DNA from: Avibacterium endocarditidis
GTDB taxonomy: Bacteria; Pseudomonadota; Gammaproteobacteria; Enterobacterales; Pasteurellaceae
Length of the DNA: 47,611 nt
Direction of reading: 5' to 3'
Assembly (NCBI RefSeq): GCF_002921145.1
Contig: NZ_PQVI01000016.1
Location: 1 to 47,611, forward strand
The position numbers and the translations under genes were made by a program. Below, piece by piece: positions 1 to 47,611 of the stretch (positions are counted from its first letter, which is position 1; every line of letters starts with the position of its first letter). The notes below the pieces were generated by a model, which did not search any database, was not told the DNA's origin, and worked only from the letters and a program-made list of their open reading frames with translations.

Positions 1-1
1 A

Positions 2-502
2 AAAACAAAAGAAAAAACACCAGAAAACTCCACCACACTTGATCCGAAAAAAGCCGCTATCGCTGCAGCCATTGCACGAGCGAAAGCGAAGAAACAAGCA
101 CAGAACGGCACGGAGCAATCTACAAACTCAGCAGAGAACATTGTGGAAAATCAAGGTTTAGCCGAACAAGCAGAAACCCAAAGCGCGGCTGAAAAAACAA
201 AAGAAAAAACGCAAGAAAATACCACCGCGCTTGACCCAAAAAAAGCGGCTATTGCTGCAGCAATTGCTCGAGCAAAAGCGAAGAAACAAGCGCAGAACAG
301 CACAGTTCAATCTGCAGGCTCAACAGAGAAAAATGTGGAAAATCAAGGTATAGCTGAACAAGTGGAAACCCAAAGTGCGGCTGAAAAAACAAAAGAAAAA
401 ACGCAAGAAAATTCCACCGCACTTGATCCGAAAAAAGCGGCTATCGCTGCTGCCATTGCACGAGCGAAAGCGAAGAAACAAGCAAAAGAAAATCGATCCC
501 AA
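2..502 (+). repeat. In-frame 192-bp (64-residue) tandem repeat in rsxC tail
   Basis: The [19 protein letters not shown] block recurs with its Leu codon at about 38, 230 and 422, an exact 192-nt period, so frame is kept. Each unit also has a linker containing TKEKT, ENQG and ETQSAAEK. Two near-complete units and a third truncated one are visible, and the array probably extends left of the window. Copy number is likely to vary between strains by slippage or recombination. Confidence 0.85.
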
Positions 503-514
503 GAAAAAGAATAA
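2..514 (+). CDS. rsxC: RsxC (RnfC) electron transport complex subunit, C-terminal part
   Basis: The gene is cut by the left window edge and is open from base 2 in this frame to the TAA at 512–514. Only the C-terminal tail of RsxC is present; the Fe-S, FMN and NADH-binding core lies outside the window. The tail is low-complexity, rich in Ala, Lys, Glu and Gln, and contains three copies of a helical motif [20 protein letters not shown]. That motif is typical of RnfC/RsxC tails in gammaproteobacteria and is the basis of the call, together with rsxD, rsxG and rsxE directly downstream in the standard order. The Rsx/Rnf complex is a membrane-bound ion-coupled ferredoxin:NAD oxidoreductase; in E. 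coli it helps keep SoxR reduced. The stop lies 9 nt before the rsxD start, so the genes are surely co-transcribed. Confidence 0.9.
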
Positions 515-523
515 GGTTTAGCA

Positions 524-1596
524 ATGTTTAAAATGATGAGTTCGCCACACACCCACTCGGGCAAATTGACTGCTCGTATTATGCTGTGGGTTGCGTTGGC
601 AATGTTGCCTGCATTGGGCGCACAAGTTTATTATTTTGGTTTTGGTGTGTTAATTCAAAGCCTGCTCGCCATTACCCTTGCGTTAGTGTTGGAATTTATG
701 GTTACGCGCTTACGCAAAAAGCCAAACCTGTTTTATATCAGTGATTTCAGCGTGGTGCTAACGGCATTAATGCTCGCGATGGCAATCCCACCTTACGCAC
801 CTTATTGGGTGATTTTAATCGGGACATTCTGTGCGGTCATTTTAGGTAAGCACGTTTACGGTGGCTTGGGACAAAATCTGTTTAACCCTGCAATGGTGGG
901 TTATGTAGTGTTGCTCATTTCTTTCCCTGTGCAAATGACCGCTTGGTTGCCGCCCGTGGCGTTATTAAATGAGCCGCCTAGCTTGCAAGATGCTTATCAG
1001 CTGATTTTCCACGGCATTACTACGGACGGCTTCAGCCTGCATCAATTAGCCAATTCCATTGATGGGATTACCCAAGCCACGCCATTGGATTCCGTCAAAA
1101 CCGCAAGCAAAATTAATATGGCGATAAGCGAAATTAATCAATCTCCTATTTTTGTGGAAGTGATGCCTTTTGAGAGTGAACTCAATCTTGGTTTAGGCTG
1201 GGCACAAATCAATCTTTTCTTTTACTTGGCGGTGTTTTCCTAATTTGGAAGAAAATTATTCATTGGCAAATTCCTACTGCTTTTTTAGCCATAATGTTAC
1301 TGGTAAACGGTATTCACTGGCTTACTTCTTCTTATGCACCAAGTCCTTTATGGCATTGGTTTAGTGGGGCAACAATGTTCGGCGCATTTTTTATTGCCAC
1401 TGACCCTGTCACATCTTCAATCACGCCAAAAGGAAAACTGATTTTCGGTGCGATTGTGGGCTTGCTTGTGTGCCTAATTCGCTTTAATGGCAACTACCCT
1501 GATGGCGTGGCATTTGCTGTGTTACTGGCAAATATTTGTGTGCCACTGATTGATCACTACACTCGCCCGCGCGTGGCTGGATACAAAAGGAAATAA
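524..1596 (+). CDS. rsxD: RsxD (RnfD) electron transport complex subunit, frameshifted
   Basis: Integral membrane subunit of the Rsx/Rnf complex; members carry a covalently bound FMN on a periplasmic Thr. The N-terminal 239 residues (to 1243) show many hydrophobic segments and the [16 protein letters not shown] region typical of NqrB/RnfD. The reading then breaks near 1215–1222, where a T run is one base short: the next frame gives [17 protein letters not shown] and runs on through [18 protein letters not shown] to a stop at 1596. The joined product is about 357 residues, the usual family length. The FMN-linked Thr motif (S/T-x-A-T in this family) is represented by the GITQATPLD stretch. The single-base loss in a homopolymer suggests a sequence error rather than a pseudogene. 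It sits between rsxC and rsxG as in H. influenzae and E. coli. Confidence 0.93.
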
Positions 1597-1599
1597 GCA

Positions 1600-2226
1600 A
1601 TGCAAACGGTAAAAATTAGCACCCGTTATGGCGTGATCTTGGGCATTATTGCGTTAATTTGCACCGCACTTTCTACCGCTGTGTATTTCTTAACGAAAGC
1701 CCCTATTGAGCAAGCCATCGCCAAACAACAAGCAGAATTGCTTGCACAAATTATTCCACCGCAAAGTTACGATAACGATTTGCTCTCCAGTTGCTCACAG
1801 CCTGATTTCGCTGAAGCCAAAACCTTACGCATTGAGAAAATTTGTATCGCAGAGAAAAATCATCAGCCTGTGGCTTATGCTTATGAAACCATTGCGCCAG
1901 ATGGCTATTCAGGTAATATTCGCTTTCTGGTAGGGATTACACCACAGGGTAAAGTGCTAGGTTTGCGTGTGCTTGAACACAAAGAAACTCCAGGCTTAGG
2001 TGATAAAATTGAACTGCGTATTTCTGATTGGGTGCTGAGCTTTAATCAACAAAAAATCAGTGCCGATAATCTCAATGATTGGGCGGTAAAAAAAGATGGC
2101 GGTAAATTCGATCAATTTACTGGCGCAACCATTACACCGCGCGCCATCGTCAATCAAACCAAGCGTTCAGCCTTGCCATTATTGCAACAAATGAATAATA
2201 ACGCGGTGAAACAGGAGCAAAACTAA
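1600..2226 (+). CDS. rsxG: RsxG (RnfG) electron transport complex subunit
   Basis: 208-residue FMN-binding subunit with one N-terminal membrane anchor (about residues 8–30, [21 protein letters not shown]) and a periplasmic domain. The covalent-flavin motif is visible as [14 protein letters not shown] (about residues 171–184), where the Thr in S/T-G-A-T carries phosphoester-linked [23 protein letters not shown] and [10 protein letters not shown] are also family hallmarks. It begins 3 nt after the rsxD stop and its TAA overlaps the start of rsxE. A Hin-type uptake signal lies inside the gene at 1663–1671. Confidence 0.95.
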
Positions 2227-2975
2227 TGCAAGAAAATCACGAAAAAAACCACCGCACTTTAGAGCATACATCAGAAAACGAAATGGGTTTGGCTTCCATT
2301 GAACCACAACAACCGCAACAAAGCGTGCCGACTGGGCTAAAAAGCCAATGGAGCGAATTATTTAAGCAAGGTTTTTGGCATAATAACCCCGCTCTTGTGC
2401 AACTGTTGGGGCTTTGCCCGCTACTTGCGGTGTCTAGCTCGGCAACCAACGCCCTTGGTTTAGGCATTGCCACCATTGCGGTATTAATCTGTACCAATGT
2501 GGTGGTTTCGTTGTTCCGCAAGCATATTCCGCACGCCATTCGTATTCCTATTTATGTGATGATTATCGCCACCACGGTAACCATTGTGCAACTGATTATG
2601 AATGCCTACACTTATACGCTTTATCAATCCTTAGGGATCTTCATTCCGTTGATTGTAACAAACTGTATTGTCATTGGCCGCGCGGAAGCCTTTGCATCAA
2701 AAAATGGCGTGCTGCTTTCGCTCTTTGATGGCTTTGCAATGGGCGTGGGAATGGCGTTCAGCTTGTTTGTGCTAGGTGCAATTCGTGAAGTGTTAGGCAC
2801 AGGTAAACTGTTTATGGGAATGGAAAACCTGCTCGGCAACTGGGCAACAGCGTTACATTTAAACCTTTTTGAGCTAAACAGTAGCTTTTTGCTCGCTATT
2901 CTTCCCCCAGGAGCATTCCTTGGTTTAGGTTTAATGTTGGCAGTAAAAAACTTAATCGATAACCAAAAACCATAA
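2226..2975 (+). CDS. rsxE: RsxE (RnfE) electron transport complex subunit
   Basis: 249-residue polytopic membrane protein of the RnfAE/NqrDE family. The N-terminal about 40 residues are a hydrophilic, Gln-rich extension, longer than in E. coli RsxE. The core begins at [31 protein letters not shown], the characteristic opening of RnfE, which also contains a conserved Cys implicated in the membrane 2Fe-2S centre. Five to six hydrophobic helices follow. The start overlaps the rsxG stop (TAATG), showing translational coupling. An uptake signal sits at 2251–2259 in the N-terminal extension. nth follows after 6 nt, the same order as in E. coli. Confidence 0.94.
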
Positions 2976-2981
2976 ATCACA

Positions 2982-3617
2982 ATGAATAAACAAAAACGTA
3001 TTGAAATTTTAACGCGACTGCGGGATCAAAATCCCCACCCCACCACTGAATTACATTATAATTCGCCCTTTGAATTATTAATTGCGGTGATTTTATCGGC
3101 ACAAGCCACTGATAAAGGGGTGAATAAAGCCACGGCTAAACTCTTCCCTGTGGCGAACACCCCACAAGCGATTTTAGAACTTGGGTTAGATGGCTTAAAG
3201 AGCTATATCAAAACCATTGGACTATTTAATAGTAAAGCCGAAAATATTATTAAAACCTGCCGTGATCTGATCGAAAAACACAATGGCGAAATTCCCCAAA
3301 CCCGTGAAGAACTTGAAGCCTTAGCTGGAGTTGGGCGTAAAACCGCGAATGTGGTGTTAAATACCGCCTTTGGTCAGCCGACTATTGCGGTGGATACGCA
3401 TATTTTCCGCGTCTGCAATCGCACCAACTTTGCCCCTGGTAAAACCGTGTTGCAAGTAGAAGAAAAATTACTCAAGGTTGTGCCGGTAGAATTTAAAGTG
3501 GACGTGCATCATTGGCTGATTTTGCACGGACGTTACACCTGCATTGCGCGCAAGCCACGTTGCGGTTCTTGTATTATTGAAGATCTTTGTGAATACAAAG
3601 ACAAAACTGAAAATTAA
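2982..3617 (+). CDS. nth: Endonuclease III (DNA glycosylase/AP lyase)
   Basis: 211-residue base-excision repair enzyme that removes oxidised pyrimidines and cleaves at AP sites. The helix-hairpin-helix LAGVGRKTANVVL is at about 114–126 and contains the catalytic Lys. The catalytic Asp is in AVDTHIFRV, about residues 136–144. The 4Fe-4S cluster ligands are C-x6-C-x2-C-x5-C in CIARKPRCGSCIIEDLC near the C-terminus. Length and motifs match E. coli Nth, and it is the last gene of the rsx–nth operon as in enterobacteria. Confidence 0.97.
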   Translation: MNKQKRIEILTRLRDQNPHPTTELHYNSPFELLIAVILSAQATDKGVNKATAKLFPVANTPQAILELGLDGLKSYIKTIGLFNSKAENIIKTCRDLIEKHNGEIPQTREELEALAGVGRKTANVVLNTAFGQPTIAVDTHIFRVCNRTNFAPGKTVLQVEEKLLKVVPVEFKVDVHHWLILHGRYTCIARKPRCGSCIIEDLCEYKDKTEN

Positions 3618-3625
3618 GGTAGTTT

Positions 3626-4993
3626 ATGACAACAAAAAAATCTGAACGACAAACTTGGTCAAGCCGATTAACCTATATTATGACTGTCGCTGGCGCAACC
3701 GTAGGGTTTGGTGCAACTTGGCGTTTCCCTTATTTAGTGGGTGAAAACGGTGGCGGTGCATACGTTTTATTATTCTGCATTGCGATGATCGTCATCGGTA
3801 TTCCAATGATCTTAGTGGAAAACGTGATTGGTCGCCGCTTGCGTGTGAATTCCATTGATGCCTTTGAAGATAAACTCACCGCCAAACCCCATTCAAAATA
3901 TTGGAAAATCATTGGTTATATGGGCTTGCTCGGTGCCTTCGGCATTATGGCTTACTATATGGTGCTTGGCGGCTGGGTGATGAATTATATTATCAGCCTG
4001 ATTTCTGGCAGCCTAGATATTTCTAGCACCATCAGCAAAGACTATGCCAAAACTTTCTATGAACAAAGCATTAGTAATAGCCCGCTCCAAATCGCACTTT
4101 ACACCTTTATTTTTGTGGCCATCAACTATGTGATCTTAGCCAAAGGGATTATCGGTGGTATTGAGCGTTCGGTAAAATATTTAATGCCATTGCTGTTTGT
4201 GTTTTTAATTGGAATGGTGATCCGCAACATTACCTTACCCGGTGCGGCGGAAGGGATTATTTATTATCTCAAACCTGATTTTTCTAAAATTACACCGCAG
4301 TTATTTATTATGGTGCTAGGTCAAGTTTTCTTTGCTCTGAGTTTAGGTTTTGGCGTGCTAATCACTCTTTCAAGCTATCTGAGCAAGGAAGAAAACCTAG
4401 TGCAAACCGCTGTAATCACTGGGTTTACCAATACCGTTATTGCGGTTTTAGCGGGCTTTATGATTTTTCCGTCTTTATTCAGCTTTGGCATTGAACCGAA
4501 CGCAGGCCCAACACTGGTTTTCCAAAGTTTGCCAATTGTGTTCTCGCATATGTGGGCAGGGCGAATTTTCGCCATTATCTTCTTTAGTTTATTATTGATC
4601 GCCGCGCTAACCACTTCTATTACTATTTATGAAGTGATTATCACCGCACTTCAAGAAAAGCTCAGAATGCGCCGTGGAAAAGCCATTGCCTTAACCCTTG
4701 GTGGCATTTTCTTGCTCGGTAATATTCCTTCTATTTTGAGCGATAACTTACTGAAAGATTACACTTTCTTCGGCAAAAGCATTTTCGATGCTTTCGATTA
4801 TGTGAGCGGAAATATTCTCTTTTTACTCACCGCACTTGGCTGCGCCATTTTCGTGGGCTTTGTGCTTAAAGACGAAGCGAAAAAAGAACTTTCCAGCAAA
4901 CCAAATTCCACTTTCACAAAAATTTGGTTTAATTATGTGAAATATGTCGTGCCATTGATTATTTTGGTGATTTTTGTGAGTAATTTAATTTAA
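3626..4993 (+). CDS. Sodium-dependent transporter, NSS/SNF family
   Basis: 455-residue inner-membrane protein with about 11–12 hydrophobic segments. Near the N-terminus, VAGATVGFGATWRFPYLV followed by ENGGGAYV is the diagnostic TM1 signature of neurotransmitter:sodium symporters (LeuT/MhsT fold), whose unwound helix binds Na+ and the amino acid substrate. The substrate cannot be told from sequence; bacterial relatives usually take up amino acids. It starts 8 nt after nth with a weak AAGGT Shine–Dalgarno and may be co-transcribed with rsx–nth. Two uptake signals lie inside (4643–4651 and 4829–4837). A hairpin terminator follows at 5009. Confidence 0.9.
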   Translation: MTTKKSERQTWSSRLTYIMTVAGATVGFGATWRFPYLVGENGGGAYVLLFCIAMIVIGIPMILVENVIGRRLRVNSIDAFEDKLTAKPHSKYWKIIGYMGLLGAFGIMAYYMVLGGWVMNYIISLISGSLDISSTISKDYAKTFYEQSISNSPLQIALYTFIFVAINYVILAKGIIGGIERSVKYLMPLLFVFLIGMVIRNITLPGAAEGIIYYLKPDFSKITPQLFIMVLGQVFFALSLGFGVLITLSSYLSKEENLVQTAVITGFTNTVIAVLAGFMIFPSLFSFGIEPNAGPTLVFQSLPIVFSHMWAGRIFAIIFFSLLLIAALTTSITIYEVIITALQEKLRMRRGKAIALTLGGIFLLGNIPSILSDNLLKDYTFFGKSIFDAFDYVSGNILFLLTALGCAIFVGFVLKDEAKKELSSKPNSTFTKIWFNYVKYVVPLIILVIFVSNLI

Positions 4994-5008
4994 CCTGTTT
5001 TCCTATAA

Positions 5009-5043
5009 AATAAGGAGCTGATTTTTTTCAGCCCCTTATTTTT
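5009..5043. terminator. Bidirectional terminator between transporter and metX
   Basis: Inverted repeat AATAAGGAGCTGA / TCAGCCCCTTATT (5009–5021 and 5028–5040), one A/C mismatch, 6-nt T loop, flanked by A-rich sequence on the left and a T run on the right. It can end transcription of the + strand transporter and the - strand metX, which converge here. Confidence 0.8.
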
Positions 5044-5057
5044 CACTATGTGCTAAA

Positions 5058-6138
5058 TTAATGGCTTTCTAATCCATTGCGAATTAGCGTTTCAAACGCA
5101 TCATAAGCCACCAAAAAGGCATCGTGGCCGTAATCGGAAGGGAATTCGTGATAGCTCAAATCAACGCCAGCTTGTTCAAGCATTGCTTTACTTTTTCTCA
5201 CGTCCACGGCTTTGAAAAGCTGATCATTAGTCACCCCAATTAAACGTATAACGTGCCTTAATACGCGACAATGCCTGCTCTGTACTTTCATAACCCAACG
5301 CAGGATCATACAAATCCAATGCGCGTAACAAATGCAAATAGCTGTTGGCATCAAAACGATCGAGAAACTTTTGCCCTTGATAACTGAGATAGGATTCCAC
5401 TTGAAAATAATCGCCCCAATACTGCCCTTCTACTTTCGTGGCGCGTCCAAAGGCTTTGGTTAGTTGAATATCGGTGCGATAAGTCAGCATTCCTAACATT
5501 CGCGCAATTGCCAGCCCTTGCGAGGGCGGTTCACCGTCATAATAATCGCCATGATTAAAATGAGGATCGGTGATAATGGCTTGGCGCATCACGTGATTAA
5601 ACCCGATGGCTTCTGCACTAAAATAAAGAGAAGAGCAAAGATTGACGATATTATCCATAAAATCAGGATAATCAATCGCCCATTGAGTGGCTTGCATTCC
5701 GCCGAACGAACCACCAACAATACCTTTTAAATGGGGAATTTTAAGATAATCGAGCAGCACTTTCTGCACCTTGACAATATCCTGCACAAGGATATGCGGA
5801 AACTGGCTGCCGTAAGGCTTTTGTGTCTGTGGATTGATTGACGCAGGCCCTGTTGTGCCTTTGCAGCCACCTAGCACGTTAGAGCAAATGAAGAAATATT
5901 TTGACGTATCTAACGCCAAGCCCTCCCCCATAAAATTTTGCCACCAACCAGCTTGATTAGGATCATCATTATAGGGTTCAGCATCGCCGGTTAAGGCGTG
6001 ACAAATCAGTACCGCATTGCTTTTATCCGCATTCAATTTGCCATAGGTTTGGTAGGCAACATCAATATGCCCAAGTTCCCCACCTAAGGTAAGTTTGAGC
6101 GGTGTTTGTGTAAAGAGTGTTGCTGTTTGTACTGCCAT
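5058..6138 (-). CDS. metX: Homoserine O-acetyltransferase, frameshifted near C-terminus
   Basis: Alpha/beta-hydrolase acyltransferase that activates homoserine with an acyl-CoA in methionine synthesis. The first about 300 residues contain [15 protein letters not shown], and the nucleophile elbow [12 protein letters not shown] with the catalytic Ser. The reading breaks at about 5240–5244, where a T run is one base too long; the next frame continues with [14 protein letters not shown] and the C-terminal [12 protein letters not shown], which holds the catalytic His. The joined product is about 358 residues, the family norm, so the break is probably a sequence error. Some MetX-family enzymes use succinyl-CoA and this cannot be resolved here. 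The start at 6138 is supported by AGGAAATGG. MetJ boxes lie upstream at 6224–6247. Confidence 0.93.
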
Positions 6139-6186
6139 TTCCTATCCATTACTTCATTGATGCGATCTTGCCAAGGTAGGCTACAT

Positions 6187-6215
6187 AAACTACCCTTAGC
6201 CCTATACCTTGTCAA
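6187..6215 (-). promoter_or_regulatory. Candidate sigma-70 promoter of metX
   Basis: On the - strand a perfect -35 TTGACA (6210–6215) is followed after exactly 17 bp by TAGTTT (6187–6192), a weaker -10. It lies about 50 bp upstream of the metX start and next to the MetJ operator. The -10 matches only half of the consensus, so exact promoter position is tentative. Confidence 0.5.
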
Positions 6216-6223
6216 GAAATTTT

Positions 6224-6247
6224 AGACGTCTAAACTTCTAGACGTAT
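6224..6247. promoter_or_regulatory. MetJ operator: three consecutive met boxes
   Basis: Three adjacent 8-bp units, AGACGTCT (6224–6231), AAACTTCT (6232–6239) and AGACGTAT (6240–6247). The first is a perfect match to the MetJ met-box consensus AGACGTCT, the third differs at one base and the middle one at three. MetJ with S-adenosylmethionine binds tandem met boxes cooperatively. The array sits just upstream of the -35 of metX, so repression of metX by MetJ is expected. It also lies in the shared region with the divergent gene at 6315. Confidence 0.85.
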
Positions 6248-6314
6248 TTTAGAATAAATTTACTTGAATTTACTAGTATTTTTTATTATTTTGATGCTCA
6301 AGATGTAAAAAAAT

Positions 6315-7022
6315 ATGAATTTTATGCTGAAATCCTTTTTCCGTTACCTTTTTTCTTTTCGGTGGTTTAACGCTCTGCTTCGAAAATTTCTACGGTATTG
6401 CCTATTCCTTATTTTTCTTTGCGGACTATTGCTTGTGCTTGTTGATCAAGCGATTGGCTTTTACGTTCGCCAAGGTATTTATACGGATATAAAAAAACTG
6501 CCCTATCGTCCTTATGGCTTAGTGCTAGGCACGTCAAAATATTTCAGCAAAAATACGCCAAATTTGTTCTATTCTTATCGACTATTAGCCGCGAATAACC
6601 TATTTAAAGAACGGAAAGTGGATTATTTATTGCTTAGCGGAGATAACCGCACGGTGGAATATAACGAACCGCGCACTATGTTCAAAGATTTGAAGAAAAT
6701 GGGTGTGCCAGAAGAATTTATGTATTTGGACTATGCAGGGTTTCGTACCTTAGATTCCGTGATCCGCGCCGATCAAGTGTTTAAAGCTCATTCTATCACC
6801 ATCATTACACAGCGTTTTCATTGTGAACGGGCTTTATTCATTGCCAAATATCATAATATTGACGCAATCTGCTTTGCGGCGGAATACCCTAGTGGCTATA
6901 CCTTTGTGCGCTTCCGTGAGTTTTTTGCTCGTTTACAGGCAGTATTGGATCTTCTTGTTGAAAAAGAACCGCACTTTTTAGGCAAACCAGAACCACTACC
7001 ACCACCGCCTTTCTCCGATTAA
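6315..7022 (+). CDS. sanA: SanA/YdcF-family (DUF218) membrane-anchored protein
   Basis: 235-residue protein with one N-terminal membrane helix (about residues 27–48, YCLFLIFLCGLLLVLVDQAI) and a DUF218-type domain: YGLVLGTSKY, YSYRLLAANNLF, VDYLLLSGDN, EPRTMFKDLKKMGVP and TIITQRFHCERALFIA are recognisable SanA features. E. coli SanA (239 residues) affects envelope barrier function and vancomycin sensitivity at high temperature; the biochemical activity is unknown. The start is ambiguous: ATG at 6315 and ATG at 6324 are in frame and neither has a good ribosome site. The stop overlaps the convergent fruR stop by 4 bp. An uptake signal lies near its end (6968–6976). Confidence 0.82.
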   Translation: MNFMLKSFFRYLFSFRWFNALLRKFLRYCLFLIFLCGLLLVLVDQAIGFYVRQGIYTDIKKLPYRPYGLVLGTSKYFSKNTPNLFYSYRLLAANNLFKERKVDYLLLSGDNRTVEYNEPRTMFKDLKKMGVPEEFMYLDYAGFRTLDSVIRADQVFKAHSITIITQRFHCERALFIAKYHNIDAICFAAEYPSGYTFVRFREFFARLQAVLDLLVEKEPHFLGKPEPLPPPPFSD

Positions 7023-8005
7023 CAATGATGAACTAAATCGCGCAATACCTTAGTTGGTTCTGGTAAGCTTTCTGATTTATGGTTAAGCCGTTCTAGCACT
7101 AAATCAAGCAATTTATCGGCAATTTTCTTGTGATCTTGCACCGCACATAGGGTTTTGTTGGCTAATAATTCTAACATTTCGTGATCCCCAAAAGTGGCAA
7201 TCACTAATTGTTGTGGAATCCCTTTATTCTGCCTTAATAGCACTTGGAATATGCCCTGTAACAACGTCAAAGACGTAACAAACAAAGCATCTGGTAACGA
7301 ATTTGTTACAAGCCATTGCTCAAAGGTGTACGCAGCAGAATCACGGTGAAATTGTTCACTATAAAGAAATTCTACCGAATTTTCTGACCGCTCTTTTAAT
7401 GCCTCACGAAAGCCTAATTCACGCTCCTTGCTCGTTGGTAATTCAGGTAATGCACCAAAAAAGAGTACATTGTTAAAAGATTGCTGTTTAAACAAATCTT
7501 GTGCCAAACGATAAGCATCATTTCTATCATCAGAGAGCACATTGATCACATTATCGCCACTTATCTTACGGTCAAAACCAAAAACTGGCACTTCACTTTG
7601 CTGATAAAACAAATTGTCCGCTGGCAAGGAAGTTGAAACAATCAGCGCATCAATTTTGCGTTGGAAAAGGTGCTTGGCACAAGCCATCTCATTATTTGGA
7701 TTATCATTAGAACAGGCAATCAGCAGTTGATAGCCTTTTTCGCGAAACTTTTGTTCAAGCTGATGAGTAATTCTTGCATAACTCATATTTTCAAAATCAG
7801 GAATAATCAACCCAATAGTATTGGTTTTTCCCGCTCTCAAGCCTGCTGCCATTGCGTTAGGTTTGAAATCATATTCCTTGATTAGCGATTGTACCTTTTC
7901 AATGGTTTTATCACTTACTCGATACTGTTTTGCTTTGCCATTTACCACATAACTTACTGTTGTTCTGGAAACCCCAGCAAGTTTAGCTAGCTCGTCTAAT
8001 TTCAC
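7019..8005 (-). CDS. fruR: Catabolite repressor/activator FruR (Cra), LacI family
   Basis: 328-residue LacI-family regulator. The N-terminal helix-turn-helix and hinge (MKLDELAKLAGVSRTTVSY, then NGKAKQYRVS) match E. coli Cra closely, and the effector domain follows with GLRAGKTNTIGLIIPDFEN and KIDALIVSTSLP. Cra senses fructose 1-phosphate (and possibly fructose 1,6-bisphosphate) and controls the balance of glycolysis and gluconeogenesis; in Pasteurellaceae with few sugar regulators it may act mainly on the fru operon. The start codon is GTG at 8005, placed 5 nt after AAGGAG; homology supports this start. No fruBKA genes are nearby. Its stop overlaps the stop of the convergent sanA-like gene. 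Confidence 0.92.
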   Translation of the reverse strand: MKLDELAKLAGVSRTTVSYVVNGKAKQYRVSDKTIEKVQSLIKEYDFKPNAMAAGLRAGKTNTIGLIIPDFENMSYARITHQLEQKFREKGYQLLIACSNDNPNNEMACAKHLFQRKIDALIVSTSLPADNLFYQQSEVPVFGFDRKISGDNVINVLSDDRNDAYRLAQDLFKQQSFNNVLFFGALPELPTSKERELGFREALKERSENSVEFLYSEQFHRDSAAYTFEQWLVTNSLPDALFVTSLTLLQGIFQVLLRQNKGIPQQLVIATFGDHEMLELLANKTLCAVQDHKKIADKLLDLVLERLNHKSESLPEPTKVLRDLVHHC

Positions 8006-8139
8006 ATTAACTCCTTTTAATATGCCATTTCAATTTTAAAGTGCGGTGAATTATAACACCAAATTTTCAGTCATTTTTATGCGGAAATTCTCGAAATTTG
8101 ATCTATCTCGCAAAAAATCACCTCATCTGCTGAACATAA

Positions 8140-8170
8140 AAAAGACTGAATTTTTTCAATTCAGCCTTTT
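8140..8170 (-). terminator. Rho-independent terminator of aroG
   Basis: Inverted repeat AAAAGACTGAATT / AATTCAGCCTTTT (8140–8152 and 8158–8170) with a 5-nt loop and one mismatch, directly after the aroG stop. Read on the - strand the hairpin is followed by a T run. The 180-bp gap to fruR also holds an uptake signal at 8039–8047. Confidence 0.8.
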
Positions 8171-8186
8171 CTTTATAAAAATCAAA

Positions 8187-9272
8187 TTAGCTGTTAGCAC
8201 GGCGGCGGGTAATCACCGCATTTGAAAGTTGCTCCAGCACTAATTCGGAGTCTTCCCAACCGATGCAGGCATCAGTGATACTTTGTCCGTAAACTAATTC
8301 TTTGCCTTCTACTAGATCTTGTCTGCCTTCCACTAAATGGCTTTCGATCATTACGCCGAAGATTTGGTTTGAACCCTGTGCAATTTGCTGGCAAACATCT
8401 GCGCAAACCTCTAATTGTTTTTTGAATTGCTTATTGCTGTTTGCGTGGCTGAAATCCACCATAACGTGTGGAATTCGACCGCTCTTTTCAATGCTTTCGC
8501 AAACTTCATTGACATCTTTTGCGCTGTAATTTGGCCCGTTATCACCGCCGCGTAAAATAATGTGACAATCTGCATTTCCTTTAGTGGAAACGATAGCAGA
8601 ATGGCCAAATTTGGTTACAGAAAGGAAATAATGCGGTGCTTCTGCCGCGCCAATGGCATCAAGGGCAATGCGTACACCACCATAGGTGGCATTTTTAAAG
8701 CCTACGGCACAAGATAAGCCTGAAGCTAATTCGCGGTGAACTTGCGATTCTGTGGTTCTTGCCCCAATTGCGCCCCAGCTCATAAAATCTGCCACATATT
8801 GCGGTGTGATCATATCCAAAAATTCGCCTGCGGTTGGCACTTCTAAGTTATTAATATCTAACAATAATTTTCGTGCGATGCGTAAACCATCATTGAGCGC
8901 ATAGCTGTTATTTAGGTAAGGATCGTTGATTAGCCCTTTCCAACCTACGGTTGTACGCGGTTTTTCAAAATAAACACGCATAATAATTTCTAGGCTATCT
9001 TGATATTTTTCACGCATTGCTTTGATGCGTTGCGCATATTCCAAAGCCGATTTTGGATCGTGAATGGAACAAGGCCCAATCACGACAAGTAAACGATCAT
9101 CTTTGCGATGAATAATATTGTGTGCTTGTTGGCGAGCTTTTTTTACGGTGTTGATCGCCACTTCGCTTGCTGGATATTTTTCAATTAACGCAATGGGTGG
9201 TAGCACCTGCTCTACTTTGCCAATTCGGGTGTCATCGTTAGCAATATAAATGTCATTTTTGCTTTTTGTCAT
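8187..9272 (-). CDS. aroG: 3-deoxy-7-phosphoheptulonate synthase (DAHP synthase)
   Basis: 361-residue type I DAHP synthase, which joins phosphoenolpyruvate and erythrose 4-phosphate as the first step of aromatic amino acid synthesis. Visible motifs are LLVVIGPCSIHDPKSALEYA, YFEKPRTTVGWKGLINDP (PEP and E4P binding), SGLSCAVGFKN, and VDFSHANSNK with metal ligands. It resembles the AroG type; the feedback amino acid cannot be fixed from motif reading. The promoter region carries a TrpR-like operator at 9366–9385, suggesting repression by tryptophan. It is transcribed in the same direction as lolE, 133 nt upstream, but appears to have its own promoter. Confidence 0.95.
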   Translation of the reverse strand: MTKSKNDIYIANDDTRIGKVEQVLPPIALIEKYPASEVAINTVKKARQQAHNIIHRKDDRLLVVIGPCSIHDPKSALEYAQRIKAMREKYQDSLEIIMRVYFEKPRTTVGWKGLINDPYLNNSYALNDGLRIARKLLLDINNLEVPTAGEFLDMITPQYVADFMSWGAIGARTTESQVHRELASGLSCAVGFKNATYGGVRIALDAIGAAEAPHYFLSVTKFGHSAIVSTKGNADCHIILRGGDNGPNYSAKDVNEVCESIEKSGRIPHVMVDFSHANSNKQFKKQLEVCADVCQQIAQGSNQIFGVMIESHLVEGRQDLVEGKELVYGQSITDACIGWEDSELVLEQLSNAVITRRRANS

Positions 9273-9348
9273 ACATCACTCTCTTACATCTTGGTTTGTA
9301 TTTTATAATTACTTGCTTATCCGCATTGCGAATACTTAATTGTGTGTC

Positions 9349-9377
9349 AATGTAACATGCATTTTTGTACTAGTAAA
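9349..9377 (-). promoter_or_regulatory. Candidate aroG promoter overlapping the TrpR operator
   Basis: On the - strand TTTACT (9372–9377) and TACATT (9349–9354) are separated by exactly 17 bp. The -35 hexamer lies inside the TrpR-like palindrome, an arrangement that would let repressor exclude RNA polymerase. A perfect TTGACA lies further downstream but has no good -10 partner at 16–18 bp. Confidence 0.5.
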
Positions 9378-9385
9378 CTAGTTTA
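9366..9385. promoter_or_regulatory. TrpR operator upstream of aroG
   Basis: TGTACTAGTAAACTAGTTTA contains the TrpR core CTAG-N4-CTAG (E. coli trp operator CTAGTTAACTAG) with symmetrical A/T flanks. The match to the core is complete. It is placed over the predicted aroG -35 element. TrpR with bound tryptophan would be the expected ligand. Confidence 0.78.
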
Positions 9386-9405
9386 AAAACATTATTAATA
9401 AATTT

Positions 9406-10659
9406 TTAATGACTGCTTAAAACTTGCGCAGGTTGCAATTTTGCCGCGCGACTTGCTGGATATAAACTAGCGATCAAACTTAGCACTAAGGCCACCACAA
9501 AGACCACCGCAATATCTTGCCAATGAAGTTCACTCGGCAAAAAGTCCACGAAATACACGCCGTCTGAAAGCAGTTTTCTGCCAATTAAAAATTCAATGCC
9601 TTTAATTAATTGGGTGAGATTTAATGCCGTTACGCAGCCTAACAGCAGCCCGATGACACAGCCTTTCATTCCAGCTTGTAAGCCATACCAAATAAAAATT
9701 CGTTTAATAAAGCCATCATTTGCGCCAAGGGTACGCATAATAGCAATATCGCCTTGCTTGTCTTTCACCGCCATAATCAAGGTTGAAATAATATTAAAGC
9801 ACGCCACGCCAATCACTAGCACCATTGCTAAATACATCACGGTACGAATAAGCTGAATATCGCGGTACATATAGCCAAATTTACTAATCCAATTTTGCGC
9901 GGACAAAAATTGTGGATACTGTTGCAAGGTTGGGTAATCCAATTGTTGCACAGCAAAAGGGTGCTGCACTTTGAGTTCAACACCTGTGGCTTCATCGGCG
10001 GAATAATCCAAGAATTGCTGCGCAGTTGCAAGGGGAATTAAGGCATAACTGTGATCGAGCTGGCCGTCAAGGCGCAGAATCCCTGTAATTTGCATACGCT
10101 CACGCATTGGCTGGGTAAAATTATTGGTGCCGTCTGATTGAGAAATCAACAATGTTACCCAATCCCCCTCTTGCACCGCTAATTCACGCGCAATGCCAGA
10201 GCCTAGGACTAACCCGCCTTCACGAGAGAAATTTTGCCAGCCATCGCCTAATACAAATTGTCCTAAGGCACTCACTTGATCTTGCTTGTCTGCTTCAATG
10301 CCTTTCACTTGCACCACTTTTAACTTCGTGCCATTTTCTACCAAAGCAGTAAAACTGACAAAAGGGGAACTCGCCAACACGCTAGGATCTTGTTTTAAAA
10401 GTGCGGTTAAATTTTGCCAATTTTTTATTGGCGTACTCTCGCCCTGTTCAGAATAAGCAGAGATTTCAACGTGTGGCACAACCGCTAAAATGCGTTTATT
10501 TAGCTCACGTTCAAAGCCGTTCATCGCACTTAGCCCCACGATCAACACCATTACACCAAGGGCAATGCCAAGGGTAGAAAACATTGAAATCAGTGAAACC
10601 AAACGATTTTTCTGCTTACCACGCTGATAACGCCAGCTAATAAAAAAGGGTGCGTTCAT
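9406..10659 (-). CDS. lolE: Lipoprotein-releasing system transmembrane protein LolE
   Basis: 417-residue ABC permease subunit of LolCDE, which extracts outer-membrane lipoproteins from the inner membrane and passes them to LolA. One N-terminal helix (about residues 25–46, FSTLGIALGVMVLIVGLSAM) is followed by a large periplasmic domain and three C-terminal helices, with the coupling-region sequence GDIAIMRTLGANDGFIKRIF. The family's C-terminal SLYPASRAAKLQPAQVLSSH is present. It begins immediately after the lolD stop. H. influenzae has the same lolC–lolD–lolE set next to aroG. An uptake signal is at 10399–10407. Confidence 0.93.
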   Translation of the reverse strand: MNAPFFISWRYQRGKQKNRLVSLISMFSTLGIALGVMVLIVGLSAMNGFERELNKRILAVVPHVEISAYSEQGESTPIKNWQNLTALLKQDPSVLASSPFVSFTALVENGTKLKVVQVKGIEADKQDQVSALGQFVLGDGWQNFSREGGLVLGSGIARELAVQEGDWVTLLISQSDGTNNFTQPMRERMQITGILRLDGQLDHSYALIPLATAQQFLDYSADEATGVELKVQHPFAVQQLDYPTLQQYPQFLSAQNWISKFGYMYRDIQLIRTVMYLAMVLVIGVACFNIISTLIMAVKDKQGDIAIMRTLGANDGFIKRIFIWYGLQAGMKGCVIGLLLGCVTALNLTQLIKGIEFLIGRKLLSDGVYFVDFLPSELHWQDIAVVFVVALVLSLIASLYPASRAAKLQPAQVLSSH

Positions 10660-11349
10660 CTAGCTTTCTCCACGCAATACACCGTCTTGCATCACCATTC
10701 GGCGAGAAAGTTTCTCCGCCAACTGCAAATCGTGCGTGACCAATAAAAAGGCAATTCTTTGCTCTTGGTTTAATTTCAAAATAAGCTCAAAAATGCTTTC
10801 TGTGGTTTTGCGATCCAAATTCCCTGTGGGTTCATCAGCTAGCACTAAAGCAGGATTATTCACTAACGCACGAGCAATGGCGACACGCTGGCGCTCACCG
10901 CCAGACAACGCAGAAGGACGATGCTTAATGCGATGTGCTAAGCCCACCGCCTGCAACATTTTTTCGGCACGGTCTTGCGCTTCACTACGATTTTGCTTAC
11001 CAATCAACATCGGCATCATCACGTTTTCTAGCGCGCTAAAATCTGCCATTAAATGATGAAATTGATAGACAAACCCCATATATTGATTGCGCAATTTCGC
11101 TAATTCATCAGCGCTTGCCTTTTGCAAAGATTGCCCTTTAATGAACACTTCACCGCTGGTTGGCTGATCTAAGCCACCTAGGGTATGCAATAAGGTACTT
11201 TTGCCCGAACCTGAACTGCCCACAATCGCCACCAATTCGCCTTCTTCCATTGAGAAAGTAACGTCTTTTAGCACTTGTGTTTGGTTTTCCCCTTCTTGGT
11301 AAACTTTGGTTAAATTTTGGCAGCTGAGTAAAATTTGCTTCTCTGTCAT
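10660..11349 (-). CDS. lolD: Lipoprotein-releasing system ATP-binding protein LolD
   Basis: 229-residue ABC ATPase that powers LolCDE. Walker A is GSSGSGKST, signature [10 protein letters not shown], Walker [13 protein letters not shown], and the switch His is in LLVTHD. The frame is open upstream of the chosen start, but ATG at 11349 (protein [10 protein letters not shown]) is preferred because it gives the usual family length, follows a GAGAAAAGA site, and avoids an unnatural Lys/Phe-rich leader. The stop abuts the lolE start; lolC lies upstream in the same direction. An uptake signal is in the short lolC–lolD gap (11435–11443). Confidence 0.95.
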
Positions 11350-11452
11350 TCTTTTCTCGTTATTTTTCTTTTTCTGTTTCGCTTTCGCTTTATAGTAAAA
11401 GTAAAAAAAAAAAATTTCGTATTCGTAAAAAAGCACCGCACTTTGTTACGCA

Positions 11453-12645
11453 TTATTCATAGCGCAAGGCTTCTGCTGGCTCAATTTGTGCCGCGCGGTA
11501 AGCAGGATAAATCGTTGAACATAAAGAAAATAATAAGGATACCGCAACAATAATCACAATCTGTGAAAGATTTAATTCTGTCGGTAAACGAATATTTTCT
11601 GCACTAAACCACGCCATAATGGAATCTAAATTTAATGTGGTTAGCACGCCAAGCAGCGTGCCAATCAAGGTTCCACTAATGCCTACTAATAGCCCTTGCC
11701 AAATAACAGGCTGCGCACTTGCGATTTATTCAGCCCTTGGGTTTGCAAAATGGCAATTTCCCCTTGCTTATCCACCACCATTAAGCTGAGCGATGTGATA
11801 ATATTTGAAATGGCAACCACAATAATCAAGCTAATCAACAAGCCCATCATATTTTTTTCCATTTTTACCGCTTGGAAAAACTCCCCTTTTTGACTACGCC
11901 AATCGGTTATCTGCCATTCATCTGCACTGAAATAGTTAGGAAGTTCGGTAATATCAAAAGGATCGCGTAAAAATAAGCGATAACCTTGCATTTGCTGTGG
12001 GCCAATACGCATCAATCTGCCAATATCGGAAAGATTGGCAAACACGGCGTTGCTGTCATTTTGCCCTGAAGCAAAATAAATATCGCTAATGGTAAATAAG
12101 CGTTGCACAGGCACACGACCAAAGGGCGTATATTGGCTGTTTTCCGTGATCATTAAACGGACTTTATCGCCAATTTGTAAATGTAATTTTTGCGCTAATT
12201 GCGATCCCATTACCAATTTAAATTCGCCTGCGGGTAATAATTGCTCAAAAGATTGGGGTTGAAAATGGCTCAGTAAAGAATCATCAGAAAAATGTTGAAT
12301 ACCTATCACTTGCCCAGCACTCACGCCTTGTGGTGCTTGTAAAATCACATTCGTGGTGTTAATCGGAATGGCGCGCTGCACAAAAGCTGGCATTGTCGGT
12401 GTTGGCGCTTCACGGGATAAATGACCTGACTTTGGCATAATTATGGCGTGGGGAATGGTGGAAAGCACTTGCTTCTTCTGTTGATTTTCCAAACCATTCA
12501 TTACCGAAAGCACGATGATTAACGCCATAATACCCAGCACAATCCCCATCATTGCAAGGTTGGTAACTAATCGCCCAAAACGATCCGCACTTTTCGCTCG
12601 CCAATAACGCAGGGCAATAAATAAAGAAATCGGTAAATTCATCAT
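11453..12645 (-). CDS. lolC: Lipoprotein-releasing system transmembrane protein LolC, frameshifted
   Basis: First gene of the lolCDE operon. The main part (to 11686) has the N-terminal helix and periplasmic domain (IVLSVMNGLENQQKKQVLSTI) and the Q-loop partner segment VDKQGEIAILQTQGLNKSQV. The reading breaks at about 11698–11704, where a T run is one base short: the expected FIWQGLLVGISGTLIG appears in the next frame, and the final helices continue to the stop at 11453. The joined length is about 397 residues, typical for LolC. lolC is essential in relatives, so the break is almost certainly a sequence error. Like LolE it ends with the IYPAYRAAQIEPAEALRYE signature of this permease family. 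Confidence 0.92.
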
Positions 12646-12668
12646 TATTATTTAAGGGTTGAAATAAC

Positions 12669-12697
12669 AAATTTCCCCTGCATAACAGGGGAAATTT
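12669..12697 (-). terminator. Terminator of the hydroxyacid dehydrogenase gene or lolC leader hairpin
   Basis: Perfect 12-bp inverted repeat AAATTTCCCCTG / CAGGGGAAATTT (12669–12680 and 12686–12697) with a 5-nt loop, between the dehydrogenase stop at 12713 and the lolC start at 12645. Both genes read leftward, so it should end dehydrogenase transcription. The T run after it on the - strand is short. Confidence 0.7.
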
Positions 12698-12712
12698 CGT
12701 TCGATAATAAAT

Positions 12713-13655
12713 TTATTTGCCCGTTGCGACAAATTCTTCCATATTTTGTGTTACTTTTTTCACCAAAATTTCCACCGCACCATCAGATGCCCAAGCAATG
12801 TGTGGGGTGATGATTAAATTTGGTAAACGCGTTGCCGCTTGGATAAGTGGGTTATCTTTCTCAGGCGGCTCTTTCACTAACACATCTAAAGCCGCGGCTG
12901 CGATTGTGCCATTTTCTAACGCTTCTGCTAAGGCTTTTTCATCTACTAAAGGCCCGCGCCCTGTGTTGATTAAATATGCCGTTGGCTTCATTAATTTTAA
13001 TGTTTCGGCGTTGATCAAATTGGTGGTTTCAGGTGTTAAAGGGCAATGTAGGGTAACAATGTCCGCTTCTTGCAACACTTGCTCAAAAGGTAAATAGCCC
13101 TCACGCACTGTTGTCGCCCCTTTGCGTTCTGCATAAATCACCTTCATTCCTAGCGCTTCAGCTAAACGGCCAATTTCTTTACCAAGATTGCCTTTACCCA
13201 CAACACCTAAGGTTGAACCTTTCACATCGGTGATCGGGTAATCAAAATAACAGAACTGTTTGCTATCCGCCCATTTGGCGCTGAGCTGATCTTTATACCA
13301 GTTCATTAAACTGTGTTTTAAAGCAAAAATTAACCCTAAAAACGTGTTCAGGCACGGTAACAGAAGAATAGCCCGTCACATTTTTCACTGCGATGCCTAA
13401 CTCTTTCGCCGCCTCTAAATCCACATTATTTGTTCCTGTGGCGGTAATTGCGATCAATTTTAAGTTCGGGAGCTGTTTCATTGTTTCACGATCAAACACG
13501 ACTTTGCTCGTAATCACAATATCCGCATCTTTCGCGCGCTCAATGGTTTGTTCAGGCGAAGTATGCTCATATTCCACCCATTGATGCTCAAAGTTAGGGC
13601 GTGGAATAGGAATATGTTTTGGAATGGCTGTGCTATCAAGAAAAACAATTTTCAT
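12713..13655 (-). CDS. D-isomer-specific 2-hydroxyacid dehydrogenase, frameshifted
   Basis: NAD(P)-dependent dehydrogenase of the D-2-hydroxyacid family (glycerate/hydroxypyruvate reductase type). The nucleotide-binding loop GKGNLGKEIGRLAEALG, the catalytic Arg in INTGRGPLVDEKAL, the Glu in KEPPEKDNP and the catalytic His in ITPHIAWAS are all visible. The start is ATG at 13655, preceded by AAGGAG; an upstream in-frame ATG lacks this. The reading breaks at about 13340–13345, where a T run is one base too long (EHVLGLIFALKHSLMNWY expected). The joined length is about 314 residues, normal for the family. The physiological substrate cannot be assigned. The neighbour of lolC in H. influenzae is a gene of the same type. 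Confidence 0.88.
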
Positions 13656-13774
13656 AAAATGCTCCTTATCTATTTTAGGGATATGCCCTATCTGCAAAAA
13701 TTCATCAGGGGCTAAATAAGTCTATTAAAATATAAGCGATTTTACCCTATAAGTTAACTAATTGTTACAAAAAA

Positions 13775-14808
<1,034 letters not shown>

Positions 14809-15831
14809 TTAAGTTTTTTTGTAACGTTTATTCATATCCGCATAACGTTTTACCGCACGACGGATTTGCCCAGTTTTGGCGCGTCTGCGTTGTTTGGTGA
14901 CGTCTAATTTGCTTTGGGTTTCTGGTTCAAGCCCCACCAATTCACGCAGATAATTCACATTGGTAAGATCCATTTCTTCCCATCCACCGCGTGGTAAGGT
15001 TTTCATTAATTTGATATTGCCGTAACGAATGCGGATCAAACGGCTCACTTGAATGCCTTGCGATTCCCATAAGCGGCGAACTTCACGGTTACGCCCCTCC
15101 ATTAGGGTAACGTCAAACCATTGGTTCATTCCTTGTCCGCCCATTGGCTTGATGGCTTTGAAATTGGCTGGCCCATCTTCTAACTGTACGCCTTTGCGTA
15201 AACGGGCGATCATTGCTTCGTCCACCTGACCAAAAACGCGCACGGAATATTCACGCTCCACTTCACGGCTTGGGTGCATTAAGCGGTTTGCTAATTCGCC
15301 GTCTGTGGTAAACAGCAATAAGCCAGAGGTGTTAATATCCAAGCGGCCTACCGCAATCCAACGTGATCCAGTTAAGCGCGGCAAACGATCAAACACGGTG
15401 GCGCGCCCTTCGGGATCGTGGCGGGTACAGAGTTCGCCTTCAGGTTTATAATACATCAACACGCGACACACTTCTTTTTGTGCTTGTTGTAAATTTACAA
15501 CGTGCCCGTCAATGCGGATCTTTAAATTCGCATTCACCACAACGCGATCGCCCAGTGTTGCCATTTTGCCGTTTACGCTCACGCGGTTGGCGGCGATCAT
15601 CGCTTCAATTTCACGGCGAGATCCTTGCCCTGCGCGCGCTAACACTTTTTGTAATTTTTCCCCTTCCACTTTATGAGTGGTAGAAAGTGCGGTCTTTTTT
15701 ACCGCACTTTTTTCTTTGCTTTCTGCATTTGATGCGAAAGGCTTGTCTGTACGTTTTCTTTCCGTGTTATTTTTTTCAGCAAAACGCATTCCCTTGGCGG
15801 CATTGCGTTGTGAATAAGATGTTGTTTTCAT
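14809..15831 (-). CDS. rluB: 23S rRNA pseudouridine synthase RluB
   Basis: 340-residue RsuA-family pseudouridine synthase expected to modify U2605 of 23S rRNA. A basic, low-complexity N-terminal extension of about 55 residues is followed by the S4 RNA-binding domain ([19 protein letters not shown]), the catalytic motif [20 protein letters not shown] with the nucleophilic Asp, and [15 protein letters not shown]. The C-terminal tail is Lys/Arg-rich ([19 protein letters not shown]). The start at 15831 has AGAGGAAAT upstream. An inverted pair of uptake signals lies inside the N-terminal extension (15685–15709), which this divergent, unstructured region can tolerate. Confidence 0.94.
15685..15709. 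repeat. Inverted uptake-signal pair inside rluB
   Basis: AAGTGCGGT (15685–15693) and ACCGCACTT (15701–15709) with a 7-nt T-rich loop form a perfect stem that looks like a terminator, yet lies within the rluB coding sequence. In the protein it encodes part of the [13 protein letters not shown] stretch of the disordered extension. Confidence 0.9.
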
Positions 15832-15875
15832 ATTTCCTCTTGTCGCTTTCCCAAGCGTCTAACAGTTTGAAAAGA

Positions 15876-16494
15876 TTAAATAAATGGTGTGGTTGAACCG
15901 CTGCCCTCACGCAAAATTACAGGCGTGTTGTCGGTTAAATCCACCACGGTTGTTGGCTCTTGCCCTAAATAGCCACCGTTAATAATTAAATCCACTTGAT
16001 GTTCTAAACGATCGCGAATTTCTTCTGGATCAGATTGCGTAATAAATTCTTCCCCCGGCAACATCAAAGAACAAGATAAAATCGGCTCGCCTAAGGCATT
16101 TAGTAAAGCGAGTGCAATTTGATTATCTGGCACGCGCAAGCCAATCGTTTTGCGTTTTGATGTCATCAAACGGCGTGGCACTTCTTTGGTGGCAAATAAA
16201 GGTGTAACGCCCCGGTGTGTTATTTTTAATCAGTCGATACGCCATATTGTTCACCGTGGCATAGGTTGAAAGTTCTGATAAATCGCTACACACAAGGGTG
16301 AAATTATGATTTTCTGGCAGTTGGCGAATTTGCACAATGCGATCCATTGCGTGCTTATCGCCGAGCATACAACCCAAGGCATAACCTGAATCCGTTGGGT
16401 AAACAATCACCCCACCTTGTTTCAAAATATCCACCGCTTGATTAATCAAACGCGGCTGCGGATTTTCTGGATGTATATAAAAAAATTGGCTCAT
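15876..16494 (-). CDS. yciO: YciO/Sua5-YrdC family protein, frameshifted
   Basis: Member of the YrdC-like RNA-binding family, paralogue of the threonylcarbamoyl-AMP synthase TsaC. N-terminal GGVIVYPTDSGYALGCMLGD and RIVQIRQLPENHNFTLVCS are the family fold, with NTPGRYTF further on. The reading breaks near 16190–16200; the other frame resumes with PRRLMTSKRKTIGLRVPDN, SCSLMLPGEEF and VDLIINGGYLGQEPTTVVDL, matching E. coli YciO to its end. The joined length is about 206 residues, as in E. coli. Exact base change is uncertain because the sequence at the junction differs from relatives by more than one base. YciO function is not established. It lies next to rluB as in E. coli. Confidence 0.85.
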
Positions 16495-16640
16495 AACCTT
16501 TATCCTGTCATCATTAACTTGGGCATTATACCGAAATTCCCCGTTGATTATAGGGTTAGGGGAAAATAAATTTACTTTTCGCTGTTGCCCCGATGCTATC
16601 CCTTTGTTACTATAACGCTAAAGATGACAGGAAGTTTTTA

Positions 16641-17021
16641 ATGCGAATATTCAAGACAAAAGCATTTCACAAATTTGCTCTAAAGCACGCCATCAGCGAT
16701 GCGTTGTTAGTTGAAGCCATCTTGCGGGTGGAACAAGGATTAATTGATGCCGATCTTGGCAGTAATATTATCAAACAACGCATAGCAAGAGCGGGACAAG
16801 GGAGAAGTGGTGGTTTTCGATCGTTTATTTTCTACCGAATTAATGAAAATCACTATTTTGTTGCAGGGATTAGCAAAAATACACAAGACAACATTTCAGC
16901 ACAAGAATTAGTTGCCTTGAAAGCATTGCAAAAAGAATACGCTGAGTTAATGCCAGAACAAATTGAGGCGCAAATAAAAAATGGCGCCTTCATTGAAATA
17001 TTATGGGAGAGAAAAAAATGA
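16641..17021 (+). CDS. HigB/RelE-type toxin
   Basis: 126-residue basic protein, MRIFKTKAFHKFALKHAIS onward, with IIKQRIARAGQGRSGGFRSFIFYRI in the middle, a pattern typical of the RelE/HigB toxin family (Pfam RelE, PF06296 type). Such toxins cleave mRNA on the ribosome. ATG 16641 is chosen because AGGAAG lies 7 nt upstream and the protein begins as in relatives; the frame is open further upstream without a ribosome site. The stop overlaps the antitoxin start (ATGA at 17018–17021), the usual coupling of a toxin-first module. The pair is inserted between yciO and rsmI. Confidence 0.82.
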   Translation: MRIFKTKAFHKFALKHAISDALLVEAILRVEQGLIDADLGSNIIKQRIARAGQGRSGGFRSFIFYRINENHYFVAGISKNTQDNISAQELVALKALQKEYAELMPEQIEAQIKNGAFIEILWERKK

Positions 17022-17318
17022 GTGAACTACTTGCAATGATCCACGAAAATGCTTCGGATCTATACGAGGCGGATTAATGGATAAAAAACAATGAAAAAAT
17101 TTGATGAACTCTGTTTAACGCCTGTTTCACCTTTCACCCCTGAAGAAATCAAAGCCATTCGTGAAAAAGAACAGGTTTCTCAAACTGTTTTTGCCCATTA
17201 TCTCAATGTGAGCAAAAATATGATTTCAGAATGGGAAAGAGGGGTGAAAAAACCCAGTGGTGCGGCACTTAAATTGTTGAATTTAGTACAACGCCGCGGT
17301 ATTGAAATTCTCGCTTAA
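17018..17318 (+). CDS. HigA-type HTH antitoxin, frameshifted
   Basis: DNA-binding antitoxin of the toxin at 16641. The first segment reads MSELLAMIHENASDLYEA from ATG 17018 and then stops because a G run at 17070–17072 is one base short. Adding one G gives GLMDKKTMKKFDELCLTP and joins the long downstream part in the correct frame. That part holds an Xre/Cro helix-turn-helix: PFTPEEIKAIREKEQVSQTV, FAHYLNVSKNMISEWERG, KKPSGAALKLLNLVQRRG. Reconstructed length is about 100 residues, normal for this class. Without the correction translation could restart at ATG 17091, giving a 75-residue protein with the whole HTH. The overlap with the toxin gene and a strong terminator after it support a two-gene operon. 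Confidence 0.8.
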
Positions 17319-17322
17319 CTTA

Positions 17323-17352
17323 AAAACGCTTTATCAAAAGATAAAGCGTTTT
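17323..17352. terminator. Terminator after the toxin–antitoxin operon
   Basis: Perfect 13-bp inverted repeat AAAACGCTTTATC / GATAAAGCGTTTT (17323–17335 and 17340–17352) with a 4-nt loop, followed by CTTTTT. It separates the antitoxin from the convergent rsmI and can work in both directions. Confidence 0.88.
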
Positions 17353-17368
17353 CTTTTTACGATAAAAT

Positions 17369-18210
17369 TTACAAATTCTCCAACCCAAACTGATACAACG
17401 CATTTTTCTTATAGCCATAAAGCTCTGCGACAATCGCGGCGGCTTTTTTGAGCGGAAGTTCTTTGGCGATAAGTGCTAAGGCTTTGATGGCCTCGGGGGA
17501 AAAGCTTTCTTCTTCACTGTTTACATTGCCTTCTACAATCAGCACCATTTCGCCTTTGCTGCGGTTTGGATCTTCGCTCACCCACTGGCGTAATGCGCCG
17601 ACTTCATCGCCGTGAATAGTTTCCCAAGTTTTGCTCAGCTCGCGTGCTAGCACCACATAACGATCAGCGCCGAATACCTTTTCCATATCCGCAAGGCAAT
17701 CTAAAATGCGGTGGGTGGATTCATAGAAAATCAAAGTGCGGTCTTCTTTTGCGAGATTTTCCAATTTATCGCAACGGGCTTTCGATTTAGCGGGCAGAAA
17801 GCCTTCAAAACAAAAACGATCGGAAGCAATGCCTGAGGCGCAAAGCCCTGCTATTGCGGCACAAGCGCCCGGAATTGGTACGATTTTAATGCCAGCTTGG
17901 CGACATTTTCTCACCAGATGAAAGCCTGGATCGCTAATCAGTGGCGTACCTGCATCAGAAACTAAGGCGATCGTTGTGCCTTGCAATAGTTTTTCGCACA
18001 GAATATCGGCTTTTTGTGTTCATTATGATCGTGCAAGGCAAAAAAAGGCTTTTTAATGCCGTAATGACTCAGCAATAAGCCACTATGGCGCGTATCTTCT
18101 GCGGCAACTAAATCCACTTGTTCCAACACTTGTAATGCGCGTTGGCTGATGTCTTGCAAATTGCCAATGGGCGTTGCTACGATATATAAAATTCCAGTTA
18201 AATTGTCCAT
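17369..18210 (-). CDS. rsmI: 16S rRNA 2'-O-methyltransferase RsmI, frameshifted
   Basis: Tetrapyrrole-methylase-fold enzyme that 2'-O-methylates C1402 of 16S rRNA using SAM. The N-terminal [17 protein letters not shown] and [17 protein letters not shown] are diagnostic. The reading breaks in an A run at about 18010–18014; the next frame continues [29 protein letters not shown] and [15 protein letters not shown] to the stop. Reconstructed length is about 280 residues, matching E. coli RsmI. It is divergent from lpoA, as in H. influenzae and E. coli. An uptake signal lies at 17734–17742. Confidence 0.94.
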
Positions 18211-18285
18211 TTTTACTTCTTTTATTTGATTTTAATTATTGAGATAAGTAAGATCCCCGAGATTGTTTTCAACAACGGAGTAATT

Positions 18286-20010
18286 ATGACTATTCTATTA
18301 CAACGCATTAATTTAAAAAATCGATTAATGCCTTTTTTATTTGCATTGGTTTTGGCGGGCTGTACCAATTTGTTCGGTAACAGCTTTACAAATGTGCTGA
18401 AAAACGATGCAAATGCCAGTTCGGAATATTACATCAATCAAATTCAACGTACACAAAATCTTGAAGATCAACAAACTTACAAATTGCTTGCTGCGCGTGT
18501 GTTGGTGCGTGAGAATAAAATCCCGCAAGCGCAAGCAATGTTAGCAGAATTAAACGATCTTAATGAAGAACAGCTGCTTGATAAAGCTATCATTGAGGCC
18601 CATATCGCTGCTGTGAAAGGCAATAATAAAGCCGCCGACACACGTTTAAAAGCGATTGATCTTGCTTTATTAAGCCCTTCGCAAAAAGCACGTTACTATG
18701 AAGTGGTTGCGCGTGTGGCAAAAAATCGTAATCAAATTATGAATGCCGTAAAAGCGCGTATTCAAATTGATTCCCTATTAACCGACACACAAAGAAAACA
18801 AGAAAATAATGACCGCACTTGGGCCTTATTACGCAATGCAAACCGTGGTTTAATTAACAATACATCGGCGGAAGGCAGTGCTGCTTTAGGTGGCTGGTTA
18901 GCATTAACTAAAGCCTACAACGATAACTTAAATCACCCAGCTCAATTAAGCCAAGCCTTACAAAGCTGGAAAGCGGCTTATCCAAGACATAGCGCCAGTT
19001 ATCTTTTCCCAACGGAATTACAAGGGCTATTTAACTTCCAACAAACGCAGTTAAACCAAGTTGCCCTACTTCTGCCATTAAGTGGTGATGCGCAGATCAT
19101 TGGTAGCACCATTAAGCGTGGTTTTGATGATGCAAGAGGCGGTTCAGACATTCAAGTGAAAGTGTTTGATACCCTTGCTACGCCAGTGGAAAGCATCATT
19201 GAGCAAGCGAAACTTGAAGGCATTAGTACCGTTGTTGGTCCATTATTAAAGCAAAATGTGGATAAATTGACTAACCGCCCTGATTTATTACAAGGGCTAA
19301 ATGTGCTTACCTTAAACTCAACAGCAAATTCTCGTGCCATTGGTCAGCTTTGCTATTACGGCTTAGCCCCTGAAGATGAAGCAGAATCTGCGGCAAATCG
19401 TATTTGGGATCAGGGTATTCAAAATCCATTTATTATTGTGCCGCAAAGCGATCTCGGTCGCCGCACCGCTTCTGCATTTAACACTCGCTGGCAACAGCTT
19501 TCAGGTACAGATGCCAATATCAAATTCTACAATAATGCTGATGACATCACTTACACACTACAATCAGGCTTAAACCAAAATATTCAAGCTTTATATATTG
19601 TGGCAACAAACAATCAGCTTAGTGATATTAAAATGGCGATTGATAACAGCAACATTAACTTGAAATTATTTGCAAGTTCACGCAGCAATTCATCAAATAA
19701 TACGCCTGAATATCGCTTATTAATGAATGGGTTAGAATTTAGTGATATTCCATTCTTTAAAGATGTGGATTCTGCACAATACAAAAAAGTGGCAGGCTTT
19801 ACCAATGGGGATTATTCCTTAATGCGTTTGTATGCAATGGGCGCAGATGCGTGGTTATTGATCAATCAATTCAATGAGTTACGCCAAGTTCCAGGCTTCA
19901 ATATTAACGGCTTAACCGGTAAATTAAGCGCTGGCCCGAATTGTAATATCGAACGTGATATGACGTGGTATCAATACCAAAATGCGTCAGTGGTTGTATT
20001 AAGCAATTAA
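18286..20010 (+). CDS. lpoA: Penicillin-binding protein activator LpoA
   Basis: 574-residue outer-membrane lipoprotein that activates PBP1A. ATG 18286 has CGGAG at good spacing and begins the signal peptide, ending in the lipobox LVLAGC (Cys at about residue 25); the longer open frame upstream is not used. The N-terminal half is helical and TPR-like (repeated Ala/Leu/Gln-rich helices). The C-terminal half from about residue 265 ([20 protein letters not shown]) has the periplasmic-binding-protein fold, with [13 protein letters not shown] and [16 protein letters not shown]. Length matches H. influenzae LpoA, which is essential there. yraN begins 1 nt after its stop. Confidence 0.96.
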
Positions 20011-20011
20011 T

Positions 20012-20374
20012 ATGTTTAAATCCAAACGTCAGCAAGGGGCGAGCTTTGAGCAACAAGCTCGCCTTTTTTTGCAATCTAAAGGGCTAAAATTTATTGCCGC
20101 CAACCAGCATTTTAAATGTGGTGAACTGGATTTAATTATGCAAGATGGCGAAACCATTGTTTTTGTTGAAGTGCGGCAAAGAAAAAATGATTTTTTTGGC
20201 TCTGCCGTGGAAAGTGTAGATTGGCAAAAACAGCAAAAATGGCTAGATGCCGCCAATATGTGGCTGGCAAAACAAGATTGCAGCCTAGAAGATACTGATT
20301 GCCGTTTTGACTTAGTGGCATTTGGTAATACAATACAAGACTTACAGTGGATTCCTAATTTTCTTGATGAATAA
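20012..20374 (+). CDS. yraN: YraN family protein (UPF0102)
   Basis: 120-residue protein with the nuclease-like UPF0102 fold: [20 protein letters not shown], then [20 protein letters not shown], where the D and E-x-(K/R) positions resemble a PD-(D/E)XK core. No activity is established for the family. It follows lpoA by 1 nt and precedes diaA by 15 nt, the conserved rsmI/lpoA–yraN–diaA–dolP cluster. Confidence 0.95.
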
Positions 20375-20389
20375 GCCTGATAAATCACA

Positions 20390-20974
20390 ATGTTAGATAA
20401 AATAAAAGATCTTTACAGCGAAAGCATACAAACCCAGATTTCTGCTTCGAGCTTATTGCCTAATGCCATTTTTCAAGCGGTGCAAAACATTGTCGCTTGC
20501 CTATTGCGTGGCAATAAAATTATCGTCTGTGGGCAAGGGCGCTCTTATGCCAATGCGCAATTTCTGGTGGCGAATTTGCTCAATCGCTATGAGCTAGAAA
20601 GACCGAGCTTTCCTTCCGTGTTATTAAGTTTGGATAACGCCATTGGATCAGCGATTATTGCCGATCGCCCCAAGCAACAATTCTACCAACGCCAATTCAA
20701 TGCGGTGGCACAACAAGGGGATCTGTTGATAGTGTTCTCCCCTTTTGGTAATGAAGAAATGGTGCTAAATACAATTAATTCTGCACTAAATAAAGAAATT
20801 AGTGTCATAGCATTAACGGGAGCAAATAACGATCATATTCAAGGCTTTCTCACCGAACAGGATTTGGAAATCACCGCCCCCACGGTAAAAGAAAGCCGTA
20901 TTTTGGAGCATCACCTATTTATTATTAATACGATTTGTGAGTTAATTGATCATTCTCTTTTTTCTCATTCATAG
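20390..20974 (+). CDS. diaA: DnaA initiator-associating protein DiaA
   Basis: 194-residue SIS-domain protein. NKIIVCGQGRSYANAQFLVA, LDNAIGSAIIADRPKQQFYQ, GDLLIVFSPFGN and SVIALTGANNDHIQGFL are SIS phosphosugar-isomerase-like features; the catalytic residues of GmhA are not conserved, which is usual for DiaA. In E. coli it binds DnaA and promotes timely initiation of replication. Genomic position between yraN and dolP supports DiaA over GmhA. Confidence 0.92.
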   Translation: MLDKIKDLYSESIQTQISASSLLPNAIFQAVQNIVACLLRGNKIIVCGQGRSYANAQFLVANLLNRYELERPSFPSVLLSLDNAIGSAIIADRPKQQFYQRQFNAVAQQGDLLIVFSPFGNEEMVLNTINSALNKEISVIALTGANNDHIQGFLTEQDLEITAPTVKESRILEHHLFIINTICELIDHSLFSHS

Positions 20975-21013
20975 ATCTCAACCCTTTATAGATAATCAAA
21001 AGGAGTACAACTA

Positions 21014-21611
21014 ATGAAAACAAGGAATTTAAAAAAAATAAGCCCTTATTCTCGGCACTACATTTGTTCTACAAGGCTGTGTTAGCGCCACAGTGGCAGG
21101 CATTGTTGGGGCAACAGCTGTTGCAACCAAAGTTGCCACCGATCCAAGAACAGTAGGAACACAGGTTGATGACGAAACCCTTGAAGAAAAAAAAGTTTTA
21201 CACGCCATTAATAAAGATCAACAACTGGATAGCGAAGCTCGCATCAATGTGGTTTCATATAGCGGAAGAATTTTACTTATTGGGCAAGTACCAAATGAAA
21301 GTTTAAAAGAAATTGCTACAGGGCTTGCTAAAGGCATCGATAACGTTTCCGAAGTTTATAACGAACTGCGTGTAGGCTCACCAATCTCCCTTGGACAAAT
21401 CAGCAAAGACAGCTGGATCACCACCCAAATCAAATCCAAACTCTTCGTCAATTCAGGCGTGAAATCCACAGATGTAAAAGTGATCACCGAAAATGGCGAA
21501 GTATTCCTAATGGGCAACCTCACCCAACAACAAGCCGATGCTGCCACTGAAGTTGCAAGAAATGTTTCGGGCGTAGTAAAAGTGGTGAAAGTGTTTAAAT
21601 ACTTGAATTAA
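21014..21611 (+). CDS. dolP: Dual-BON-domain outer-membrane lipoprotein DolP (YraP), frameshifted
   Basis: Lipoprotein for outer-membrane integrity. ATG 21014 follows AAAGGAG; the first codons encode a basic start (MKTRNLKKIS), then a frame change near 21038–21045 is needed to read ALILGTTFVLQGCVSATVAG, whose LQGC is the lipobox. From there the frame is clean to 21611. Two BON domains follow, about residues 40–115 (INVVSYSGRILLIGQVPNES) and 120–195 (VKVITENGEVFLMGNLTQQQ). Reconstructed length is about 198 residues. It ends the lpoA cluster as in H. influenzae. Confidence 0.92.
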
Positions 21612-21620
21612 TCTAATAAT

Positions 21621-21675
21621 AAGTGCGGTGCTTTTTTTGTAATATTTTCTTAAAATAAAAATACACACCGCACTT
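21621..21675. terminator. Uptake-signal inverted pair between dolP and oppF
   Basis: AAGTGCGGTG (21621–21630) and CACCGCACTT (21666–21675) form a 10-bp stem with a 35-nt A/T-rich loop, between two convergent genes. Terminators built from two opposed uptake signals are common in this family. Confidence 0.7.
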
Positions 21676-21692
21676 TATTTTTATACTTTTGC

Positions 21693-22669
21693 TCAAACCT
21701 TAAAACAAGCCACTAAATGCTGTTCATTTCCTTCCAAGCGTGGTTTGCTGAGTGTACATTCAGTGTCTGCAATGGGACAACGAGTACGGAACACGCAGCC
21801 TGAAGGCGGATTGATTGGCGAAGGGAGATCTCCTTCTAATAGCTGAATTTTTTTGCTTCGCTCTAAATCAGGATCGGGAATTGGCACGGCTGACATTAAG
21901 GCTTTGGTGTAAGGGTGTTTGGTTTCGTGATACACCTTATCATAAGTACCAAGCTCTACTGCATTGCCCAAATACATCACCAATACGCGATCGGAAATGT
22001 GTTTAACCACAGCAAGATCATGTGCGATAAAAATCAGCGATAAGCCCATTTCTTTTGTAAGGATTTTAACAAATTCACTACTTGCGCTTGAATGGATACG
22101 TCCAACGCTGAAACGGGTTCATCGCAAATAATTAATTTTGGCTCAATAATCAAGGCGCGTGCAATGCCAATCCGCTGGCATTGTCCACCTGAAAATTCGT
22201 GCGGATAGCGGTTGATCAAATTTGGCAATAAGCCCACTTTTAGCATCATTGCTTGCACGCGATCTTTGACTTCTTGCGCCGATAAATGGGGAAAATAAAT
22301 TTTCAGTGGTTCAGCAATAATATTTCCAATGGTCATTCGCGGATTGAGTGATGCCAAGGGATCTTGGAAAATCATCTGAATATCTTTACGCGTATCGTGC
22401 CACTGCTTTTCAGATTGCTGGCTGAGATCTTTACCTAGCCATAAAATATTGCCGCCTGCGGCTTTCACTAAGCCAATAATCGAACGAGCAAGGGTAGATT
22501 TTCCGCAACCAGACTCCCCTACCACGCCCAAGGTTTCCCCTTCATACAATTTAAAGGAAACGTGGTTTACTGCGTGCAAGGTTTGTTTTTTCTTAAATAA
22601 AAAGCCTTCGTTGCTTTGTACTTTGAAATGTACGCTCAGATCTTCAACTTCTAATAATAATTTTTTCAT
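21693..22669 (-). CDS. oppF: Oligopeptide ABC transporter ATP-binding protein OppF, frameshifted
   Basis: One of the two ATPases of the oligopeptide importer. Walker [11 protein letters not shown]-loop [14 protein letters not shown], signature [10 protein letters not shown] and Walker [14 protein letters not shown] are in the first part. The reading breaks at about 22051–22056, where four A stand in place of five (LQKEMGLSL expected); the next frame carries the switch His in FIAHDLAVV and the OppF C-terminal Cys-rich motif [15 protein letters not shown]. Reconstructed length is about 325 residues. It is the last gene of oppABCDF. Confidence 0.94.
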
Positions 22670-22670
22670 C

Positions 22671-23660
22671 TTAATTCCCCCTTACCAGCTGGCTTGGCTC
22701 AATAAAACAAGCACGCAAGCGGTTTGGCGCAAATTGTTCCAATGGCGGACTGTTTTGGCATTGTTCCGTTGCAAATTGGCAACGTGGGCTAAATGGACAG
22801 CCCGTTGGCAAATGCAATAAATTAGGTGGATTGCCGGGAATGGTTAAGAGTTTATCTTCTTCAGAATCCAAACGTGGCACGGCGTTGATCAAACCAATGG
22901 AATAAGGGTGAGTTGGCTGATAGAAAATATCTTTCGCTGAGCCATATTCCATCGTTCTTCCCGCATACATCACCAGCACCTGATCGCAGCTCCCAGCCAC
23001 CACGCCAAGATCGTGCGTAATCATAATAATTGCTGTATTAAACTCGTGTTTTAACTCATTTAACAGCGTCATTATCTGTGCTTGTACAGTTACATCTAAG
23101 GCGGTGGTTGGTTCATCAGCAATTAATAATTTTGGACGACATAATAATGCCATTGCAATCATCACACGCTGACGCATTCCGCCAGAAAATTCGTGCGGAT
23201 ACATTGCCATTCGCTTGCGTGCTTCTGGCATTTTCACCGCATCAAGCATTTTTACGGATTCTTCAAAGGCTTGTTTGCGATCAAAACCTTTATGCAACAT
23301 TAATACTTCCATTAACTGTTCGCCAATTTTCATATAAGGATTGAGCGAAGTCATTGGATCTTGGAAAATCATCGCAATTTGCTCCGCTCTTAGGCGGTTT
23401 AATTGTGATGGCGATAAGCCTAAAATCTCTTCACCATTAAAACGGGCTGAGCCTGAAGTGCGTCCGTTATCAGCTAATAGTCCCATCAAAGCAAACGCGG
23501 TTTGCGATTTTCCTGAACCTGATTCACCAACAATGCCTAAGGTTTCACCAGCATTAAGGCTAAAGGTTAAGTTGTTTACTGCAGTAACCTCGCCGTCTGG
23601 CGTTTTAAAGGTTACTCTTAAATCTTGAACATCAAGGAGAGGGTGTTTTTCGTTTTTCAT
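22671..23660 (-). CDS. oppD: Oligopeptide ABC transporter ATP-binding protein OppD
   Basis: 329-residue ATPase. Walker [11 protein letters not shown]-loop [14 protein letters not shown], signature [10 protein letters not shown], Walker [14 protein letters not shown], switch His in MITHDLGVV. The C-terminal [16 protein letters not shown] is the Cys motif that binds a Fe-S cluster in the related DppD/OppD proteins. It ends 1 nt before the oppF start and begins 9 nt after oppC. Confidence 0.96.
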
Positions 23661-23669
23661 TTTCTCACC

Positions 23670-24551
23670 TTATCGATCTTTCGGATCAAGCGCATCACGC
23701 AAGCCATCACCAATAAAATTAAAACAAAATAGGGTTACCACAAGGAACAATGCGGGGAAAATAAGTAACCAAGGCGCGGCTTCCATTGAGTTTGCCCCAT
23801 CATTTAGTAATGCGCCCCAACTACTAAGCGGTTCTTGTGTACCTAATCCTAAGAAACTTAAAAAAGATTCAAACAAGATCATTCCCGGCACGAGCAAGGA
23901 GGCATAAACCACCACAACACCTAATACGTTCGGCACAATATGTCTCCAAACAATTTGACTTGGTGAAACACCACATACAATGGCTGCTTCGATAAATTCT
24001 TTCCGTTTAAGGCTTAGGGTTTGCCCACGCACGATACGCGCCATATCCAGCCAAGACACCATGCCAATTGCCACGAAAATAAGCAAAATATTTTGCCCAA
24101 AAAATGTAACCAATAGGATCACAAAGAACATAAACGGGAAAGAATATAAGATCTCTAAAATACGCATTAAAATCGCATCGGTTTTGCCGCCCACATAGCC
24201 TGCGGTTGCGCCATAAAGCGTGCCAACTAAAACGGCGATAAACGCCCCTGCGATCCCAACTAATAAGGAAATACGTCCACCAATGGCAAGCCGAACCAGA
24301 AGATCTCGCCCTAAGCCGTCTGTGCCTAAATAGTGCATTGATTCAAAATCTGGCGGTGAAGACATCATTGCCCAATCGGTATCATCATAGCTAAAGGGCA
24401 TCAACATTGGTGCAAAGGTTACAAAAAGCAAAATGAGAAATAACACGAAAAGGCTCACCACCGCCGCTTTATTGCGGAAAAAACGGCGTCTGGCATCTTG
24501 CCATAAACTGCGCCCTTCGACTTTGTCTAATTGCTCCCCCAATTTTTCCAT
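23670..24551 (-). CDS. oppC: Oligopeptide ABC transporter permease OppC
   Basis: 293-residue inner-membrane permease. VEGRSLWQDARRRFFRNKAA at about residue 12 matches the OppC N-terminus, six helices follow, and the EAA loop motif is EAAIVCGVSPSQIVWRHIVP. The start is uncertain. ATG 24551 has no good ribosome site. Upstream there is GGAG followed by another ATG in a different frame, and a one-base A insertion near 24561 would extend the frame with NDKKQKKIKALMEK. A frameshift close to the true start is therefore possible. Gene order is standard. Confidence 0.92.
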   Translation of the reverse strand: MEKLGEQLDKVEGRSLWQDARRRFFRNKAAVVSLFVLFLILLFVTFAPMLMPFSYDDTDWAMMSSPPDFESMHYLGTDGLGRDLLVRLAIGGRISLLVGIAGAFIAVLVGTLYGATAGYVGGKTDAILMRILEILYSFPFMFFVILLVTFFGQNILLIFVAIGMVSWLDMARIVRGQTLSLKRKEFIEAAIVCGVSPSQIVWRHIVPNVLGVVVVYASLLVPGMILFESFLSFLGLGTQEPLSSWGALLNDGANSMEAAPWLLIFPALFLVVTLFCFNFIGDGLRDALDPKDR

Positions 24552-24595
24552 TAGTGCTTGATTTTCTTTTGTTTTTTATCATTGTCTGCACTCCA

Positions 24596-25516
24596 TTAAT
24601 AACGAATTTTCGGGTCAATCACGGCATAAAGAATATCTACAATGGCATTGAACACAATGGTTAATGTGCCAACCAAAATAGTTAAACTTAGCACTAAGGA
24701 ATAATCACGATTTAGCGCACCATTCACGAAAAGCTGCCCAATTCCTGGTAACACGAAAATACTTTCAATCACCATAGAGCCGGTAATAATTCCCACAAAA
24801 GCAGGCCCCATATAAGAAATGACAGGCAACAGTGCTGGGCGTAACGCGTGTTTCAAAATAATTCGCGACATTGGCAGCCCTTTTGCTTTCGCCGTGCGAA
24901 TAAAATTAGAATGCAAGACTTCGATCATTGAGCTACGCATAATCCGCGCAATACTAGCAATATAAGAAAGGGAAAGGGCAATCATTGGTAAAATCATATT
25001 GGTCAGCTGCCCGCCTTCCCAACCGCCTGATGGCAGCCATTTTAAGGTAATAGAAAAAATCAGCACCAACAACGGGGCGACCACAAAACTGGGGACAACA
25101 ATTCCCGTCATCGCAAAGGTCATTATCAAATAATCTAGCCACTTATTTTGTTTCAACGCGGCGATAACGCCTGCGGAAATCCCACATACTAAGGCAATCA
25201 AAAAGGCTGAAAACCCTAATTTTAACGATACAGGGAAAGATTGCGCGACAAGCTGGTTTACGCTGTAATCTTTATATTTGAACGAAGGCCCGAAATCACC
25301 GTGCGCCAAATCTTTCAAGTAAATGCCATATTGCACCATTAATGGTTCATTCAAATGGTATTTTGCTTCAATATTGGCGATGACTTCTGGTGGGTAATTT
25401 TTTTCACTGGAAAATGGACTCCCCGGGGCAAGTCGCATCATAAAAAAAGAAACGGTGATTAAAATAAATAAGGTTGGGATCGCCTCTAAAATACGGCGAA
25501 AAATTAATTTAAGCAT
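24596..25516 (-). CDS. oppB: Oligopeptide ABC transporter permease OppB
   Basis: 306-residue permease with six predicted helices. MLKLIFRRILEAIPTLFILI is the typical OppB/DppB start, ending PGSPFSSEK in the first periplasmic loop; the EAA loop is FIRTAKAKGLPMSRIILKHA. It is separated from oppA by a hairpin (25549–25583). Confidence 0.96.
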   Translation of the reverse strand: MLKLIFRRILEAIPTLFILITVSFFMMRLAPGSPFSSEKNYPPEVIANIEAKYHLNEPLMVQYGIYLKDLAHGDFGPSFKYKDYSVNQLVAQSFPVSLKLGFSAFLIALVCGISAGVIAALKQNKWLDYLIMTFAMTGIVVPSFVVAPLLVLIFSITLKWLPSGGWEGGQLTNMILPMIALSLSYIASIARIMRSSMIEVLHSNFIRTAKAKGLPMSRIILKHALRPALLPVISYMGPAFVGIITGSMVIESIFVLPGIGQLFVNGALNRDYSLVLSLTILVGTLTIVFNAIVDILYAVIDPKIRY

Positions 25517-25548
25517 AAAATTATTCCCACAAAAAATTTAGAAAAAAC

Positions 25549-25583
25549 ACCCGCACTTTTCTTAAAATGCCAAAAGTGCGGGT
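25549..25583 (-). terminator. oppA–oppB intercistronic hairpin (attenuator)
   Basis: Perfect 12-bp stem ACCCGCACTTTT / AAAAGTGCGGGT (25549–25560 and 25572–25583) with an 11-nt loop in the gap between oppA and oppB. It is a degenerate uptake-signal pair (AAGTGCGGG rather than AAGTGCGGT). On the - strand there is no long T run after it, so partial termination or protection of oppA mRNA from decay is likely, making the binding protein more abundant than the permease. Confidence 0.75.
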
Positions 25584-25591
25584 AAAAAAGA

Positions 25592-27232
25592 TTAATGTTT
25601 AATGATATAAACGTCTTTTAAATAATAGTTTTGTGCTGGGTGCGCATAAGCAAAGCCTTTCACCCAAGGTTTAATTAAACGCGGTTGAACATAGTGATAA
25701 ACTGGCACCATTGCGGTATCCGCATCTAACAATCCTTCTGCTTTGGCATACACTTCTGCACGCTCATCATCGCTTTGCGCTTTGAATGAAGAATCAATCA
25801 AGGCATCATAAGCTGGATTTTTATAGAATGCAGTGTTGTTCGCACTATTGGATAAATAATAGTTCAAGAATGTGCTGGCTTCATTATAATCCGCACACCA
25901 ACCTGCACGCGCCACATCAAAGTTGCCTTGATGACGCGTATCTAAGTAGGTTTTCCACTCTTGATTCTCCAAGGTGATATTCACCACGCCTTGTAAATTT
26001 TTCTTCCAAATGGACTGCGCGGCACTCGCCAATTTTTTGTGGTTATCAGAGGTGTTATATAACAATTTGAAATTTAACGGGTGAGATTTATCAAAGCCCG
26101 CTTCTTTCAACAATTTAAGCGCTTCTTGATTACGCTGATCTTGCGTCCAATTTGCCCACTCAGGGTTAGTCATTTTCTCAGCCCCATTGATAAATGGCGG
26201 GGTGAAAATATAAGCGGGTTTTTGCCCTTGTTGTAACACTTTATTTGTTAAAATTTCACGTTCTAAGGCCAAAGATAAGGCTCTACGCACTTTTGGATTA
26301 TCAAACGGTGCTTTTGCCGTATTGATTTCGTAAAGATAAGTACAAAGTTGCGGCGCGTGATAAAGCTCATCGCCTAATTCTTTTTTCACTTTGCCATATA
26401 ATTCAATTGGAATTTCTTTCCCTGTAATATCTTCATCGCCTGCACGATAACGCGCCACATCTGTTGATGAAGATTCGATAGGCAATAACACTACTTTATC
26501 CAACACGGTGCGCGCGTTGTCCCAATAATTCGGATTGCGCTCTAACACGGCTTTTTCGTTTACAACTGCAGATTTCAGCACAAATGCCCCGTTACCTACG
26601 AGATTACCTGGTTTCGTCCAGTTATCACCAAATTGCTCTACCACTTTTTTATTTACTGGCGCTAACACATAATGCTCAACCAATTTATCAACATAAGGCA
26701 CAGATTCGGTTAAATGTAACACTAACGTATGATCGTCTTTGGCTTCAACACCGAGATCAGTAACAGGAAGTTTGCCTGCGGTAACTTGATCCGCATTTTT
26801 CAATTTCACAAATTCTAAGAAGCTTGCATAAGGTGCTGCCGTTTTCGGATCGGCTAAACGCTGCCACGCATAAACGAAATCACCTGCCACAACAGGATCA
26901 CCATTTGACCATTTAGCATCAGGGCGAAGGTGGAATGTCCAGGTTTTGGAATCTGGGCTATGTTCCCAAGAGGTCGCCGCCCCGGGAATAATATGCCCTT
27001 TCGGATCAGAAGTCACTAAGGTTTCAAACAACTGACGCGCATAATAACTTTCTACATCGCCTTCCATTTTTTGTGGATCAAGGGTGGCAGGGTTAGAACT
27101 AATATTCCAAGTTAATTCTTGCTTGTCAGCCAACTGTGTCCCAGCGGGTACCTCAGCCGCCATTGCCGACCCCACAGAAAGGGATAACCCTAAAACGGCA
27201 GATAAAAGTGTTTTTTTGAATGACGTGTGCAT
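25592..27232 (-). CDS. oppA: Periplasmic oligopeptide-binding protein OppA
   Basis: 546-residue SBP family 5 protein with a signal peptide (about residues 1–25, KKTLLSAVLGLSLSVGSAMA, cut before AEVPAG). SNPATLDPQKMEGDVESYYA, WSNGDPVVAGDFVYAWQRLA and NPNYWDNART are hallmarks of OppA/MppA. It captures peptides for OppBCDF; in H. influenzae OppA homologues can also bind haem, which is not decided here. The ribosome site AGGAGG is strong, 5 nt before ATG 27232. It is the first gene of the operon. Confidence 0.96.
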   Translation of the reverse strand: MHTSFKKTLLSAVLGLSLSVGSAMAAEVPAGTQLADKQELTWNISSNPATLDPQKMEGDVESYYARQLFETLVTSDPKGHIIPGAATSWEHSPDSKTWTFHLRPDAKWSNGDPVVAGDFVYAWQRLADPKTAAPYASFLEFVKLKNADQVTAGKLPVTDLGVEAKDDHTLVLHLTESVPYVDKLVEHYVLAPVNKKVVEQFGDNWTKPGNLVGNGAFVLKSAVVNEKAVLERNPNYWDNARTVLDKVVLLPIESSSTDVARYRAGDEDITGKEIPIELYGKVKKELGDELYHAPQLCTYLYEINTAKAPFDNPKVRRALSLALEREILTNKVLQQGQKPAYIFTPPFINGAEKMTNPEWANWTQDQRNQEALKLLKEAGFDKSHPLNFKLLYNTSDNHKKLASAAQSIWKKNLQGVVNITLENQEWKTYLDTRHQGNFDVARAGWCADYNEASTFLNYYLSNSANNTAFYKNPAYDALIDSSFKAQSDDERAEVYAKAEGLLDADTAMVPVYHYVQPRLIKPWVKGFAYAHPAQNYYLKDVYIIKH

Positions 27233-27430
27233 CTTTTCCTCCTAGATTGTTTTTATAAAATGGCTTTTATTAATAAAGGAATTTTCCAAGGTTGTAAATA
27301 AGAAATTGCGAAATCATCAGGAATTTTCTCTCTCTTTCCTAATCGCAACAGTTGATTTACAAAAAATAGACAAAAAAGCACCGCACTTTTGTTTTAATTG
27401 GGCTGAATAATGTCACTAATAGTGCATAAA

Positions 27431-27459
27431 AAAGCTGACTTCATACTGAAATCAGCTTT
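27431..27459 (-). terminator. Terminator of ggt
   Basis: AAAGCTGA and TTCA pair with TGAA and TCAGCTTT around a 3-nt loop, with single bulged bases; on the - strand the hairpin is followed by a T run (TTTTTTATG). It lies directly after the ggt stop at 27481. The rest of the 248-bp gap before oppA has an uptake signal at 27380–27388. Confidence 0.85.
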
Positions 27460-27480
27460 ATCGGTTAAATTACAAAAGGA

Positions 27481-29241
27481 TTAATATCCCATCGCTGCGC
27501 CATCTGGATTACGCGGATCTGAAGCGCCATAAAATCCGCCTTCGGTTACTTGAACAACTTGTTCACGTCCCATTGTCGCTTTTGTCACGACATCGTAACC
27601 TTTTTGTTTAAGCAGCTCGATGGTGTCTGGGCTAATGCCTTCTTCAATGCGTAGCTGATCAGGTTGCCATTGGTGATGAACACGCGGAACAGTAATCGCT
27701 TCAGCAGGATTCATTCCATAATCAATCACATTTGTAATACTTTGTAATACAGTTGTAATAATTCTCGCCCCACCCGGTGTGCCTGTAACTAACCAAGGCT
27801 TACCCTCTTTTAATAGAATAGTTGGCGTCATTGAAGATAATGGACGTTTTCCTGCTTGGATCGCGTTTGCATCGCCACCAATCAAACCAAATGCGTTAGG
27901 TACGCCAGGTTTTGCAGAAAAATCGTCCATTTCATTATTTAATAAAATACCTGTTCCTTCCGCCACAATACCTGAGCCAAAATTGAGATTGAGCGTATAA
28001 GTTACAGCTACCGCATTTCCATCTTTATCCATAATTGAATAGTGGGTTGTTTGATCACTTTCATAAGGGATTGGATTGCCTTCTTTAATCTCTGTTGCTG
28101 GCGTTGATTTTTCTGGATTAATTTTTTTCACTAACTCATCGGCATAAGCCTTTGACGTAATTCCCGCGACAGGCACTTTAACAAAATCGGGATCTCCGAG
28201 ATAAGTCGCACGATCCGCATAAGCCAATTTCATCGCTTCGGCATAGTGATGAATGGATTTGGCACTATTAAAACCAAATTCTTTCATTGGATAATGCGAT
28301 AAAATATTCAGCAACTGAACCAAATGTACCCCACCAGAACTTGGCGGTGGCATTGTTACCACTTTATAACCACGATATTCTCCCACGATTGGCTTACGAA
28401 TTACTGCTTTATAATTTTTCAGATCATCAAGGCTAATTAAACCGCCGTGCTTTTCCATTTCTTGCACGATTTTTTGTGCAATTTCACCTTCATAAAAAGC
28501 AGATTTTCCTTCTTTGGCAATAAGACGTAACGAATTGGCTAAATCTTGCTGAACTAAATTATCACCAAAGGTAAGTGGCTGATCTTGATTAAAAAAGATT
28601 GCTTTCGTGCTTTGCCACTTGGCTAAATTCTCTTTTTCAATTTCTAAAGTTGCTGCTAAAGTTGGACTAATCGCAAAACCTTGCTCGGCTAATTTAATTG
28701 CTGGCGCAATCACTTGCTCACGAGATAAGGATCCCCATTTTTCTAATGCTAGCAGTAAACCCGCAACCGTTCCTGGTACACCCACAGCGGAATGAGTAAA
28801 CAACGATTTCCCATCAACCAGATCACCTTTTTCATCTAAATACATATCTCGGTGTGCTTTTTGTGGTGCCATTTCTCTGAAATCGATGGTTATATTTTCA
28901 CCGCTTTTGGCATCATGCAACACCATAAAACCGCCGCCACCTATATTACCGGCATTTGGTAGTACTACAGCTAAAGCAAATCCCACTGCAACCGCCGCAT
29001 CAATGGCATTTCCCCCCTGACGTAAAATATCCAAACCAACTTGCGTTGCTAAATGTTGCTCTGTTGCTACCATTCCATTTTTTGCATATACAGGGTGGAA
29101 AATGTCCTTACTCTGATCATAGCGTTGAGCCGCTAAGATAGACTGTTGGGTTGCTTCTGTGGAATATGCTGGCAAAGAAACCATAGATAAAGAAAAAGGA
29201 ATCGCTAACAATGTAGCGAGAAGAGATTTACGAAAATGCAT
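27481..29241 (-). CDS. ggt: Gamma-glutamyltransferase (periplasmic)
   Basis: 586-residue Ntn-hydrolase precursor that cleaves glutathione and other gamma-glutamyl compounds. A signal peptide covers about residues 1–28 (LLATLLAIPFSLSMVSLPAY). The large subunit has GGNAIDAAVAVGFALAVV, GNIGGGGFMVLHD and IDFREMAPQKA, with the gamma-glutamyl-binding Arg. Self-cleavage is expected before the Thr in ESDQTTHYSIMDKDGNAVAV, creating the N-terminal nucleophile of the small subunit. GTPGGARIITTVLQ is the usual C-terminal motif. Length matches E. coli Ggt. The gene is intact. With OppABCDF beside it, peptide and glutathione salvage is a possible shared theme, but they are separate transcription units. Confidence 0.96.
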   Translation of the reverse strand: MHFRKSLLATLLAIPFSLSMVSLPAYSTEATQQSILAAQRYDQSKDIFHPVYAKNGMVATEQHLATQVGLDILRQGGNAIDAAVAVGFALAVVLPNAGNIGGGGFMVLHDAKSGENITIDFREMAPQKAHRDMYLDEKGDLVDGKSLFTHSAVGVPGTVAGLLLALEKWGSLSREQVIAPAIKLAEQGFAISPTLAATLEIEKENLAKWQSTKAIFFNQDQPLTFGDNLVQQDLANSLRLIAKEGKSAFYEGEIAQKIVQEMEKHGGLISLDDLKNYKAVIRKPIVGEYRGYKVVTMPPPSSGGVHLVQLLNILSHYPMKEFGFNSAKSIHHYAEAMKLAYADRATYLGDPDFVKVPVAGITSKAYADELVKKINPEKSTPATEIKEGNPIPYESDQTTHYSIMDKDGNAVAVTYTLNLNFGSGIVAEGTGILLNNEMDDFSAKPGVPNAFGLIGGDANAIQAGKRPLSSMTPTILLKEGKPWLVTGTPGGARIITTVLQSITNVIDYGMNPAEAITVPRVHHQWQPDQLRIEEGISPDTIELLKQKGYDVVTKATMGREQVVQVTEGGFYGASDPRNPDGAAMGY

Positions 29242-29447
29242 AATGTGTTACCTTCCTGATAGTTATAATTTATAAAGATAGCTAGATTAATGAACAACCT
29301 TCTGTTCACCAATCCCAATCAAAAAACCAAGCAAACTCTCATCATATAGAAAAATTTCACTCTATTTTTTGATTGCATCTATTTTTTAACAAAAGATAAC
29401 AATCCATCAATCATTTAATGATTATATTTAAGATATCAAAATTACAT

Positions 29448-29525
29448 AAAAGCACCGCACTTTTGTTTTTACACATAAGAGTACACATAGAACAGACTGA
29501 GTATAAAACAAAGAGCGGTGCTTTT
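29448..29525 (-). terminator. Uptake-signal based terminator of uvrD
   Basis: AAAAGCACCGCACTTTTG (29448–29465) is complementary to CAAAGAGCGGTGCTTTT (29509–29525) with one mismatch, around a loop of 43 nt. It follows uvrD, which ends at 29547. The remainder of the ggt–uvrD gap (29242–29447) is A/T-rich; I see no further gene in it, only the likely ggt promoter region. Confidence 0.65.
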
Positions 29526-29546
29526 CGCTTAATTTTTTATTTAGGT

Positions 29547-31731
29547 TTAGGAGAGTTTTTCTAACTTTGCTAACGCGGCAATGAGCCATTTGATGCCTTC
29601 GCCTTGGAAAGCAATTTGTAGGCGAGTGTTGTTGTCTTCGCCCTCCACGTTAATAATTGTGCCATTACCGAATTTGGCGTGTTTGACTTTTTGCCCCATT
29701 CGCCATTCACTAGCATTGCCCGATTTATGCGTATTGAGCGATCCCACGGCTGCGCGGTTATAGGCGCGGGTAACGGTGCCGCGTAAACGCACTTCTTGAA
29801 TGCAATCTTCTGGCAGTTCCTCAATAAACCGTGAAGGCAAATGGCGCTCTTCTTTACCATATAAACGGCGGCTTTCTGCATAGCTAATGGTGAGTTTTCG
29901 TTTGGCTCGAGTGATCCCAACATAAGCCAGACGGCGTTCTTCTTCTAAACGCCCCGGTTCTTCAAAGGAACGGAAACTCGGGAATATTCCCTCTTCTACG
30001 CCCACCATAAAAACACGGGCAAATTCTAGCCCTTTGGCAGAATGCAAGGTCATCATTTGCACGCTGGATTGATGTGGTGAAGCCTGCTCTTCCCCTGCTT
30101 CTAAAGAGGCGTGAGTGAGAAATGCCATTAAGTCTGTCATTTCTTCGGCGTCTTCAGGCTTGATAAATTCTCGGGTGGCGCTGACTAATTCTTCCAAGTT
30201 TTCGATCCGCACTTCGCCTTTCTCGCCTTTTTCTTGCTTATACATTTCATATAAGCCTGAATGTTTGATGACAAAATCCGTTTGCGCGAACAAAGGCATT
30301 TCCGCCGTTTCTTGCTGTAAGGAATTAATTAATTCTGTAAAGCGCAACAAGGCAGTGGCAGCACGTCCTGCCAGCATATTTTCCTGAATGGCAACTTGAA
30401 TGGCTTGCCATAAGGTGATTTGCCGCTCACGCGTTAATTGGCGCAGAACATCTAAGGTGCGATCGCCAATACCACGCGCAGGCGTGTTAATAACACGTTC
30501 AAAGGCGGCATCATCAAAGCGATTGGCGATTAAACGCAAATAGGCTAAGGCATCTTTAATTTCTTGTCGTTCAAAGAAGCGTAATCCACCATAAATGCGA
30601 TAAGGAATTTGCGCACGAATCAAGGCTTCTTCTATCACGCGCGATTGGCTATTGCTACGGTATAAAATGGCGCAATCATCTAGTTTTCCACCATCATCAA
30701 GCCAGATTTTGATTTGGTTTGCCACAAACTGCGCTTCGTCAATTTCATTGAATGCGGCATAAATTCCCACAGGATCGCCCTGTTCACCCTCTGTCCATAA
30801 ATCTTTACCAAGACGGTTGCTGTTATTGGCGATCAAATGGTTTGCGCTATTGAGAATATTGGCCGTAGAGCGATAATTTTGCTCAAGGCGAATGGTTTGT
30901 GCATTGTGAAAATCTTCTAAGAAACGGTGAATGTTTTCTACTTGTGCGCCACGCCAGCCATAAATAGACTGATCGTCATCACCCACGATCATTATTTTGC
31001 CCGTTTCACCTACTAATAATTTGATCCACGCATATTGAATTTTGTTGGTATCCTGAAACTCGTCAACTAAAATTTGCGAAAAGCGTTGTTGATAACGTTG
31101 CAAAATCAACGGTTTTTTCAGCCATAATTCATAGGCACGAAGCAATAATTCGGAAAAATCCAACAAGCCTGCGCGATCGCAAGCATCTTGATAAATTTGA
31201 TAAATTTTGATCCAAGTGCGTTCTTGCATATCCCCTTGATCATCGATTTGATGTGGACGCAAACCTTCTTCTTTTTGGTGGTTGATATACCAGCAGGCTT
31301 GCTTTGGTGGATAGGCTTTTTCATCAATATTGTGCAGTTTAATCAAGCGTTTAACTAAGCGTTGTTGATCATCACTGTCTAAAATTTGAAAATCCTGTGG
31401 TAGCCCTGCATCGGCATAATGGGCGCGTAGCAAGCGGTGAGCAATGCTGTGAAATGTGCCGATCCACATTCCCATTACACGCTGTGATGAATATTTCGCC
31501 AGAGTTTCTTCAATTCGATGGCGCATTTCTGCTGCGGCTTTATTGGTAAAGGTTACCGCCATTATGCTTCCTTCAGAAATTTGCTCAACAGCAATCAACC
31601 AAGCAATGCGAAAAGTCAGCACTCGCGTTTTACCGCTACCCGCGCCCGCTAGCACTAATAATTGCCTAAGGGCGCAGCCACTGCCTCGCGTTGTTTATCA
31701 TTTAATCCATCAAGTAATTCAGAATATCCAT
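29547..31731 (-). CDS. uvrD: DNA helicase II UvrD, two frameshifts near N-terminus
   Basis: Superfamily 1 3'-5' helicase of nucleotide excision and mismatch repair. Motif I AGAGSGKTRVLTFRIAWL, motif Ia TFTNKAAAEMRHRIE, motif II ILVDEFQDTNKIQY, motif III VGDDDQSIYGWRGA, motif IV LEQNYRST, motif V TLHSAKGLEFARVFMVG and motif VI RRLAYVGITRAKRKL are all present. The first codons lie in two other frames: MDI, then SELLDGLNDKQREAVAAP, then the long frame; one T is missing near 31722 and one near 31667. Corrected length is about 727 residues with start at ATG 31731. The C-terminal Tudor-like domain (MGQKVKHAKFGNGTIINVEG) is intact. Confidence 0.95.
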
Positions 31732-31791
31732 CACATCACCACTGTTTTTTTATACAGTTTAAATTATAGGGGGATTTTGTCAAAAGGCAAG

Positions 31792-31823
31792 AAGTGCGGT
31801 GAAATTTTTATTTCACCGCACTT
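31792..31823 (-). terminator. Uptake-signal inverted pair, terminator of rlmM
   Basis: AAGTGCGGTGAAA (31792–31804) and TTTCACCGCACTT (31811–31823) form a perfect 13-bp stem with a 6-nt loop, three bases after the rlmM stop and ahead of uvrD. Confidence 0.82.
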
Positions 31824-31826
31824 TAA

Positions 31827-32915
31827 TTAAGGCAATAAATAGAGATAAACGGTGATCTCTTCCCTATCGTGATACAAATGTTTTGCTTTGAGCTTGAATT
31901 TAAGTCCTTGTTTATCCAAGGCTTGTTCGATCATTGCTAAACATTCTTTGACTTCCGCATAACGCTTTTTCATCGGCAATTTTAAGTTGAAAATACTGGC
32001 GTGACACCAGCCATTGATCAACCATTTTGTGATGAGTTGTGCGATGCGACTAGGCTGTTCCACCATATCACACACTAGCCAATCAATGCGGCGGCGTTTC
32101 GGGGGCTGAAATTTAAAACCGTCTTCCGCGCAATGTTCGATCCGCCCTGTTTCGTGCAGACTGGCAGCCATTTTTCCGGATCCACGGCATAAACAATAAA
32201 CCACGTTTTACCAGTTGATATGTCCAGCCCCCCAGGGCAAGCACCAAGATCGACCGCATATTGGTTTTCGTTCAGATATTGGCTTTCTTTTGTTTCGGAA
32301 TAAAGGTTAAGATGGCTTCTTCTAATTTCAGGGTTGAACGGCTTGGCGCGTCTGCGGGGAATTTAAGCCGTTGAATGCCCATAAAATAAGGGGAATGGTT
32401 GTGGTTGTAGGAATATCCAACATAGCACGCGGTGGATTGCAGAAAAAAACGTGTAACGTTACCGCACTTTTGTGGCTATCTTTACCCTGTAGAAAACCTT
32501 CTTTTTTCAATGCGTTACGCAGTGGCACAGTAAATTTACGGCAAAATCCCGAAAGCTCTTTGGCTTCGTTGGTATCGGCGGTTTCCACAAATAATTCAGT
32601 GCTATTTTTGAGCTTTTTCGCCAATTCACTTTGACGATATTGCGATAAAATGGGGCTAATACGATCTTCAGGGGAAAGATCTTGCAATAAATCAGACACC
32701 ACGATCATTTGGCGAGCAAAAATCAGTTGATCAAAAGGCAATTCTTGTGCAAGACGATCCGCTTCGCCTGCTTGATAACATTCAAAAATCACATAGCCTG
32801 AATTCGGCTCAACACGGGCAAAACCAAACACGCCGCGCTCACTGGCTTTATCGGTGATTTCCGCGGCTAACTCTTTTTCAAAACCAATACGGCAATATAA
32901 GGCAAGTTTATTCAT
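31827..32915 (-). CDS. rlmM: 23S rRNA 2'-O-methyltransferase RlmM, several frameshifts
   Basis: Methylates C2498 of 23S rRNA. The N-terminal THUMP-like part is continuous from [20 protein letters not shown] to about 32385. Then small indels alternate: one T short near 32383, one change near 32290, one extra G in the run at about 32227–32232, one T short near 32196 and one A short near 32172. Reading through them gives [20 protein letters not shown], then [20 protein letters not shown] (SAM site) and [20 protein letters not shown]; the C-terminal part has [16 protein letters not shown] and [13 protein letters not shown]. Reconstructed length is about 362 residues, close to E. coli RlmM (366). 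Five homopolymer changes in 1.1 kb point to local poor sequence quality. It overlaps gcvA by 8 bp. Confidence 0.9.
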
Positions 32916-33798
32916 TATTATTTCTTATTTCTTTAATTATCCATTGGCGGAATGCCAAAATTTGTTCATCATTGGCTTTATCTAATTGATTTACCACATA
33001 AAAAGATTTTGGATCTTTTAGCTGGGTTGGGAGCACCACTTGTAAATTCCCTTTATCAATTTCCTGTTGAGCCAGCAATCGATTAGCAAGCACAATACCT
33101 TGTCCGTGTACAGCCGCTTGTAATGCCATAAAAGTATGGCTAAAAATTGGCCCGTGCTGAATCTCTAGCCCTTTGAGGTGCAAATAATTCGCCATATTCT
33201 GCCAGTTATCACGGGTATGAATATGAATCAGCGTATGTTTTTTAAGATCTTCTGCAGAATGTACAGGTTGTTTAGCCAAAAGTTTTGGTGAAGCCAGTAA
33301 AAGCAAATTCTCTTCGGCTAACTTTTCTACTTGCAGATTTTCCCACGCACCACGTCCATAGTAAATAGCAATATCAATTTCGCGATTTAATAAGCCTTCA
33401 TCTTGATCTACACCCGTTAAACGCACTTCAATATCAGGGTGAAGATCATTAAATCCGCTTAAACGTGGCACAAGCCATTGAATACCAAAGGTTTGTGGTA
33501 CGCTGATGGCAATATGTTTTTCATTTTTCTGCAGCATTAATTTTTGCGTAACTTCGGACAAACGGCGCAAAATCTCGGTAACTTCTTTAAAATAAATCTG
33601 CCCTAACTCAGTTAACACTAACGCACGGTGCTGACGCTTAAATAATTCAATGCCTAAAAAATCTTCTAATAATTTAATTTGATGACTCACTGCGGCTTGG
33701 GTAACAAAGAGTTCATCAGCAGCTTTTGTGAAACTTAAATGACGTGCCGCACATTCAAAAGCTTTCAGTGAATTCAAGGGAGGCAAACGTTTATACAT
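32908..33798 (-). CDS. gcvA: LysR-type regulator GcvA of glycine cleavage
   Basis: 296-residue LysR regulator very close to Gcv[41 protein letters not shown] (HTH), [58 protein letters not shown]. GcvA activates gcvTHP and the divergent small RNA gcvB when glycine is abundant. Here a GcvB-like RNA lies directly divergent at 33923, strongly supporting the call. The stop overlaps the rlmM start; the E. coli gene ygdD that separates them there is absent. Confidence 0.95.
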
Positions 33799-33885
33799 AA
33801 AATCTTCTCAAATGAAAAATTATCAGTTATACTAACTCACTGATTTATCTATTAGTTTTTTTATGCAAGGGATAAAAAATATCCT

Positions 33886-33914
33886 TTGTTCTCGCCCACG
33901 CATCTCACTACAAT
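33886..33914 (+). promoter_or_regulatory. gcvB promoter
   Basis: TTGTTC (33886–33891) and TACAAT (33909–33914) with exactly 17 bp between them, ending about 8 bp before the predicted GcvB 5' end. Upstream (33838–33860) are ATTAG/CTAAC elements resembling the GcvA CTAAT recognition core, in the region shared with the divergent gcvA. Confidence 0.65.
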
Positions 33915-33922
33915 ACATACAT

Positions 33923-34091
33923 ACTTAATGATTGGTAATTCCTTATTGGTTAAGAGTTTCGACTTAAGTATGATGTTGTGTTTGCATAGTTCGGGCAACC
34001 GAACGGAGTAACTGGTTAGTTACTCATTTCACTTCCTGTATATTTTTTAACCCATTTAGGTTAGACACCGCTCATTTGAGCGGTGTTTTTT
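33923..34091 (+). ncRNA. gcvB: GcvB small regulatory RNA
   Basis: About 169 nt, divergent from gcvA as in E. coli. Conserved elements seen: a 5' stem (CTTAATGATTGG with pairing partner ATTGGTTAAG), the G/U-rich R1 seed GATGTTGTGTTTGC (33972–33985) that pairs with many amino acid transport mRNAs, the hairpin TTCGGGCAACCGAA, the hairpin GAGTAACTGGTTAGTTACTC, the highly conserved TTTCACTTCCTGTA (34027–34040), and a final terminator stem with U run. In E. coli GcvB represses oppA and dppA among others; oppA lies in this window. The exact 5' end is inferred from the promoter. Confidence 0.9.
34065..34091 (+). terminator. GcvB terminator
   Basis: ACACCGCTCA / TGAGCGGTGT (34065–34074 and 34077–34086) followed by a T run to 34091. 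The loop is short (best read as CTC/GAG closing ATTT). Confidence 0.92.
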
Positions 34092-34281
34092 ATGTGCCAG
34101 ATCCTACCACAATTTCACTTTGCACCGAAATAGATTTCCTTGTAGCTAGCAAAGAATAAATCACATTTTTTCCTAATAAAAATAAATTCAAAAATAACCG
34201 CACTTTTATTGTTGCAAGTTTTTGATAATGGTGTAGATTAAAACCATTCTGTTGTAACAACATCATTATTAAGGAAATAAA

Positions 34282-35304
34282 ATGACAATCAAAAATCTCG
34301 ACTGGCAAAATCTTGGTTTTGGTTATATCAAAACTGATTATCGCTACATTGCATATTGGAAAGATGGCAAATGGTCTAAAGGTGAGCTCACCCAAGATAA
34401 TGTTTTACACATTAGCGAGGCTTCTAGCTCATTACATTATGGGCAACAATGTTTTGAAGGCTTAAAAGCCTACCGTTGTAAAGATGGCTCAATCAACTTA
34501 TTCCGTCCTGAGCAAAATGCTGAGCGCTTGCAAAAAAGCTGCCAACGTTTGTTAATGCCTGAAGTCCCGACAGAAATGTTCATTGATGCTTGTAAACAAT
34601 TAGTTAAAGCAAATCAAGATTGGCTTGCGCCTTATGGCACTGGCGCAACGCTTTATTTACGCCCGTTTGTGATTGGCGTGGGAGATAACTTAGGCTTAAG
34701 CCCTGCTACAGAATATATTTTCTCTATTTTCTGTAGCCCAGTAGGTGCCTACTTCAAAGGTGGAATGAAACCAACTAACTTTATCGTATCCGAATACGAT
34801 CGTGCCGCACCGCACGGCACAGGAGCGGCTAAAGTGGGTGGAAACTATGCGGCTAGCCTTTATCCAGGAAAGCTCGCCAAACAACGTAACTTTAGCGATT
34901 GTATTTATCTTGATCCAACCACACACACAAAAATTGAAGAAGTGGGTGCGGCAAACTTCTTTGGTATCACGAAAGACAACAAATTTGTTACGCCACTTTC
35001 TCCGTCAATTCTGCCAAGTATTACAAAATATTCTTTGCTCTATTTAGCTAAAGAACGCCTTGGTTTAGAAGCCATTGAGGGCGATATTTATATTAATGAG
35101 CTGGATCAATTCAAAGAAGCGGGCGCGTGCGGAACAGCTGCCGTAATTACCCCAATCGGTGGTATTCAGTATGGCGATAATTTCCACGTTTTCTATTCTG
35201 AAACGGAAGTAGGCGAAATAACCCAAAAACTTTATAACGAGCTTACAGGCATTCAATTCGGTGATATTGAAGCACCTGAAGGTTGGATTGTAAAAGTGGA
35301 ATAA
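34282..35304 (+). CDS. ilvE: Branched-chain amino acid aminotransferase
   Basis: 340-residue fold-type IV PLP enzyme of the longer BCAT II type (about 340–360 residues, unlike the 309-residue E. coli IlvE). [37 protein letters not shown] and [10 protein letters not shown] are typical. The PLP Lys is expected in [14 protein letters not shown] (Lys184). It catalyses the last step of Leu, Ile and Val synthesis. Ribosome site AAGGAA lies 7 nt before ATG 34282. The gap from gcvB holds an uptake signal (34197–34205) and probably the promoter; no leader peptide with a branched-chain codon run was seen. Confidence 0.94.
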
Positions 35305-35333
35305 TTTCCCAAATTCAATCAAGACATAATAAA

Positions 35334-35353
35334 AAAGGGGCGTTTGCCCCTTT
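35334..35353. terminator. Bidirectional terminator between ilvE and truB
   Basis: AAAGGGGC / GCCCCTTT (35334–35341 and 35346–35353) with a GTTT loop, A run on the left and T-rich on the right, between convergent genes. Confidence 0.85.
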
Positions 35354-35357
35354 CGTT

Positions 35358-36283
35358 TTATACCAAATCCAACGCCACCATTCGACTTGGTCGGATAACG
35401 TTGTTTTTATCCACTTCTGCCACACCAAGAAATTGATTTTCGGCAGAAAATAACCGCACTTGTCCATAAATGCCTTGTGGATTATCAAACTTCACACGTT
35501 GTCCAAACCCAACAGCTCGGCTTTGTTCGGCACTTAAAGCCAACGCAGGCAAGGATTTCACGGCACTGTCCGCTGGCAATAAATGCTGATCGAGCAAGGT
35601 TAAATCTTGCTGTTCGCTCAAGGCTTGTAGTGTCTCAATGGTCATCATTGCGTCTTTTGGATAATCCGCCACAGCAAGGCGGCGGAGCATTGTAACGTGT
35701 GCACCACAGCCTAGCGCTTCGCCTAGATCGTCCACTAAGGTGCGGATATAAGTGCCTTTCGAACAATGCACTTCCAAGGTTAAATAAGGCGCTTGGTAAT
35801 CAATAAATTTCAGCTCAAAAATGGTAATTGGACGGGCTTCGCGCTCCACAGTGATCCCTGCGCGGGCATATTCATAAAGCGGTTTTCCCTGATGTTTTAA
35901 GGCTGAAAACATTGTCGGCACTTGCATTATGTCGCCACGGAATTGTTCAAGTGCGGTCAAAATCTCTTCTATTTTTGACCGCACTTCTCGCGTTTCCACC
36001 ACTTGCCCGTCTGCGTCAGAGGTGTCCGTGCGTTCACCGAGTTTTGCGGTAACCAAGTAACGCTTATCAGAATCGAGCAAATATTGCGAAAACTTGGTGG
36101 CCTCACCTAAACAAATGGGCAACATTCCTGTGGCAAGGGGATCTAGCGCACCAGTATGCCCTGCTTTATTTGCCTGAAAAAGCCGTTTTACTTGTTGCAT
36201 AATTTGGTTAGAACTCGCCCCTTGCGGTTTGTCTAACAAAAAAATGCCGTGAATATGACGGCCTTTATTTTTGCCTTACTCAT
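35358..36283 (-). CDS. truB: tRNA pseudouridine-55 synthase TruB, frameshifted at N-terminus
   Basis: Forms pseudouridine 55 in the T loop of tRNAs. Motif [21 protein letters not shown], catalytic Asp in [19 protein letters not shown]-type strand [20 protein letters not shown], and [20 protein letters not shown] are present. The true start ATG 36283 overlaps the rbfA stop (ATGAGTAA); one A is missing from an A run near 36264, so MSKAKIK must be joined to [15 protein letters not shown] in the next frame. Corrected length is about 308 residues. An inverted uptake-signal pair is inside the gene (35949–35986). No rpsO follows; ilvE converges instead. Confidence 0.94.
35949..35986. repeat. Inverted uptake-signal pair inside truB
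   Basis: AAGTGCGGTCAAAA (35949–35962) and TTTTGACCGCACTT (35973–35986) form a perfect 14-bp stem with a 10-nt loop in the coding sequence. It encodes a poorly conserved stretch ([15 protein letters not shown]), just before [16 protein letters not shown]. Confidence 0.9.
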
Positions 36284-36704
36284 TGTTTTCTTTGCTGTTT
36301 TCTTTATTGTTTTCGTGGCTTTCTACATCGCCTTGGTAGCGTTTTTCATCATCACGAATCACTTCGCTCACCAAGTTGGACATTCTCATTCCTTCCACTA
36401 AGGATTTGTCATACACAAAGCGTAACTCTGGCACGATACGCAAGCGCATTGCTTTAGCCAGTAAAGAACGAATATAAGGCGAGGCTTTTTCCAGCCCTTT
36501 CATTCCGCTTTCAATAACGCTGTCATCTTGATCAAATAAGAAAGTTACGAACACTTTTGCGTAAGCCAAATCGCGCGATACTTCCACATCAGACACGGTA
36601 ACCATTCCAATACGCGGATCTTTCACTTCGCGTTGCAAAATCACCGCAATTTCTTTTTGTAATTCTTGTGCGACACGGTCGCTACGTTTAAATTCTCTTG
36701 GCAT
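36276..36704 (-). CDS. rbfA: 30S ribosome-binding factor RbfA
   Basis: 142-residue KH-fold maturation factor for 30S subunits, needed for 17S to 16S rRNA processing and cold adaptation. [40 protein letters not shown] and [20 protein letters not shown] are diagnostic; the C-terminal tail is Asn/Glu-rich. The start lies 2 nt after the stop of the accessory gene at 36707, and its ribosome site (AGGGAT) lies inside the end of that gene. In most relatives rbfA directly follows infB; here 1.65 kb intervene. Confidence 0.95.
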
Positions 36705-36706
36705 AA

Positions 36707-37243
36707 TTAATCCCTATCTGAAACCGTCCACTCTATGTTATCTAACATATTTTTATTAACAACACTCACTTTATTTACCCCTCTTAAAAGTTGTTCTAAC
36801 TTAGACTTTAACAAAGAAAGATAGGGTTTTACTTCTCTATCATTATATTTCTCGGGTAATTCAATATGTAATACAACGTGTAAAAACTTTATTTCGTCAC
36901 GAAAACAATCTCTTTGCATAGAGATTTCATCAGTTTTATTAAATTTTCCTAAAACTAATCCAGTTAAAGAATCCCGCACTTTTTCAATTATTTTCATAGG
37001 TAATTGCTGAAGTTCAATCCCCAAATCCTCAAGAGACTCCTGCCGGAATTTTCCCCACTGCCTAAAGTCTTTCACTTCTATCGCATATAATGTATTTTTA
37101 TTAATATAGAAAAAATCAACTGCCTTGAACCCTCCGAAAGCATTTTGAGTGAGCGTTTTTCTATATAAATTTGTGCCATCATATTTTATGACGTTATCCG
37201 TTGGAAATTCAAAAACTAAATTGCCTTCATTAAATATTTCCAT
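36707..37243 (-). CDS. Accessory protein with PD-(D/E)XK nuclease-like core, partner of ATPase
   Basis: 178 residues, intact; I do not recognise a named family. The N-terminal 65 residues have the layout of a restriction-endonuclease-like core: [20 protein letters not shown] followed by VKDF, giving D43, E56-x-K58 in a beta-hairpin context (D-x12-E-x-K). The rest is mostly helical and charged ([37 protein letters not shown]), with a strand [13 protein letters not shown]. No signal peptide or membrane segment. It begins 13 nt after the stop of the ATPase gene with AAGGG upstream, so the two form an operon, and ends 2 nt before rbfA. A nuclease effector controlled by the ATPase is the inferred role; a non-nuclease DUF with a chance DxEK pattern remains possible. 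Confidence 0.6.
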
Positions 37244-37256
37244 CTATTTGCCCTTA

Positions 37257-38291
37257 TCATAACGTTAGGATCTTAGATGACTGCATTAACTCCTCATCAA
37301 GCAATGTTAATACGCTGAGATCTGTAAATTTTTACCTTGCTCTACGATAACGGAATCCTGCTCACTCATTAACCCAAAATAAGCAATATTAGACTCTTTA
37401 AAACTGTCTTCATGCTGTAAAATCTCTAATTCTCTTAATAAAAATAAGGAATGTGTCGCAATAAATATCTGGATTCCATTTTTAGATAACAGTAATATGA
37501 TTTTGGCGATCAGTTTTATTATTTTGGATTTAAATTTGCTTCTGGCTCATCCCAAAACAAACATCCTTTATCCAATAAAGTCCCCGTTGCCACTAACCTT
37601 GCTACCATTGCTAATTTTCTGAGTCCCTCCGCAACTAAGGGTATTTCCATATTTCCTTTACCTGGAATGGCTAAATAAAACGTCCCGTTTTATCTAAATT
37701 TATCTTGCCTCCCATCGCCTCTTCTAAAGGATCTAAAATCTCTTTTGCTTTATCTTCTCTTTTACCTCTTGATAAAAGATCTCCCAACAATAGAATAGTA
37801 TCATAATAGGTTTCCTCAAACTCGAGATAACGATTTTCATATATCGATGAAAAATTAGGATATAAAGTTAATAATTCTCTGGTTGGGAAATAGACTGGAC
37901 TAAATTCTTCTCCTATCTTATTAATTCTGTCAATTTTGACATCTGTTTTAGTCGAAGTCGCAAAACTAAAAGAACAATTTTGTTCTTCATTAGAGAAAAC
38001 GCTGAAATTTCACAACGGTCTCTACCTTGTTTTCTTTTGACTAACCGTCCTAAAGTTTCTGCTTTAAATACAGACACTATTTTTCTGCATATGCTTTTTG
38101 TAAATAGGATTTTGTAGGTTCATCTTTATTTTTTGTAATTTAGCTTGAACTGCAATAATAGAATAAGCAACTTTTAATAAATGGATTTTCCTTGCCCATT
38201 TTCTCCAATAATAATATTTATGTTTTTTAGAAAAATCTAACTGTGCATTCGAAAATACGGTGAAATTATTCAGTGTCAGTTTCTTTAACAT
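37257..38291 (-). CDS. ABC/AAA-15-like ATPase of accessory cassette, multiple frameshifts
   Basis: Reconstructed across about seven small indels (near 38228, 38184, 38125, 37995, 37685, 37525 and 37318), the gene encodes about 344 residues. It starts [20 protein letters not shown], the usual opening of RecF/OLD/AAA-15/21 ATPases. Walker A is GENGQGKSH (about 29–37), a signature-like helix [15 protein letters not shown] at about 217–231, Walker [13 protein letters not shown] at about 245–256 and the switch His in [15 protein letters not shown] at about 277. There is no long coiled coil and no TOPRIM domain, so it is not a classical OLD nuclease. The stop is TGA at 37257. ATG 38291 has AGGA upstream. 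Indel density resembles that of rlmM, so sequence error is likelier than decay, but a genuine pseudogene cannot be excluded. Confidence 0.65.
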
Positions 38292-38317
38292 AATTCTATA
38301 TCCTATGTTTTTCATAT

Positions 38318-38351
38318 AAAGATAGCCAAATATCTTAATTTGGCTATCTTT
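38318..38351 (-). terminator. Hairpin after infB, upstream of the accessory cassette
   Basis: Perfect 14-bp inverted repeat AAAGATAGCCAAAT / ATTTGGCTATCTTT (38318–38331 and 38338–38351) with a 6-nt loop, beginning 10 nt after the infB stop. The T run after it on the - strand is short (TTTATATG), so termination may be partial. A weak A/T-rich promoter (TATAGA-like) could lie between it and the ATPase start at 38291. Confidence 0.75.
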
Positions 38352-38361
38352 TATTTTATAT

Positions 38362-40908
38362 CTAAATTGAGCGTTTAATTTCAACCACTTCAAAGACTTC
38401 GATTTGGTCGCCGACTTTGACATCGTTGTAGTTTTTCACGCCAATACCACATTCCATACCACTACGCACTTCTGCAACGTCATCTTTGAAGCGGCGGAGA
38501 GATTCCAATTCGCCTTCAAAGATTACCACGTTGTCGCGTAATACACGGATTGGGTTGTTACGTTTCACGACCCCTTCGGTTACCATACAACCTGCGATTG
38601 CACCGAATTTAGGGTGGCGGAAGACATCACGCACTTCAGCAAGCCCGATAATTTCTTGTTTAAATTCAGGTTGTAACATTCCGCTCATTGCCGCTTTGAT
38701 TTCGTTAAGTAGTTCATAAATAATTGAATAATAACGTAAATCAATACTTTCATTTTCAATGATACGGCGTGCTGACGCATCGGCACGAACGTTAAAGCCG
38801 ACAATAATCGCGTTTGAAGCCGCCGCAAGGGTGGCATCAGTTTCGGTAATTCCGCCCACACCTGAGCCAACCACATTCACTTTCACTTCTGGGGTTGAAA
38901 GCTCTTGGAGGGCTTGAACGATCGCTTCAACCGAGCCTTGAACATCGGCTTTTACAATCACGTTCAATTCTGCCACATCGCCCTCAGCCATATTGCTAAA
39001 CATATTTTCAAGTTTCGCTTTTTGCTGACGAGCGAGTTTCACTTCGCGGAATTTACCTTGACGATACAATGCCACTTCGCGCGCTTTTTTCTCATCACGC
39101 ACCACCGTGGCTTCATCACCCGCTGACGGCACGCCTGATAAGCCTAGCACTTCCACAGGAATTGAGGGGCCTGCTTCTGAAATTTCTTTACCGTTTTCAT
39201 CACGCATTGCACGCACACGACCATATTCAAAGCCACAAAGTACAATGTCACCACGGCGTAATGTGCCTGATTGAACGAGGATTGTTGCCACTGGACCGCG
39301 ACCTTTATCAAGGTAAGATTCAATCACCACACCCGTTGCCATTCCATCTTTCACTGCACTGAGTTCTAATACTTCAGATTGCAATAAAATCGCATCAAGC
39401 AATTCATCAACGCCCGTTCCTTTTTTCGCTGAAACATAAACGAATTGCGTATCCCCACCGAATTTTTCGGCGATTACTTCGTGTTGTAGTAATTCTTGCT
39501 CTACGCGATCTGGGTTGGCTTCAGGTTTATCAATTTTGTTCACCGCCACCACAATTGGCACGCCTGCTGCTTTCGCGTGTTGGATCGCTTCGATGGTTTG
39601 TGGCATCACGCCATCATCAGCCGCCACCACTAGCACTACGATATCTGTCGCTTTTGCACCACGCGCACGCATTGAGGTAAAGGCCGCGTGTCCTGGGGTA
39701 TCCAAGAAAGTGATCATTTTGCCGTCATCGGTTTCAACGTGATATGCACCAATGTGCTGGGTAATCCCACCCGCTTCGCCTGCAGCTACTTTCGCTTTAC
39801 GAATGTAGTCAAGTAAAGAGGTTTTACCGTGGTCAACGTGTCCCATAATGGTAACCACTGGTGCACGATTTACTTTTTCCGCATTCACATCACGATCGCC
39901 TAATACAGATTCTTCTAGCTCATTTTCTTTACGCAGGATCACTTTGTGTCCCATTTCTTCAGCAACAAGCTGTGCGGTTTCTTGGTCGATCACTTGGTTG
40001 ATGGTGACCATTTCGCCCATTTTCATCATTGTTTTGATGATTTCGGTGGCTTTCACTGCCATTTTGTTGGCTAATTCCGCTACGGTAATGGTTTCACCAA
40101 TTACCACATCACGGTTTACCGGTGCGGCTGGTTTAGTAAAGCCCTGTTGTAAGCTGCTGCCTTTTTTGCCTTGTTTACCTTTAAAGCCTTTTCCGCCTTT
40201 AGCATCTTTTTGGTTACGGCGATTGGATTCACGCTCGTTTTTGTTGCTATCGTCCTTCGCGTCCGCCTTTTTTCGCTTTGGCTACTTTATTTTTGCCACG
40301 ACCACGATTTTCATTACGGCGTTCTTCTTCATCTTCCGCTTCACGCGCATAGCTTGAAGTGAGATGATAATCTGAATAATCTTCAGAATTTTCATTTTTT
40401 TCATCCGCACTTGCAAGATCTGCATAACGTTTTGCTTCTTCTGCGGCTTTGCGTGCTTGCTCTTCCGCTTTTTGACGAGCTAATTCATCAGCTTTACGGC
40501 GTAACTCGGCTTCTTCCGCTTTCAAGCGCTCTTTTTCTTCATCAACCGCTTTGTTGGCCGTTTCTTTTGCTGATTTTTCTGCTTTTTCTTTCGCTTTTTG
40601 TTCAGCTTGACGTTTTGCCTGTTCAGCTTTTTTTCCGCGTCTTTTTTCGCTTTTTCAGCTTCTTTCTGCGCTTTTTCTGCGGCTGCTTTCTCTTCCGCCG
40701 CTTTCTTTTCCGCTTCTTGTTTTGCTTTTAAGCGTGCTTCTTCTTCAGCACGGATAGCGGCTTCCGTTGGCACAGTACGTTTTTTACGCACTTCCACTTG
40801 TACAGTTTTGTTTTTACCTGTACTGGTTGTGGTGCTTGCCGTGGTTTTCGTACGGCGCTGTATGCTTAATTTTTTCGGTGCATCCGATTTTTTTACTTCA
40901 TCTACCAT
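38362..40908 (-). CDS. infB: Translation initiation factor IF-2, frameshifted in N-terminal region
   Basis: GTPase that brings initiator tRNA to the 30S subunit. The G domain is intact: G1 [10 protein letters not shown]3 [17 protein letters not shown]4 NKIDKPEA, G5 SAKKGTG; domains II to IV continue to the normal C-terminus [20 protein letters not shown]. The Lys/Glu/Ala-rich N-terminal region is split twice: one A missing from an A run at about 40628–40634, and one extra G at about 40251 (GGREDDSNKNE expected). Start at 40908 ([20 protein letters not shown]) resembles the short IF-2 of H. influenzae, with AAGGGG upstream. Reconstructed length is about 848 residues. infB is essential, so the breaks must be errors. 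Confidence 0.96.
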
Positions 40909-40924
40909 AATTTTACACCCCTTT

Positions 40925-42408
40925 TTATTCTTCGCTGAACCAACAAATGTTGCGTGCTGCCATAATTAAATCCGCTGCTTGCTCAGTGCTTAATTCTTCA
41001 ATATCGGCTAAATCATCAACACCTTGCTCCGCTAATTCTTCTAAGGTGGTGATTTGTTTTCTGCAAGTTTGAACGCAAGATGACGGTTCATTCCTTCAAG
41101 ATTGAGTAGCTTGTCTTCAATATGCGCTTGTTTTAACGCTTCTTCTTCCGCTAATGCAGCGGCTGTTAGTGCATCTTTCGCGCGGGTTTGCAACTCTTCC
41201 ACTAAATCTTCATCTTCTAAACCATCAATCGCAGTAAGTTCGCTCACTGGCACATAGGCTAACTCTTCTAAATTAGTGAAGCCCTCTTCAACCAGAATTT
41301 GCGCGAATTCTTCGTCAATTTCTAAGGCGTTCATAAAGAGTTTCAACACTTTGTTATCTTCAGCTTGATGTTTTTCATTTAGCTCTTCTGTGGTCATTAC
41401 ATTTAACGCCCAACCTGTAAGCTGTTTGGCTAAACGCACGTTTTGACCATTGCGTCCGATGGCTTGTGGTAAGTTTTCCGCTTCAACAGCAATGTCCATA
41501 GAATGGTTATCTTCATCAACCACGATAGACGTTACATCGGCTGGCGCCATTGCGTTAATCACAAATTGTGCAGGATTGTCGTCCCACAATACGATGTCCA
41601 CACGCTCACCACCTAATTCATTGGTGATAGCTTGCACACGCGCGCCACGCATACCCACACAAGCACCCACTGGATCAATACGTTTATCATTGCTTTTCAC
41701 AGCAATTTTGGCACGCGAACCTGGGTCACGGCTGCACCTTTAATTTCAATTAGCTCTTCACCAATTTCTGGCACTTCAATCGGAAAAGCTCAATGATCAT
41801 TTCAGGTTTTGCACGGGTACAAAAAGCTGTGCGCCTTTGCTTTCTGGGCTAACGCGATATAACACGCCACGCACACGATCACCTGGGCGGAAATTCTCGC
41901 GCGGTAACATATCTTCACGCAAAATCACCGCTTCTGCTTGCTGACCTAAATCTAAAATAATATTTTCACGGTTTACTTTTTTCACCGTTCCCGTAACAAT
42001 TTCGCCTTCATTAGAGCGGAATTGCTCAACGATTTTATTACGCTCCGCTTCACGGATTTTGCTGCTGATCACTTGGCGTGCGGTTTGCATTGTAATGCGA
42101 TCAAAGGCAACGGATTCAATTTGATCCTCAATGTAATCACCTAATTGCACACTTGGATCATCAAACTGTGCTGCTTCAAGTGTGATTTCTTTGGTTGGAT
42201 TTGTTACCTCTTCCACCACTAACCAACGGCGGAAGGTATCAAATTCACCTGTTTTTGGATCAATCACCACACGGACATCAATTTCTTGATCGTATTTTTT
42301 CTTAGTAGAAAGTGCGATTGCGCTTTCTAATGCTTCAAAAATCTTTTCGCGTGGTAACAATTTTTCATTTGAGACCGCTTCTGCCGCCAATAAAATTTCT
42401 TTACTCAT
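40925..42408 (-). CDS. nusA: Transcription termination/antitermination protein NusA, several frameshifts
   Basis: RNA-polymerase-binding factor. From ATG 42408: N-terminal domain ([20 protein letters not shown]), S1 domain ([20 protein letters not shown]), KH1/KH2 ([27 protein letters not shown]), then two acidic repeats. Breaks: one base missing near 41812 ([11 protein letters not shown] expected), one near 41785 ([15 protein letters not shown]), one C near 41733 ([13 protein letters not shown]) and one A near 41057 ([14 protein letters not shown]). After the last one the frame runs through the second acidic repeat to the TAA at 40925. Reconstructed length is about 495 residues, equal to E. 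coli NusA. An essential gene, so these are sequence errors. Confidence 0.95.
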
Positions 42409-42427
42409 ATTTCCTTCCTATATAAAA

Positions 42428-42883
42428 CTAAAATTGAGGCACGACATTGGCTTTTTGAATATTGCCATACACCAAAACTTGTGGTTGCCCATCAACGATC
42501 AGCGTGATCATATCGTTTTCTACTTTCTCTAATTTACCTTGCCATTTACGGCGTTCCAACACAGGAATACGCAAATGCACCACAATTTCTTCGCCAATAT
42601 AGCGTTGATATTGTTCAAGGGTAAATAATGGACGATCCACGCCCGGTGAAGACACTTCAAGGTTATATTTATCCGAAATCGGATCTTCCACATCTAAAAT
42701 GGCGCTGACTTGACGGCTTACATCCGCGCAATCATCAATGCTCACCCCACCTTCTTTATCAATGTAAAGACGTACCGTTAAAAAACGGCCAACACGCTGA
42801 CATTCAATACCCCAAAGTTCACAGCCTAAATCTTCAATAGAACCTTTTAATAAATCTGATAATTTCTCTTCTAAAGTTGCCAA
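42428..42883 (-). CDS. rimP: Ribosome maturation factor RimP
   Basis: 151-residue 30S maturation factor. [40 protein letters not shown] and [20 protein letters not shown] are the conserved motifs. The start is TTG at 42883, 5 nt after a perfect AAGGAGG; this gives [12 protein letters not shown], matching the family start. The frame is open for six more codons upstream, but those would place the ribosome site inside the gene. It follows tRNA-fMet and precedes nusA by 19 nt, the classical metY–rimP–nusA–infB order. Confidence 0.95.
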
Positions 42884-42963
42884 AACAACCTCCTTAATCA
42901 AACTTAGGACGTAAAAAAAGGGCTAATCAGCCCAGTTCTACATCTAAATTGCTCGTACAAAAA

Positions 42964-42981
42964 AACCCCAAAATTGGGGTT
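42964..42981 (-). terminator. Hairpin after tRNA-fMet
   Basis: AACCCCAA / TTGGGGTT (42964–42971 and 42974–42981) with a short loop; on the - strand it is followed by a T run. It lies between the tRNA and rimP, and read-through would be needed for rimP–nusA–infB expression from the tRNA promoter. Confidence 0.8.
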
Positions 42982-43005
42982 CTTTCTACTGAACTTGTTA
43001 TGAAT

Positions 43006-43083
<78 letters not shown>

Positions 43084-43164
43084 TCCGAAATATGTGGCGT
43101 ATTATACGCATAGAAAAACAAATAGCAAGGCTTTATAAAAAACTTACAAAAAAAAGCACCGCAC

Positions 43165-43890
43165 TTATTTGTTTGGCGTGTTTTCAAACAAGCGATAAAT
43201 GGCGATTAAATCCATTCTTGCAATAGGTTTGAAAGGCAATAATAAATAATATAACCAGCGGTTTTTGGCAATAAAGGATTGTGTTTGTTGCCAAATTTCT
43301 GGCTCACAATATTGCTGATATTTTTCTACCGTTAAACGCATTTGCTCATCAGAAATGCAGTCAGAACGCCCAAGGCTATGGATAAAAATTAAGCTATCCC
43401 GTACCTTTTGCCAATTTAGCTTGGCGTGATTGGAACGGGATTCAAAATCAATAAATTGCACCTTGCCATCGTGCCACGCCATATCACGAAGCGCTGGGCG
43501 GCCGTGAACTAAGCCTTTTTTATGCAGATCCGTTAAGGCCTTTGCGCCGTCTGCTAAAATCGCCAATTTTTCATCAGAACTGAGATCAGGCTTATCCACC
43601 CAATAACTGATAGTTTTGCCTGCATCTTTTAGCACTAAAAAATCTTCGCCAAATGCCATTAATTGTGGCACAGGGGCATTTTTTTCGGCTAAAAATTGTA
43701 AGGTTTTCAATTCATTTTGAAAGGCCTTTTGCGGTTGCGGTTTGAGTAAACGCCACACGCCTTTGAGTTGTTCAGGTTGTTTGAGCCAATAGCGCTGATC
43801 GTCATAATCAAAGCTCACAATTCGCTCGCCTTTATGCTGTTTAAGCAAGGCTTGCACCTTTTCTTGAAATTCACTATTTTGTGCCGACAT
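43165..43890 (-). CDS. Protein-kinase-like-fold protein of unknown function
   Basis: 241 residues, cytosolic. LVHGRPALRDMAWHDGKVQFIDFE (about residues 134–157, shown here by its parts LVHGRPALRDM and VQFIDFE) follows the kinase catalytic-loop and DFG-like layout H-G-x2-x-x-R-D / I-D-F-E of RIO/BUD32 or LPS-kinase type enzymes. An N-terminal lobe has YWLKQPEQ with a candidate ATP-binding Lys. The C-terminal part is helical and basic. Start is ATG 43890 with GAGGT upstream; a TTG one codon earlier is less likely. No known gene symbol fits. It lies 26 nt downstream of the agcS-type gene in the same direction and upstream of tRNA-fMet, with an uptake signal at its end (43158–43166). Confidence 0.65.
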   Translation of the reverse strand: MSAQNSEFQEKVQALLKQHKGERIVSFDYDDQRYWLKQPEQLKGVWRLLKPQPQKAFQNELKTLQFLAEKNAPVPQLMAFGEDFLVLKDAGKTISYWVDKPDLSSDEKLAILADGAKALTDLHKKGLVHGRPALRDMAWHDGKVQFIDFESRSNHAKLNWQKVRDSLIFIHSLGRSDCISDEQMRLTVEKYQQYCEPEIWQQTQSFIAKNRWLYYLLLPFKPIARMDLIAIYRLFENTPNK

Positions 43891-43916
43891 CAAACAACCT
43901 CATTTTTACTTAATCA

Positions 43917-45355
43917 TTATTTCCAAACATCAGGATTCACGCCACGTTTAAGTAGCTCTGGATGTTCTTCAATTTTAAATTCTGGCTCACGAATACCAGC
44001 TTTAATTTGGCGTTGATAATCTTTTAATAACGTCCACACAATCGGTGAAAGCAATACGATAGACACCAAGTTAATTAGCGCCATCACCGCCATTACGGTA
44101 TCGGCAAAGTTCCACACCACATTACCTGAATTCACCGCACCGAAATAAACGAAAATAGCACCACTAAACGGAAAATAAACACTACCACAGGGCGGTTTTT
44201 CAGGAAGCGGATATTGCTTTCTGCGTAGGCATAGTTACCAATAATCGAAGAAAACGCAAATAACAATAAGATGAACGCAAGGAAATGCAAGCCAAATTCC
44301 CCAACGTGATATTGTAGCGCATTTTGCGTCAGAGAAATGCTTTTCAGCGTTTCGCCGCCGTAGTTGTCTGATAGCAAAATGATGATTGCCGTACAAGAAC
44401 ACACAATGATGGTATCCACAAACACGCCAAGCATTTGGATTAAACCTTGGCTTACTGGGTGCTTAACATCTGCTGAAGCCGCAGCATTTGGCGCAGAACC
44501 CATACCTGCCTCATTCGAGAATAAACCACGCTTAATTCCCATTAACATTGCTTTAGAGAAAATCGCCCCGAACATACCGCCAGCCATTGCGTCAAAAGAG
44601 AACGCACTATGAATAATATTACTGATTACAGTTGGGATCATTTCAATGTTCATTCCCATAATGATCGCTGCCATAATTAAATAAAACAGCGCCATTGTTG
44701 GCACAACTTTAGCGGAAACTTTACCGATTCGCTTCACCCCCCCAAAAATAATTGAGGCAGTTAAAATTACTAACCCAATTCCTACATAGCTTGGTGTCCA
44801 TTTCCACGCATTGCCTGTGGCTTCTACAATCGCATTGGATTGCACCGCATTAAAGGCAAACCAAAGTAAAATTAACGCAATAGCAAAGCACGCCGCCAAC
44901 CAGCGAGATTTTAAGCCTTGCACAATATAATAAGCGGGGCCACCACGGCTCACGCCATCTTTATCTTTTAATTTATATAATTGAGCAAGAGAAGATTCCG
45001 CTACCGCACTGGACATTCCGATCAACGCCGTAACCCACATCCAGAACACTGCGCCTTCACCACCAATGGCAATCGCTGTGGCGACCCCACCAATGTTACC
45101 CACGCCCACACGGCTGGCTAAGCCTGTCGCAAAGGCTTGGAATGGTGTTAAAGAATCCCCCGTAGAGGCACGTCCAAACCACATCTCACGCAAACTTTGT
45201 GGAAATAAGCGTAACTGCACTAATCCTGTGGTGAGCGTAAAGAAAATACCCACGCCTAATAAAGTGATTACGGTAATATCCCAAAGTGGGCCATCAAATG
45301 TTTCCACAAACCACGTTAGAGCCTGCTCCACATTGCTGATAATTTGCTCAATCAT
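43917..45355 (-). CDS. Sodium:alanine/glycine symporter, AGCS family, frameshifted
   Basis: Polytopic transporter with about 11 helices. FATGLASRVGVGNIGGVATA followed by IAIGGEGAVFWMW is the AGCS signature, and GLFSNEAGMGSAPNAAASAD is also characteristic. It imports alanine or glycine with Na+. The reading breaks near 44147, where a T run is one base short (FRLVVLFFVYFGAVNSGNVV expected); the last about 72 residues are in the next frame. Reconstructed length is about 480 residues, typical for the family. The start at 45355 has GAGGAG 5 nt upstream. Confidence 0.92.
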
Positions 45356-45793
45356 AAACTTCTCCTCATAATGAAAGCAGGCATTTTAATGGATTTTATA
45401 TAAAGAGAGAACAATTAGGATAAAAAAGAGAATAAAAAATCAAAAAAGTGAATATTCTTAAAAAATTTTTCAAAAAATTATCGCAGTTTATTATTTTATA
45501 TTTAATACACTTACTAAAAAGAGTGAGCATACTCCCGTAAAAACTAAAATTATTCATAATCCCATAAAAACGATACCGTTTTAATCTATGCTGTTGATCG
45601 CCTCACAGCAAAACACGCTGAGTGGAAAATGCCTTTACCTTTAATTTGCAAAAATGTGAGCTATATTCGCATTCTATTTTTAATAAACGCTTACAATGTA
45701 AATTGAAATTATGGTTTAATAATTTTAAAATTAATAAATTAAAAATAACAAACTTAACGACAACCTAATTTAAGAAGTTAAAAAGGAGCAACT
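45356..45793. other. 438-bp divergent intergenic region
   Basis: A/T-rich region between agcS-type (-) and SDR (+) genes; no gene seen. It contains a 16-bp inverted repeat AAAACG-ATAC-CGTTTT (45567–45582), a possible operator, and AAAATGTGAGCTATATTCGCATTC (listed by halves AAAATGTGA at 45651–45659 and TCGCATTC from 45667), which resembles a CRP site but has a 7-bp rather than 6-bp centre. Confidence 0.4.
45567..45582. promoter_or_regulatory. Palindromic candidate operator upstream of SDR gene
   Basis: AAAACGATACCGTTTT has perfect 6-bp arms around a 4-bp centre, about 210 bp before the SDR start. Many sugar-acid regulators (GntR, LacI and IclR families) bind sites of this kind, but I cannot name the regulator. 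It might equally serve the divergent transporter. Confidence 0.35.
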
Positions 45794-46597
45794 ATGTCAA
45801 ACATCTTAGATCAATTCTCACTGAAAGGAAAAATTGCTTTAGTTACAGGCGCATCATACGGTATCGGCTTTGCTATCGCTTCTGCATTAAGCCAAGCAGG
45901 AGCAAAAATCGTATTCAACGATGTAAATGAAGAAAACTTGAAAAAAGGCCTTGCCGCTTATAAAGAAGCAGGCATTGATGCGCACGGTTATTTATTTGAT
46001 GTAACCGATGAAAACGCAGTAAAAGAACACGTTGCCAAAATTGAAAACGAAGTGGGCGTGATTGACATTCTTGTAAACAATGCGGGTATCATTCAACGTA
46101 TCCCTATGTTAGAAACCACCGCAGCGGACTATCGTAAAATTATTGATATTGATTTAACTGGGCCGTTCATTATGTCAAAAGCCGTATTACCTTCAATGAT
46201 CAAAAAAGGACACGGTAAAATCATCAACATCTGCTCAATGATGAGTGAATTAGGTCGCGAAACCGTGGTGGGTTACGCTTCTGCAAAAGGTGGCTTAAAA
46301 ATGCTAACCAAAAACATCTGTTCAGAATTTGGTGAAGCCAACATTCAATGTAACGGTATCGGCCCGGGTTACATCGCTACCCCACAAACCGCACCATTAC
46401 GCGAAAGACAACCAGACGGCTCACGTCACCCATTCGATCAATTCATCATCGCCAAAACCCCTGCCGCTCGCTGGGGAACGCCAGAAGATCTCGCAGGCGC
46501 TGCGGTGTTCTTATCCTCTGACGCCTCAAACTTCATCAACGGTCATATTCTATACGTTGACGGCGGTATCTTGGCGTATATTGGTAAACAGCCGTAA
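45794..46597 (+). CDS. SDR-family oxidoreductase, gluconate 5-dehydrogenase-like
   Basis: 267-residue classical short-chain dehydrogenase. NAD(P)-binding VTGASYGIGFAIA, structural NNAG in DILVNNAGII, catalytic Ser in IINICSMMSELGRE, and Tyr-x3-Lys in GYASAKGG. The combination NICSMMSELGRETVVGYASA, KTPAARWGTPEDLAGAAVFL and SNFINGHILYVDGG closely follows gluconate 5-dehydrogenase (IdnO/Ga5DH), with 2-deoxy-D-gluconate 3-dehydrogenase (KduD) as the alternative. The ribosome site AAGGAG is 6 nt before ATG 45794. It stands alone, without the kinase, aldolase or permease genes that usually accompany it, and ends in its own terminator. Confidence 0.82.
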   Translation: MSNILDQFSLKGKIALVTGASYGIGFAIASALSQAGAKIVFNDVNEENLKKGLAAYKEAGIDAHGYLFDVTDENAVKEHVAKIENEVGVIDILVNNAGIIQRIPMLETTAADYRKIIDIDLTGPFIMSKAVLPSMIKKGHGKIINICSMMSELGRETVVGYASAKGGLKMLTKNICSEFGEANIQCNGIGPGYIATPQTAPLRERQPDGSRHPFDQFIIAKTPAARWGTPEDLAGAAVFLSSDASNFINGHILYVDGGILAYIGKQP

Positions 46598-46621
46598 AAT
46601 TTATCATGTAATTTTAGTTAG

Positions 46622-46652
46622 ATGTAGAAGATCGTTAGGACTTCTACATTTT
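46622..46652 (+). terminator. Terminator of SDR gene
   Basis: ATGTAGAAG / CTTCTACAT (46622–46630 and 46641–46649) with a 10-nt loop, followed by TTTATAAA, 25 nt after the stop. Confidence 0.7.
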
Positions 46653-47073
46653 ATAAATAACTTATAAATAACAATTCCCCCTTCTAGTATTACCAAATAT
46701 CTTTTTCACTCAACTTATGTTATTTATCCATCCTATTTGATTGCCTATATTACAAAGTCGATCAAAATAATCTTAGCTTTTGATTCCCCGTACTATTTCA
46801 CTTAAACAGATTAAAAACCTAAACCAATTGTTTATTTTTATTAATACTGATCATATCCCAGCTAACATCATCTAAATGTAGATAAAATTTTAGGAAAAGT
46901 AACGGCTCAACACAGCATAGCTAGTATAGGCTTACTCTTCGTCAAAAAAATTTGAAACAAATAAAGATCAGTAATTTAGTCGAAGACTTTTTTCTTTGCC
47001 TACCTTCTAACAAACAAAAGAAAGAAGATCGCTCAAGGAGCAAAATTCGTTCTTAACAACAAAGAAAAAACCT
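46653..47073. other. Long A/T-rich intergenic stretch
   Basis: About 420 bp with no convincing coding region on either strand, no uptake signal and no clear tRNA or known small RNA. It may hold upstream promoter elements of the permease gene at 47169, or degraded remains of a former gene; I cannot tell which. Confidence 0.5.
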
Positions 47074-47112
47074 TGTAAACAAATAAAAACACCCTGTAAA
47101 AAAATGATTACA
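47074..47112. promoter_or_regulatory. Two TyrR boxes upstream of aromatic permease
   Basis: TGTAAA-N6-ATTACA (47095–47112) matches the TyrR consensus TGTAAA-N6-TTTACA at 11 of 12 positions, and a weaker TGTAAA-N6-AAAACA lies at 47074–47091. Their starts are 21 bp apart, two helical turns, like the strong and weak box pairs of E. coli tyrosine-regulated promoters. This supports regulation of the downstream gene by TyrR with aromatic amino acids. Confidence 0.7.
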
Positions 47113-47119
47113 TTTTCTA

Positions 47120-47148
47120 AAAAGTGCGGTAAAATTTACCGCACTTTT
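47120..47148. repeat. Inverted uptake-signal pair in the permease leader
   Basis: AAAAGTGCGGTAAA (47120–47133) and TTTACCGCACTTTT (47135–47148) form a near-perfect palindrome followed by AGTTT. It lies between the TyrR boxes and ATG 47169, so a transcript starting at the TyrR boxes would have to pass it. Confidence 0.85.
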
Positions 47149-47168
47149 AGTTTAACTAGGAAAATATT

Positions 47169-47611
47169 ATGAAAAACAAGACATTTGGAAGTGCCTTGCT
47201 TGTTGCGGGGACGACAATTGGGGCGGGAATGTTGGCGATGCCGCTCACTTCAGCAGAAAATGGGTTTTGGCTATACCCTTGCGTTGCTCTTTATCCTGTG
47301 GATTTTGCTTTCTTACAGTGCGTTGCTGTTTGTTGAAGTGTATCAAAAAGCTGAACGCAAAGACGCAGGAATTGCGACACTCGCTGAACAATACTTCGGT
47401 ATTACAGGGCGTGTGTTAGCGACCCTTTCGCTAGTGATTTTTATGTACGCCATTCTTTCCGCCTATGTAACAGGTGGCGGTTCGTTATTAGCGGGATTAT
47501 TGCCATTTTTAGGGGATAATGCGACTTCCGTTTCTATCGTGCTATTCACAGTGGTGCTAGGCGTGTTTATCGTCATCAGCACTGGTGCGGTGGACGCACT
47601 CACCCGTTTAT
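47169..47611 (+). CDS. tyrP: Aromatic amino acid permease, TyrP/Mtr type, partial and frameshifted
   Basis: The gene runs off the right edge. [20 protein letters not shown] is the typical start of the HAAAP family (TyrP, Mtr, TnaB), with MLAMPLTSA next. One extra A near 47252–47256 shifts the frame; after it [40 protein letters not shown] and [20 protein letters not shown] follow to the end. At least four helices are visible. TyrP (tyrosine) fits best with the TyrR boxes upstream and with tyrP in H. influenzae, but Mtr-type tryptophan transport cannot be ruled out. AGGA lies 8 nt before the ATG. Confidence 0.83.

Follow-up and report, generated by a model that had tools for sequence, protein, structure and literature searches.

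GcvA-dependent activation is established for gcvB of Escherichia coli and for a Yersinia pestis gcvB fusion assayed in E. coli (PMC1557403). Within the Pasteurellaceae, GcvB of Actinobacillus pleuropneumoniae has been detected as an RNA by Northern blot and RNA-seq, and gcvB adjoins gcvA in most of the Pasteurellaceae genomes analysed in that study (PMC4986893). GcvB was also recovered in Hfq-enriched samples of A. pleuropneumoniae (PMC9577009) and Histophilus somni (PMC10204968), and papers citing it refer to a published GcvB regulon for Pasteurella multocida. With GcvB in the Pasteurellaceae already published, the Avibacterium copy described here is a routine, expected member. A literature search on Avibacterium and small RNA returned no title or abstract opening on GcvB in this genus.

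The window that we analysed is the whole stretch of 47,611 nucleotides of Avibacterium endocarditidis DNA. The first-pass annotation had placed a GcvB small RNA between gcvA and ilvE, and the search with the Rfam GcvB model (RF00022) bears this out. The model, for which a score above the gathering score of 42 bits defines membership, matches positions 33905-34093 of the plus strand with 103.5 bits (model positions 1-204; E-value of 5.6e-22 over the window), and this is the sole match above the cut-off in the whole genome. Also present are the G/U-rich R1 seed and the conserved block now assigned to R2, as well as an intrinsic terminator (34063-34088, plus the T-run), all of which had been described. 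The same holds for the gene order, in which gcvA is divergent on the minus strand and ilvE lies 188 nt downstream (Table 1). The proposed bounds of 33886-34091 stand at the 3' side; position 33886 belongs to the promoter and is not the start of the RNA. The start of the Rfam match overlaps the -10 box, and the RNA therefore more likely begins near 33921, where the spacing from the -10 box and the beginning of the 5' stem place it, for a length of about 171 nt. Elsewhere in the genome, a weak second match to the GcvB model lies at G000:C26:12494-12646 (26.2 bits, below the cut-off).

Table 1. Features of the gcvB locus and of related genes in the window.
Feature	Coordinates	Strand	Basis
oppA-like substrate-binding protein gene	25592..27232	-	best model PRK15104 (OppA), 769.6 bits, below cut-off of 947
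gcvA, LysR-type regulator, 296 aa	32908..33798	-	NF008352 (transcriptional regulator GcvA), 408.1 bits, cut-off 288
candidate GcvA operator, ATTA-N-T-run element, about -70 to -57	33851..33864	+	12 of 14 columns invariant in 10/10 aligned sequences
candidate gcvB -35 box TTGTTC	33886..33891	+	sequence; TTGT invariant in 10/10 aligned sequences; 3/6 consensus bases
candidate gcvB -10 box TACAAT	33909..33914	+	17 nt after -35; TA-AAT invariant in 10/10 aligned sequences
GcvB RNA, likely extent, about 171 nt	33921..34091	+	RF00022 match; 5' end from -10 spacing and 5' stem
stem-loop 1 (predicted)	33921..33971	+	MFE and centroid; outer pairs kept in 14-16 of 16 sequences, no two-sided changes
R1 G/U-rich seed GTATGATGTTGTGTTTGCATA	33968..33988	+	core invariant in 10/10 aligned sequences
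stem-loop 2 (predicted)	33989..34004	+	compensatory changes at 3/6 pairs, in 6, 6 and 3 of 16 sequences
stem-loop 3 (predicted)	34006..34025	+	2/7 consensus pairs with compensatory change, each in 1/16 sequences
R2 block TTTCACTTCCTGTA	34027..34040	+	conserved; predicted single-stranded, mean unpaired probability 0.84
intrinsic terminator	34063..34091	+	terminator scan; 5/9 consensus stem pairs with compensatory change
possible ilvE promoter TTGCAA-16 nt-TAGATT	34212..34239	+	read by eye; absent from consensus scan list
predicted GcvB site ACAACATCAT in ilvE leader	34257..34266	+	exact 10-nt R1 complement; same site in A. gallinarum (L005)
ilvE, branched-chain amino-acid transaminase, 340 aa	34282..35304	+	NF009897, 513.9 bits, cut-off 307; TIGR01123 (ilvE_II), 476.4 bits, cut-off 250.05

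Since the IlvE sequences of the window and of Avibacterium gallinarum NCTC 11188 do not differ (100% identity) and the surrounding 3.8 kb aligns at 95.7%, the window derives from an Avibacterium close to this species. Over positions 31901-35700, with the messy end of the alignment excluded, there are 10 single-base gaps in the window versus 1 in A. gallinarum. Nine of the ten fall in one-base runs, and the affected positions include the terminator T-run and bases beside the candidate operator. Other genes of the assembly are interrupted as well: hfq is frameshifted (G000:C77:8024-8202), probably by a sequencing error, and gives a one-piece match in all six other Avibacterium genomes; the frame of icd (isocitrate dehydrogenase) ends early; and at 38362-42408 of the window nusA falls into two separate frames, and the long infB frame comes without its N-terminal part. 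The assembly looks like an indel-rich draft in which gaps and frameshifts resemble sequencing errors, and single-base details of the window gcvB are therefore not to be over-read. This matters for a reading of the locus as a degenerate, non-expressed gcvB remnant. Such a reading could draw on a model score slightly under that of A. gallinarum (109.9 bits) and on single bases missing from the T-run and from the sequence ahead of the promoter. Given that R1, R2, the stems, the -10 box, and the spacing are all intact, and that the single-base differences have the appearance of assembly errors, we consider a remnant very improbable. As a separate observation, at 42913-43082 of the minus strand a rimP leader (RF01770, 48.6 bits, cut-off 47) comes straight after a tRNA gene; nusA and infB follow downstream in the same orientation.

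The promoter with a 17-bp spacer that had been proposed for gcvB was recovered in part: the spacer and both boxes are present, but the -35 box is poor. With its three of six consensus bases, it was missed by a consensus promoter scan of the region, which listed four other promoter-like sites versus 2.8 expected by chance. Support for the candidate promoter comes from conservation of both boxes in an alignment of 10 sequences (the window and nine relatives), and a poor -35 box is as one would expect for an activator-dependent promoter. The ATTA-N-T-run element further upstream resembles LysR-type activator sites in shape and place, and we take it as the candidate GcvA operator, to which GcvA would bind. 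In some relatives a full inverted repeat ATTAGTTTTTCTAAT is found at this place, of which one half is altered in the window. A pattern scan for the operator matched the window and 1 of 15 other loci, where the matched sequence was unrelated. The pattern being overly strict, the case for this element is made by the alignment.

The GcvB RNA folds with a z-score of -4.5 relative to dinucleotide shuffles, none of which (0/200) folded equally well. Compensatory changes in at least one of 16 sequences were found at 12 of the 37 consensus pairs, and 8 of these 12 belong to stem-loop 2 and the terminator (one sequence, L017, entered this covariation alignment a few bases short at the 5' end). The outer pairs of the predicted stem-loop 1 are conserved, not covarying. 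A terminator scan of the region yielded two terminator-like sites where 0.1 were expected, the second being stem-loop 3. In the predicted ensemble R1 is about half unpaired (mean 0.48).

GcvB was found in all 140 Pasteurellaceae genomes searched, in 139 of them above the RF00022 cut-off, and E. coli alone matched among 14 control genomes. A GcvA relative is divergent from gcvB in 140/140 genomes at a gap of 51-174 nt (compared by coordinates and strands, with contig numbers left out), gaps that make a chance pairing implausible. The GcvB at the present locus is real and ordinary for the Pasteurellaceae. On the other side of gcvB, ilvE, which was located in 138 genomes, follows within 1 kb on the same strand in 114 of them. 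One of these genomes (G012) carries ilvE in two pieces (G012:C16:35275-36251), of which the first was used, and another ilvE has one in-frame stop (G061:C1:1390954-1391982).

The glycine cleavage system shows a different picture. None of the same 140 genomes yielded GcvP (PF02347), and none a GcvH match above the cut-off (115.85); the GcvH search returned three weak matches (20-22 bits), located in open frames 546-645 aa long. Among the control genomes, 10/14 matched for GcvP, E. coli included, and 10/14 for GcvH. A survey of the order covered 119 genomes, 26 of them with GcvB above the cut-off; as counted by eye, none of the 7 Pasteurellaceae among these 26 had GcvP, and of the 19 others 16 had GcvP and 3 did not. 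In view of these matches in controls and in non-Pasteurellaceae GcvB genomes, we judged it unlikely that the absence of GcvP is a detection failure. Because GcvA and GcvB occur together throughout the 140 genomes in which neither GcvP nor an above-cut-off GcvH was detected, the pair seems to have outlived, in the Pasteurellaceae, the glycine cleavage system that named it. More tentatively, and at somewhat less than even odds in our estimation, gcvB would be the main or only target that GcvA has kept, so that the pair would act as a stand-alone glycine or amino-acid sensor with a post-transcriptional output, for which ilvE, mostly a neighbour, would be a recurrent target. Persistence of GcvA-GcvB without the glycine cleavage system in Pasteurellaceae was not stated in the titles and abstract openings that our literature search covered; it is quite likely, though, that pathway loss as such has already been described. 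That all 140 genomes carry the pair, and none a detected GcvP or an above-cut-off GcvH, opens to experiment the questions of which signal GcvA still senses and which genes besides gcvB it still controls.

As to targets, the first-pass annotation had pointed to oppA, a GcvB target in enterobacteria, in the same window. An oppA-like gene is indeed there, but R1 pairing with its leader is weak: it ranks 13th of 45 window leaders (-12.3 kcal/mol, shuffle p of 0.115). Across six Avibacterium genomes, that of the window among them, seven oppA-like genes gave p values from 0.07 to 0.60, and a seventh genome gave no match. On the basis of this weak pairing we set oppA aside as the main target. Genome-wide, complements of the 10-nt seed with at most one mismatch number 145 versus 101 for the reversed pattern. 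Six exact complements lie outside gcvB, four of them 21-77 nt before an open-frame start (raw count) and two not. The four frames, candidate further targets (L143, L147, L148, and L149), encode a GlpR-like regulator, a TAXI transporter binding protein, isocitrate dehydrogenase, and PurK.

The predicted site in the ilvE leader sits just 5' of AAGGA at 34271-34275, the ribosome-binding site; folding of the assumed leader places it in a local hairpin that is weak (-3.0 kcal/mol). By R1 duplex energy this leader ranks second of the 45 (-16.5 kcal/mol, shuffle p of 0.03), behind an open frame of doubtful start between nusA and infB (40522-40908). The 45 leaders were derived from mechanical ATG open frames, some with wrong starts, and p was at most 0.05 for three of them, where about two are expected by chance. 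The window alone therefore does not set ilvE apart, and the case for this target rests on its position and on relatives. A chance-level outcome of this kind would also fit an alternative in which GcvB is real but does not regulate ilvE, the match there being a by-product of leaders rich in A and C.

The relatives speak to both readings, with the reservation that the genomes are related, so that counts across them are not independent. Among 37 named Pasteurellaceae loci, the R1 duplex energy reached p≤0.05 for ilvE in 8, versus 2 of 35 for the gcvA leader used as a control. These 37 comprise 35 with a GcvB match above the cut-off at the locus and two without (L020 and L021), which were counted as misses and which, scored with the window's R1, also miss (p of 0.083 and 0.140). 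Exact R1 complements between -50 and +6 of ilvE were more frequent than expected from shuffles, at 11/37 loci for 8 nt (1.5 expected) and 15/37 for 7 nt (4.4 expected). The remaining 22 loci, A. paragallinarum among them, have no 7-nt match in the ilvE leader, and the predicted seed site is thus patchy across the named loci, as the by-product alternative would have it. The 8-nt matches lie near the start codon or ribosome-binding site, at varying places. As to the possible ilvE promoter, a GGTGTAGATTAA-like block recurs in the ilvE leaders of many relatives.

In 24 genomes ilvE is not adjacent to gcvB, and there an 8-nt R1 match near the start codon was found in 24/24 (3.2 expected) and a 7-nt match likewise in 24/24 (9.3 expected), although these genomes come from five genera and are therefore not independent. 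They were scored with the window's R1; in 10 of them the genome's own R1 (21 bases) was compared, and it was identical in nine and differed by two bases at the 5' edge in the tenth. The duplex energy reached p≤0.05 in just 2 of the 24 leaders, which again fits a by-product of leader composition. In A. pleuropneumoniae, ilvE is a predicted GcvB target, counted there among targets described for other bacteria (PMC4986893), and in a gcvB mutant of Vibrio alginolyticus ilvE was slightly but significantly up by qRT-PCR, with a transcriptome change that was not significant (PMC9409037). Weighing the excess of seed matches, the gcvA-leader control, and the A. pleuropneumoniae prediction against the patchiness and the energies, we regard the by-product alternative as unlikely, though it deserves to be taken seriously.

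The seed match in all 24 non-adjacent leaders makes ilvE a candidate for regulation in trans regardless of adjacency. It also bears on a third possibility, namely that the link operates in cis, with incomplete termination letting the gcvB promoter feed ilvE, so that GcvA would activate ilvE. The frequent position of ilvE close downstream of gcvB on the same strand would suit such an arrangement, but a conserved terminator stands between the two genes and the seed match persists where ilvE lies elsewhere, and we give read-through little credence. In Rodentibacter caecimuris, a PreQ1 riboswitch lies downstream of ilvE (L033 3807-3851). As judged from sequence, ilvE is a better candidate for GcvB regulation than oppA, and the site in its leader offers a concrete and cheap test of GcvB targeting.

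Altogether, we hold it as highly probable that the interval is gcvB and encodes a GcvA-activated, trans-acting RNA working through R1, with ilvE as one likely target. Identity, anatomy, synteny, and seed complementarity come from the locus itself, whereas for transcription, GcvA control, Hfq dependence, and repression we draw on established GcvB biology. Along these lines, the oppositely transcribed GcvA probably binds the -70/-57 element and turns on the gcvB promoter with its weak -35 box, from which a trans-acting RNA of about 171 nt would run to the intrinsic terminator. With Hfq, the R1 seed would pair to C/A-rich sites by the ribosome-binding sites of amino-acid genes and block their translation, and the neighbouring ilvE message is probably one such target, to which the RNA would bind in trans through ordinary seed pairing.

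Compared with the known systems, the window GcvB shares with that of E. coli and Salmonella the R1 and R2 seeds, the divergent gcvA, and the terminator, as seen through the Rfam consensus alignment. The E. coli RNA is longer, at about 205 nt. Relative to the Rfam model, the window copy lacks nine consecutive positions in the segment from R2 to the terminator, and it is presumably here that the enterobacterial R3 would lie. GcvB of the Vibrionaceae is also without R3 (PMC9409037), and R3 is therefore not a defining part of GcvB. A further difference concerns the regulator: E. coli GcvA also controls gcvTHP (PMC1557403); here GcvP was not found, nor GcvH above the cut-off. The likeness is closest within the Pasteurellaceae. 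The window gcvB can be aligned from end to end with those of H. somni and Pasteurella oralis. Like the other Avibacterium sequences in the alignment, it has 2-3 bases fewer in the stretch from R1 to stem-loop 2 than other Pasteurellaceae GcvB, with which it has R1, R2, the terminator, and the divergent gcvA in common.
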